DNA from: Aphrocallistes beatrix
Lineage: Eukaryota; Porifera; Hexactinellida; Sceptrulophora; Aphrocallistidae
Length of the DNA: 64,000 bases
Assembly: GCA_963281255.1 (NCBI GenBank)
Contig: OY725504.1
Location: 1,922,001-1,986,000 of the forward strand
Direction: 5' to 3'
A program made the translations under genes and the position numbers. Shown here piece by piece: positions 1-64,000 of this stretch. The notes under the pieces are model-generated. The model did no database searches and was not told the origin of the DNA. It saw only the letters and a list, made by a program, of their open reading frames with translations. Within the stretch, counting starts at the first letter, position 1; each line of letters begins with the position of its first letter.

Positions 1-261
1 AAATTGTTTCGTAAGACAACTTTTCTCATCGATCGGTTCCATTCTACAAATCACAAGTGTAATCCCTCCTATTCTTTGAGATCCATTCATACCGACGAGA
101 TGAGGAAAATAAACTCACAAGTTTGCGAGCAACTATTTTCTTCATTAAGAAGGATAGGGACACAGTTCGCATATACTATGCAGATTGACGTCTTCTTTAC
201 TGCAAGATACTTTTTAGCTTGTTTGAACCAAGACATGATATCCCCAACTAACAAAAATTAG
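1..261 (+). CDS. KDZ transposase, C-terminal fragment
   Basis: The frame is open from the window edge to a stop at 259-261, so the protein is 5'-truncated by the window. It shows the typical C-terminal KDZ signature: an FLIDRFH block near residue 7, an NHKC motif, then NSQVCEQLFSSLRRIG and a final aromatic/leucine-rich segment ending in an ACLNQ motif. KDZ (Kyakuja-Dileera-Zisupton) transposases are DDE enzymes that excise and insert their element. The catalytic core lies to the left of this window. No stop interrupts the visible part. The Met near position 4 is not a real start. Confidence 0.7.
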   Translation, partial: KLFRKTTFLIDRFHSTNHKCNPSYSLRSIHTDEMRKINSQVCEQLFSSLRRIGTQFAYTMQIDVFFTARYFLACLNQDMISPTNKN

Positions 262-703
262 AATATTGTAACTCCTCAATTTTTTATTCAAGAGTACCTA
301 CTAGTATGTATGCATGGTACATTTGCTTCATTATGCATCAATCTTAATGTACTACTAGTAATAACTTGTATGGAAACACATTACACGACACTACATATAT
401 TACAAAAAAAGTTAGGGACTTTTTCATCGGTGCTTCAAGCCCTACACATGGTTTGTGAAACCATTTAAAGCACTTGGGGCATTCGACCATATGCTGAGAG
501 GTTGGGCTGGAAGATGGCATAAACACCATAACTTGATCTTTAAATCTTTTCTAAGATTGGTTGTCATCCGAGAACGCAACACTTTGCTCTCTATCTTAGG
601 AAATGGTGTTAAGATTTCGCTGTTAAAGCAATCTATGAGGTGATATCTCATTTTTACTTGTCTCCAGCAATCTTGGGTTGGGTCGCCTCCAGTTGCTATA
701 GAC

Positions 704-2924
704 CAGGCTTGTCCAACCTACGGCCCGCGGGCCACTATCCGGCCCGCCGACATGTTAGGGAACTGTTCCCAGTTTTCTAGTGATACTTAATTGAGTGAAA
801 CCCAATAAACTTAATTCTGCAAAACCGAATCGATTGAAACCATTTTAAGAAGGGTGTGATATACATAACTTACTGTATAATCTCATTGGATCATATATTG
901 ATCAAACACATAAGGGATTCTCTCAACTAGAATAGCTCATATAAATTCCCTAAATTCCAAATACTTACAAATAATATACAATCTGAAACTATATCCAATT
1001 ATTTATTTGCAAATATGTCCACTCCCGTAAGTATTAGAAAGAAAAGGAAAATTGATCATGAATGTCGAGTTTTCAAATCCTCTTGGACGTTTGACTTTTT
1101 CGTTGTAGAGCACAATGAGTGCTTATTGTGCTTGATATGTCAGGAGAAGATATCCGTATTCAAAGAATATAATATCAAACGACACTATTCTACTAAACAT
1201 GCCGTAAAATTTGACAACCTTACAGGGCAGGTTAGAATCGATCGGGTGAATCTGTTGAAAGCTAGCGTTACCAGTCAACAATCTTACTTCAAAACTGCTA
1301 AATTAAGTTCTGAAACAGCAACTAAGATCAGCTTTCTAATATCAGAAGCGATAGCCAAGAGAGGAAAACCATTATCTGAAGGGGAATTTGTAAAAGATTT
1401 CTTGGACATATTCGTATCTGTGGCATGCCCAGATAAGAAGTCTACAGTAGAGAGCACCAGTCTTGTCACCAAACTGTTGCTAGAAGAGTAGATGATCTAT
1501 CATCCAACATCGAATCAACATCGAATCGAATCTAAGTGGTCTAACAACTGATGGAGCTCCTGCTATGACTGGAAAGCACAAAGGGTTTGTCAGCCTAATG
1601 CTCAAATCAATGCCCTTTCCTATCATGACATACCATTGCATTATTCATCAAGAACAACTTTGTGCAAAGACCTTAGAAATGAAACATGTGATGGAGAATG
1701 TTGTTAATTCAATCAATTTTATAAGGTCGAAGGGACTCAATCACAGACAATTCCAAGCATTTCTTGCAGAGGTAGGGTCAGACAATAACGATGTTATTTA
1801 CTTTAGTCATGTTCGCTGGCTCAGTAGAGCGTCTACTCTAGCCAGATATTGGTCACTACTTGAAGAAATAAAAACATTCATGACCATCAAAGGAAAGGAT
1901 GCAAGCTTTCTGGATGATGATCAGTGGTTGAATGATCTCGCATTCCTAGTTGACATTACCAAGTATCTCATGGAATTAAATCTGAAACTGCAAGGAAAAA
2001 AGCAATTCATTAACAACCTGTATGAGCATGTCAAAGCGTTCATTAACAAGCTACAATTATTTCATCAACAATTTAATTTGAAAAATATTGTGCATTTCTC
2101 AACTTTATCTACAAGACAAAGTGAAATAGTGGATCATGTTAAGTATTCCGCACTGATCAACAACTTAATCAATGAATTTGAACTAAGATTTTCGGACTTT
2201 AGTGACAGATTTACTGAAATGAAGTTGTTTGCAGATCCGTTTGGAATTGATGCCACGAATGCTCCCGATATCTTCCAACTAGAACTAATTGAAATGCAGA
2301 ATATTTCTGAGATGAAGAGAGCATTTGCAGAGACTGACCTTGTGACATTCTACGGTCAATATGTTCAATCAGCTAGTATATTTCCTAATTTATTACAACA
2401 CGCCCTAAAGTTCATTTCCTTATTTGGCAGCACTCATTCCTGTGAACAGCTGTTCTCAATGATGAAAAATGTCAAAAGCAAGTCTAGATCACTCTTAACA
2501 GATAATCATCTATCAGGAGTCTTGCGGATTGCGACATCAAGTACACGAGCAGACATTGACACTTTGTGCAAACAGAAACAATGTCAGATATCGCATTAGA
2601 CTTTTCTATAATTAAGCAAAGTATGTAGTGAGTCCGTATTAAATCTTCCTCGTTAAACACCATATGAGTAAATACAGTCACATTGGGGTAGGAACAGGTC
2701 CGCAGCTGCCGGACCAATAATTTTCTAAAAGCTACACTCAGGCTAGAAGCAGCACGATGAATATTTTTCTCTGAGTAGAATACCTGCTGTTACGGACCAA
2801 TATTAATTAGGTTCCTACGCCCCTGAGTCATCAAGCGCACAATACAAGTCTAAGGTTGTGCGGCCCTCAAGTAGCTAAAGAATCCCTTATTGGGGCCGCG
2901 AACAAAAAAGGTTGGACAAGCCTG
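704..2924 (+). mobile_element. hAT element (Charlie/GTF2IRD2-like) with 8-bp TSD
   Basis: Terminal inverted repeats start CAGGCTTGTCCAACC on the left (704) and end GGTTGGACAAGCCTG on the right (2924). A GCGGGCC/GGGGCCGCG subterminal stretch is typical of Charlie-like hATs. The 8-bp target duplication CTATAGAC is perfect at 696-703 and 2925-2932. The element is 2221 bp long and lies inside the Ulp1-PHD gene. Confidence 0.92.
1015..2599 (+). pseudogene. hAT transposase, internally deleted (GTF2IRD2/FAM200/ZBED5-like)
   Basis: Two open stretches lie in one order. Positions 1015-1491 encode the N-terminus with a BED-like zinc finger (CLLCLICQEK then NIKRHYSTKH). Positions 1565-2599 encode the C-terminal half, with LTTDGAPAMTGKHKG just upstream, YHCIIHQEQLC, HVRWLSRASTL, and the dimerisation region FGSTHSCEQLFSMMKNVKSK. 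Full-length relatives have a long segment between these blocks containing the first catalytic Asp. Here it is missing and the frames do not join (stop at 1489-1491). The element therefore could not mobilise itself. The start at 1015 follows a normal distance from the left TIR. Confidence 0.85.
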
Positions 2925-3182
2925 CTATAGACAAACAGACTGCGGCTGCAAATAAGCCACAGTCTACCTCACCTCTTTGCTGCTCAATAGAAGCAAGATT
3001 TACTATCATCTCAGTATCATTCCCATACAGAAAGGCTAACTGGATAGCCAGATTATCAGGAATTCTACCCGTAGTCATTGAATCATAGAGGGTTATATTC
3101 CCTTCTAGATCAATCCTGGAGCAAACCCAGTGCAGTGTACCATCATGATGGATCTGAATGCTAGGGAGAGGAGCTTTGACGA
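2925..3182 (-). other. Ulp1 catalytic exon flanking the hAT insertion
   Basis: This is the best preserved exon of the interrupted Ulp1 gene. It begins after an AG acceptor near 3183, facing a GTGAGT donor near 3245 that makes an intron of about 60 bp. It holds His, Asp, Gln and Cys of the C48 peptidase fold in the expected order and spacing, with no stop. The TSD copy 2925-2932 marks where the gene was cut. Confidence 0.7.
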
Positions 3183-4690
3183 ATTGACGATTCTAAACAT
3201 TGATTAATTATCAAATAAAGAATAACACGCCGAAACAAGAAACTCACTTTTGAGAGAATTGTGTCATGAAGTCCTTGTACTTGTGGAAAGCTTTTCTTTA
3301 GTAATGTCTACAAGAGAATGGCCTGTTAATTGAATGGTACAGTGTGAAACGGTATAATTCTGGATCATATAAATACCTAATTCTCAAAATAAATTAATCT
3401 GAATATAATGATTATAATTATTCTGGGAAATACAAAATTAAGGAAGGACTAGGTACTGGGCGATATTGTAGTAAATATGTTAATACTATAACCATATACT
3501 ATAACAGATATAATTTCTAGGTCTCCCAAACTCACACAAAATGCGTTCAAGGTTGTGTCTGTCAGAAAAGTGTTTCGATTGGACAGTTCAGAGATAGATA
3601 GACTCTTTACTTTTGATGTAATGGCAGAAGTGAAAGTAAGTATAGGATCTAGAGGTTTGGCTCTGAGTAATGTAACAAGACCGGATTTTGGGGTAGGTGG
3701 TTGAAGATTTGAAATGAGTTCATTAGAAGCGATTTCAGGTTGTCGAAAACTTGGAAAGAATGAATCATTACTCGTATCAACATCTGACTCTTGGTGTATT
3801 ACTATTTTAGTGCTTTTAGGAGTATCAAGAGGAGATCGGTCTCGGCAGTTACGATAACCAGATTCTTCAGAAGAGCTTGGAGTTATGTGAGATCTAGATC
3901 GGTAGTTGATAGAAGCTCGCTCTTTTAGTGTAGATTCCTTATAATAATGTAATATTTTGCGAGGATTTATCTTAGTCGACCGTTTTATGTTTTCAAAAGG
4001 GACACATTCCGGCCAAAAGGACGGTTTGAGAGCAGGATCATTCCAAAAGGCATATCCTTGCCTAAAATAATAAAATAACGTTTGTCAATTGAATAAAAAA
4101 TTATTCATTTAAATTGCAATAGGTCCTTGACTTACCAATTGCTTCCTTTGTAATTTCTGAAACAAGCTTTCTCAGAGTTGGAACATTGAAACTATCGATA
4201 TCTCCGTCTAAGAGCTTGTGGATTCCATGGTCATGAGCTGGCTTTGCATTTGCAGACTCAACTATCTTACTTATTATAAGAGTTCTTGAAATCTCATTAT
4301 TTTTCTCCGCTATGAACTTCTGGAAATTTGCAGGACCCAAAAAACCGAGCTACCATGCCATGAAAAAACAGCTTCAGCACATTCTCCTGTAACCGAACGA
4401 AACTGTTTCAGGGTAATCGTCAATACTATTACAGCATTGGCCTTGGTCATCCTGGGTATCTTAGGCATTTTTACTAATGAAAGTGAAAGAAATGAATGTG
4501 AACAAGATAGAACAATCCTAGATATAAAGTTGAAATAAAGAGATTTATATTTCCTAGTTGATTTTGACAAGACGGGTGAAAAGACTGGTTAAATAATAGT
4601 ATGCAAATTAAAAGCCTATTCTGTTATTAAATTGCTTTCATTCATCACATTTATGCCAAACAACAATTTTACATACCTTCCCACTAGCAA

Positions 4691-4757
4691 TGCGCTGCAT
4701 GCGCTACTCAATTGCAGCGCATGCGCTACTCAAATGCAGTACATGCGCTACTTACTT
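4691..4757. repeat. Short tandem array, about 22-bp unit, three copies
   Basis: The unit is roughly GCATGCGCTACTCAAWTGCA, repeated at about 4697, 4718 and 4741, with the last copy partial. It contains the palindrome GCATGC. Its position beyond the Ulp1 gene start would fit a subterminal transposase-binding array of the KDZ element, but this is only inferred. Confidence 0.6.
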
Positions 4758-5148
4758 TTTAAATATATGTAAAATGAATGGAGACTAAATTTTTGGTTTG
4801 AAAGAAATAGTACGTATTAACCGAGTGTACGTCTTAACCAGATCACGTCTTATCCGAGTTCTACTAACTGGATTAACAAACTATAAAAAGAAAATGAATA
4901 TTAGATGAAATAATGTTGACGGTTTACTGCTCGGAGATAACCAGACATAATAGCCGATATCTTATGAATTCTAAATGTTTCTGTAAAAGATTAAACAAAT
5001 TGGTGTTACCAATAACAATATGGTCAGGGTAACAATACCATATATTTGTAGCACATTGCACTTATATGAATGTGTAAACGTTAAACAACAACAAACACGT
5101 TTTTTATTAAGTTTCTCCTTCTTTTGGAAACTAAAATATTTGTTCGAA
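4758..5148. other. Non-coding spacer between KDZ block and hAT gene
   Basis: No gene is seen. Positions 4806-4850 contain GTACGTATTAACCGAG-like words that resemble the pogo/Tigger MITE ends found intact at 62186-62373, so an old MITE scrap is possible. A CAGGG at 5025 is a weak candidate for the left end of the following hAT element. Confidence 0.35.
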
Positions 5149-7009
5149 ATGTCAGATGGGTATAAACGGAAACATGAATCTGGTGCTGAAAAGAGAAAGA
5201 AAAGACATAAGCGAGCAGATAACCTCAAACAATTGAAAAATTCATTGTTAAATTATGTCAATCTACCTGATCACGAAAATGAAGAAAACAATATCGATCC
5301 CATTTTTTACGACGGTGATCAGTCTGAAATTGTTGATATTGAAACTAGTGAAGAAGATGAACATGACAAATATATAGACCCAAACGATGGAAATACAAGT
5401 ACTGATGTTATTGCAATTGCAGAACTATCAACTTCAGAATCAATAGTTACACTACAAGATTCTATATTCTCCAGTGATCCGGCAAAGTGGGAAATTAATG
5501 CTGAACTGATCAGATACTTTACTGAACATTCTCCTTCCCAGAATATAGAATCTGGTTTCATTTTCTCATGCAGAATGTTTGGCAACAAGAAAAGGAATGC
5601 ACGGAAAGAATATTTTACAAGGACATTGGCTAATGGCGAAATAGTCATCAGAGACTGGTTGATGTATTCTACATCTACTGGAAAAGTATTTTGCTATATG
5701 TATAAACTATTTGCAAGAGGTAATTATTTATTAGAAAGTAAATTTCGATGTGGTTTTGATTATTGGAAGAATGCGATATCAAGAATTCAGTCACATGAAC
5801 ATTCTAAAGAACATCTTTCAGTCATATCTGTTAAGTTGAATGTCAAAAGTGCATGCGAATTGATATTGAATTTGAGAAACAGTCAGAAAAAGAAAAGGAT
5901 TATTGAATTCGAGTATTATAAAGGATTGTCGCTGTAACAAGATTTCTGGCAGAGAGAGGGCTAGCTTTCCGTAGTGAAACAGAAATAATTGGTTGCCTAA
6001 GAAATGGGAATTATCTTGGATGCATCGAACTTCTCTCTAAATTTGATCCATTCCTTGCTGAGCATTTACACAGAAATGGAAACCCAGGAAAGGAAAATGT
6101 GTCTTATCTCTCGTCAACAATATGTGATGAATTCTTTGAAATACTTGCGTCTACAATACAATCCCTTATTATATCAGAAGTAAAAGAAGCTTAATATTTT
6201 GGTATCAACATTGATTCTACGCCAGATATAGCTCACATAGACCAACTAACAGTAATTATGTGGTATTACCTTTCTGATGGACATGTGGTTGAGCGATTTC
6301 TTGAATTCATTCCGATAGAACACCATGATGGAAAGTACTTGTTTGAAGTATTGCAAAACGTTCTGAAGTCACACGGAATTGATATAGCAAACTGCAGGTC
6401 ACAATCTTACGACAACGCCAGCAAAATGTCTGGTATATATTCTGGAGTCCAGGCTCGCTTTAGTGAAATTAATACTTTTGCTGAATGGACTCCCTGCGCT
6501 GCACATAGCCTCAATTTAGCTGGATTTACTGCAGTTGAGAGTTGTAATTCAGCTATTAGTTTTTTTGAACTTTTGCTGTCTCTCTACTCATTTCATTCAG
6601 CTTCGCCACAAAGATGGTCGAAACTAACATCAAATATGAAAAGTAAAAGTCATATTATCCAGAGTTTGTCTGAAACAAGATGGTCGACACGCAGTGATGC
6701 TTCAAAAGTTCTGGTTAAGAACTATTCAGAAATTCGACAGACATTGGATGACATAGCTGGTTCTGACAGACATCCTCCGGCAGCAGTCCACGAAGCTAAT
6801 TCATTGAATAAGAAATTAGACCAGCTGGACACTGCACTGATGTCGATTATTTGGAACAATATTCTTCAAAAAAATCAACTTAATAAACAAGTCACTCCAA
6901 GAAGCAGGGATTGAAATATGCACGGTTGTGAAGTTGTATGAAAGCATCTTGTCTTATTTTCAAGCCATCCGAAATAACTTTGATGATTATAAAACGCAAG
7001 CAAAAGAAC

Positions 7010-7117
7010 TGTTGTATCGTATTTTGAGGCGCTATCGTAGATTGAGGCGCTTGTATTACTGAACCAGGGATGCGCAATATAAACTTAGTCTATCGTATTT
7101 TGAGGCACTACTGTAGA
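7010..7117 (+). repeat. Ginger1-A left terminal inverted repeat with three internal 18-mers
   Basis: Besides the terminal TGTTG, the arm carries three direct copies of TATCGTAKWTTGAGGCRC at 7015-7032, 7033-7050 and 7091-7108, with a further degenerate one near 7113. The spacing (two abutting, one about 58 bp on) suggests binding sites for the transposase zinc finger. Confidence 0.85.
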
Positions 7118-9078
7118 ATTCTGAGGCGCTCTAAGCTAAGCTTATTTTATTTATTATATGATGTATGCGCATTTCTACTCTCTCATTTTTATTTATATTT
7201 ATTAATACGCGTAATAGGTCATATTTTTAATGGCTATATACTTAGGGAATTTTGAAATTCATAAAGCGTTAAATGTTGCCATTTCCCTATAAAATTTATG
7301 TACAATTTCGTTCAAAATTGGCGTATCGAGATTTGTTACGATCGTAATTACCACTTGGGCAGTTTTCGGTTCTCATAGTATATATACGTAGTACTTCGCT
7401 ACTATAATAGCATATTAGGGGGTACAGTAAAAATACATTGTCCAGGCGGAGAATAAAAATTAAGACAGACGGGAACGATAAACAAGTAATTAATTTACAT
7501 AGCCTTAGTCCGAAATTGAATGGGTAACTGTTATGAACACAAAATCTTTATGCAGGTAGAGTATAAGCCTAAAATACACAGTAAAATGGTATCCAATGGC
7601 TATCAATATTTTTTGGATATTTTTGAGTGAATTTTTCTACCGAGAAGCGAGATATTACTACGGAGATGATTCAAGTTGTGAATACTTCTTTTACATTTAC
7701 TTATTTCAGGTCTTCTTTTCGAAATTGGTCAGACAATTCAGTCGGATCTTCAATTCAGTTAACTTTGTAGTTGATGAGCATTCTGTTAATTTAGTAAAAT
7801 TTCATTGAAATTCATCAATACCTCGTACAGTATATACATTACTAATTATCTCTATTATCGCCCAACTCCAAGTACGTATCTAATAACCCGTTTACTAACA
7901 AAAGTGACCATTTGAAATAAGCATAGTTACATTTTATTCAACAGCATTGTTACCAAAAAGACAATATCATCATGATACAAACATTAAGCTTTACATGTTT
8001 TAGAATATCAAATTAACATAATTAAATAGCAAACATCATTTACAGCATATGTAACGAATAAACAATAACCTAGAAGAAATGTAAAGGACAGAAGTTGTTA
8101 ATAGATATACGTTGTATTTAATTAATTAAGTGGCGAAATTTTTAAAATAATTTCGAAATTAATAAAGTGGTAAAATTAGTCATTACTCTTTAAAATCTAT
8201 ATGCCATTTCGTTCAAAACGGCTTATCCCGATTTGTAACACAGTGTACAAATCTGGTAGTTTATTATTTAGTATTAATTAGTATATTTAGTTAGTAATAA
8301 TTCAGACATTGTGATGGTCAGCCTATACCGATTTCGAATGCGTCAGATCAATATACTTCTAGAGTCAGATTGTACCGAGTCGAAATGTACAAAATAGCAA
8401 CTGTAGAGTTCTGTGGGTCCGTAACCGATTCGAGCGGATGAACTGAACTCGTGAAACACTGGAGAATCGAGATTGTGTATACCAAGGTCTGAGTAAGAGC
8501 AATTTTCAGACGAGTGACACACGTTCACTTAAGAAACTCATTTTGAAAAATAATTAGATGTGAAATTATAAAAAGTGTTAAATGTTGCAATGTAGAAGCG
8601 AGATTGGTGTGCTCGCAAGTTCATGCGAATTTCTTATTTGTCCATGTATATATTTACACGAGGTTAATTAATTAAATAGCACCAGGATTGTCAGAGGATT
8701 TAGTCAGGAATAGTGTACAATGTACATGTGTATATATTGTATTAGATCGCAATGAGTATTACAAGTAAATGAGTTAACCTAATATATTATAATCTCCACT
8801 GTATTTACTGAAAACGAAACAGACACAGACAATTAAGTACGTAGTAGGACGTCAGTTATCCTAACATGATGGAACTTAACTGAAAGGGGTTCGGATAACT
8901 GACCTTCTACTGTATTGACATAGTATAGTACTTGTAGAAAATAAATTAGTTAAACTCACTTGATTTCAATCTGTGTTTCGTCCCGGGATTGGACTCATCA
9001 GTTACGTTCCCTTTCACGTAATACACAGCAGATGGATGTGTGGGTGGTAATGTGTCTGTGTTTCGATACTGAGTACAT
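7118..9078. other. Ginger1-A non-coding 3' region with an old internal repeat
   Basis: No gene is seen between the left TIR and the OTU stop. Two diverged direct copies of about 85 bp lie at about 7250-7340 and 8150-8241 (sharing CATTTCGTTCAAAA/CAATTTCGTTCAAAA and CGATTTGT). A third partial copy lies near 8557. Their origin is unknown. Neither strand shows convincing protein similarity. Confidence 0.5.
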
Positions 9079-12000
9079 TCATTCGACTAACAGCGCTTCA
9101 TCTGGTACAATCCCATAGGTTGGAGTGGGGCTGTTCAACATTAATATGACTGGTTCATAATGATTAACATAGTTGGTTATGTAGAGAGTGGCAGTCGGAT
9201 TTGTACTAGCTCTATGTAAGCTCCAGCGCACTTCACGAATCAATGAACCTTGACTTCTATATTCGCTGTTAGCTACATATATGTCTGCATCAAGTATAGC
9301 TGAAGCAGCCATGATTTCTACGTCACTTGCCCAAGTCCCTTCAATATGAACAAGGTTTTCCGTTAGAAAATATTCACACGGTGTCGTTCGTTTGGATCTA
9401 AAACACCATCCAAGTTTAGATGCGCCCTCACTCGCAATAAATCTGGCAATCAAGGAGCGAAGCTGTAGATGGCTGTTTTGACTCCCAGTAATTATTTTAG
9501 AGAGGCAACGAAATAAGCAGTTGCCATCTCTTTTAATATCCTCAGTTTCGTAAGGTTCGTAACCACTCAGGGGCCGTCCTACGATATTAGATGGTTGCCT
9601 ACTAACAGAATCGAATGTTAGTCCCAAGATATTGCATTTATTTCTTTGCCACTTCTCGTCATTAACAGCAATTTCAGGGGATTTAGCACGGTTATCTGGA
9701 AAATGATACGGAGTTGTGTCTGGAAGAGTGTCCCACAACATCGTATTCAAGTATTGCATAGCCTAAACGGAAATATTTATTAACTATTCCATCCAGCATA
9801 CAGCATTAGATATTATTGAATACTTACTACTCACACAAAATACAATACTTTGTGTGTATATCGAGCAGCTTGAATGTCGGTTAAGTCAGGAAAGAAATCT
9901 CTCGTCCATCCTAAAACTGTCTCGATTATCTCTCTTCTAAAAAGAATAGTTATTAGATATTGTTGTAATACGCTAAATTGCTTACACGAGTAAATCTTAA
10001 ACTTACAATATTGTCTTCTCTTTCGCCAATCAAAAGCTGAAAAAGTAAAGTATTGGGCACGTAATCATGATTCACCTTGAGCTTGTTATGCAATTCTTCG
10101 TGGAGAGGAGTCATGAAAGTCCCCTCTCTCACGTTCTGCTCAAGAATTCCCTTTTGATGATAAAGATAAATAAAGTAACAACTTAAATAACATCATCATT
10201 AGAATGATAACAGAAACATTATTCGTAGTTACAATAGCATTATACTATTGAATCAGATCTCAAACATTGACGTCAATCAACAGAATTTTGTGAAATAATT
10301 ATCATTATACGTATGAAACCAAAGAAAGAAGAAAAGAAACACCCTTACTTTCAGGCTTGCGAGATGGGTATCTATGGATTCTTTGGTAAATCCGAATAGT
10401 TGAGCCTAGAAAATTGGAACGCCATGATTTATATCATGTTACATATAATTCCTCAAACAACCTCTGGAATCCATATGATATTGCAAAATATAAATTATTT
10501 CCAATTCTCTTACCTGAGAAGAGTCGATTCTTGTTCGCTTTCCATCTGGGCTTGCTTTATCTGTTGATTTCCGCTTCCTCTCTCCTGGTTTGGCAGATCT
10601 TTGAAAGTAAGGTCGCACGATATGAATAGGAATTTTCTTATCGCGATTGGTTCCTAATTCCTCCTTTGAGATCGTAACGTTACTATTCGTTACCTCTGAG
10701 ATTGTATACGGTCCTAAATATTTGGGTTGCTTCTTGGTATTAGGTAACCGCTTGAGTTTAGGCATGTTAATGTATGATATTAGCTCGCCTTTTTTCAGAG
10801 AGGAGCTAGAGTAATTGAATAATAAAATGTAAACCGAAAAGTGAGCATAGATTGAAATATAGCTAAACTAGGAATGTTGTGGTTACTGAAAGTTAATTGA
10901 AAGTGAATGTACACTGAAAATGAAAGTGGGGTCATTTCTGTGTATACTTTTGACCCCAAGTCAAACTCGCAATATATATTATAATTATAATATATATATT
11001 ATTAATTATCATTGTAATTTCAACTCACCATCCTTGATTGACTTTCTTATTGTACTGCATCGACTGTTTCGTTTGCTCGAAATTGATAGAATCAACAGCC
11101 AACTTCTGTGTTGCAGCACGACAATCATCTATCATGAGAACTTCTTCTTGGGGCTGGTCAAGAGGTGGGGAAAATTCATCTTCAATCTGTTCCATTTCAT
11201 CTTGTGGAAGTAAGACTTCAGTTAGAATGGCCTCCTCCATTTCAAAATCTTCTTCAACAGTAGAAGGCAGATTGTTGATGGCCGATAGAAGATCTTCGTG
11301 CCTGGATTCTCTTCCCCACATCACCTTGAATGCTGTTTGTCTGTGAGATTTTTTTTTCGTCGAATTCATTGCAATTGTCGCGGATTTAAGCAGTTTGGAC
11401 CAATGCTCTCCGGTCTGAATTTCCATTTTAGTAAGTTTTCTAAAATAAACATTTTAATGTTTCAATTTAGTACAATGAAAAGAAACAATTCATTAAAAAA
11501 TTGATAAAGAAGGAAATAAGAAATTAGATGGCAACTTCAGATTCAATAACATAGGAACTGAATAAATAACTCACGTTTTAAGAATCTTGTTGCGTGCTTC
11601 CACTAAGTCATTTGCCATTGGGTGGTAAGCACGAGTGCTACGATTATCGACATGTAGCTTTTGGTGAAATTCCTTGAATATCTAGATACATATTATGATT
11701 AACAAGTAGTTATTCAAACACCTGCCGATATATAGTAATAAATGAAAGATATTTACGTACGCTACTCGTGAACTCTTTCCCTTGATCGTGCTGGATGATG
11801 TCAGGTAGTCCTATATCAAGATAGATATCCTTCAAGTTCTGGATTAGTTCTTCTGAGGTTTTAGACTTGAGAGGACGTACCACCACATACTTGCTCAAAT
11901 AGCAAACAGTCACTAAGACATGTTTGTAGCCCTCAGCACTCTCGGGAAGGTCACAAATGAGATCCATTCCTATATGTCTCCATGGAGTTGAAGGAGGTGG

Positions 12001-13304
12001 GATTGGTTGGAGCTTTTTTTGCGGTTGAGGTGGCAAGGCCGCTGACATTTGACATGTATTACAAGTCTTCACCTATTTAATGGTATAATCTTGTCATTAG
12101 CTAGGTAAGATCTTATCATAAGATCATTGAAAATAAAACTTAGAATTGTTTGTTAGCATTTAATCTAGTCAACTAGTTAGGATTTCACACATGGTGAAGC
12201 AATGTTTTCTAAAATGATCGGATTTCTACAATGATGATTTGCAACCCTTTATTTACTACTAATTCAAGTGCTTATTTAAATCAGACATTAATTAAATGCT
12301 AGAATTTAGCAATTCGTTAATTACAATCACTTACATAATATTCAATGTCTTTGTACATCCCTGTCCATGTGTATCTTTGCTGGACTGAATGAACGGTTGC
12401 ATTCATTCCGGGATGGCCGACTTCATCATGGAATTTTTTGTAGATTTCTTGAACCTGAGAACTAGATGGAACTTCCAAATCAGTTTCTCTACCCTTCACG
12501 TTTACTCTCTAGAATAATTAAATTTATAAGTTTGGCCTAGATAGCACTTAAGAAAATTGACAGCTCCATGCTATCAATCCGAATATGTATACATTTCTAA
12601 TGCTTCAGGTGAGCTCACAATTCAATTACTACTAGTTCTAAATCATGATACCATTTTGCAGAACTAGTTCCGTTAGTTCTACATTATTTGACAAATTAGG
12701 CTAATCAAAGGTCATTGTCTAGGGATGAACAGTTATGTTTCTATGGATGGTGCGTCAGAACCAAATATAGGGGAAGAACCATATATGACATAACAGTTCC
12801 AACCCCGCATACACAAACCCAGGGCCAGATTGCACACGATGTGGCACTCCTGCATAGAATATCAATTATCAAGCATTTCAAACCGTCACACCGACATCTC
12901 ACACCCTACCTCGCTCAATATACACTGCTTAGAAGCTTATAATTTACATTCAATATGCAAACAATAAAATGCCATATATGGGGGACTGGCTACGCCACGC
13001 ATTTTTTTCGTCGATTTGGTGGGCCTCACTCAGAATTGAGCCTAAGCCAGTGCAACTTAATTGGCTTGGTGGCTAATACGGCCATTCACACCCAGGCGAT
13101 ACCCCCTTGTACTCCCGAAATAAAAGCAGTAAAATTAGAATATGAAAGCAATCTTACCTTGTAGAGCATGTTGGAATCTCTGATGAAAAAGGATGACAAT
13201 TTCCTTTTGTAATTCCACCTCGTCTTCCGTGAAATCAATGCTTCCTCCGGGTAAGTGCCTTCGGTAAGAAACTTGACGATTTCTTGGAATTTGGCTGAAT
13301 CCAT
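9079..13304 (-). CDS. Ginger1 transposase: integrase core plus OTU cysteine protease, multi-exon
   Basis: About ten exons read leftwards. 13304-13158 carries the YPYY-like region (TYPEEALISRKTRWNYKRK). 12508-12335 carries the zinc-binding HDEVGH part. 12072-11761 carries CNTC, then GMDLI (first Asp) and QHDQGKEF (second Asp). 11681-11575 carries LVEARN (Glu). 11439-11029 is a linker. 10805-10514 has the YLGPYTI (GPY) motif. 10405-10349, 10150-10007 and 9936 to about 9840 are small exons. The last, about 9762-9079, is the OTU domain with DGNCLFR (Asp and nucleophile Cys) and NHYEPV (His). Splicing gives DD35E spacing. Phases join cleanly for the first eight exons. The next junction does not join in frame with the nearest GT-AG sites, and the donor before the OTU exon is weak. 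No exon contains a stop. The role is cut-and-paste transposition. The OTU domain presumably removes ubiquitin from the transposase or host factors, which is inference. Confidence 0.85.
10869..10972 (+). repeat. Intronic repeat shared with 45421-45527
   Basis: The stretch around AATGAAAGTGGGGTCATTTC and TTTTGACCCCAAGTCAAA recurs at 45421-45527 with small differences. Here it lies in the Ginger1-A intron before the GPY exon. Probably a MITE scrap of unknown family. Confidence 0.6.
12509..13157 (-). other. Large first intron of the Ginger1-A gene
   Basis: It is bounded by a GTAAGA donor at 13157 and a TTCTAG acceptor ending at 12509. A CAGGGCCAGATTG word near 12821 resembles a hAT end, so a solo hAT terminus or MITE may lie in the intron, but no partner end was found. 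Confidence 0.5.
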
Positions 13305-13417
13305 TGGTATACTATCGCCAATTACAAATTGATGTATGAAACAAAAACGATATAACGAAATATTGATTCAAAATAGAAAATATTTTGCTTATAATATGGT
13401 TAGTAACATATTTATAC

Positions 13418-13525
13418 TCTACAGTAGTGCCTCAAAATACGATAGATTAAGTTTATATTGCGCATCCCTGGTTCAGTAATACAAGCGCCTCAATCTACGA
13501 TAGCGCCTCAAAATACGATACAACA
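13418..13525 (-). repeat. Ginger1-A right terminal inverted repeat
   Basis: This is the reverse complement of 7010-7117 with one substitution (T/C near 13450). It carries the same three 18-mers in opposite orientation. Confidence 0.9.
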
Positions 13526-14327
13526 GAACTAGTGTCTTCAGATTATATACAATCTTCTTGTGGAAACGTACGCGCAAGATCATGTTTGATGAAGGAGCAA
13601 CACCTGAAGTTTAAATAAATCCAAGTGATACATTTCACACCCAAACGTTCGCGTTCTATGTAATCGTGGATAAACTTATTATAGAAATGGGAAAACGCAA
13701 GGAAGCTTATGCTAGAGGAGATGAAAAATTTAGTTTCCTCACATATCGTAAGCTAACTGAAGTTGAGATAAAGGCGAAAGCGATAAATTTGGTTCAATCA
13801 TACCCATCAGATCTGGAAGTGGACTTCATAGACGAGTTTCTCATTTTTTTCCAATTATACAACGAAACAACAGGAATATGTGAAATGTTGCAATCTCTAA
13901 TCCGAGACAAATTGATCAGTAGCTTCCCAAATGTGAACATCGCCATGATATATCTCGCAATACTTGGAACAAGCTGTGGAGAAAGATCGTTTTCCAAATT
14001 GAAAGTAGTGAAAAATTGTCTAAGATCAACAATTGGACAATCTAAACTTTCATCACTGTCGCTCCTATCTATTGAGTGCGAGTTGCTTCGCTCAATATAT
14101 TTTAGAGACGTGATCATTCAATTTGCGAAGAAAAAGAGCCGGAAAGTCACACTGTAGCCAGCATTCAACTTCATTTCCAAACACTATTAAATAAATTCAT
14201 ATTTATTACTCATTCCATTTATTAAACTAGCATTCCAAAACAAAATTAAATTAATAGGTAAATTTTGTGTCGAAATGCATGAAGAAAAAAAGTACCCCAG
14301 GCCTACTAAGGTATCAATCCGGCCCTG

Positions 14328-15532
14328 CTGGAAGATGTGAGGTGCTCATGTTCACAAAATACAGTCAGGCTCGCTTATTATGAACACGCTTAATATGAAC
14401 AGTCGTTTATTAAGAACTAACCTCATGGTCCCAATTTCATTTTTTAGATGGATTTGTATTTTTAATCAAGTTCGCTTAATATGAAGTAGTATCTCTATTA
14501 TGAACAGATTTTTGGTACCCAGGTGGTTCACAATAAGCGACCCTAACTGAGTACAGATGTTCGCATACCTTCAGCTGACTTCGTTTTAAGCGCTCTCACA
14601 CAATAAACCTGCTAAAGCAGTCCTGGTCATCTGCAGTCCTAGGTCCATTTAAACCATCTTCTCTAAACTCTCGCCAATTTCCTTGCATCAACTCTATGGA
14701 GAAACCTTCTCCATTCATCTTGCATTTCCTTGGACCAATGATTCAACATTTCAAACACTGGAACGTAATCAGTGCCGTCGTAATTGGAGCAGGAGTTGGC
14801 TACACTACACCTATTTGGCATACTGCTAAGAAAAATGTACGTGTGGATGAATAAATTGGGAATTACGAAGAAAATGTATGAAATATTGTTGGTAATACAA
14901 TATAAACTAGCAACGATACTTATACTATATTATACACTGCATGTTATCGTAGTCAAATTTATTTCAAACATCATGGTTTGCTTACAAAATAGACTTGAAG
15001 CATAATGCCTTTCTATCGCGTCTCGTCATCTCAAAGCGAAATTCAACGCCGCGCCCCGCTTTCATCATAGCTGAAGTTGGTAATATATCAAAACAAATGT
15101 GCTAATAAACAATATTAGATTAACTTAGCGCATCAACATATCACGGTAATATAATATCCATGGTAGATGTCTATATAATATAATAAGCGTGTCAATATAT
15201 CACGCGAGTCAACATATCATGAAACAGATCTATATTGTAGTAGTATAGTCATAGTAATGTTTCGTGCTGTCCAGTGATCTAGTCTAGATATTTTGTATAT
15301 GTTTGGGTGATAAATCAATTTATGCATTTTGTCAATGAATAGTACTATCTGGCCGGAGACTGAGCAATATCTGACCTAATCGGATATCCAGTGCATCTCT
15401 ACCTCCTGCCTCAAACAATGTAAGCGGGTCATAGCTAGGGACTGGACTAAATAGGTAATATTTTATCATGTTCTCAAATGGGATAACAATTTTCTTTAAA
15501 AATATATTGCAAAATTACAAATTAATTAAACT
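14328..15532. other. Intergenic, with one Tigger-like MITE
   Basis: Apart from the MITE at 14362-14549 nothing is recognised. Short open frames at 14784-15005 show no domain features. Confidence 0.4.
14362..14549 (+). mobile_element. Tigger/pogo-like MITE, copy 1
   Basis: The left end CAGTCAGGCTCGCTTA follows TA at 14360-14361. The right end is TAAGCGACCCTAACTG. It shares most of its length with the copy at 17882-18065 (GGTCCCAATTTCATTTTT, TGGTTCACAATAA). It has no coding capacity. Confidence 0.8.
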
Positions 15533-16384
15533 TTACATTGGCATATCCGATAGACATAAAAATTCTATAAATCCAAATTTCTCTCCTTCAACCTCATTAA
15601 AAAATTGAAAACATAATGTACCAGATTCGTTGATACGAAGTGACACCTTGAAAGCAATAGTTAGTGCCTTTGTACAACATTTTAATAGGGATAGTTTATA
15701 TCTAAATAAGAATTCAGATTTTTTGGAAACTTGTTTAACTTTATCTATTAACTCAGCATTATGATTAAAATCAATATGGCATGTTCCAAGAATTCCTTCT
15801 GTATACCACCTCAGTTTTTGATCCTTTGAACTGTATTGGATTATCAAATACTGGTTAGTCATATCAAGATCAGCAAAAATATCCCTCAATGACTCTCGAT
15901 GCATTATGACATGATATTGAACAGTATTACTAGTAAAATCTATATTGAGTAATTCGTAAGGTATTTGTGTAGTTAATATACATTCTGTAACAATGCCATT
16001 TTCTTCAAGAACAAGATTAAGCTTAGAAATGTCTTTTAAATAAATTAATAAACTGGTAGAAGATAAAGCAATATGATTGCCATATATTTGTAAACAATCT
16101 AATAATATATTAGGGTTGATTTGAAAAGTAATATCCATTTCTTTCAAATGATAAATCTGAAACATAGATGATGGAACAAAGCAGCTTGATTCTAAGCATT
16201 TAGATTCTAATGTACTTAATTTTAAACCAGGATTTGACAAGACACATATTGATTTTTCTGCATAGCTGATTCCCTTTAGAAGTAACACTAGGTTTCTAAC
16301 ATTATCCATTTTAGCATAAAATATGTACTTATCCAAACGATGTAATGTTGAGGAGCGACTAAGTCTTCTGTTATATTGAGACAT
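15533..16384 (-). CDS. RAD1: Checkpoint clamp subunit RAD1 (9-1-1 complex)
   Basis: The 283-residue protein matches the usual length of metazoan RAD1 (about 280) and lies in one exon. RAD1 forms a ring with RAD9 and HUS1 that is loaded onto damaged DNA by RAD17-RFC and activates ATR signalling in the nucleus. Recognisable family blocks in order: AKMDNVRNLVLLLKGISY near residue 24, SCFVPSSMFQIY near 70, ILLDCLQIYG in the 90s, LREIFADLDMT-like RDIFADLDMT near 170, FRYKLSLLKCCTKAL near 225, and FQFFNEVEGEKFGFIEFLCL at the end, the C-terminal strand of the PCNA-like fold. The start is the only Met ahead of the conserved region. No stop or shift is seen. It is flanked by transposons on both sides. 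Confidence 0.93.
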   Translation of the reverse strand: MSQYNRRLSRSSTLHRLDKYIFYAKMDNVRNLVLLLKGISYAEKSICVLSNPGLKLSTLESKCLESSCFVPSSMFQIYHLKEMDITFQINPNILLDCLQIYGNHIALSSTSLLIYLKDISKLNLVLEENGIVTECILTTQIPYELLNIDFTSNTVQYHVIMHRESLRDIFADLDMTNQYLIIQYSSKDQKLRWYTEGILGTCHIDFNHNAELIDKVKQVSKKSEFLFRYKLSLLKCCTKALTIAFKVSLRINESGTLCFQFFNEVEGEKFGFIEFLCLSDMPM

Positions 16385-17881
16385 TAAGATCTAAATTAAG
16401 CAAATATTAAGCCAAAATATAAGAAAGTTATGTATGTAATGAAAATTTCTTGACTGACAAAAAGGTTGGAATTGAAAGTCAAAAACTCAAGTTGCAAGTT
16501 GTTGTCTCATGTGAAGATATTGGTACCTCAAAATCAGGGATCGAGCCTCAATATCAGGAATTGAGGATCAAAAAGTTTGCGGAAACTTTAGTAGATGACT
16601 GAATATTGAATATCCAATAAAAAATATTTATTGAGGAAGGTAATAAAAATCGATAATAAGGAAACCTGATCGGATAAAAACGCGACAGTATGAGGGAGAA
16701 ATATAGTGATTCCAGGATCCTAGAATTATTAAGTTTTAGCCTCATTTAACACCCAAAGAAAAAATAATGCTGACAAATTCGAGAATTTTAAATGAATACA
16801 ACCGTACTAATGATACATTCATCAAATTTTAGAATTGGAGAATTCGTCTCTTTATTCAAAGGGCACAAAAAATTAACACCCTCTATAGGGGGTGATCATT
16901 CGAGGTCTGCTACTCTGGGATTAGAAACAGTATTTGTTTACTTAGAATTAAAAAATACGCGCATAATATTAAATCAATAGATAATCAGGGATCAATAGTA
17001 CGGTCGAAAACGGAGGTTCGTAGACGAACCTCCCACTAGTAAGGTTTGATGGTTTATTTTTGGTATTTTGGGGCATTTGTCGGAAAACAAGCTCCTAGGC
17101 AATTCTGGAAAAGTTGGGTAAAAGTATAGGGGGTATCAGAAGTGTACCATTTTGTATAAAGTTACTATTAAATCCACTAATGACTCCCTCTGGACTAAAT
17201 TGATATCAGGAATTCATTTCTGAAGTTAATTTTGCAATTAGACGCTTCTGGACGACGAAATTATCAGTTAATCTTTCTTCGGATGAAAATCAGATGGTTG
17301 TATAGAGTATTAATATTCAACCTTTTCTCCAAACATAACGATGATTGAGATTAAATCTTAGCCTTTCGGTTTTGCAGATAGTAAAATGAGCTATCAAACG
17401 TGGATATACATCTTTAATTAAGGTTGGCCATTCCGATAATAGCTGGCTTTTCAATTCCTGGCCTTTCCTATAATAGCTAGCACAACTGATTCATTTCATT
17501 TTTTCAGTGTAGATTTGAATCGCAGAGATAACTGCAAAACTCCACTAATAATTCAAGTAATTTAACAAATAATTATTTTTTTAAAATAGGTCATTTTACA
17601 AGGAAGAAATCGGACACAATATGCTTTCAACCATTTAACAAATAAATACGTGATCTATCAAATGAACAGACAGTTTTTGAAATTTGAAAATTGGTAAAAC
17701 TCAACTAAAACACCTAAGGAATTTTTTTTAGTATTTTTTTCCATAATTCTCTTTTTATTCGTATGATCAAAAGTCTGTCTGTTCATTTTGGTCTACTCTT
17801 CACGATCTATCAAAAACCGTTGAGTTTGTTGAATTTGCAAAAAGTTATTACATTTATAATTCTGAAAAAAAGTCTCTGATA
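16385..17881. other. Upstream of RAD1; no gene recognised
   Basis: AT-rich sequence that would include the RAD1 promoter. A small inverted motif CTCAAAATCAGGGATCGAGCCTC is followed by a near-repeat at 16548-16566. Open frames of about 60 codons on both strands lack any domain or splice context. Confidence 0.4.
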
Positions 17882-18065
17882 CAGTCAGGGTCGCTTAATA
17901 TGAACCCGCTTAATGTGAACATTCGTTTATTATGAACTAACCTCCTGGTCCCAATTTCATTTTTAGATAGGATTTGTATTGAATCAAGTTCGCTTAATAT
18001 GAAGTATCTCTATTATGAACAGATTTTTTGGTCCCCTGGTGGTTCACAATAATCGACCCTGACTG
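17882..18065 (+). mobile_element. Tigger/pogo-like MITE, copy 2
   Basis: Perfect ends CAGTCAGGGTCG...CGACCCTGACTG with TA on both sides (17880-17881, 18066-18067). Length is 184 bp. Same family as 14362-14549. Confidence 0.88.
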
Positions 18066-18099
18066 TAATTGGATTTCAAAAATATTTATATATCACTCA

Positions 18100-19300
18100 A
18101 TTTCCGTTGAACTAATACATGAGCTGCCTTAAATCATTAACCAAGCACAATAGAGCTTAGGAATGTATTACCAGCATATATAAATATGGTGTCAAAGTAC
18201 CCATATCCGTTGTTAAAATTTAGATTAGTCAACATATGGTTGCGCAATAGGTTATATTTGTGGCAAATTTGGTGATTTTCAGAGGCCGTTTAGTGGTGCT
18301 TCTAAGTGTTTTTATTATAAAATTTTTCGCATAGAACTGAGATGTGAATGGATTAATGCGAAAAATTTGGAATTTTTTCATGAAATGTTGCTACATTCCA
18401 GTGTTGCTATGGAAAAGTGTTTTGGTCAGTTGGGGTTATATCTTGAAAACCACGATGCTAGACATTCAAATGTAATTCCATTTGATAGTAAATATACTAC
18501 TTCCTATTAAGCGATAATATAATTTCGACCTCTAAATTCAAAGGTTTACGAGATATTCAACAATGTATCATTTTGGTCACATTTGGTAATTTGTCGAATA
18601 TCTGGTAAACCATTGAATTTAGAGGCCGAAATTATATTATCGCTTAATAGGAAGTGGTATATTTACTATCAAATGGAATTACATTTGATAGTCTAGCTAT
18701 CGTGGTTTTCAAGATATAACCCCAACTGACCAAAACACGTTTCCATAGCAACACTGGAATGTAGCAACATTCCATGAAAAAATTCCAAATTTTTCGTATT
18801 AATCCATTCACATCTCAGTTCTATGCGAAAAATATTATAATAAAAACACTTAGAAGCACCCCTAAACGGCCTCTGAAAATCACCAAATTTGTCACAAATA
18901 TAACCTATTGCGCAACCATATGGTGACTAATCTAAATTTTAACAACGGATATGGGTATTTGACACCCAGGCTTTCATCTAGGCGTACTAGGCGCGCCTAG
19001 AGGCGCGTATTTGATCCTATGGATCATAATTAGGCCTATGAGGCCTGCAGCATAAAACATATATAAAAATGCTATATAAAAGTGAGTCTAGGCGCGTAGA
19101 AAAATGGCGGCGTCCATTTAGGCGTATGACTTTGGAAAGCTGGATGAAACCCTGTTGACACCACATTTATATATGCTGATAATACATTTCTAAGCTCTAT
19201 TGTGCTTTGTTAATGATTTAAGGCAGCTCATGTATTAGTTCAACCATCTTCTACCGCAATTCATAGTCCCAAATCCGGAACAAGTTACTGTGAGGCCTTA
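18100..19300. mobile_element. Foldback (near-complete palindrome) element, family FB1, copy 1
   Basis: The left arm from about 18110 to 18560 is repeated as its reverse complement from about 18575 to 19250, with the axis near 18567 (ATTCAACAATGTATCATTTT facing AATTTGTCGAATATCTGG). The right arm is interrupted by a hAT MITE (18967-19154). Beyond the right arm comes ACTGTGAGGCCTTATATACAGTAGGCTATG, the terminus also found in copy 2 at 26679-27734. The left terminus is missing, apparently truncated next to the Tigger MITE. No coding potential. Confidence 0.75.
18967..19154 (+). mobile_element. hAT MITE inside the foldback arm
   Basis: Ends are CAGGCTTTCATCTAG and CTGGATGAAACCCTG. A perfect 8-bp duplication TTGACACC lies at 18959-18966 and 19155-19162. 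Length is 188 bp. It contains GC-rich AGGCGCGCCT palindromic words. Confidence 0.9.
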
Positions 19301-19721
19301 TATACAGTAGGCTATGCTCCATTATATTGAATAGCATGTAAATATCCCTATTCAACAATTTATAGCAGCACTTGACTTTAAAATATGGTTTTCAAAAATT
19401 TTGGCCTTCAAAAGTGTGAAAAACTGGTCATTCATGCTTGGCCACCCAAAAATAACCACATTCGATAGTATCCCAGATCCATAACTTCTTTCAAACATGA
19501 CAGATTATTATTTGAATTCTGAATTCGTGTCCAGCATTGGATTTCCAGCAATTTGATATATATATTGACCATATTTGGAGAATTCTTTGGTTGTCCGTGC
19601 TTGGAAACGGCCAGGAGTTTTCACATTCCTGGCCATTGCTAGGAACCCGCAGCTAAAAATTCTCCAAATGAATCCAATATATATATATCAAATTGCTGGA
19701 AATTTAGCGCTGAGCACGAAT

Positions 19722-19840
19722 TCAGCTATTAAATAATGATCTGGCAGGATTTAAAGAAGTTATAGTTACGTGACATTTCACTTCAAAAATCTGTCGTATT
19801 TTTTCTAACTCTCTACTAAAAATGTCATTTATCTAAGGTT
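19722..19840 (+). repeat. 119-bp target duplication, upstream copy
   Basis: It is identical to 20808-20926 except for about four substitutions. The two copies bracket the LINE fragment exactly, so they are read as one long target-site duplication. Confidence 0.85.
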
Positions 19841-19879
19841 GCAGAATCTGCTTTCTCCGCCATCCAATCTTGCATCTCC

Positions 19880-20652
19880 GCGATCCGTTCCTGGCTCCTC
19901 ACCAACAAGTTGCTTATCGATGACACCAAGACTGAGTTCCTTATAATAGGGACTCGTCAACAACTATCTAAGGTTCAAACTGATAGCATCTCTGTTGGTG
20001 AGTCGAGAATCTCTTCTTCCTAAGAAGTACGGAATCTTGGAACTTGGCTCGACAATACCCTCTCAATGTTTACTCAGGTCAGCAAAGTTGCCTCCTCCTG
20101 CTTCTATTACATCTATAACATCCGGCGTATTAGAAAGTATCTCTCTAGGGAAGTCTGTGAAACTCTTGTTAATTCTCTTATCACATCTCGTCTTGATTAT
20201 TGTAACAGTCTCTTGTATGGTTGCCCCTCATCCCTCTTAGCTCGACTCCAGCGAGTCCAGAACAGTGCAGCCAGGCTTATCTACAATGTCTCTCGTACCT
20301 TTTCGTCATCTCCTCTTCTTATTAACCTCCACTGGCTGCCTGTTAAACATCGTATCCTTTTCAAAATCCTCCTCATACTTACAAAGCCATCCATTCTCTT
20401 GCTCCGAACTATATCATCCAGCTCATTCTGGTTAAGTCATCCAATCGTACTTTACGATCATCCAACGCCATCCTCCTTGAGCATCCTACTATCAAATCTT
20501 CCAAAACTCTGGGTGATCGTGCATTCACTTTAGCTGCGCCTGTTGAGTGGAATCTTCTGCCTCCGAGCATTCGGAATGCCCCCTCACTTCTTCTCTTCAA
20601 AAAACTCTTGAAAACTCAACTTTTCCGTATCGCGCACGACACATCCACTTAA
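19880..20652 (+). pseudogene. LINE reverse transcriptase C-terminus (CR1-like)
   Basis: Across two frames the translation gives the thumb and C-terminal region typical of CR1/Rex elements: a KTEFLIIGTRQQLSKVQ stretch, then LGTWLDNTLSM, SCFYYIYNIRRIRKYLS, TSRLDYCNSLLYGCPSS, LQRVQNSAARLIYN, and LHWLPVKHRILFKILL. The polymerase YADD core is absent because of 5' truncation. Frameshifts near 20060 and 20400 disable it. The longest continuous stretch is 20066-20533. Confidence 0.85.
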
Positions 20653-20671
20653 ATTAATTTCAATGCATATA

Positions 20672-20712
20672 CATACCTTACAAGCATACATACATACATA
20701 CATACATACATG
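20672..20712 (+). repeat. (CATA)n microsatellite
   Basis: About eight CATA units lie within the 3' untranslated part of the LINE. Confidence 0.85.
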
Positions 20713-20926
20713 CATAACACACACCTACTTTTATTAAATTGTACAGCGCACTTGAACATATTAATAGGAATCTGCGCTATATAAATGTATATTATTATTA
20801 TTATTATTCAGCAATTAAATAATGATCTTGCAGGATTTAAAGAAGTTATAGTTATGTGACATTTCGCTTCAAAAATCTGTCGTATTTTTTCTAACTCTCT
20901 ACTAAAAATGTCATTTATCTAAGGTT

Positions 20927-21744
20927 AATCATGAATTTAAAACTGAAGTAAATTTAGTTAATGATAAATGGAATTTGCTCAATATTAAGTTAACTAATCC
21001 AGATTGTATATTGAGCTTTCTCAGCAAGCTATCTCAGCAACACTAATGAAACGAGGGTATTTGCGAGCTTTTAAGTTAATTCCCGCCATGTTCTGCGTGT
21101 TTGAGCCTTAAAACGACATAACTCACAAAAACACGATTCTGAATAGCTGAGAGAATTTAGCCGACTGTTGAAGAGATTCAAATTAGCATGAAAACTCAAA
21201 AAAGGAATGTGGGTTGGAATGAAAAAGGAATGTGGGTTGGAATTCCTACAAAGGGTTCCTTTGCGGGTTGTTACTCCGTGTGACAATTTTGACGTCCCAA
21301 AAAGCCTCTTTCGTAAGCTTTGGTATTTTTGGTGAAGAATGAGAAAATGTAGTTAGTAAGTCCAAAACAAAACTTTTTTCAAATTTCCGAAATCATCCTA
21401 TTTCACATATTACACCCATTTCAATGCTAACCTTAAAAACCACTCTGCTTAATATAAAATCCGGATAATACAAACAAATTTCTACCGTGCCCTGGTGTTC
21501 GTATTAACGAGGTTCAACTGTACTATGTGTATGTTCCCGGGCAAAGGTATTTGACTACTATGGAAATTTCAATAATATAGTGAAACTATACATAATGTAC
21601 TAGAAGATACGCCATATTGATCATAAGTTCGCTCCCTACACACTACTAAGAGTACTACAATTTTTAGTTTGCTGGCTATACTATGTATAGTGCCAACTTA
21701 TGAAATGATTGGCTCTCTACATTTTCCTCGATAACGGGTTTTCG
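20927..21744. other. Intergenic, no gene recognised
   Basis: AT-rich DNA. A short duplicated word GGAATGTGGGTTGGAAT occurs twice near 21204-21242. Nothing else stands out. Confidence 0.4.
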
Positions 21745-22168
21745 GGGATACCATTAGTTTGAGAAATTTTACATTGGTTAATTATATGGTAGATAACATC
21801 TTTAAATACGTCTATCTTACTTTTAAAATCGAAATCACTCAAAAATCATCAAATTTTTCAATGCTGAAATTTTCAGAACTTAGTGAAATCATAGCCAAAA
21901 GACTCACACATGCCAAAAATCAGCTTTCTGTGCCTGGCAGTTTCTTCAATCAATTCGTTACATGAAAGTCATTTGGCTAAGACTCGACTATGCTCTGAAA
22001 ATTTCAGCATTGACAAATTTGATGATTTTTGAGTTAAATCGATTTTAACAGTAAGACAGACGTATTTAAAGATGTTATCTACCATATAATTAACCAATGT
22101 GTGCTTACAAGCCCAAAGGGCGCTAGCTTCGCAGCGCAAGCAAGCAAAGCACGCGCTTGCATAAATAA
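21745..22168. mobile_element. Hairpin-ended repeat (family HR), two opposed partial copies
   Basis: The left part (to 21964) runs in reverse orientation (TTTCTTCAATCAATTCGTTAC at its end). The right part (from about 21985) runs forward to the GCAGCGCAAGCAAGC hairpin end. Together they form a large inverted structure that lacks the middle of the element. HR is the most frequent repeat in this window; its features are given at 50836-51378. Confidence 0.65.
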
Positions 22169-22912
22169 ACATTAATTGAGTATTAATAGAAATCTGATTT
22201 TGGCATCTGGGAGTTTTTTAGCTATGGGTATACTAGGTTCTGACCTCAAACGAAAAAGTCGGCTCATCGTGAAATTATGAGGTCACTGTCACCTTTTTTA
22301 AAATTAGAAATCTCAATTTGTCGAACATTACTCCTTCCATTTTAGGAGGTAGAAGGCTGATATTTTAAGAATGTGCATATTAATGTATCTCACATAAAAT
22401 ATCACAAAATGATAACTTATCGCTATGACGTCATTATTACGCATCAAAAATTGACAAATTGAGCAATTTGGTGATTTTTCGAGTGATTTCGATTATAGAA
22501 GTAAGACAGACATATTTTGAGATGTTATATACCATAAAATTAATCAATAATCTCCTATGCGCCCAAAGGGCGCCTCTAGCAGACACAAACTGTCCGGCAG
22601 CCGTGCTGCGCAAGCAAGCAAATATACACGAATATATAAACATTAATCGAGTTTTAATAGTAAGGATATACCTCTGTAACGAATTGATTGAAGATACCTT
22701 TTGGATATGGCTCCAAGTTCTGAACTCAGACGAAAATATTTACCTATAACGGAATTATGACGTCATTGCCACTATTTTTATAACTAGAAATTTCAGTTTT
22801 TCGATTATTAATTAGTCATTTTAGGTGATATGCGCCTCCAGTGGATACAAAGTGTCTGTGATCTCCGCAGCTCAAGCAAGCGAAGCGCGCTTGTTAATCG
22901 ATAAAACAGAAG
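22169..22912 (+). mobile_element. HR repeats, two tandem forward copies, partly deleted
   Basis: The first copy runs to about 22640, with its hairpin end at CTGCGCAAGCAAGC. The next starts at AATCGAGTTTTAATAGTAAG (about 22643) and runs to AAGCGAAGCGCGCTTG at about 22893. Both keep GACGTCAT and the CAATCAATT... block but carry deletions. Confidence 0.6.
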
Positions 22913-23570
22913 CCTATTGTAAGGATAAATCTCTTCGATTCTGATTGGTTAATACTTTGATAGATACACTTTTTTAATGTTAATTTTTTCAGAATTTGAA
23001 TTCGGCTTCAAATCTCTACCATTTAAGAAACATATGTATTGTCCAAATAATTCGCGGAATGTGAGATGGGGATTAATAATCATAACATTTATATAGCTCA
23101 GATTCCATATTAAGGATACCGCCCTCGAAAAACTTTGCCAGAATTTTTTATTGTTAATTTTATTGTATTACTGAGTGGTCTACCATCTAATCGTACTAGT
23201 TGGACTGTATTTATTTTGATTTTTATGAGTTAACCCCTAAAGTTTAGCGCTATGAAAAAATTTAAAAATTGGAAATTTTTCTACACATTCATCAATTAGT
23301 TTCTTACTTATTTGATAGTTCTATAATGATATGGACCTCAAGAGGTTTTGGCCCCATTGGAGATTATATAACACAAAGATATAGAAGAAAGGCAATTAAA
23401 ATCCAATTAAAAGTTATATAAGGAAGTTGATTTCTATAATTCTCGGGAAATGGCCAGATTGATATCTGATTTAGCGATGATTGTATCAGAAATAAAATTT
23501 TGATCTTTTTTTAGTGCAGCTCCTACAGGGAGATACCCTTATGGCATGGACGGAGTATCTCGTCCGTCCG

Positions 23571-23611
23571 TATGTATGTATGTATGTATGTATGTATGTA
23601 TGTATGTATGT
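23571..23611 (+). repeat. (TATG)n microsatellite
   Basis: About ten TATG units follow CGTCCGTCCG. Confidence 0.9.
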
Positions 23612-23901
23612 CCGTACACGCGCTACTGCGAAATCTAACAGTCCGATTTTTATCAAATTTCGCATGTAGGATCTCTTTATGGTGTAGATGTGCACCGTCC
23701 ACATTTTTTCGCAAAATCTCATCACTTCCGGTTTTTATAAGTATATATTCATATTTTAACACCTCGACTGCAAAGCTTTTTTAAAGATATAAGCAAGATC
23801 TCAATAACTAATGTAGCGTATTTCACCATGTAGGATCTGATTTTCGCTCTTTGAAAGCAATAACATAAATATTTTATCAGTTATTAACATATTGATATAT
23901 A

Positions 23902-25214
23902 CAGGGTGATAATTAAGTTCTGTTACATTCGAAATTGTTAATAACTTTAAAACTAATTGATAGATCTGATTGAAACTACCCTGACTTATTCATAATATAA
24001 TATTATTTTATTCAATACAATACTATTCGATATAGCCGCCTTTCTTCTTAACTACGTTTCTCATTCGTGTCCGAAATTGTAGGACCGCGGCTCGCATCTC
24101 TTCCTGGCGTATTTCGGCCCACTCTCTCCTCAATGCTTTGAGTAGCGAGTCTAAACTTTTATGCGGTTTAGCACAAGCCCTTCTCTCCAAATTGGCCCAT
24201 ACTGAATAGTCTAGCGGGTTCAGGTCTGGACTGGATGGTGGCCACTCAGACTTGGACAAAAACTCTATATTTTGCCCCCTCAGCCAGGATTGGGTGGAGT
24301 TTGAGGCATGTGCAGGAGCTGAATCGTGCTGGAATATCCAGTCTTGATTTTCGAAGTGGCGATGACCTGCATTCTTGATTTCTGTCTCTAGTATTAGCTC
24401 CTTGTATGTTTCTGAGTTTATTTTTACTCCATTAGGGACAAAAACGAGATCGGTTCTCGAATTCGCGGTCACACCCACCCAGACCATGACAGAGAGAGGT
24501 TTTTGGACTCGATCGATGTATTTAGTTTCCTCTGGTATGTCTTTAGATGTAGGGGATATAATTCTGTCGTTTTGACGGTTCGTTGATTCTTCTACTGTGA
24601 ATACTTTCTCATCAGAGAAAAGAATTTTGGTGACGTCATCGGGTGCGAGCCGCTGGAGAAGCCCCTTGCATCTTCCGACTCGCTTTTTGCGAAGAACTGG
24701 AGTAAGATGGTGTACTGTTTTTCTCTTCAATGACTTTAGTCCCAAGTCCTCTCGTACAACTTTTCCAAGGGATTCACGGTTAACTCCAATCTCTTTGGCC
24801 ATCTTTCGTATCGAACGCTTAGGATTTCGTGCAACTCGACCTCTCACTACCTTCCTGAGCCGGATAGACCTTACAGTGCTTGGTCTACCAGAACGAGCCC
24901 TGTCAGCTATTCCCTTGGTCGCATTGTACCGTTTGATAGTCCGATACACTAGCATTCTGTTCACTTTCTCACCTTTGAGCTTCTTTAAAATTTGAGTTGG
25001 TGTACAACCGGACAAATGGTGAGAAACAATTTTGGAGCGTAAATCTAGTACCATCGTGTGAGAAAAATCCAATTCTCTGAAGTAAATCAATGCTATTGAA
25101 AATACAATCTAAAACTACATATATTACTATAGTAATGTAGTACTCATGGCTGTATTGTAAATCTGGTAATAAGAGACTATACAATCTATGTAACAGAACT
25201 TTATTGTCACCCTG
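23902..25214 (-). mobile_element. maT-type Tc1/mariner transposon (DD37D)
   Basis: Ends are CAGGGTGATAATTAAGTTCT and AGAACTTTATTGTCACCCTG, with TA on both sides (23900-23901, 25215-25216). Length is 1313 bp, normal for this superfamily. The single encoded transposase is open. Confidence 0.92.
24023..25054 (-). CDS. maT (DD37D) transposase, apparently intact
   Basis: The start at 25054 (MVLDLRSKIVSHHLSG) is preferred over the Met 12 codons upstream because homologues begin near the first helix-turn-helix. The protein is about 343 residues. The order is a paired-like HTH (TPTQILKKLK), the RARSGRPSTV linker, a second HTH (SIRKMAKEIGVNRESLGK), then catalytic Asp in LFSDEKVF, second Asp in FQHDSAPAHA, and third in SSPDLNPLD, with 37 residues between the last two. 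This spacing with Asp, not Glu, defines the maT group. It catalyses cut-and-paste transposition at TA. No stop or frameshift lies in the frame, so it may still be functional. Confidence 0.93.
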   Translation of the reverse strand: MVLDLRSKIVSHHLSGCTPTQILKKLKGEKVNRMLVYRTIKRYNATKGIADRARSGRPSTVRSIRLRKVVRGRVARNPKRSIRKMAKEIGVNRESLGKVVREDLGLKSLKRKTVHHLTPVLRKKRVGRCKGLLQRLAPDDVTKILFSDEKVFTVEESTNRQNDRIISPTSKDIPEETKYIDRVQKPLSVMVWVGVTANSRTDLVFVPNGVKINSETYKELILETEIKNAGHRHFENQDWIFQHDSAPAHASNSTQSWLRGQNIEFLSKSEWPPSSPDLNPLDYSVWANLERRACAKPHKSLDSLLKALRREWAEIRQEEMRAAVLQFRTRMRNVVKKKGGYIE

Positions 25215-25705
25215 TACATATTTTCACACCTTTTGAAAAAAATCTTATTTTGAGCTAGATGCGAGTTCTCAACGGCTAATATAGGATATTTAAATATGTT
25301 GATTCCGATTTTCACACTTTGAAAGTGGTAATCTAAGTGTTTTATGAATTTCTAACATTTATATATACACATATTTTCACACCTTTTGAAAAAATTCTTA
25401 TTTTGAGCTAGATGCGAGTTCTCAATGGCTAATATAGGATATTTAAATGTGTAGATTCTGATTTTCACACTTAGAATTCCCTAAAATGAGTACATATTTC
25501 CCGATGTATTCCGATATTCACTTTTCATGTTCCTTCGAGTCACTTCCTGGAGCTGCACTATCGATCTGTCGACCGACATTTTTTAGAATTGGTTTCGATC
25601 CAACCATTTGTTCGTGAGATATCACTTATTATAGGTAAAGTTCGGGCATAATATCTCTCTATGATCCCGAAAGTTCCCGATGTCATATCTTAAAACTATT
25701 GAAGA

Positions 25706-26246
25706 TATATCCTTACTATTAAAACTCGATTAATGTATATTTATATATATATCTGTAACGAATTGATTGAAGAAATTGCCGGGCGCAGAAAGCTGATTTT
25801 TGGCATGTGGGAGTCTTTTGCTATGGCTCCAGCAAGTTCTGAGTTCAGACGAAAATGTCGACTCATCATGGAATTATGACGTCATTGTAACATTTTTAAA
25901 AGTTAAGCAACAGCGTTATTCGGGCATAACTCAATCATTATAGGAGATAGAAGGCTGAAATTTTAATAGAATCTGTATACTAACATGCCTCACATATGAT
26001 GTAACTATCACCAAAAAATGACGACTCATCACTTTGTTATGACGACATCATTACTCATCAAAATTTTAAAAATTGACAAATTTGGTGATCTTTCAAGTGA
26101 GATCGATTTTAAAACTAAGATGCACATATTTAGAGATGATTTCTCCCTAATAATTAACCAATGTCTCCTTCAGGAAACAAAGGGAGCCACCGGCGGAAAC
26201 GAAATCTCCGCCAGCCGCGCAGCGCAAGCAAGCGAAGCGCGCTTGT
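25706..26246 (+). mobile_element. HR repeat, near full-length forward copy
   Basis: It starts CCTTACTATTAAAACTCG, then a TATA-rich tract, GTAACGAATTGATTGAAG, two GACGTCAT/GACGACATC boxes, and ends CAGCGCAAGCAAGCGAAGC...GCTTG. Another copy starts immediately at 26247. Confidence 0.85.
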
Positions 26247-26532
26247 TCTTACTATTAAAACTCGATTAATGTGTGTGTATATAGTATACATATATATTAG
26301 ATATGTAACGAATTGATTGAAGAAACTGCCAGGCGCAGAAAGCTGATTTTTGGCATGTGGGAGTATTTTGGCTATGGCTCCAGTAAATTCTGAGCTCAGA
26401 CGAAAATTTCGACTCATCATGGAATTATGACGTCATTGTCACATTTTTAAAAGTTAAGCAATACAGTTATTCGAGCATAACTCAGCCATTATAGGAGATA
26501 GAAGGCTGATCTTTTAATAGAATGTGTATATT
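26247..26532 (+). mobile_element. HR repeat, tandem copy, 3' half lost
   Basis: The unit restarts as TTCTTACTATTAAAACTCG directly after the previous GCGCTTG. It is cut off at about 26532, where the CAGGGTTGAAACCGAAT element begins. Tandem abutment without spacer is seen here. Confidence 0.8.
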
Positions 26533-27835
26533 AATCAGGGTTGAAACCGAATAGTTGATTATTCGGTTTAACCAAATATTATTTGCAAATAATTGATATT
26601 TGGTTTGTAACCAAATATCATTATTTGGTATTCGGTTGAGAACCAAATAATTTGGTCAACCGAATAATTTGGTCAACCATAGCCTACTCTAATAATGCCT
26701 TACAGTAGACTGAAAATCATGGACTAGGGATGAAGTAGTAGCCGAATGGATTAATACACGATTAGCCTGAAATCGTTAACCATGCAGAATAGCCATTAAG
26801 AATGTATTACCAGCATATATAAATATGATATCAAAGTACATATATCCGTTGGAAAAATTTCGATTAGTCATCATATCATTGCGCAACAGGTCATTCTAAG
26901 GACAATTTTAGCGATTTTCTAAGTTGTTTTAACTCTATTTCTAAATGGTATTAAGGTGTGATTTTTGTGTAGAACCAAGATTAGTACGAGTTGATTTGAA
27001 AAATTTAGAATTTTTCAATGGAATGTTGTTACATTCCTGCGTTGCTATGGTAAAGCATTTTGGTCATTTTAGGCCATTTCGTGCAAACTGTAGTAGCTAG
27101 ATCTTCAAATTTGATCGTGTTTGATAGGCAATGGCCTACTTCCTATTAGGTGATAATACTACTTGAACTTCTAAATTCAACGAGTTTTGAGTTATGGTTG
27201 ATTTTAAGAATGTGGCCAAAACACTAAATTATCTCATAACTCTATAGTCTGTGAATTTAGAAGTTTAAATTGTATTATTACCTAATAGGAAGTAGCCAAT
27301 TGCCCATCAAATCAAATGAAATTTGAAGACCTAGTTCTTACAGTTTGCAGGATATGGCCCAAACTGACCAAAATGCTTTACCATAGCAACGCAGGAATGT
27401 AACAACATTCCATTGAAAAATTCTAAATTTTTCAAATCAACTCGTACTAATCTTGGTTCTACACAAAAATCACACACTAGAAATAGGGTTAAAACAGCTT
27501 TAGAAAATTGCCAAAATCGTGCTTAAAATGACCTGTTGCGCAATGATATGATGACGAATCGAAATTTTGACAACGGATATATGTTATTTGATACCATGTT
27601 TATATATGCTAGTAATACATTCTTAATGCCTATCCTACATGATTAACGATTTTAGGCTAATCGTGCATTAATCCATTCGGCTATTACCGCATCCTTGGTT
27701 ATTTTACTGTGAGGCATTATTAGAGTAGGCTATGGGTCAACCAAATAATTTGGTCAACTGAATAATTTGGTCAACCGAATAATTTGTTCAACTGAATATT
27801 TAGGCAAACAAATAATTTGCATGCTTTCCCAACAC
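26533..27835. mobile_element. hAT-like element with ACCGAAT repeats, host of a foldback insertion
   Basis: The left end CAGGGTTGAAACCGAATAG resembles that of 43449-43999. Both flanks of the foldback (26540-26678, 27735-27830) are arrays of AACCGAATAATTTGGTC-like units. The right terminus is not found. Confidence 0.5.
26679..27734. mobile_element. Foldback element FB1, copy 2, complete
   Basis: Ends ATAGCCTACTC and GAGTAGGCTAT are inverted and the arms pair along nearly their whole length of about 500 bp (for example CATATATAAATATGATATC against GATACCATGTTTATATATG). GGTCAACC flanks both sides (26671-26678, 27735-27742), as an 8-bp TSD would, although the target is itself a repeat of that word. 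It matches copy 1 at 18100-19300. Confidence 0.78.
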
Positions 27836-27944
27836 AATAATCACATGTTCTTACAAGAAGTGGTCCGAACACAAATAAATATAATAGGCTTACTTATAGT
27901 TGAATATATTTTTGTATAAATATTTATATAAACATTTATGCAAA

Positions 27945-28423
27945 AATGAAACTGCCAGGCGCAGAAAGCTGACTTTTGGCATTGTGTGAGTCTTTTAGCT
28001 ATGGCTCCACTAAGTTCTGAGCTCAGACGAAAATGTCGACACATCATGGGATTATGACGTCATTGTCACCTTTTTTATAATTAGAATTTTCAGTTTTTCG
28101 ACTATAACTTAGCCATTTTTGGTGATAGAAGGCTGAAGTTTTAATAGAATGTGTATAATAATATACCTCACATATGATGCAACTATCATCAAACAATGAT
28201 GACTCATCACTTTGTTATGACGTCATCAATACTCATCAAATTTTAAAATTTGACAAATTCGGTGATTTTTCGAGCGATATCGATTATAACAGTAGGAGAC
28301 GTATTCTGAGATGTTATCACCCTAATAATTAATCAATGTGACTCCAGGCGCCCGCTGGGCGCCTCGGGCGGACACAAAGTGTCCTCCAGCTTTGCAGCGC
28401 AAGCAAGCGAAGCGCGCTTGTAA
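27945..28423 (+). mobile_element. HR repeat, forward copy lacking its 5' end
   Basis: It begins within GAAACTGCCAGGCGCAGAAAG and runs to GCAAGCGAAGCGCGCTTG. It contains palindromes GGCGCCCGCTGGGCGCC-like and the two GACGTCAT boxes. Confidence 0.8.
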
Positions 28424-28656
28424 TCTATTATAATCTTAAATGAAAGGATATATGCGAAAAAATATAGGTTCCTCAAACATCCCTTTGTCAAAAAATAAAT
28501 ATTTCTCGACTTATCATTGACTTTATTGTAGTATAAATTATATGGAGAACTTTGTATATATTAGAAAATGGCGAATCTAATCATGAAATAGGCATTCAAA
28601 TGTGGGTTGTGGTGTATGTGCATGCGTATGTGTATGTGTATGTGTATGTGTATGTA

Positions 28657-28738
<82 letters not shown>

Positions 28739-29153
28739 ATGTGTATGTGTATGTATGTGTATTTATGTGTATATGCTTGTAAGCTATGTATATATGTGTT
28801 GAAATTATTTTAATGACGTGTATATTAAGTATTTGATTAAGTAGCTGTGGCTTGTGCGATGCAGAAAAGATGAGTTTAGCGCATCCATGGTACACCTAAT
28901 AGTCAGACTTTATATAGAGTAGGCTATGGCTGACCAAAGAAATTCCAGGGTTTAATTGAATTTAAGATCATTTGCCAATATGGAATAGACCTAACTCAAT
29001 GCACATACATAAGTTTGAATCATTCTCAACCTTTAAATTTGATTGACTGAAAAAATAGCAATAAAACATAACTCTACTGATTAATAAAATTGGAGGACTT
29101 TAATAATACAGTATTATTGACCAATAGGGATCAGACCAAATTCAATGCAAATA
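28424..29153. other. Intergenic apart from the microsatellite
   Basis: A fragment of the FB1 terminus (CTTTATATAGAGTAGGCTATG) lies at about 28908-28929. No gene recognised. Confidence 0.5.
28612..28760 (+). repeat. (GTATGT)n microsatellite
   Basis: About 130 bp of TGTGTA hexamers. It leaves long frames open on both strands that are not genes. Confidence 0.95.
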
Positions 29154-29885
29154 CAGGGTGACTTTTAAGTTCTTTCCCAAGCTTGATTAGGTTTATAATT
29201 TCTTATACTCAAACAATCTTAGTTATTATGGTCTTTAGAGATTGTAATTCAAATATTCTCAATGATTTTGAAAGATTTTTCGAGTCTAAGACCTAGAACT
29301 GTGTTTTGTATTGTGAGTTTTGTGGAGAAAATATGTTTCTTGGCGCGCAGCGAAATTCGAGAATCAGGCTAACTGCTTCTGTAAAAAATGTCTCTATAAT
29401 CGATGTTCCATGACGATTTAGCACCAGATACCTTTCATTCACTATGAAAATATTTCACAAATCCATTGAATTCATTATCAGAAACGAGATAAAGTTATTA
29501 TTTCACGTTTTCAAATTAGGTATTCTTTGCAAAAAATTTTCACATCACCAAAAACTGATCCAAATGGTTCTCACTCAATATATACTGATCTAAACATCCT
29601 ATATATTTCTACAAATTTAGAGTGTTCGAGGAAAATGTGAGAGCTAATTTGTCCTAGAATTTGAAGATTCTAGAAAGATAATGTGAAAAGCAGTGGGCCC
29701 TGATTCTCGAATTTCTCTGCGGGCCAGGACACAAATTTTCAACACAAAACTCACCATACAAAACACAGTTCTAGGTCTTAGACTCGAAAAATCTTTATCT
29801 CTAAAGATCATAATAACTAAGATTGTTTGAGTACAAGAAATTTTGTACCTAATCAAGCTTGGGAAAGAACTTAAAAGCCACCCTG
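29154..29885. mobile_element. Foldback MITE FB2, copy 1 (Tc1-type TIR, TA target)
   Basis: CAGGGTGACTTTTAAGTTCT and its inverted partner ending GCCACCCTG lie between TA at 29152-29153 and 29886-29887. The arms pair over at least 200 bp (AGACCTAGAACTGTGTTTTG appears inverted). It closely resembles 54083-54849. Confidence 0.88.
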
Positions 29886-30175
29886 TATAGTATATAAATC
29901 ATAATTACTCCTTAAACTTGAAATCTGATTAGTTGACATAGAAAAATTTGTTTACAACGCATTATAGCAACATTTTATCAAGCACATAAATTAATCAAAT
30001 GAGATCTCCATAACTTTATGGTTATGTAGATTTTATATAGCAATTTCGTGTCCTATGATTCACTTAATGAAATTGCACTAAAGTCTGCGAATGAGATTTT
30101 TCATTTGTAATAAATATTATGACGTCACTCGAGTGGTGGCGGCGAAATTGTCGTTGCCTACTGCCAAATCTTATA

Positions 30176-30599
30176 CAGGGTGTTTCAGCGATTGTATCAC
30201 GAAAATAATTTGAAATTACTAGGTAAATATTTTACTAATCATCTTCCCCTTTTACGATGTTGTTTAGCATCTTCTGACATTTGTGTGACAGCAAAATAGA
30301 CAAGCTAGATGACAAACAAAAGAAGATCAAGATGGTGGAATTCTACCATAAAAATCAGTCCTATTCAAGACTACCCCACACTTCTAAGGTTTACCCGCCC
30401 AAAATGACTTAATCGGAAATGAGTTATCCCATATTAATGATGTTTTAAAATAATTTACTTTTATTCCAACGGTTTGCTTCATTGTTTTTCATAAATGTCA
30501 AAGGATTTCCTTTCAAAAGCAACCAAAATAACTAAATTATCTCAATCACAAATGAAATGAAAGCAATTTACTTTTGTGTGTAATCAATGAAACACCCTG
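30176..30599. mobile_element. MITE with CAGGGTGTTTCA ends, TA target
   Basis: Ends CAGGGTGTTTCAGCGATTG and CAATGAAACACCCTG, flanked by TA (30174-30175, 30600-30601). Length is 424 bp. It has no coding capacity. Confidence 0.85.
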
Positions 30600-30869
30600 T
30601 AGATACTAAATGAAATTAAAAATTTTTGACCTTTTGAGATCGTATTCATTTGGGAATACTAATTTACGTTTTACACAAGCCATCACATGTAATCGCTCTA
30701 AATTGTTTCTTTAAATATATATAACTAACGAATAACATTTTTAAAGGGAAAAGTCGAATATTAATTACTACAGATAGAGGGCACCAATAATATTTTCAAA
30801 ATGTAAGGAGCGAATGAGTTATAGCTTCTCTCGTTAAACGGTCAAAACTGCTATACACCATGCGATAGC

Positions 30870-32170
30870 AGTGTATAATAGTACTTCTCAATTTGCAGAC
30901 CTCCCGAAGAAAGGATGCCAGCGCAAAACTACTGCAAGACACGATCGCATGACTAGACGAATGGCCATCGCAGATCCTGGTCCAACAACTTTTTCTCTAT
31001 GTTGTCATTTGTCTGACAACTTTTCCAAAATTTACCATAGTTCGGATGATTTCGAGTCAAGCGGCTAAAAAAGACAGCTACTGGCAGTACAAGCTAGTAC
31101 ATAAACTACGGCTGTTGTGCAAAATCCCACATTATTGCATCGTCGTGCGCCTAAAACGTCATAATGTAACGTGACTACTTTAATTCTCCACCTCAAAAGC
31201 CTCCTTTATACCTGGATTCGAGCTCTATTGCTCCTTTTAAATTCAATTTGGCCTTAGGTCCCCTCATCCTATTTCCACACCTAAAAGCACTTACCTCCTC
31301 CATTATTACACGTTGTCTATACAACTTAGATTTCTGCAGACTAAACTTCCGTTTACGGGAAGAAAAGTTGTCGGACAAATGCAGCGTTCCCAGTTTTGAT
31401 CAGAAAACTAATGTAGAATTTTGGTTAGAAATGTAGAATTTCAATACCAATAAATGCAAATTATACATTTTTGATAAAAATATCTAGTTTCCACACATAA
31501 TATTGTCAATACTCTCAGATTTCATGGAGCGAAAGTAACGACTAGTACAATTCGGAAAGATGCGGAAATTAATATAAAGGCTTACATACCACCAAAGAAA
31601 CCGAGACTACTATTGCGATGAAGAAAAAACGACTGGAGTTCGCAAGGCTTTCAAGTTGGACAGCTGATAAATAGGCCAAGGTATTGTAGTCATTCGAGTC
31701 TAGTTCTAGCAATTTGGAATACACAAGAATTACATTCGAAGACCAGTAAAGCAGCGTTTTAACCCAAATTACATAATTTATATTCATAAATATCCACCAA
31801 TTATAATGTTTTGGGGTGCTTCGGGTATAAAGGTACTGGTCCCTTAAGTTTTCTCGTAAAAATGTTCGGTTGAAATCAGGATAGCTGAATATCTTGAGGG
31901 ATTCGCTAAAACGATCCATTAAGGCGCTTAAGTGTGATGTACTCATACAAGGAGCTACTTGTAAATGAATAAGGAAAAGTATTGACTGGTTCCATACCAA
32001 GAGGATAAAATTACTTGAATGACCAAGAAATTCACCAGACCTCAATCCTATTGAGAATTTGTGGGAATCAGAAAGGATAGAGTGGCTAATTCTCAGCGAG
32101 AAAGTTTAGAACATCTAAGAAAAGTAGTTATTGATGTATGGTAGAATGAAATTAGATACACATATATGTA
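30870..32170 (+). pseudogene. Tc1-like (DD34E) transposase remnant, heavily decayed
   Basis: The N-terminal HTH linker is visible near 30915 (KTTARHDRMTRRMAIADP). A palindromic insertion then occupies roughly 31000-31490. The core resumes with RFHGAKVTTSTIRKDAE and AYIPPKKP near 31590, KKRLEFARL with ADK.AKVLWSFES, then VMFWGASGIKGTGPL near 31825, and LEWPRNSPDLNPIENLWES at about 32015-32070, the third catalytic block with Glu. Many stops and shifts separate the pieces. The long open frame on the opposite strand (31569-32045) is therefore incidental. Confidence 0.8.
31000..31400. repeat. Inverted-repeat insertion in the Tc1 remnant
   Basis: CATTTGTCTGACAACTTTTCC at about 31006 is mirrored by GAAAAGTTGTCGGACAAATG at about 31362. 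The insertion separates Tc1 N-terminal and core blocks. Family unknown. Confidence 0.6.
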
Positions 32171-32399
32171 TTCATTTATGTACGTATAACTATATCGTGT
32201 GAATAGTGTAGACATATAAAGGCAGGTAGCGGTAATAATAATTATATTAAAAGCAATTACAAGTTAATAGGCTAATTGCGTGCATGTATGAATCATATAC
32301 CAAGGAAATAGATATACAAAAATAAAGGGAGTAATATAATTCACCAAAATTTCATTAATAAATATGTAACACTTGGAAATCTAGTTAGAGATATATTAG

Positions 32400-33521
32400 T
32401 CAAAATTTATTTCTGATCGGCTTCGATTTATACATTTGCTTTCTCTCCTTAAATTGCTTAATTGTTTTTTTCATTAATGGAGTAAATTTATTATCATCTT
32501 CTTTGACTGTCCGAAATATTTTTCTTGAAATTCGATTCCGAGGAGTCTTTTGGATATTTAAGGAAATAACTGAACTAGAGGGCTTCTTCTCAGCCTGTTT
32601 AGCAGATATTTTTGAAGATAAACTTTTTAACCTTTCATCCCTCTTCTTCATTAGCATAAAATAATTTTCTTTCCAATTTTGTTGATCTGAAATAGCTAAA
32701 TTATCTTTGAAATTTCGGATACAATGCCGTTCCCATATAAATCCAGTTGACTGTTGAATATATGCGTTGACAGATTCAAGACGAGCAAGATCTTGCGGCA
32801 ATATTCTCTCAAGTAAGGGACGAATAACCGGGAAACCAATCGTAAATTTATCAACAAGATGGATGTTTATTTCAAGTGAACGCAAACAGAGCTCATGTAG
32901 AGAACAAGCATTTGTTTTAAATGATGTAGATCCAGAGTATACTTTAGTTCTAGAATTATTCGATACAAACTGTTGGAACGAATTCGAAGGGCAGCGAACT
33001 CTACGAGTGGTCTTTAAAAAGTTTGGGGTTTTCAAAGGCTTTGATTGCAAAATTGGGAGGTTTATCTCTGGTAAAGAAGGCATAGTCAATCGTTTAGTAG
33101 ATTTCAATGGAATAGGTACTGTAGGGAGATCAAAATTTAAATCATTAATTGATACTCTATTATCCTCCCAGGAATTCATTGAATTTGTATCACACAAAAA
33201 ATCACCTGAAATGCATTTATTATTTTCTTCAATAATATATTTATGAACAGTATTGTCAACTAACTTCAATTCCTGCTTCCAACGGATAATAAGTTCGTTT
33301 GCTAGTTGCCCGATCTCTCCATCAATCTTGCGTAAAAGTCTGAGAGTCTGTCCAATGTGAGTCTGTTTCAAAACTTCATAAGATATCGATATATCAGATA
33401 AATAACCGATATATTTAATATATTCTGTAGATTTGTCTAAGCAGTTTTTACGACCATCTAAAATTCGATCAATTCGAGACTTGACTCTGTTTACAAAGGT
33501 AATCGTTTCACAATTTTCCAT
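32400..33521 (-). CDS. ELOA: Elongin A-like transcription elongation factor
   Basis: The start is taken at 33521 (MENCETITFVNRV). The protein is 373 residues, about half the mammalian length, and lies in one exon. Residues about 20-95 form a TFIIS N-terminal-like helical bundle (YIGYLSDISISYEVLKQTHI, TLRLLRKI, ANELIIRWKQ). After a linker with prolines and serines comes the Elongin A domain: a BC-box-like LHELCLRSLEINI near 205, then PLLERILPQDLARLESVN (F-box-like), TGFIWERHCIRNFKD, and NWKENYFMLMKKRDERLKSL. The tail is basic. Elongin A stimulates RNA polymerase II elongation with Elongins B and C and also serves as a substrate receptor of a Cul5 ubiquitin ligase. The short middle region is the main oddity. 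A nearby AG at about 33533 leaves room for a 5' UTR intron. Confidence 0.88.
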   Translation of the reverse strand: MENCETITFVNRVKSRIDRILDGRKNCLDKSTEYIKYIGYLSDISISYEVLKQTHIGQTLRLLRKIDGEIGQLANELIIRWKQELKLVDNTVHKYIIEENNKCISGDFLCDTNSMNSWEDNRVSINDLNFDLPTVPIPLKSTKRLTMPSLPEINLPILQSKPLKTPNFLKTTRRVRCPSNSFQQFVSNNSRTKVYSGSTSFKTNACSLHELCLRSLEINIHLVDKFTIGFPVIRPLLERILPQDLARLESVNAYIQQSTGFIWERHCIRNFKDNLAISDQQNWKENYFMLMKKRDERLKSLSSKISAKQAEKKPSSSVISLNIQKTPRNRISRKIFRTVKEDDNKFTPLMKKTIKQFKERKQMYKSKPIRNKF

Positions 33522-33524
33522 CAA

Positions 33525-35400
33525 AAATATTACCTAAATATCAAGCTTAAGTCGTTATAAAAATAGTAGCCATTAAGAAACATCGTGGAATACAGATGAT
33601 ATCGATTCCATATATACTTAAGAAGCAATACTTACTAGTACAAAATATAATTTAATAAATTCATGACCATATTCCTCTGGCCTTAACCAATTTCCGGGAA
33701 ATATTTATAATTTATCAGTAGAAGTTGCCAGACACCTAGTTTGGAAGCGTAAAATCCAAGTCAGGTAGGTCCTTACATAAATAACGTGGAATTTTAACAA
33801 TAAAGTCGAGTCCGCTAAATAGTGACACTATGTAATCGGGTCAACTGCTTAAGGATGAAATATATACTAGAGACCTACTATATGTTCCAGGTGTTGGATT
33901 TTTATAAAACTTTCAGGGAGATATTTGAGCATCATAAACGTCCCAAAAATACATTAATAACTTAAGGATATATCATATTGAAATTTTTCGGCTTTCAAAT
34001 TATCATGCTCAAAATAAATAATGTAAAAGAATAATATGAATATAATGCCAAATAAACAATTTGTTGGAAATATAATTTTGATTTAACTCATAATATGTTT
34101 GGAACCCAATAATTTGTGAGTATAAATTTTTTTACAAGAATTGAGCTGACAAATTTGATTTTTTTGTAAATCTTTGCCATTAATCAGAATTTATCCCCAA
34201 AAAATTGAACGTTGGCTGTAATAAGTCAGAAACCGTTTCATTTTTGAGAATCGGTTATATATTGATCAAGTTATGATTGGAATATCACAGAAAAATTTGA
34301 GTAAATGCCCACCAATGATAAAAGTTTATAAATTGATAGCTAATTTCGAAAAGATTGTAAATTAGTAAATATATTAATAAATTAAGTAAAATACAGATAC
34401 ATACTATAATGAAAGAACTAATAATGGCCATAAAACTTATCAAAGAATAGGGCTATTAGCTAACTTAACTAACAACGATTACACTTTGGACATATCCATA
34501 TCTCTTTCTTCTCAATTCCACAACAACAACATTTATATTATTTAAAGAAAAAACATGAAACCACTTATTACCTACATCGATAGATATTTAATCAAATACA
34601 TTATAAGATCCCTTACCACAACACAAAACACCCGCATCACCAACACCACCACACAAACACTCGAGATTACTGACATGAGAATAAGAACCAATCTGATAAC
34701 CTTCACCAACCTTCTTCCGCTTACGCTTAGATTGCTTAATAAACCATATTATTCTTGTATAATTATTATTTACATTTAAGATACTATGATAAATACGCTG
34801 TTTTTCTAAAAAAATACATGAACGAATTAAGGAATTAGATGGGACTAAATTTAGTTCTTGAATTAGTTCAAGAATCCAAGAAAATTCATCGTTGTATCTA
34901 ATAACAGCCAGACTTGATCCTAAATGAATCAGGCCAAGGTCGATTGAAATAGTCTTGCTTATTGATCTCCTAATTAAACCATGAGGCTTTGATTTAAAAT
35001 GGAAGTTTTACCTTCCTTTACCTTCTCCAAAAATTCAATAGTAATGTAAGGACACAAAATAGCCAAGACCTGATCCTACAAACTTCAGAGATAGCTCTTG
35101 AATGGGAGGGCATAGGGGTTCAAAGGGAAATAGCCTTTGGAAATTATACCACGAACCTGGACAAAACTGATGCATTTCGGAGCAATTGGAGTCTGTAGCC
35201 GATAAACGATAACTATTGCTAAAAGTAATTTTTTTAGTACACTAATAAGCTACAATCTGTATTTGATTTGATGGTGTAACAATTAAATTATGTAATTTTA
35301 GTCATCATGGAATCTGATAATAACTCAATTTGAGGACTACAATAGTCGAACTCTGCATCATCCCAACTTTCTCTCCCAAATTTAGAGTCACGAAACATGA
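33525..35400. other. Intergenic, no gene recognised
   Basis: AT-rich DNA upstream of the Elongin A gene. A cytosine-rich, guanine-poor strand bias is visible at about 34500-34700 but shows no coding features. Confidence 0.4.
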
Positions 35401-38130
35401 ATGGTCTAAAGCAAGGGTGCTCAAACGGTGGCCCGCGAGACCGACTCTAAAGTGTTTTCTGATGCTTTATTTTCTACCTCGTTTTTGGCTAACTCATGCT
35501 GCATCACAATCTCTTGTGAATTGATAAATTATTTCTGCTTTTCTATGAAATGGATCCTAATCCGCTTTTGTAAATGGCTAAGGCATTCTATTATAATTAT
35601 AGAAACACCATATTCACCGTAGATATCTAGGTCGAATAGAGATTGACACTTTTGTCATCTCCATCTCCAACACCTGTAGAATAGAACAATTTCTGTTGGA
35701 TTGATTTCCGAAACACACCTGGGGCTAATTTTAACTCCAGAGCCACTGAATTAAACTCGCCAAATTCCTTTGCCTGACAAATCTTCTTATGCTCCTCCTG
35801 CCAGTACCGGCTATCCTCCACTGTCCTATTTTCCTCTTTTCTCGCAATGTTCGTTGGTTTCCGACGAAATACCGACAACCAACGCAAGCAGCCTCAAAAC
35901 TTAGAACCTGTCCAGTTTCTATGGAAATGGCTGATACAAAACAGTAGCGTGCAAACCATCCGCCACCCTTTCCAGTTCTCTTCTGATATGCACCATCTTA
36001 AGAGACGGGTATATTTAAAAACACACCACCAGATTTCTTGTAAAAAATTCTCAATTTTAGAGCCCCACGTTTACAGCTGTGAACAGCCATTTCCATAGAA
36101 AACACCGAAAAATATGATTGAGTTGCTTAGAAAAGCTCTATCAAGAAGGAGTACAAGGTAAATCAATTATAGAATTTATGATATCCAACACGAATTTTAC
36201 TAATCCCAGCCAGTCTGCCACCAAGAATTTGTATCACATTATGCCTAAACATTATTTTATTGTCGCCTCCACCGGATTGAGACTTAGGGAGTTCGTAAAA
36301 TTCGAGGAATGTCGACAGCGATCGCAGACAATAAAATATTGTTTGGCAACTCAATTCACAAAACAAGTTTGATAAAACTCTAATTTCCCAGTTTTACAAA
36401 TTATACAAACAGCCATTTCCGCCAAACCTTTCTCCAGAATTCCAATATACTGGCCTTCCACCCTGGCATTTTTATTTATTTACGGTTTTCCTTACCAAAA
36501 CAAAAAAAAGTTACCAACGAACTCCATCTACATACAATGTTATGATGAATTTTACTATCAGATGTTGTGGGGTGCATTTCGCTAGAGAGATTCAAAGGGC
36601 TCACTCTACCATAAGTTAATTCAACTAATTGTACAGATTTTGGAGAATTTGCTAAATCTTCGAATTCAATATCAATGATGCTTTTTTGACTACATGGGGT
36701 GGGGGTTTGAAGAATTTCTTTAGGTTTACAAATTTTCTTCAATAGATTTTTCCTTCTTTTTTACATATTTTCTTTTTGGGGCACTGAAACTTGTGCACTC
36801 GTACTAGCAATCGCCAAAAATTGGAGAGGAGTTTCAGAAATCAAATTTTTCAGCTATAGATTCTATTAAATTGGATCCAGTATTCTTCACCCTTCACCTT
36901 TATCCTTCGGTTCCGGATTTATTTCAACACAGCCTATCATCAATAATAAAAATATAATACAAGCGAGAAAAGATACGGATATAACACCACAAATTTATTC
37001 ACTGTATGAGAAGGGGTTGGGCGACAGATTGTGATCTTCGTAGATCCCCACACTCTGATTGTTGCTCGCCAAGGAGCTCAAGTAAAAAAGATCAAAAACA
37101 ATGATTCAGAAAGAATAAGAAAACAAAATAAATATGAAAACTAAGATGATAAGAAATAAAATAAAATAATTTTATTATATTATAGGGCTATTTTTGGCAT
37201 ACGAGGGTATTTTCGGCCTGGCTCAGACAATTCGAGTCTTTCCTCCCTCCTTCTGGAATTTGTCCGGAGAATTTTGAGTCCTGTCCGACTACTCACTACT
37301 CAGGACTGTCAATATATTCTATCGGTATCTAAGTTATTTAGTTAGCTATTGCTCTGCTGCAAACGTGTCACTCTCTAATATTTGAAGAAAGAGTGCAAGT
37401 TTGTGAAATTTGGATTATTACTGATTTGTAATGCTACCATAGTGTACGTATACTACTGAGTACTGACCCTAACAGCCTAACATGTTTCGTAATGAGTATA
37501 CTTGGAATCTTCTTTTTGTATCTGTGTTCAATGGCTTCAACGATGAATTATGATATGTAGATATGTAGTCACGTGGGTCAAGGGTCATTTTATGTGTCTT
37601 TGCAGCTCTGGTTTACAGTGAATTACCTACATTCAAATTGATATTTCAAATTTTATTCTCTGAGATTTTAGTTTACCCGCAATAACTAATAGACGAAATA
37701 TAATTTATAATTTCTCTTGATTATTTATATTCTGTTTATTTTGATGATAAGTTATTGATACAAATTTAAAATTAGATAACATTACAATAAGCATTTTTTT
37801 AGAGAATAAATTATGTCCGGGTTTGGCCTTTTGAAAATCTGGCAACCCTACTTAAGTCCCTTAGTATACATGTCAACCTGAGCCCACAGTGGCAGGAGTA
37901 GCAGTTTACAAAGATTAGGCATCCAGAGCTAAGATAGAACCATGAAGTGTTTTACCAACTAATAGGATATCGATGCCTAGGATTCGAATGAGCTATTAAC
38001 TTCACTCATATGGCTTCGTATTTTCGAGAAATGACGTCACCATAAATTGACACGTTTTCAATGTTAATGAATTAGTCATTAACTAAAAGGCTCTGATTTT
38101 CCAGTTTGAATACCACTGCTCTATAGTGTG
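35401..38130. other. Possible old hAT region, not resolved
   Basis: CAAGGGTGCTCAAACGGTGGCCCGCG at about 35415 looks like a Charlie-type hAT left end. ACCACTG-type ends near 38115 could be a partner, but no TSD pairs them. Short frames such as 35847-36098 (ending VYSCEQPFP, reminiscent of a hAT dimerisation motif) and 36476-36742 are not convincing genes. Confidence 0.3.
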
Positions 38131-38621
38131 TTCATTGTAATTATTGCCAGATTTTGTTATCTAGAGATTCTGGCAAGGAAATAATGTCATTTCCCTCGAT
38201 CCATGACACGAGGTTGTCGACTCCCTCCCAGGACATAATCCCTTGCATGCCAATGGAGAAACGCGACTGGCGCATCCTCTCCTTCCAGTTCAGGCAGAAG
38301 ATCATCCAATTTCTGGGTGATTTGGATGTAGAGATTACGACCCAAGCTCTGATTCGATTAAAGATTTAATTTATCGGGATCCATTCTCCTTTCCTCCACG
38401 AATGTAGCCAATTAGATCAACATAATAGAGATTTAACCTATTTATCTATTAACGCTACCGTGTGGCGCCTTTGTATTAGGTATGATGGGAATTTTTTTTG
38501 TGCTCGACTATCATAAACTTTAGTCTATTTATCCACTCTAGTTTATCAAAACAGTTAAAATAAATGTTTAACATCAGTGATATGACTATTAGAATTTGAG
38601 GATTTTAAAGATGGAACAATT

Positions 38622-38821
38622 NNNNNNNNNNNNNNNNNNNNNNNNNNNNNNNNNNNNNNNNNNNNNNNNNNNNNNNNNNNNNNNNNNNNNNNNNNNNNNN
38701 NNNNNNNNNNNNNNNNNNNNNNNNNNNNNNNNNNNNNNNNNNNNNNNNNNNNNNNNNNNNNNNNNNNNNNNNNNNNNNNNNNNNNNNNNNNNNNNNNNNN
38801 NNNNNNNNNNNNNNNNNNNNN
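38622..38821. other. Assembly gap
   Basis: Two hundred unknown bases. The gap removes the beginning of the following THAP-like coding remnant. Confidence 1.
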
Positions 38822-39740
38822 GATGATATTGATAAGCTCAAGGTAGTATACGCTTGCGTGAAGCACTTTAGAGACGAGTTGTTGAATATACGCACATAGT
38901 ACCGAATTGAGACGGGAGTTATCGGGAAATTCCACGAATCAAATTGAAGCTGAAAGAAGGTACGTTGCTATCTATCCTGCCAGAGTATCCAGCATATTAT
39001 TCCTCACACTCTGCAACCAAACGCAGTCGTCTGTCTCGTGACTCTAAGGATGACGAACTGTTCAATCAAGCATTGACGCTCAGTCTGAGGTCAGAGAATG
39101 AAAGGTTCGTGATTAAAAGCTTCCTGGATTTACAAAATAAGTTGCCCTCTCTATCTATTCCTAAAACTTGGTCACTTTGGTACCCAGATGAGAGTACTTT
39201 TATTTTTATGCGTCCTAATTTAGAAAATTGTAAAATCTTGTTGATGTCTACCTATTGGTAGAATTTGATTTGTCCATAAAAGCCTATCGTAAGGGTGAAA
39301 ATTTTCCCATCGCTAAAAATAATTCTTGAATCCACCATTTCTGCTTTGGCTATTCAGAACGACCAACGCTGTTCAGCTTTTAAATCCAACACTTCATTCA
39401 GTCTTCGTTGGGATTCTATTGTCTCTGTAGAAAATCTTTAATGTTGGCGTACCGTTTAACATGTGCGTTTGAATGACCCGATGTCTAAGCCTTTGACGTT
39501 TAATGACGAGTGAACTACTTTTTTAACAGCAATATTCAGGTCCTTCAATCTTTAGCTTTTATAGCTGGTTATTCAACACACCAATACTTGAAACGTAGTC
39601 AAGATTGTAGGATATGTCGAGATTTATTAACTATCGATAAAGATTTGCTTATTGATGAACCATCCTTATCCCAGTTCAAGCTATTATATCTTTCCGATCG
39701 TGGAAGTTTGAAGTATCCTTCGGACTTAGTCCTATAATAT
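38822..39740 (+). pseudogene. P-element-like THAP/transposase remnant, copy 1
   Basis: Immediately after the gap, DKLKVVYACVKHFRDE matches the end of a THAP zinc finger (Cys and His of the C2CH set). A stop follows, then LKEGTLLSILPEYPAYYSS and RSRLSRDSKDDELFNQALTLSLRSE. Next is SIPKTWSLWYPDESTFIFMRPNL, and after shifts a block at 39510-39737 with AFIAGYSTHQYL, CRICRDLL and YLSDRGSLKYPSDLVL, which fits the C-terminus of THAP9/P transposases. The catalytic centre is missing, so this is an internally deleted, broken copy. It is related to 62960-63600. Confidence 0.65.
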
Positions 39741-41049
39741 ATCGTTACTGCTTGGAAGATTTTTGTTAGCAGCGAAAACGATAACGAACTGATGGCATTT
39801 GTTGGTCCAGGAATATCCTTGTCGATCTATCAATGAATTCTATTTTGGATGCCGATGTCTGTGATTCATGGATAAATGTATGTCCGTTTTGTGTTGTGAG
39901 TGGTTGTCTGATCCTTGCAAAATTCTATTTGTTGCTAGTACTGTTTTTAAATTCCATTAATATGTATTTTAGTCTATCAATGTTGTATATTATCGTAACT
40001 ACTTCCTTTAGTTTATTTTATCTTAGTAGAGGTTCAGAAGTCCAGTAGAGGTTCTGAAGTTCAATAGAGGTTCAATAGAAGTTCAGCAGACGTTCAGTAT
40101 ACTTATAGTGACGTTTAATAGAGATCGATAGCTTAGCCATTAGATTTTGATGTTTTGTGACTTTGTATTGCAGTGTGTGATGTTATTTACTAGTTTATCT
40201 AAATATAAAAAATCAAATCTTATACTTGTATAATTCACAATTTATAATTAATTTTATATAAAATATAACAATAGGGAGGGAATTATATCAATCCAGTTTG
40301 AACTAGATGAATGTAGAATAAAAAATCGACCACGATCATTATCTGCATTTAGTTCAACCTATATTAAATTAATACGATGTTTGTGATAGTTACCTCGACT
40401 TGCCGCATCCATGCTCAGATATCCATTAGTTACTGTGAGGCCTTATATAGAGTAGGCTATGCATGTTATTATTTCGAAACTTTTCACTTAAGTTACACCA
40501 GTAGTATTTGGTGGTTTCTATTAAAAAAATAATAAACTTACTTCTGCCAATATTGACTCATTTTAAAATTTGTCATTTAAAAAATAGTTCCCGCCCTGTT
40601 CCGTGATGTTGGACTTTAAGACTCTTGACTTAAAAGCTGAGATAATCCTGCGTCGATCCCTAACCTAATAATGGTAATTTGATTGTATTTTGTCCTCGGG
40701 GCTTTCTTCCGAACATTTGGGTCTTGTTACAAACAAAAGTGAAACCAAAAGCTACCATCGCTCCAATGATATTAGTATATATTTCAACTACGTAGAAAAT
40801 ACCTTGCTAAAAACACTAGTAGCCTCCAAGATGTTATGTTACCAGTGGGCGAAATTTGAGGTTAACTCATTGAATAAATCGGGTGTGCCCCCCTCGATTC
40901 TTTTTTAGCAAAGCACCGTTGTTGCTAACTGTGTAACTATAAATTTTGCCGTCCAATGAGTGGTTGTCTTGGAAATTTATTACTATCTAGTTATCTCAAA
41001 AGTAATCTAAATACGTATTTAACTTTGATTAATATTTTATCTCTGTTAG
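39741..41049. other. Intergenic and upstream of the CREB3-like gene
   Basis: A stretch of AGAGGTTCA-like units (AGTAGAGGTTCAGAAGTCC, about 40022-40105) repeats several times. An FB1 terminus (TTACTGTGAGGCCTTATATAGAGTAGGCTATG in pieces) lies at about 40433-40461. The CREB3-like promoter should lie near 40.6-41.0 kb, but no clear core element was identified. Confidence 0.45.
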
Positions 41050-42309
41050 ATGCAGCGTAAAACCAATAATTTTACCCACAAATCACATCCGGATTTCTTT
41101 TTAGATAACTTGCAGCTGGGATTAAATCCAGGAATATTAGATTCTAATGATCAGTCTGACCTAACTCTTAGTGGTACCAACTGCGATATTATTCAAAGCA
41201 TTGATTTCAATTCAGAAAACAATTTTAATAAAGGATTAGATGTAAATTCTTTTAGCTTTGATCCTACAAATTTTGCACACGTTGAGGATATATTGATACC
41301 TTGGGAGAATGATCCTTATCCAGATTATTCCAATGATACTGCTAGGGATGAATCGATATACCTTGGTTATTCTAATAGCATTAACGAGTGCCCTAATAAT
41401 ATTATACGTTTTGAAGATTCTCAATCTATTATTAATTCAGCTAATGAACAATTTGGGGCAGATCACTCTCCTTGTTTAAATATAGAATTGGAAACCAATA
41501 GAGTACCAATATTTTCACCTAACAACCCTAAGAACAAATCTGATGGTCTACTATTGATTGAGAATTGTTCGCCACAAGATGTTGGACTAACAACATCACT
41601 AAATAAGTCTGGAAGAAAACCCAAACCACTGAGACTAACTGATGAAGAAAAATCAATACTAAAGAATGAAGGCGTCATTATACCAGAAAATGTTCGTACT
41701 CTTACAAAAACTGAAGAGCGACATATAAAACAAGTTAAGAGGCGGATTAAAAACAAAATTTCTGCTGCAGAGAGTAGGAAGCGAAAGCGAGAATATTTGG
41801 ATGGATTAGAAGATCGTGTAGAGCAGACTACATCACTAAATTATGAACTACAACGCCGTGTATGCGAATTAGAGAAGAAAAATAACGAGTTGATTCTTAC
41901 TATGCATAAAATGAGGGATTACCTTGGTTCTTATATTCCTAATATAAACCAAACGAATACTTCTTTATTTATTTTCATTGTTGCGTTCGCACTTTTTAGT
42001 ATTCCTTCTTGGATATCCCTCTCATATATTTCTGTTCAACAAGATATGATTAGGCAAAGGTATATCCCTGTTCATTCTCGAACACTTCTTTCTATTGATT
42101 ATAATGAAAAAGATTACAAATTTATAGGATATAATAATAGATTTGTTCCGAAAGATAATATAAGTGGATCAGATATCAATCCTAATCATATTTCAGAATC
42201 TGATGAGATGTTTAATATTAATGGTGGTAAAATTATTCCAAGCATTGCTTATAAACATATAAGAGATTTTTCAGAATTAGCTGAGACTCATAATACTCAA
42301 ATTTTATGA
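41050..42309 (+). CDS. CREB3-family bZIP transcription factor, ER membrane-anchored
   Basis: The 419-residue protein has an acidic N-terminal activation region (residues 1-180). A conserved leader follows (LRLTDEEKSILKNEGVIIP), then the CREB3 basic region KQVKRRIKNKISAAESRKRK near 235-255 and a leucine zipper. A single hydrophobic segment lies at about 306-327 (SLFIFIVAFALFSIPSWISL). Just after it, HSRTLLS contains an RxxL site-1-protease motif. Members of this family sit in the ER as type II membrane proteins, move to the Golgi under stress or secretory demand, and release the bZIP domain after S1P/S2P cleavage. The domain order supports the same role here. The ATG directly follows TTTATCTCTGTTAG, a good splice acceptor, so a 5' UTR intron or upstream exon is possible. 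Which paralogue (CREB3, CREB3L1/2/CrebA, CREB3L3) cannot be decided by eye. Confidence 0.92.
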   Translation: MQRKTNNFTHKSHPDFFLDNLQLGLNPGILDSNDQSDLTLSGTNCDIIQSIDFNSENNFNKGLDVNSFSFDPTNFAHVEDILIPWENDPYPDYSNDTARDESIYLGYSNSINECPNNIIRFEDSQSIINSANEQFGADHSPCLNIELETNRVPIFSPNNPKNKSDGLLLIENCSPQDVGLTTSLNKSGRKPKPLRLTDEEKSILKNEGVIIPENVRTLTKTEERHIKQVKRRIKNKISAAESRKRKREYLDGLEDRVEQTTSLNYELQRRVCELEKKNNELILTMHKMRDYLGSYIPNINQTNTSLFIFIVAFALFSIPSWISLSYISVQQDMIRQRYIPVHSRTLLSIDYNEKDYKFIGYNNRFVPKDNISGSDINPNHISESDEMFNINGGKIIPSIAYKHIRDFSELAETHNTQIL

Positions 42310-42532
42310 AAAATAATTAGATTTTCATAGTATTATTAAGTTTATATTTTCTCTAATAATTCTATTTAAAAAAATGTATTGCTTAATAGTACTTGTAATT
42401 TATTTAAACCAATGATATGTTGCTATATTTGAAATAGAGTAATTTGACCTACTAGCTTATGAATTTTGCTTAGCAAAAATCGCACGACAATCGGAAACAT
42501 TTTCATCAATCAATTTGCCATGTCTTTAATCC

Positions 42533-42538
42533 GAATAA
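42533..42538 (+). terminator. Candidate polyadenylation signal of the CREB3-like gene
   Basis: AATAAA about 225 bp past the stop codon, followed by a TTATTAG-rich stretch. Confidence 0.5.
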
Positions 42539-42539
42539 A

Positions 42540-43078
42540 AATTAGACATATTTATTAGAGGAGCAAAGAGGGTCACGTTGCAACCATTCTGAAATGTATT
42601 GTCATTATAAGTTCATTTTGTTACAAGTACACATACATCTAATTACATTTTTCATATTTGGAGGCATAACTAGATCTTACATCATAGCTTGACGATTTTA
42701 GGATTATCACGTTCGTTAACCGGTTATTTTATAATCTGTTAAAAAGTAATGTCATATAATGAGCCTCTACCTCAAATTATAAATTGCTTTCTAAATATAA
42801 AATTGTACCTCCAGGGAAACGCAAAGCATTGGCGTCGTGCACTATGCACATTGGGGAAACCGGGCCTCCCAAGATATTTTCTTGGGCCCACCCATATATT
42901 TCTGGTGCTCTCTCTCTAAAGATTTTTAGGCTCTGGATATTTTCTAGCCATATTCCCCTGTTTTTTCTCTAGAACCCCTAGATCTTTCATAGGACCCCAC
43001 ATTTTCATATGTCCCCTCACAAATTTTCCTTTGGGGCCGTTGACACTATGTGAATGATATTTTCCTAACATATTAATA
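42540..43078. other. Intergenic, no gene recognised
   Basis: A locally GC-richer, CCC-rich stretch at 42810-43040 (CCGGGCCTCCC, GGCCCACCC, GACCCC) stands out from its surroundings and may be an unclassified MITE or processed fragment. Confidence 0.4.
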
Positions 43079-43262
43079 AACAAGCGCGCTTCGCTTGCTT
43101 GCGCTGCGCGGCTTTCGGACACTTTATGTCCGCCGGAGCCGGGCGCCTGGGGTCACATAGATTAATTATAAAGGAGATAACATCTCTAAATACGCTTGTC
43201 CAATTGTTATAATCGATATCGCTCGAATTTACCCAAACTTTACCTATATGACTCATTAAAAT
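43079..43262 (-). mobile_element. HR repeat, reverse partial copy
   Basis: It starts with the hairpin end CAAGCGCGCTTCGCTTGC and carries GGACACTTTATGTCCGCC and the CGATATCGCTCG block before breaking off. Confidence 0.75.
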
Positions 43263-43448
43263 TTACAATACGTCTTATTGTCCAAAATTTTGTTTTTAAA
43301 TTGCCATTCTTCAAAAAAAATATGTCGGCGTAACCATAGTTTTATCTTTAATTTCCTCACAGCTTACCGTACTATAGCACATGTACTTGGTATATTCTGA
43401 TTTTTGTGTCTTAGTTTGGATTTTGGGGTAATTTTCATAGCATTAAAG

Positions 43449-43999
43449 CAAGGTTGCAACCGAATAGTTTAATATTCGGTTAGACCAAATGCTATTTGGC
43501 AAATAGTTGATATTCGGTTGGGAACCGAATATCAGTATTCGCATTCGGTTAGAGTGACCGAATATCAGTATTCGTATTCGGTTGAACTAACCGAATATTA
43601 TCAGTATTCGTATTCGGTTAGGGAATATTCATGAATATTTATATCCGGTTCAATCTGTTTCAACCTTGGTTATAATATATTTTCTAACTTATTTACCTAT
43701 CATATCCAGTAACTATTTGTAAAATAGGTCAACATATACAGTACTATAACAATTTTCCGTCCTCTATTAAAGATTATTTATTTCAGCTGCGGAGTATTAG
43801 AATTTATAAAGTACCCGAATAATATCAGTATTTATATTCGGTTAGAGTAGCTGAATATTATCAGTATTTGTATTCGGTTAGAGTACTTAATATTATCAGT
43901 ATTCGTATTCCGTTAGAGTACCGAATATTATCAGTATTCGTATTCGGTTTAGGAACTATTCATGAATACTGATATTCGGTTCGATCGGTTTCAACCTTG
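43449..43999. mobile_element. hAT MITE with internal ACCGAATAT arrays
   Basis: Ends CAAGGTTGCAACCGAAT and ATCGGTTTCAACCTTG; perfect 8-bp TSD CATTAAAG (43441-43448, 44000-44007). Length is 551 bp. TATCAGTATTCGTATTCGGT recurs at least four times in each half. An additional end-like TTTCAACCTTGG occurs internally near 43660. Confidence 0.88.
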
Positions 44000-44278
44000 C
44001 ATTAAAGTTTTGTCCATATTTTATGGTAAAATTCCATTAGTAACAACTTGCCTTACAAAATTTGAATGCTGACGACCCACATAATCATTAAAACACTTTT
44101 AAAAAGTTGCTTCTACTAAGAATTAGCTTCTTGATATCGGACGCGGTTCGCTTATCACTGTTTCCACTTTAAATTGAAATTTCAAAAATCTTACTCCATA
44201 CGAATGTTATGTCGTATTACAGGTGATATATTTACTAGAATTCAATTATAACATTTGATGTATATTCATGTATGGGTC

Positions 44279-44696
44279 CATAGGCGTCGGAAATGGGCCC
44301 GCGGACCGAAGGCTCTGGGGTCGGCCCAATCAATTCCTGGGCCGCTACATTCACGGCATAAATAAATATCACACTCACAATTCACTAACATAACTAAAAC
44401 TCTATAGAAATCTACTATTATCATAATCTACTCGACTGTATTGCGATAGTGGTATCCCAAGACGGGAAACTCCCTACTGAGCTACCTGCTCGCTTGTTGC
44501 GCAGTTAAACTGCATGATACACGGTTCTAGGACTTTGAGAGAATGTATCGGGGAAGCTTGTACCCAGCCAGGTAGGCCCATAACCGACGATGCTGGGTAG
44601 AACTGGGCATAGTCCGGGCATGGGCCGGGTAGTGCCGGGCAGCCCCTTAGGGCCGCCCGGCCCATGCCGGGTGGCCGGGTGGGTCCGACGCCTATG
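44279..44696. mobile_element. GC-rich MITE with 8-bp TSD
   Basis: Ends CATAGGCGTCGGA and TCCGACGCCTATG; TSD TATGGGTC (44271-44278, 44697-44704). The inner flanks are GGGCCCGCGG and GGCCGGGTGGG, much richer in GC than anything nearby. Length is 418 bp. Confidence 0.88.
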
Positions 44697-44897
44697 TATG
44701 GGTCTATTTATGCACGGATATTACAACGAAAATTTGATCCAATTGGGAGTGTTGATTGGAATTTTGAAATTTAATAGTAGATTATTGGTTATCAATTATC
44801 TGATACCTATCTGTTGATTTGTTTACTTTACAATATTGAATGTGTATCTAATTTCATCTTCCTGGTTACTTATTCACTTTCAACTGTTGATAATATA

Positions 44898-45350
44898 GGT
44901 GTTGGCGTATCAACTCAATTTCAGTGGTTAAAATCAACCGATTTTTTCTGAATGAGTTGGATGAGTGGTTGTGGTTCAATGAATGAGTCGAATGAGTTGA
45001 TAGCTCACTGAACTGAGTTAGATGAGTTCAACTCTATTTCGAAATGAATTGGTTGAACCAACCCATTTTGAATTGAGTTGGTTCAACACATTTTAGTTAT
45101 TAATCAACCATATTCGTTGCCTTTGCAAATAATGATTTTAGTTATAATCATTTTCATCTATGTCATCTAAATCTGTACATTTCTGACTTATGGTTAAATC
45201 TTATTCATATTGACTCATTTCGTTACATTTGCATATTTTTTAATTAATTATTTTAAATGTGTTAATTATTAAATTTAAGTTGAATGAGTTGGTACAATTT
45301 GAAATGAATGAGTTGATCCAGAGAAAATGAGTTTTTTGAAACACCAACAG
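44898..45350. mobile_element. Candidate MITE of GAATGAGTT repeats
   Basis: GTTGGCGTATCAACTCA at about 44901 is loosely mirrored by TGAGTTTTTTGAAACACCAAC at about 45329. The interior is a degenerate array of TTGAATGAGTTGG words in both orientations. No clear TSD. Confidence 0.45.
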
Positions 45351-45420
45351 GTCCTGTTAGTGTTTCAAATTTCACTAATCCTTACAAATAAAAATCGATT
45401 AATATATCCCTACTTTGCCG

Positions 45421-45527
45421 AGGAATGTTGAATTGAAATTGAAAGTTAATTAATTTTCAATGGAAATTGAAAATGAAAGTGGGGGTCATTTCTATTTATA
45501 CCTTTGACCCCACGTCAAATTAGGGTT
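45421..45527 (+). repeat. Repeat shared with the Ginger1-A intron
   Basis: It matches 10869-10972 over about 100 bp (GGGGTCATTTCT, TTTGACCCCA). It directly precedes an HR copy. Confidence 0.6.
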
Positions 45528-45917
45528 AAATATATATACAAGCGCGCTTCGCTTGCTTGCGCTGCGCGGCTGGCGGACACTTTTTGGGCGCCTAGAGTCA
45601 CATTGATTAATTATAAGGTAGATAGCATCTCTAAAAACGTCTGTCTTAATGTTATAATCAATTACGCTCGAAAAAGCACCAAATTTGTCATTTTTTAAGA
45701 TTTGATGCGAAATGATGACGTCATAACAGAATGATGAGCAATCATTTTTTGATGAAAGTTGCATCATATGTGAGATATTAATTAATATACACATTCTATT
45801 GAAATTTCTATCACCTAAAATGGCTGAGTTATAGTAAAAAAAACTGAAATTTCTAAGTATAAAATGTAATAATGATGCTATCATTCCATGATGAGTCGAC
45901 ATTTGGTCTGAGATCAG

Positions 45918-47889
45918 CAGCCGTATTCACTAAGATCTTAAGCACTAAGATTGATCTTAAGTCTTAAGATCGATCTTAGTTAAGATCGATCTTAAGATCG
46001 AACTTAGAGCTATTCACTAAGGATTAAGATCGAACTTAAAAATAACGTTAGGGTTAATATGATTAGAATATAGCATTATACTAATCAAATACAAAACTGA
46101 AGTATAATATTAGTAATGGTAGTAGTCATTTATTTTTGATCTAGTAAAAATAAACTATATTTCTTCTTTTTGAGCAAAATTGAGGCAATTAATGTCAATA
46201 TTAGGAGCAAAGAAGATTGATTAACCCACTCCTGTAAGACATAGCTTCTATCTATGTAGTTGTACCGCCTGGAATGCCTGCTGGTGAGTCTCTTACAATA
46301 TCTGTGGTGAAATCTTTGTTTTGACTTTGAATTCTATTATGAAAATTCAATGTTTTATGTATGTAATCTATAATTATTCTACACTAGTCAATATCAAAGG
46401 AAGAGCTATCAAAGAGCTTAAGTTGTATCTCATGCATTCATAATATTATATCAAACAAACATATAAACAACAAGTGTCTTTGTATATTGTAACATGAAAA
46501 CCTCTCTAAGACAAAATATAAACACTGGATATGAGAAGTGCAATAAATTGAACTCTATCGACGTTAAAATTTCTGCTTTATTTGGTGTTACGAAAATAAT
46601 TGGTGTCATTAGTGGTTATGGTAAGTCGGCGTCCTCCCGTGTGTATAAATTGCTGCTGAGTACTTGCATTAACAATACCAAACCAAATGGTCAAATCCCA
46701 CAAAGCAAATTGGACCAGAGAAGAAGAGTGCAGTCTCATGAATGAAATTGAGTCGGCAGGTGAGATTTTGAGGGGATCAGGAAATTCTGCTGAGAAAAAC
46801 AAAAGGAGGAAACAAATCTGGAGATACATTGCAGCCAAACTCAACTCAGTGCATGGCAATGCCAGAGCTGTAGAAGATATTAGGAAAAAATGGACCAACC
46901 TAAAGTTAAATGCAAAGTCCAAAGTTGATGCCAGCTTTAGGGAAGCCAGAAAGACTGGAGTGGGTGCAAACACTGCTGGGCAGGTAGAAGATGAAGATAT
47001 GCAAATCCTATCAGCAGATAGAAGTATTTTTGCTGACTCTGCAGATCGGGTAACAGAGATGTTCCAAAACACCCCTGCTTTTAGTGGAATTTCAGGTGCT
47101 GCTGATCTTTTTCAAGCACCAGCAATAGCATTAACAGTATCAGCTGCAGGTCCCGATGAATTTGAAGGAACTCCAATTTTAGATTCTCCAGAAATTGAAA
47201 TCCCGACAACGTATATATCAAAGAAGGCATCAAAGAAAAGTCGGAAGAGAAGGTGAACTGTTGATGAGCAAGATGATTCGGTCGAACTCTTGAAGGCTGC
47301 AGACTTACTTCCGTTACAGCAGGAAGTTTTGTTCCAACAGATGGCTGTATTCTCAGCACAGCTACAGTTGATAGAAGAACAGATGGACTATTATCGATTG
47401 AAACGTCAGATACTGCTGGAAAAATCATTGTAAATAGGAAAATAGGATCAAAGTGATTATTATCAGTCATGTGAATCAATTTATAAAACCTGTCTCTATA
47501 ATTACGCATATTAGAATGAGTGTAAGATTATATAATCAAAGAATGTATGTTTGTTTATTCATACAAACCCAAGAAGAATTTGCCACGAATTATAGCATGC
47601 GATACATGTTGCGATGTTACACACATTAAGAGAAATGTTTAAAAATATTTAAATTTTATTTGAAGTCTAATATCAAACAAGGTAGATTCAATGTTCGATA
47701 GAAGTAATTTTGAACAACATTTATGAAGTAATTGGTGAAAATCAAATTAATTACAATACTTAAGACACCTCCCTAGGTTGCTTAAAGTTCGGTCTTAAGA
47801 TCGAACTTAAATCTTAGTGAATACGACTTAAGATCGAACTTAAGACTTAAGCACTAAGATCGATCTTAAGTTCTTAGTGAATACGGCCG
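45918..47889. mobile_element. PIF/Harbinger-like element carrying only the Myb/SANT gene
   Basis: Ends (CAG)CCGTATTCACTAAGA and TCTTAGTGAATACGGCCG, 3-bp TSD CAG (45915-45917, 47890-47892). Both subterminal regions are packed with AAGATCGATCTTAAG palindromes. Length is 1972 bp. A Myb-like protein is the usual companion of the DDE transposase in Harbinger elements; no transposase is present. Usual Harbinger TSDs are TWA, so the CAG target is a caution. Confidence 0.72.
46687..47433 (+). pseudogene. Myb/SANT-like DNA-binding protein of a Harbinger-like element, one nonsense codon
   Basis: The Met at 46687 is followed by a Myb/SANT-like trihelix domain: ANWTREEECSLMNEIESAGE, KNKRRKQIWRYIAAKLNSVHG and RAVEDIRKKWTNLKLNAKSK, residues about 5-85. 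The middle is acidic and proline-containing. The frame meets TGA at 47254-47256 after KKSRKRR, but the same frame continues for 58 codons with a helical, coiled-coil-like end (LLKAADLLPLQQEVLFQQM, QLQLIEEQMDYYRLKRQIL) to TAA at 47431. Homologues normally carry such a C-terminal coil, so the TGA looks like a mutation (CGA to TGA). In Harbinger systems this protein helps bind subterminal repeats and import the transposase into the nucleus. Confidence 0.72.
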
Positions 47890-47986
47890 CAGAACTTAGT
47901 GGAGCCATAGCCAAAAGACTCCCACATACCGAAAAATTAGCATTCTGTGCCTGGCAGTTTCTTCAAATCAATTTGTTACAGGTATA

Positions 47987-49321
47987 CTAGGTCGTTCAAT
48001 AAGTCTTGCGGGTCATGGTATATTTCGCAAACTATAATAGTAAACAAATCAGTTTTTATCTATAAGACAACCTTATATCTTAGCTTGATTTACTGAAAAT
48101 CTTAGCTTGATTGAATGAAAATTACAAATTTCTGATCAATTTATTCACACATCATTTCAACATACTGGTAAAATTATGGCTTCCAAGGATGACAATTTTA
48201 ATCTGAAACGGAGAGCTTACATTGAGTTTCGCACAAAACTCCGCATCCAGCCGGTACTCATCTACAAAGAGTTGCAGGAGGTATTGTGCATGGACTGCCC
48301 TTCCAGATCAACGGTCGAGCGATGGGCTGCACGATTTCAGTCTGGAAATACAGACGTGTCAGATCTACCTCGATCTGGGAGACCGGTGTCCGTCAGCACC
48401 CCAGAGAATGTTGCTCTAATCGAGAGCAAAGTCAGGGAAGATAAGTGTATAACAATCGAGCAGTTAGAGCAGAGTATGGAGATTTCATCGGGGGCCATTC
48501 ATTCCATTCTGACTACTCAGCTTGGTTTCCGATCCATTTGCGGTAAGTGGGTCCCAAACAACCTCGGCGATCAACAAAAGCTCGCACGTGTAAAGACTGC
48601 CAAGAAACTCCTGGAAACCTATGACGGTTGTGATCCTAGACGCCTAGCTGAAGTTATAACCGGGGATGAGACTTGGGTCTATTATTCAACCCCTTACAGC
48701 AAGTATAAAATGCGATCATGGGTGAGAGGCGACGAAAGACCGGCCCAAATTCCTAGGCCCGACTTCAGAAAACCGAAGGTCATGTACACGATCTTCTTCA
48801 ATAGTAGTGGTATAGTCTTGCAAATACCTTCTGAAAGTGGTAAAACAGTAAACGCAACGTTTTTTACAGAGAAAGTACTTCCAAGCCTAATAAAAAACGT
48901 GGAAGAGCTCCGTCCCAAGGCTAAAATGAAGGGAATAAAATTATTGATAGATAATGCTAGCTCCCATACAACCAAGCTCACTAAAAATTTCTTGGAATCA
49001 GAGGGGTTAGATTTACTTCCCCACCCACCCTACTCACCAGACCTAGCTCCCTGTGATTTTTGGCTATTCCCCAAGCTCAAAGTCTACCTTCAAAGCAGGG
49101 AATTTTAGTCGAAACAAACCCTCGGGTCGGCCCTGTACCACTTCTTCAAATCCACCCCCGAAGAAGAGTACAGAAATGCATTCATAAAGTGAGTGGAAAG
49201 ATCGAAACGCTGTGTAGAAGTAGGAGGGGGGTATTTCGAATAAATAATACATTGAGACATATTCTATGACATTTATTTATTATTTTATGGTATGACCCGC
49301 AAGACTTTTTGAATGCCCTAG
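47987..49321 (+). mobile_element. Mariner transposon (DD34D)
   Basis: Ends CTAGGTCGTTCAATAAGTCT and AGACTTTTTGAATGCCCTAG, continuing into CTTGCGGGTCAT, with TA duplicated (47985-47986, 49322-49323). Length is 1335 bp. It is inserted in an HR copy. Confidence 0.93.
48176..49243 (+). pseudogene. Mariner transposase with two premature stops
   Basis: The start at 48176 gives an HTH region (RAYIEFRTKLRIQPVLIYKE, SRSTVERWAARFQSG), the linker DLPRSGRPVSV, then WVPNNL in place of the usual WVPHEL. Catalytic Asp residues are in ITGDETWVYY, LLIDNASSHT and PYSPDLAPCDFWLF, with 34 residues between the last two. The frame stops at TAG (49106-49108) after LQSREF, then continues in the same frame (LGSALYHFFKSTPEEEYRNA) to TGA at FIK (expected Trp), and ends with GGYFE and TAA at 49241-49243. 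All catalytic residues precede the first stop. Only about 45 C-terminal residues would be lost. Confidence 0.9.
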
Positions 49322-49336
49322 TATATATCTTTAACT

Positions 49337-50124
49337 CAGGGTTGGAATTTAACCCGGGTTAAATAGGTTTTGCCCAGCCCAGTGGGTTAAACCCGGGTAA
49401 AATCCTGGTTTAATTAGTTTAAAACGGGTTTTATTCTCCAGAAACGGATTTTCCCAGTTATTGTCTTCAAATTTAACGATATAATTAATTATATTAGCGT
49501 ATTTATTGTAAGAGGTGCATATCAAAATCTAATACACTAATGAAAATCAAAACAAATGAAAAGCAAATCACCATTCAAACTCCACTGAACCTCTCAATTC
49601 TCGATAACAGGTTACCAATTTTGCTGGTTCTCTAAGTCTAATCTATTTCAATGTTTGTTCTGGACTAAACTAAAGTTAGAAAATATCCGCTCGATAGAAG
49701 CATTTATGCGCCTCACCTTGGACCTTCTACTTTTAGAAAAAAAGCTTTGAACAGGATCACTGGGCCACCAACAAAACTAGCCATTATACATGTAGTACCT
49801 GCTATAGTTAGAGTAGGTAAGATGAACAAACTGCTCTATATAATAGTAGTATCATTTGATTGTTTTCTTAAAGCACCTCAGATTGTTGTAACTTTTAAGA
49901 AATTCCATGTTCGTACATCAGGTCTTATTAAAAATATCATTACTGAATCTCAATATAATACTCGCAGAATAAGGTTTTTCAATCCAAACAATTAATATCG
50001 CTAAAATTAACTTGATTTACAAGTACATTAGAATAAAGCCCACTTTAACCCAGTTTAACCCACAAAAGGGGGTTTTGCCCAGCCCGGGTTTAACCCGGGG
50101 GGTGGGTTTAATTAGCCAACCCTG
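49337..50124 (-). mobile_element. Deleted hAT element with CAGGGTTGG ends
   Basis: Ends CAGGGTTGGAATTTAACCC and TTAATTAGCCAACCCTG; TSD CTTTAACT (49329-49336, 50125-50132). Subterminal GGGTTTAACCCGGG palindromes lie at both ends. A minus-strand scrap at about 49725-49590 reads RRINASIERIFSNFSLVQNK, the hAT dimerisation motif, so this derives from an autonomous hAT. Confidence 0.88.
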
Positions 50125-50469
50125 CTTTAACTATTAAAACTTGATTAATGTTTGTGTACAAGTATATATACAGGTATCCCTCGCCGTTCTCGGGGGTTAC
50201 GTTCCTGAGAATTGTCGCGAAAGGCAACATCGCGAACGGCAAGACGTTAGTTCAATGAGAATATTGGGGTTACGTTCCTAGATTATAAAAACTACGCTAG
50301 ATACAGTTTGCTAAATACGTTATTGATTCAATAGTTGAGCTGTAATACTGATACAAACACTGGCATAAGTGAAATGGTAGTAATAAATGAAGTGATAAAT
50401 GAAAAGATATAGATCCCCTAGTAGCAAACCTAATACCATACCTAAATAGTAAAGTCTAGCCTTTAGTAC

Positions 50470-50580
50470 TGTTGCGTGATATCTTGAGATCCTAGTATTA
50501 AGTAACTATGGATGATTTAGCACCGTGATATCTTGAGATCGTAATATTCTGAGATTTAGGTTTAAATTCTCAAATTAACT
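50470..50580 (+). repeat. Ginger1-B left TIR with two 16-mers
   Basis: GTGATATCTTGAGATC occurs at 50476-50491 and 50525-50540, the equivalent of the repeated 18-mers in Ginger1-A. The right arm 59834-59944 is its inverted partner. Confidence 0.9.
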
Positions 50581-50835
50581 TGTGGCTTGTTTTTATTTAG
50601 TTATATAGGAGTCTAGATTGTATTTGCAATTTCTTTCAAATTTTATTCGTACACACACGCACATATGTATTATTAAAATGTAACATTTATACTGATATTT
50701 GTAATATTGTTAAAATATGGACAAACCTTTTGATCATTAAACTATTTAATTTAAGAATCAATTTATTTATTGAGTTCATTCATTTTAAACCTAATCAATA
50801 TATTTTGGATAACCCCACCTCCGTCTTAATTAATT

Positions 50836-51378
50836 ACAAGCGCGCTTCGTTTGCTTGCGCTGCGCGGCTGGCAGACACTTCGTGTCCGCCGGAGGCTCCC
50901 TTCGGCCGCCTAGAGGTGACATTGGTTAATTATAAGGGAGATATCATCTCTAAACATGTCCATCTTAGTTTTAAAATCGAAATCACTCGAAAAAACACCA
51001 AATTTGTCAATTTTTAAAATTTTGATGAGCAATGATGACGTCATAGCAAAGTGATGAGTCATCATTTTTTGATGATAGTTGCATCATATGTGAGACGTGT
51101 TAGTATACAGATTCTATCAAAATTTCAGCTTTCTATCTCCTATAATAGCTGAGTTATGCTCGAATAACTGTGTTGCTTAACTTTCAAAAATGTTACAATG
51201 ACGTCATAATTCCATGATGAGTCGACATTTTGCTCTGAGCTCAGAATTACTGGAGCCATTGCCAAAAGACTCCCACATGCCAAAAATTAGCTTTCTGTGC
51301 CCGCCAGTTTCTTCAATCAATTCGTTACATATATATATATATATAAATATACATTAATCGAGTTTTAATAGTAAGGAT
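50836..51378 (-). mobile_element. HR repeat, full-length reverse copy (type copy)
   Basis: This copy shows the whole layout. One end holds three GC-rich palindromes: CAAGCGCGCTTCGTTTGCTTG, GGCTGGCAGACACTTCGTGTC and a GGCTCCC/GGCCGCC arm. Then come ATTGGTTAATTATAAGGGAG, ATGACGTCAT boxes at about 51035 and 51200, GCAGGCGCA-like GTGCCCGCCAGTTTC, GAATTGATT (inverted), a TA dinucleotide tract, and AATCGAGTTTTAATAGTAAG at the other end. There are no TIRs and no TSD. The hairpin end plus dinucleotide tract recall Helentron-derived HINE/DINE-1 elements, but the classification is only a suggestion. Confidence 0.8.
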
Positions 51379-51707
51379 GTACTAGTAGTAAATACGATTG
51401 ATTTATTAATGGAATACATTCGAAAATATTGTGAACATATAATGAAATCTGTTATAAAATGTTTGCATAAATACAAATAATACATATTGGAAAGTGAAGG
51501 ACAATTATCAACTGCAGGAATTATCAATCGTCCAGTAAGTTGAGAAGAAAGTGCAGTACCTATATCTGTAAAATATCAGAGATAGCAACCTTTGGAAAAT
51601 GAAATCCGTGAGAATCGAGACAATTCCCCTTCCAACGTTGACAGTCTCATCACTCTTAATCGGTAGAAGACTTGAATGAAAGCCGGTAGAGGTTAGGTTT
51701 CAATTGA

Positions 51708-51800
51708 TACAAGCGCGCTTTGTTTGCTTGCGCTGCGCGGCTTGCAGACACTGCGTGTCCGCAGATTTCCCCAGTGGGCGCTTGGGGATATTAGAGAAAC
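51708..51800 (-). mobile_element. HR repeat, hairpin end only
   Basis: Only the GC-rich end (CAAGCGCGCTTTGTTTGCTTG to the GGGCGCTTGGGG arm) is present, followed by unrelated sequence. Confidence 0.75.
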
Positions 51801-52553
51801 AATACGTCGCTTTCTTGTTTTATACTAAGTACGCTGGATTGTCATTTGTCTACGGTTACATTAATGAAATCAGAACTGTAGCAGAAATTTTGTTTCTTGA
51901 TAAATACAATTTATTTCGTATTAAGTCAACCAATCCTGAATGTAAACTCAATTTGAATACACAAAGTTCACATTGCTAAAGATTATTATACTTGAATAAT
52001 AAATTCCAGTCCATGTCGTTAAAAGTTATTTTATGATCGAATTGATTGATCGTAGCATATAACACACTTTAATTGTTGTTAACAATCAAATTATAGACTC
52101 AAAATAGCATTACTATTCAATCATTTATATGAAATAGAATCGTGTGAATGGCATTATAAAAGGCTGAAGGCTGAATGTACTTACAATTGCCCTAATAAAA
52201 ACAGTGTTCTCTTAGCTAATTAATTATGCGATCTTATTTGTTGATTTGGTTAACGTAACATCAAATAATCATATTAAATGCCAACTAGCATTTTTTCAGC
52301 AAAATAGACTATACGGACGACTCGGGATGAGGACAATTCCTTAAGAAAATAATGTACGTTTCAGTGTTCGTGGTAACTGAGTATTTATTTTACCAAGGCC
52401 TTAACTACTGCCGAGGACAAGCGTATAATATATAAAAAACTTTATCTATTTGTGTTTCGTCCCGGCTTGAACTCTTCAGTTGCGTTGCCTTTCACGCAAT
52501 ACACTTAGATGGATGTGTTGGTAGTGAAGTGTGTGATACTGAGAAATCGCTGT
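51801..52553. other. Ginger1-B 3' region, no gene
   Basis: A non-coding stretch between the HR fragment and the OTU stop. Confidence 0.4.
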
Positions 52554-54082
52554 CTATTCTATGTTGAGGACTTCATCTGATTTCATGCCATAAGTAGGGA
52601 TCGGACTGTTCAGCATCGATACAACAGGTTCATAATGGTTGCCGTAGTTGGTTATATAGATGCTAGTCTTCGAATTGGTACAAGCTCTTAATAGCTCCAG
52701 CGAACCTCATGAATTAAGGATCCGGGTTTTAGATAGTCGTTATTAGAGACGAAGATATCTGCATCGAGAATAGCAGAAGCAGCCATAATTTCCACATCAC
52801 TGTCCCAAGTCCCTTCAAGAAACACCAGGTTTTCATCCAGGAAGTATGTGCATGGAGTTACTCCTTTTTGGCGAAAATACCAGCCAAGTGTCGTCGTTCC
52901 TTCACTTGCAATAAAGTTAGTAATTATTTTTCGAAGTTGAACATGGCTTTCCTGACTTGTTATTATTTTCAAGAGACAGCGGTAGAGACAATTTCCATCT
53001 TCAATGATACTTTCTGTCTCCCAAGGTAGATACTCGCTAATTGGTTGTCCGACGAGGTTTCTTGGCTGCCTTATTGAGGAATGGAATGTAAGCCCAAGTC
53101 TGGAACATGTATCTCTCTGCCATTTTCCCGTCACTACCTTTATGGTAGGTATGCCTTCAGGAATCTCTGGAGTTTTCTCACTCCAATCTTCAGGGAACGT
53201 ATCCCAGAGGGTAGTGTTAAGGTATTGCATCGCCTAGAAAAAAAAGGTTTAAAAAACCGTCTAGTTTCAAAAGTCCAATGATTGAAACGGGAATGTAATA
53301 AGGAAATATTGATACTACTAATTATTTAAAATACTTACAACTCCATAGAGAACTTTTACAGTGTATTTGGCTGCAAGTAGATCTCCGAACTTAGGGGGTA
53401 GAGCTCTGAAGTCCAGCTTTCTAAAAGTATTTATCAAAATAATGACTTGTAATAAGTAGATACAAACTATCCTCAGATTTACGCATCAAAGTCCAAGTCA
53501 AATACTCAAATAATTCAGTGATATCAAATTATCTTGTTCAAAATCATTGACCCAATTATTTTAATTAACGAGAGTGAACTGTATATGTTAACTACATACA
53601 CTAAGCGGACAAACTATTTCAACACTTGATTCTTTCCCATACAAATAATACTAAAATGGGTCTATTCATGAATAGGGTTACTTCTAAACGATATGGGATA
53701 CAGCTAATCGGATTCCAGATTCGAATAATACGCATTCAAATTAGTCACAGGTTAATTTTTCTAATTAATCATTCATTCCTAACTTTTTGTAATTATCAAT
53801 CAGTGCCACCTTATGCCACATACACCCATTTTGACCACTATACATGATTGCAATGAATTACCTATGGTGGCTCAGGCTGATAAGATTGTTCATTGAGTTG
53901 GGTAATTTATTAGTTATGTTCAACTATGACTAATTCGAATGTGTAGATTTCGAATCTGAAATCAGATTTTTAGTATCTCTTTGAATTTGAACGTTATGTC
54001 CTTCATGAAATAATCCGATTTAGTATTATTTGTATGCGAAAGATTCAAGTGTTGAAATACTTTTGTCCGCTTGGTGTATGTA

Positions 54083-54849
54083 CAGGGTGGCTTGTAAGTT
54101 CTGTCCCAAGCTTTATTAGGTATAAAATTTCTTAAACTCAAACAATCTTAGTTATTATGGTCTTTAGAGATTGTAATTCGAATATTCTCAATGATTTTAT
54201 AAGATTTTTCGATTCTATTACTTAGAAATATGTTTTGTATGGTGAGTTTTGAGAAAAGAAAATGTGTCCTGGTACGCAGCGAAAATCGAGAATCCAGGCC
54301 ACTGCTTCTGTAAAAAATGTCTCTAAAATCGATGTTCCATGACGATTTAGCACCAGATACCTTTCATTCACCATTGAAATGTTTCACAAATCCATTGCAT
54401 TCATTATCAGAAACGAGATAAAGTTATTATTTCACTACTTCAAATTAGGTACATTTTGCAAAATCACCAATCACCAAAAAATCATCACCAAAAAATCTGA
54501 TCCAAAAGGTTCTCAATATATACTGATCTAAACATTCTATATTTCTACAAATTTATAGTGTTCGAGGAAAATGTGTGAGCTAATTTTTCCTAAGATTTGA
54601 AGACTCTCGGAAGAAAGCTTGAAAAGCAGTGGGCCCTGATTCACGATTTTCGCTGCGTGCCAGGACACATTTTATTTTTCCAAAACTCACCATACAAAAC
54701 ATATTTCTAAGTCATAGAATCGAAAAATCTTTTAAAATCATTGAAAATATTCGAATTACAATATCTAAAGACCATAATAACTAAGATTGTTTGAGTTAAA
54801 GAAATTTTATAACTAATAAAGCTTGGGACAGAACTTACAAGCCACCCTG
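54083..54849. mobile_element. Foldback MITE FB2, copy 2
   Basis: CAGGGTGGCTTGTAAGTTCT and AGAACTTACAAGCCACCCTG between TA dinucleotides (54081-54082, 54850-54851). Same family as 29154-29885. It lies in a Ginger1-B intron. Confidence 0.9.
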
Positions 54850-56352
54850 TACATGTAAATATAGAAATATATATTAATATTTAAAGATTTAAAATAATTA
54901 CCATGTTGTCTTCTGTGGTGTCATTAAGAAAACTGAATATCAAGGTGTTGGGAACGTACTCATGGAAACGATTAAGTTTCTTATGCAAGTCCTCGTGCAA
55001 TGGGGTCATAAAAGTGTTGTCTCGTATGTTCTGTTGTAGAATCGGCTAGAAAATAGATCATAGAAATAACATTCTAACACGCTAAAAATGCATCCTAATC
55101 ATGTTTTGGCGTTAATTATTTATAGGTTTTATTCTATTGTGTGAAACATACCTTGAAGTCGTGAAGTTTTGAAAGAATGTTGCCTTTTGAAAATCCGAAC
55201 GGATATCGTGACTAGCATAAAGAAAGTAAGAAAAGAAATTCATCATCACATATTCTACAGGAGATGATATTACATTCTTCAAAAGTATTTGGTATTTACC
55301 TGCCGAAGTTTCTTGCTTGGAGAATCAGATGTTGTTTCTGATTTAATCTTACGCGTTGCTCCGCCATGTCCGAGATCTTGTTTATAGTAGGGTCGTACTA
55401 TGTCAATCGGTAGCTTCTTCTCCTTATTTAGTGACCCAGCGCCAGCTTTCCGATCAGGAATGATAACATGACTTTCAGTCATCCGTGTGACAGTATAAGG
55501 CCCTAAATATTTACTTTGATGCTTGGTGTTAAGCATCTTCTTTATTTTGGGCATGTTAGCGTATAGGATGTAATCGCCTTCCTTTATCTCAGGTCTATTA
55601 TGAATATCGAATTATCAAACTTTTTTCTATTTTCTATACTATACCTCTTTCATCATCGAACCTCTTTCATCATACGGGAACATTTTAGAATTGACTAATT
55701 ACTTAGGTAATATAAAAATGACTGTTAGATTCATTACATCAAATTACCTCTTCTGGGAAACTTTCTTGTCATATTGCCTCTTCTGCTTCAACTGCTCTGT
55801 ACGAATCTTTTCACTAGCTAGTTCAAAAGTGTCACTTCTGAATTGATCAAGTATTTTAATGGACTCTTGTAGCTGTTCCTGGAGTGGAGAGACAGTGTCA
55901 GGTAAATCTCCTTCTTCAACTATATCATTAAGGGAGAGAATGACCTCCTCCATATTCATGTCATCTTCTGCAGAAACTGATATGTTGTTGATATTTGGAA
56001 TAAGGTCCTCGTATCTGAAATTTCTTCCCCACATTATTCTGTATGGCGTATTCCCGTGTGATTTCTTATGAGTAGAATTCATGCAGAAGAGAACTGATTT
56101 GAGTAGTTGCGGCCAACTACTAGTATGTTGGGATTGAACAACCATTTTATTCAACTTCCTATTTACAATGTACATAATAATATTTTAAATATTTTACTCG
56201 TGATTAATCAGCGAAGCCACTCATAATTAAGAAACTCGAATTAACTAGATTAAACTCTTACGTACGCCTTTAGGACTTTGTTTGTGCCTCAACTAATCCG
56301 TTAGCCATCGAGTGATAGGCACGAGTACTCCGATTTTGAATACCCAACTTAA

Positions 56353-58283
56353 GGATACCGCCCTCGAAAAAACATATGATTTGCATTACAGCATACGATG
56401 AAATTGAGGTATAAGAGATGTTAAGCGTGGGGAGGTATCTCCATCAAGAAATACTGGCACATTCCAAACCGTTTTTGATTCTCATTTCTAGATTTTGAGA
56501 TACAGTGTCTCAAAGTCTGTTTTTTTAATTTTCCACTAGCACATCTTAATGGTAGAAATTTAGACACTCAATGAATTGTTTAGGACATACCAAGGAATCA
56601 AACGCGCTTCCAAAATCGAATCATAGATAGTCTACCATATTTGCAACTTCATAGGACCAGAAGAAAGTTAAAATGACAAATATTGTAAATTTTATCGGGG
56701 TCCGAAAAAAAAGGGCCAAAAATATCTGTTTTTTTGGGGAAATCATTAATAAAATCACCGAGTTAGAATATATCCAAAAAATGGTGGTCCTACGTTCATC
56801 GCCTAATGATATGAAACAACTCTTGAAATTTTCAAACTTCTATCTCAAACCAAATTTGAGAAATAATTCTGTAAAGACGGTCAATTTTGAAATTTTAAAG
56901 TCCCGAGATATAGAGATTTTAAGTTTAGGTGTTAAGAAGAATGTAAAATGAGTTATTAATAATGCACATAAGCATCCACAGACATTTATTCGCATCCATA
57001 CTGCTGATTTAGGTATATTAAAGCCAAATATTTACCAAAAATAGCAAAAGTACCCTGAAAATCCACAAATTTCCTTGAGGCCCCTAACTCCGATTATTTT
57101 GAGATAATTGTAGATAATATTTAATATTCCTGGCACTGCGAAGTATAATCTATCAGTTTAGAATGAATAAAAAGCTTCCAAAAAGTATATTAGGAAGTTA
57201 GAGCGAAAGTCTACGACTTTTAGTTTCGAAGTTAGGATTTTCGAAAAATGCTACGTCATCATATGACAAAAATTTAAAACTTAACATTCCATAGGGTGTA
57301 GTGCAATTATTATCAAAGAATCATATAGGTACACTCATAAAAAGTATATTAGGAAGTGAGAACTAAGAATTTGGACTTGTATTTATCAAGATAGAGAGAT
57401 ATCTCTTTTTGGACCCTAAATGGTGGTTTTTGACCGAATTTGCGAGGTCCAAGGCCAGAACTTTCAAAATAATTATCAAAAGTTCTCCAATTTTTCTGTA
57501 CATATTATTAACGGCAATTGTATTTACTATTTAGCATAATAGCTAAATTTGGACACATATTTAATGATTAGATTCGCCATTTTCTAATAGAGTCAAAGTT
57601 CTCCATAGAATTTGTATTAAAATTAAATCAATGATAAGTCGAGAATTATTTATTTTTTGACAAAGGAATGGTCGAGGAACCTATATATTTTCGCATATAT
57701 CCTTTTATTTAAGGATATAATATATTATATATCTACAATAGTTTTTAAGATATGACATCGACCACTTTCGGGACCTTAGAGGGATATTATGGCCGAACTT
57801 TACCTATAATATGCGATATCTCAAGAACAAATGGTCGGATCTGAACAAATTTTTTTTTGAAACGATCAGAATTTTATTTCTGACCCAGGGATCGCTAAAT
57901 ATCTGAGATCAAACTTGCGATTTCCCGAGGATTATATAAATGAACTCCCATATAGAGCTATTTTGTTTGGATTTTATTTGCCCATTCTTTTAAATCTTTG
58001 TGTTTTATAATCTCCAAAGGTGCTAAAACAATGTTAAGGTTCATATCATTAAAAAAATATCAAATAAGTTAAACACTAATTGGTAAATGAGTTAAAATCC
58101 TCTAATAATTTTTCAATTTTTATTACCGCTAAACTTTAGGGGGTTATTTCGCAAAAAATAAAATAAAATGCCGTCCAAATAGTGCTATCAGATGGTAGAC
58201 CGATCAGTAATACAATGAAATTAGCAATAAAACATTTTGCTGTTTTTTTTTACGCCAGGCAAGATTTTTCGAGGGCGGTATCC
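56353..58283. mobile_element. TTAA-flanked element with GGATACCGCCCTCG ends, complete copy
   Basis: Ends GGATACCGCCCTCGAAAAA and TTTTTCGAGGGCGGTATCC, each next to TTAA (56349-56352, 58284-58287). The TTAA target suggests piggyBac, but the ends do not resemble known piggyBac CCY termini. It cuts the exon holding the third catalytic residue of Ginger1-B. There is no convincing gene in 1931 bp; a 92-codon frame at 56673-56951 has no features. Confidence 0.85.
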
Positions 58284-60330
58284 TTAAGAGTAAACTCCTG
58301 AAATGCCTAGAAATTTTAGCAAATTCGATAATACGAGTATATTGAAGAAATTCTTGTAAAATAAATATTACTTTGGAGGTGAATTCCTTTCCCTGATCAT
58401 GCTGTATGATATCTGGCAATCCGAACTCCAGGTATATATCCTTCAATTACTTCATTGGTTGTCTTCGTCCTGAGCGGTCTTGCAACAACATACTTAGATA
58501 GGTAGCACACCGTCACTAGCACATGCTTGTAACCATCCGGAGTCTCAGGGAGATCCATCAGGTCCATTCCGATGTGTTTCCAAGGTCTGTCTGGAGGTGG
58601 AATGGGCTGCAACTTCCTCTGATGCTGCTGGGGTAGAGGTGTATCACTTTGGCAACCGTTACAAGATTTGACCTAAACACAAACTAATTATTTAACAACA
58701 TATTTGAATGGGCAATTGATTAAATTGTTTCTTAATTAATCTCCACTATAATGGGCTATTAATTTAATACATAATAATATTATACTTACGTACTTCTTAA
58801 CGTCTGGACACAATCCACCCCATGTGAAACGTTGTTGGACTGCCTGGATTGTGGAATTCATTCCAGGGTGACCCAATTCATCGTGATATTTTCTGAGGAT
58901 ATCTTTTATTTCTTCACGAAGAGGAACTTGAAGGTTCAACTCTTGGCCGCACTGTGATACTTTCTAAGTGCAAAATGTAATGATTAGCCGGACATACCTA
59001 ATTTACAGAATGGGATGGAACCATTCCGGGAAATCTGAATACCTAATTTAAGGGAACGGTTGCGGAATTTTACTAAATCTCTATATTACGGAATATTCCA
59101 TTTCAGATACGTATTATAAATTCCTAATTTATGGAATGTTCCGTATATTTGGTATGTCCTGATTAGACATTAAAACAAGATTTTAGGAAAATATTTTTTC
59201 CTGATCCAACTAGACTATGGCCAGAATCGAAAAGAAATACCTTGCAGGTCCGGGATCAGTACTTGTACGACTAAAATTTAGTTCCAGGACTGGTACTGCA
59301 ATTTTATTTTCGTTCCCGTTCAGGTGCTGTGGATACTTCTTTAAATTTCCGCCCAAAACAAACGTGAATCGTATTTTACACATACATAATTTAATAAATG
59401 CCACCTCTAAATTGTATGCACCAAATAGGCAACTGCCTAGTGATGGTAATAGGACGCGGTACGGCCATACCCGCCCCGGTTGTATGTTTTGCTTGTTCGC
59501 CTTACCTGAGAACTACGTTCGGACTAATAAAGTAATAAATAAATCAAAACTTACTTTACAAAGTCTCTTTGGCTCTGTTTCGGAGAGAGTATAATTCTCA
59601 ATCTTTCTTTTGAAATTCCCCAGGTGTTTTGGAGAGATTTTGGTAGCCTCTGGATAACAACCTTTGTCAAGAAATTCAAAGATTTCTTTGAACTCTTCAG
59701 GATTCATTCAAATCGTTGAAAACAATATCTATTAACGATACGAAAAGACTGTCAAATACAAATTGAGTGACCTTTTTCAAATAATGTATTTATATAAGAG
59801 CGACAATCTAAATAAGATACATGAAAACAAACCAGTTAATTTGAGAATTTAAACCTAAATCTCAGAATATTACGATCTCAAGATATCACGGTACTAAATC
59901 ATTCATAGTTACTTAATACTAGGATCTCAAGATATCACGCAACAGTACTAAACCTAAATTGTAGATACGTATAAGGTTATGGACTTATGGTAACCCATGA
60001 AATTACTGAAGAGAGTAATTAAAACCGCGACTACTCGAGGGAATGAGTCTCGAATAGCAAAACAAGACTCAAAACATTTTCCGCGAATGGCAAACTCGCG
60101 AACGGCGAGGGTTGCCTGTATACTATATCTGTAACGAATTGATTGAAGAAATTGCCAGGCGTAGAAAGCTGATTTTTGGCATGTGGGAGTCTTTTGGCTA
60201 TTGCTACACTAAGTTCTGAGCTCAGACCAAAATGTCTACTCATCATAGGATTATGACGTCATTGTAACCTTTTTTGTAATTAGAAACTTTGTCCGCCAGC
60301 CGCGCAGCGCAAGCAAGCGAAGCGTGTTTG

Positions 60331-60335
<5 letters not shown>

Positions 60336-60398
<63 letters not shown>
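60336..60398 (+). repeat. (CA)n microsatellite
   Basis: About 31 CA units directly after the hairpin end of an HR copy. Confidence 0.97.
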
Positions 60399-60400
<2 letters not shown>

Positions 60401-60805
60401 CCTACTTAACTCAGGCCTCACAGTAGACTGTGAAATTTGGACCAGGGATGCGATCGAAGCCGAACAATGAAATACCAACTTTTCAATATTTCGTGGTAAT
60501 TTTAGCACATAATGATTTGTGTGATAGCCTTGAACGTTCACATTTGATCTAACTCTCATTAATTTCTAATTTAAATGTCTCCATCATATATTTCATTTAA
60601 ATAATTGAAATAAACAAGACAATACTATTACAATCACAATTAATAATGTATTAAAACAGTTTTACAATACATAAACTTTCTTTCGATCATTTTAGCGCTG
60701 TTGTTGTCTCCGATTAACAAATTGAGGGTTGAGTTACTGGCATGTGAGAAAGGTTGGCCGCGCTTACAGCTGAACTAAATAAAAAAAAATAAAGTTAAAC
60801 ACATC
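60399..60805. other. Intergenic, FB1 end fragment
   Basis: GGCCTACTTAACTCAGGCCTCACAGTAGACT at about 60399, quoted in part, resembles the FB1 terminus. The rest is unremarkable. Confidence 0.45.
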
Positions 60806-61795
60806 CTTACTATTAAAACTCTATTAATGTGTATAGTATATATATATATCTGTAACGAATTGGTTGACGAAACTGCAGGGCGCAGAAAGCTGATTTATGG
60901 CATGTGGGAGTTTTTTGGCTATGGCTCCAGTAAGTTCTGAGCTCAGACAAAAATGTCGACTCATCATGGAACTATGACGTCATTGTCACTTTTTTTATAA
61001 TTAGAAATTTCAGTTTTTCAAACTTAACTCAGCCATTTTAAGTGATAGAAGGCTGAAGTTTTAATAGAATGTGTATATTCATATACAGTGAAACCTGTAT
61101 ATAACGACCACTCAAGGGACTGGACAAAATTGGCCGTTATACACAGGTGACCGTTATATACAGGTGATTGTCTTAATCTCCAAAGGTATCAACGTAGGGC
61201 AAAAAATATTAAGTAATTAGAAATCCATTATTTGAAGTAATTACCTGAAAATTGTTTATCGCGTTCGCAACAGGTCCTGCAATAAACACATAAAATGGTG
61301 AAATGGGTAATGGTCATTATAGACAGGTGGTGACTGTTATAGTCAGGTGATGGCCGTTATACACAGTTTTAGGGTCAGTAAGGGACTACAAACGGGTGGC
61401 CGCTGGCCGCGTTGAGCAGGTGACCGCTATACACAGGTTCAAAAATATGGAATTTCGGACGGGACTGTTCATTGGTGACCGCTATAGACAGGTGACCGTT
61501 ATATAGAGTGGCCGTTATAGCAGGTTCGACTGTACCTCACATATGGCACAACTATCATAAAAAAAATGATGATTCATGACCCTGTTATTAGGTCATCATT
61601 ACGCATCAAAAATTTTAAAAATTGACAAATTTGGTGATTTTTCGTGCGGTATCGATTATAACAGTAGTACAGGCGTATTTAGGGATATTATCTCCCTTTA
61701 ATTAATCAATGTGACCCCAGGCGCCCGCAGGGCTCCTCCGGCGGACACAAAGTGTCCGCCAGCCGCGCAGCGTAAACAAGCGAAACGCGCTTGTA
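60806..61795 (+). mobile_element. HR repeat, full forward copy split by a MITE
   Basis: It runs from ATCCTTACTATTAAAACTC to CAAGCGAAACGCGCTTG. A Tigger-like MITE lies at 61086-61532; the repeat continues on either side (GAATGTGTATATTCATATA, then CCTCACATATGG). Confidence 0.87.
61086..61532. mobile_element. Tigger/pogo-like MITE
   Basis: Ends CAGTGAAACCTGTATATAACG (in part) and GTTATAGCAGGTTCGACTG, TA on both sides (61084-61085, 61533-61534). The interior repeats words such as GGTGACCGTTATA and GGCCGTTATA many times. Confidence 0.87.
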
Positions 61796-61823
61796 CAATA
61801 TTAAAATATAAGGATATTAAGAG

Positions 61824-62862
61824 TTAAATTTTTTCAACGTTTTTCAATTCTTCTACATATACTACCATGGAATTATAATTTTTTACTTTATTTGCTATCA
61901 TACTTGTACAATTTCCTGAAACAAATAAAAACCTACGTAGAATCGAAAAACGAGGAATATTACAGGAAGGACATGTATTTTCCCAGACATCACAATAATT
62001 GCTATCTACCATTGAGTTTAAAGCAAGCTCGACTATAATTTTCCTCGCTGGCCCTTCATGGTAACAGACGAACAATGCAGGACCATTTTTTCTGAAGGCT
62101 AGAGACCATGATAGCAATTACAGTTTTTGTAGGATTATCTGGACATATATTGGATCCTATAATTTTGCCTCCCTTGTATGATATACAGTAAAACTCGGTT
62201 AGTACGTACCCCTCCAGGAAGCAGCAAAAATCACGTACTATCCGTAAGTTCGTACTAACCGAGTTGATATTACATAGGAATCTATATAATAAATGAATTC
62301 TGGTTCAGAGAAATGAGTACGTACTAAACCGAAGTACGTTGTATCCCCAGTACGTACTAATCGAGTTCTGCTGTACCGGGTTTACGTGAATTTCATCCAT
62401 TTGAAGGATGACATGTTTTTGTTCATTCGTAAAAGAACACGTTGCTTGAATCAGGAGTGGAAAGAATTCATTTTCGAGCCCAAATGAAGAGTACAACTTT
62501 TCTAAAGTATTGAAGTGAGGAAGTGATAGGCAAGGCATGTGCTGGAGACACTTATAACAAGCTGGCGAGATCAGATGTGTTTTAAGAGATAATATTTGTG
62601 TGAGTATGTTGTATCTACGTCAACTTTTGGGAACAGGACTGTTTTCTAATTGGCATTGAATGAATTGGAGTCGAGAGATTTCTGGATGCTCAGATGTTTC
62701 CACATCCGAAATGGTATGCATAATATCAATGGCTTGTTGGATATGAACATTCGCTGATGATATATGGGAAGCAGTAGATTCAGAATTCTTAGATGGCTCA
62801 CATCGATAAGGCGCACTATAAATTTCATTCACAAGTGATTCAAGTTGTCGAATATCACTCAT
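61824..62862 (-). pseudogene. P-element-like (THAP9-type) transposase remnant
   Basis: Reading leftwards: SDIRQLESLVNEIYSA near 62855, then after stops SPACYKCLQHMPCLSLPHFN and TLEKLYSSFGLENEFFPLLI, and KHVILQMDEIHVNPV ending at about 62376, where the Asp lies in the position of the first catalytic residue of P transposases. A MITE (62186-62373) follows. The protein resumes with SYKGGKIIGSNICPDNPTKT and VIAIMVSSLQKKWS, again typical of P/THAP9. Frameshifts are frequent. Confidence 0.7.
62186..62373. mobile_element. Tigger/pogo-like MITE in the P-like transposase
   Basis: Ends CAGTAAAACTCGGTTAGTAC and GTACTAATCGAGTTCTGCTG, TA on both sides (62184-62185, 62374-62375). Length is 188 bp. Confidence 0.9.
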
Positions 62863-62959
62863 TCCGACATGCTAAATTCTCGTTTTGTCCCTAGATGCAA
62901 GAATATTTACAACCATAATATTATATATACTAGTAGTATATAGAATGCTATGCTACAAC

Positions 62960-63600
62960 GTTGGTTATCGGGTTCCAGTTTTCAAAGTGCCTGAAAGTCC
63001 GCCTGACCTAAAATAGGCCTGGACACGTGCTCTTCATCGTGAGGATATAAGAGGCCTTCAGGTTGTTTACGTATGCAGCAAACATTTTCAGAAAGAAGAT
63101 ATACAAATAGACTTCATTTTCAAAGTGCCAAAAGGAGATGGTGCTTTTACTGAAGTGCAACGCGTGAAGCCAATGCTGAAGGAAGGTACTGTTCTAAGTC
63201 TACTACCTGGCTGTCCAGCTTACTACTCAACTGAATCTACTAAACGGACTCGCTTGTCATACGATGCGAAAGAAGAGGATTTGATGAATCAAACCCTGCA
63301 ATTTAGTTTGAGATCCGAGAGTGAGGAGGAAATGAAGTTCACCACCAACAAAGACTTGAAGATGAGTAACCTTGAATTCACTACCTAAGAGTTGGTTTAT
63401 ATGGTTTCCTGATGAAAATAACATCACGTTCGCTCTCACTAAGATGGCTGAAAGAATTATATAGACACATATGTACCTTGAAATCAATTCCTATTTATCT
63501 AACTCAGCCTATTATCATGAACAAAACATTCCCGTTTCCATAGCTGCAATTAATGACATCCGACATATTGAATCTGTGAAGAACTTTCTTTAGTACTCGA
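62960..63600 (+). pseudogene. P-element-like THAP-domain remnant, copy 2
   Basis: The second half of a THAP finger is visible: GYRVPVFKVPESPPDLK, a stop, AWTRALHREDIRGLQVVYVC and SKHFQKEDIQ. Then LKEGTVLSLLPGCPAYYS and RTRLSYDAKEEDLMNQTLQ lie in 63125-63388, and after a shift SWFIWFPDENNITFAL and AAINDIRHIESVKNF. It matches the copy at 38822-39740 block for block. It is divergent to the minus-strand transposase remnant next to it, so two copies may be juxtaposed head to head. Confidence 0.65.
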
Positions 63601-64000
63601 CTCTAAGTCTAAAAACACTAAGCAGTAATTTCATGTACCCCAAGCCAAAGAGCATATTAAGGAGGTCATCAATGATTTACTAACCATTTGATTAACTCTT
63701 TTGTTTTTTTCTATGTGTTGTCCTCCTTTTTAAAGATTCAAAAGATCGTATCCCGATTGGTGTAAGTCCAAAATGGCATACATTCTTATTTACTGAGTTA
63801 TTCCACCAGATACCTGACATGGGCTAAGTGTCACTGTTTACTCATCATGCGGGATATTAAATTTCATATCAAATATGAATGCAACAGTGCTCCTCTACAC
63901 AATGGTGTAATTAGATTTCATCTACGACATATGCTAGCTGAGTTATTCATGTTTGAACGTGACATGCGAATCCGCCGCTGAATCGGTCTAAGATAACACT
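63601..64000. other. Window end, no gene recognised
   Basis: AT-rich sequence that may still belong to the P-like element. No domain is visible before the edge. Confidence 0.35.

Follow-up and report, generated by a model that had tools for sequence, protein, structure and literature searches.

A recently moved, probably non-autonomous Ginger1-type transposon copy and the radiation of its OTU-bearing relatives in one 100.5-Mb genome

In the window (the whole 64,000-nucleotide stretch of Aphrocallistes beatrix DNA that was analysed), a hAT-like sequence is interrupted by an element that looks like a Ginger1 transposon, and this raises the questions of whether the element is complete, whether its gene can still make a transposase, and what the OTU domain attached to that transposase may do. 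The element is 6,516 bp long (positions 7010–13525) and has inverted-repeat ends with GAAC on both sides; the earlier note had placed it at 7006..13529, which is the element plus its two 4-bp GAAC copies. The ends, the gene-poor part and the surrounding sequence are as follows.

6195–6914, plus strand: host sequence split by the element, resembling a hAT transposase (DUF4371 match under the family cut-off)
7006–7009, no strand: left copy of the target-site duplication GAAC (single GAAC at the empty site L038)
7010–7117, plus strand: terminal inverted repeat, 3' end in gene orientation, begins TGTTG
7019, 7037 and 7095: internal motifs GTATTTTGAGGC / GTAGATTGAGGC of this repeat, read from the sequence
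7118–9078, no strand: long 3' part of the element with no recognised gene (four listed open reading frames, no Pfam match)
13418–13525, minus strand: terminal inverted repeat, 5' end in gene orientation
13429, 13487 and 13505: mirrored motifs of GTATTTTGAGGC / GTAGATTGAGGC in this repeat
13526–13529, no strand: right copy of the target-site duplication GAAC
13615–14157, plus strand: continuation of the hAT-like sequence beyond the insertion (weak Dimer_Tnp_hAT match, under the cut-off)

Comparison of the two terminal repeats (7010–7117 against 13418–13525) showed that 107 of 108 positions were identical, as had been claimed (108 bp with one mismatch), and the claimed 4-bp duplication GAAC was found at 7006–7009 and 13526–13529. 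A genome search for an empty GAAC site found L038, an insert-free copy of the surrounding hAT-like sequence (92% identical) with one GAAC; it agreed with the joined window flanks in 956 of 1,052 alignment columns (91%), and the joint was ungapped. The DNA ends of the window element are complete.

The gene of the element is on the minus strand and has 10 predicted exons with YPYY, H2C2, DD35E, GPY and OTU parts.

13158–13304, minus strand: predicted exon 1, begins with ATG and carries a YPYY-like motif (20 of the 27 loci searched have a homologous exon)
12335–12508, minus strand: predicted exon 2, H2C2 zinc-binding domain (PF17921, E 6.8e-15)
11761–12072, minus strand: predicted exon 3, integrase core (PF00665 match and homologues)
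11962–11964 and 11785–11787, minus strand: first and second Asp codons in exon 3, counted by hand
11575–11681, minus strand: predicted exon 4, catalytic Glu codon 11598–11600 (DD35E), adjoining Gly replaced by Asp
11029–11439, minus strand: predicted exon 5
10514–10805, minus strand: predicted exon 6, GPY module (KYLGPY)
10349–10405, minus strand: predicted exon 7
10007–10150, minus strand: predicted exon 8, conserved unnamed linker (TFMTPLHEELHNKL...YVPNTLLF)
9835–9936, minus strand: predicted exon 9, 2-bp and 1-bp shortfalls relative to sisters, stop at codon 565
9079–9762, minus strand: predicted exon 10, OTU cysteine-protease domain (PF02338, E 4.8e-9)
9517–9519 and 9160–9162, minus strand: Cys and His codons in exon 10

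The H2C2 domain was also matched in the sister-copy protein (PF17921, E 3.1e-18 in Pfam). The rve core model PF00665 gave 31.7 bits with the window exon alone, just under the cut-off of 32.6, and 36.2 bits with the sister-copy protein, over that cut-off; this match and the D-D-E spacing of 58 and 35 residues agree with the integrase-type DD35E core proposed in the earlier note. The core exon matched the integrase 2x6n (E 2.1e-6), entries for the PFV integrase (E 4e-6) and Ty3 (E 1.8e-4), and NCBIfam gave weak hits to IS481 (E 5.8e-6, far under the cut-off) and IS30 (0.086) and nothing else. The GPY motif was read directly in exon 6 as KYLGPY, as claimed; no Pfam model matched this exon, and the relatives had variants of the motif, some with GP but not GPY/F. 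Most of the 20 relatives with exon 1 had the pattern Y-P ... W-N-Y/F ... L-Y/F-K there, and the YPYY assignment was made by eye against the description in part of PMC2836005, not against the sequences of that paper. The exon blocks of the window gene recur in 25 further loci, which together with the termini, the empty site and the domains bears out the identification as a Ginger1-type transposon with OTU.

A genome search found three sister copies, which were 99.0–99.8% identical by BLAST and differed from the window copy by 0.61–0.72% substitution. Two of the three have an open 810-codon gene with nine predicted GT-AG introns. Compared with all three, exon 9 of the window copy is short of 2 bp near 9936 and of 1 bp near 9835. 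With standard splice sites, codon 565 of the spliced reading of this copy is a stop, which precedes the OTU exon. The earlier statement that no exon holds a stop therefore did not survive, and the description "apparently complete" fits the DNA ends but not the gene. The exon-9 boundary was first read as a wrong splice model, and the sisters showed that it was the window copy that had shifted. In the Glu motif GLVE, the window copy has Asp where all 24 relatives matching exon 4 (27 loci searched) have Gly. Four other exon-9 splice-site pairs leave the window-copy frame open to the end of the OTU domain, so RNA would be needed to call the window gene dead. From its sequence, the window copy is probably a recently moved and now non-autonomous copy. 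As the predicted stop precedes the OTU exon, the suggested activity is not expected of the window copy as an autonomous element, but it could hold for two sisters; the suggested youth stands for the family, as L009 and L011 have 5 differences in 6517 aligned positions.

We consider it quite probable that this recently moved, now probably non-autonomous Ginger1-type copy is one for which the sisters could supply the transposase, and that the OTU domain is a working deubiquitinase. Transposase from the intact sister copies would bind the repeated GTATTTTGAGGC motifs in the inverted repeats, its DDE core would cut at TG...CA, and it would then join the ends to a palindromic A-GNNC-T target, at points on the two strands that are staggered by 4 bp, like gypsy and retroviral integrases. 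The OTU part might act on the transposase itself or on repair and chromatin proteins at the insertion site by removing their ubiquitin, and this trimming could keep the complex alive until repair. The window copy has kept its ends and could be mobilised in trans. The evidence of mobility here is that of insertion, read from sequence.

The OTU domain with Cys and His motifs described earlier was found again by PF02338, which matched 15 of 15 aligned homologous exons, although the OTU of the window copy sits behind the predicted stop. All 27 rows retain the catalytic Cys, and 24 of the 25 rows that reach the His retain it too (L015 and L021 being one place); D79, C82 and H201 were invariant in 15 intact aligned OTU sequences, with the Asp-Gly-Asn-Cys and His motifs present. 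Profile search matched OTUD1 (E 4.7e-8) and OTUD5 (about 6e-5). An AlphaFold2 model of the OTU exon built from two window sequences only had a mean pLDDT of 33.2, and the OTU fold is backed by sequence profiles alone. The core and the OTU domain both look constrained between families, with dN/dS of 0.03–0.12 for the core (dS finite in 11 of 55 pairs, saturated in the others) and 0.08–0.14 for the OTU domain (dS finite in 7 of 28 pairs, saturated in the others), rows with stops having been left out beforehand. Over 12 distinct loci, OTU and core distances were correlated with r 0.53, a value reached in 1 of 5000 permutations.

The retention of Cys and His favours an active deubiquitinase. It also bears on another role, which we regard as unlikely, in which the OTU domain no longer cleaves ubiquitin and would bind ubiquitinated chromatin (e.g., ubiquitinated histones) and tether the transposase to its targets. 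The OTU domain is C-terminal, past the GPY module, and chromatin-reading domains occupy this position after GPY in some gypsy integrases; but a domain that only binds could freely lose Cys and His, so that their retention counts against a tether. A self-processing role, in which the OTU protease would split the integrase part from itself, is rather improbable; the conserved linker between GPY and OTU would suit such a cut, but the nearest solved relatives by sequence are the deubiquitinases OTUD1 and OTUD5, and the OTU parts of viral polymerases matched more weakly. One scan of viral_contigs for a viral source found no relative of the OTU exon. Ulp1 in place of OTU was rejected, as none of the 9 Ulp1 matches in the genome was inside the Ginger loci retrieved.

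The integrase modules are gypsy-type, and the element could in principle be what remains of a gypsy LTR retrotransposon after loss of its reverse transcriptase and LTRs. The H2C2 and the DDE core are like those of gypsy and retroviral integrases (PFV, Ty3), and so is the GPY module as treated in part of PMC2836005. Unlike these, the element has introns and an OTU domain, and neither LTRs nor a reverse transcriptase was found; Pfam scan of 18 of the 20 open reading frames of at least 60 aa wholly inside the element gave no RVT match, and the relatives inspected to date likewise had neither LTRs nor reverse transcriptase. The finding that 23 elements end in inverted repeats next to a 4-bp duplication, and a gene split into exons whose blocks are common to different families, also speak against a gypsy fragment, which we regard as very improbable. 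To a domesticated host gene we give almost no credence. The constraint between families and the precedent of Gin-1, Gin-2 and Imagin, described as domesticated Ginger1 genes in the sections of PMC2836005 and PMC12863088 used here, would fit such a gene, but it is contradicted by the four almost identical copies, which occupy four sites whose target duplications differ. The LTR element, Ginger2 and the domesticated gene were rejected on ends, target and copies. Imagin and Gin-1/Gin-2 are Ginger1-derived and multi-exon like the gene here; unlike it they are domesticated, and Imagin is described in part of PMC12863088 as without inverted repeats and with a defunct DDE motif.

The Ginger1-type reading also fits the published class. 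The integrase-OTU design is not new, since Ginger1 elements with a fused OTU domain were described in 2010 (PMC2836005). The sections of that paper used here tabulate OTU-bearing Ginger1 in hydra, sea hare and aphid (Ginger1-1, -2, -3 and -11_HM, Ginger1-1_AC, and Ginger1-1 and -2_AP), and the remark that such elements are rarely documented was therefore half right. As in the published OTU-bearing elements, the order here is YPYY, H2C2, DDE core, GPY and C-terminal OTU, and the TGTNR ends (here TGTTG), 4-bp duplication and inverted repeats of 40–270 bp (here 108) are those given for Ginger1 in the same sections, which tabulate 0–4 introns, unlike the nine predicted GT-AG introns here. Ginger2/Tdd shares the integrase-like transposase, inverted repeats and TG..CA ends; but Ginger2 is described in those sections as without GPY and YPYY and with target RTATAY, and this identity was ruled out by the GNNC target and the presence of GPY and YPYY. 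Helitrons are also DNA transposons carrying an OTU cysteine protease (parts of PMC2836005 and PMC6431247), with a different transposition enzyme.

Unlike the published Ginger1 elements, those found here form a large radiation of OTU-bearing Ginger1-type elements within one 100.5-Mb genome, which is new. Judged by eye, an invertebrate code gives the best reading of the mitochondrial COX1. Among 150 listed integrase-core matches, 80 had a same-strand OTU match downstream within 8 kb (1.2 expected), and OTU partners were upstream in 1 and on the opposite strand in 8. Comparison of 26 loci gave at least 12 distinct OTU-bearing kinds at more than 5% OTU difference. The other 70 core matches had no OTU partner within 8 kb among the matches listed, nor did L040 (2,986 bp, two good ends) have one nearby among them, so OTU may not be universal among these elements of this genome.

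The insertion target is also new. Of 31 distinct loci examined, 23 showed two ends together with an exact 4-bp duplication, and the other 8 were without two readable ends (L014, L016, L017, L026, L031, L032, L033 and L041 are outside the 23, and L015 is inside L021); where several pairs passed the filter, the pair at the conserved TGTTG/TGTTT end was retained. The duplication was GNNC in 23 of 23 elements and lay inside AGNNCT in 20 of them, whereas the sections of PMC2836005 used here give CCGG (75%) or CCGT/ACGG (24%) for Ginger1, and none of the 23 had these. An abundant palindromic repeat carries seven of the 23, all at the same nucleotide; these seven hot-spot loci gave no match in Rfam and tRNA scans.

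A wider reading, which we put forward tentatively and as doubtful, is that this Ginger1-type lineage switched its target from C..G to palindromic AGNNCT, prefers a single nucleotide position close to the tip of an abundant long-palindrome repeat, and needs OTU deubiquitinase activity for transposition. If true, site-preferring retrotransposons would have a counterpart among DNA transposons, and the target switch would give a natural transposase set for reading how an integrase core picks target bases. If nothing further is found, the elements are a new member set of the class described in 2010. Even so, at least a dozen OTU-bearing kinds, young copies that look intact and a target rule unlike the published one are material for two questions, namely the role of an attached deubiquitinase in transposition and the integrase residues that select target bases.

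L014 had a lone right end followed by GATT, which is not GNNC, and was not counted because it had no partner end. The inverted repeats of L019, L020 and L021 start with TGTTT, which does not fit the R of TGTNR. Some loci had extra filter-passing pairs (TGCA, ATAT, GCGC and CGCG) inside repeats or the locus, and extra pairs outside the element were seen in L021 (TTAA and ATAT) and L040 (ATAT). The second element in the window had extra GCGC pairs.

The transposable element with inverted ends spans window positions 7010-13525 and works like a Ginger1 transposon; what was read in it is listed here.

Features of the window element
7010-7117 and 13418-13525, inverted arms, matching at 107 of 108 positions
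Both flanks of the element, GAAC
Minus strand, start of the predicted protein, YPYY-like
Minus strand, H2C2 domain (E 6.8e-15)
Minus strand, integrase core, D, D and E at a spacing of 58 and 35
Minus strand, GPY module
Minus strand, conserved unnamed linker between the GPY module and the OTU domain
Minus strand, OTU domain (E 4.8e-9)

The earlier note had proposed 108-bp terminal inverted repeats with one mismatch, a 4-bp GAAC target-site duplication (TSD), an integrase-type DD35E core, a GPY motif and an OTU domain, and each of these was recovered. A GTATTTTGAGGC-like motif occurs three times in each arm, its order mirrored between the arms, and these copies are plausibly a set of putative transposase binding sites. 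The element interrupts a hAT-like sequence, and an empty GAAC site, of the kind suggested as a check, is present at L038. This second hAT-like copy, on the same contig at a distance of about 600 kb, has no insert and only one GAAC, and it aligned with the joined flanks of the window element over 1,052 columns, 91% of them identical, with a gap-free joint. A direct repeat of 70 nt (7248-7317 and 8149-8218, 79% identical) was also seen within the 3' part of the element, which is without a recognised gene.

Homology and splice sites predict ten exons and nine GT-AG introns on the minus strand. Among solved structures, PFV-type integrases and Ty3 were nearest to the core by sequence, and the OTU profile came closest to OTUD1 and OTUD5. 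The core exon was present in 25 more fetched loci of the same genome (sister copies counted), and the remaining exon blocks were found in most of them.

Copies above 98% identity, which had also been suggested as a check, exist in the genome as three sister copies (L009, L010 and L011); they showed 99.0-99.8% identity by BLAST and 0.61-0.72% substitutions relative to the window copy in the alignment, and L009 and L011 had only 5 differences in 6,517 positions. Their TSDs (GTGC, GGGC and GGCC) were all different, so the sister copies are separate insertions. In L011, about 469 bp is extra in the 3' part, at the point equivalent to window position 7489. The predicted gene gave an open reading of 810 codons in L009 and L011; in L010 a shift lies in exon 5, and the AG preceding that exon is missing. 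In the window copy, exon 9 is short by 2 bp and by 1 bp, the predicted reading meets a stop at codon 565, ahead of the OTU exon, and an Asp stands beside the catalytic Glu where 24 of 24 relatives matching exon 4 keep Gly. By its predicted reading the window copy is damaged, but it would stay open with four pairs of alternative exon-9 splice sites. The earlier statement that no exon holds a stop is contradicted by this reading, unless such an alternative pair is used, and the description "apparently complete" is right for the DNA ends and wrong for the predicted gene.

With a filter that required TG..CA ends and equal 4-mers, G or C not being demanded, and with part of the ends located by similarity to those of the window element, 23 of 31 distinct loci examined showed two ends flanked by identical 4-bp duplications. 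All 23 duplications were GNNC, compared with 3.05% of 4-mers in the window, and 20 of the 23 insertions lay in AGNNCT, compared with 0.31% in the window (the three outside were L009, L018 and L020). At L014, a lone right end at 461 departs from GNNC, the next four bases being GATT; no left end turned up in the 801 bases retrieved.

Seven GGCC insertions (L011, L013, L019, L022, L025, L034 and L035) all lie at one place of one repeat; without them GNNC was 16/16 and AGNNCT 13/16. Compared with the repeat-side flank of L011, five of them (L019, L022, L025, L034 and L035) match it at 86-97% over 223-250 bp, and L013 shares a 36-bp end at 89%. The repeat is an abundant long palindrome, and a single nucleotide close to its tip is hit recurrently by different Ginger kinds, the seven elements belonging to several of these. 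At another locus (L043, 750-1818) the palindrome measures about 1,069 bp and its arms are 93% alike; the repeat is very common, with 2,914 first-look candidates, of which 40 were scored. If one site per candidate is assumed, repeat sites make up about 0.9% of AGNNCT and the chance of at least 7 of 23 is about 1e-9, a rough estimate in which the candidate count comes from a first look, the AGNNCT frequency is that of the window, and the loci were picked for well-kept genes, not at random. A related repeat is hit at L012, at another position and with a different duplication.

For 112 hydra elements, Bao and colleagues give CCGG in 75% and CCGT/ACGG in 24% (PMC2836005). We found no report of a GNNC target in paper listings or in passages of PMC12863088, PMC10045372, PMC12440569 and PMC6431247, with Repbase reports and most subscription journals outside the search. 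Judged from sequence, the window element may be called a variant of the Ginger1 kind, because its protein features and duplication length fit, whereas its target sequence differs from the published one and its predicted intron number from that tabulated.

A genome search with the OTU exon gave at least 152 matches (best 150 of 489 candidates scored), and one with core exon 3 gave at least 150 (best 150 of 740). Among the 150 listed core matches, 80 are followed on their own strand, at no more than 8 kb downstream, by an OTU match from the list of 150, and 1 upstream and 8 opposite-strand cases occurred within that distance; OTU matches placed at random gave a mean of 1.2 pairings and a maximum of 5 in 200 trials, against the 80 observed. 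For 70 of the 150 there was no OTU partner among the matches listed, to which the scope of the list, decay and OTU-less elements can each contribute. Core and OTU distances correlated with r 0.53 over 66 pairs from 12 distinct loci, a value reached in 1 of 5000 permutations, as would be expected if both domains had travelled together.

The catalytic Cys of the OTU domain was conserved in 27 of 27 rows (L015 and L021 being one place). Twenty-five rows extend to the catalytic His, and 24 of them keep it, with L026 as the exception. Asp, Cys and His were invariant across 15 OTU sequences selected without stops. Synonymous change between families was mostly saturated, so that dS was not finite for 44 of the 55 core pairs or for 21 of the 28 OTU pairs; in the remaining pairs dN/dS was 0.03-0.12 for the core and 0.08-0.14 for OTU, figures that describe the better-kept copies, rows with stops having been removed beforehand. 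Because the catalytic residues are conserved and there is constraint between families, these data favour OTU being a working protease rather than a passive binding module. The fusion of OTU to Ginger1 has been known since 2010, when proteases such as OTU were suggested to aid repair after transposition (PMC2836005). This analysis adds a target rule unlike the published one, an active site conserved from family to family, and young copies that look intact and are material to test the protease role in post-transposition repair.

The window holds a second, decayed Ginger-type element (50470-59944, 9,475 bp, TSD GTAC), with an OTU exon match cut short (52694-53233, minus strand) and a core match with a gap (58442-58672, minus strand). 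A relative of 2,986 bp with the TSD GGTC (L040, 1911-4896) has no nearby OTU among the matches listed, and an adjoining ORF resembles, by eye, a deubiquitinase of the MINDY type. At L021 (10-7408), a Ginger element is nested within a longer inverted-repeat pair with TTAA on its flanks, which we take to be perhaps a piggyBac-like element. One contig of the searched genome (C28) is mitochondrial; in its COX1, TGA occurs 11 times in frame and AGR codons were seen by eye at serine positions, matching the invertebrate mitochondrial code.
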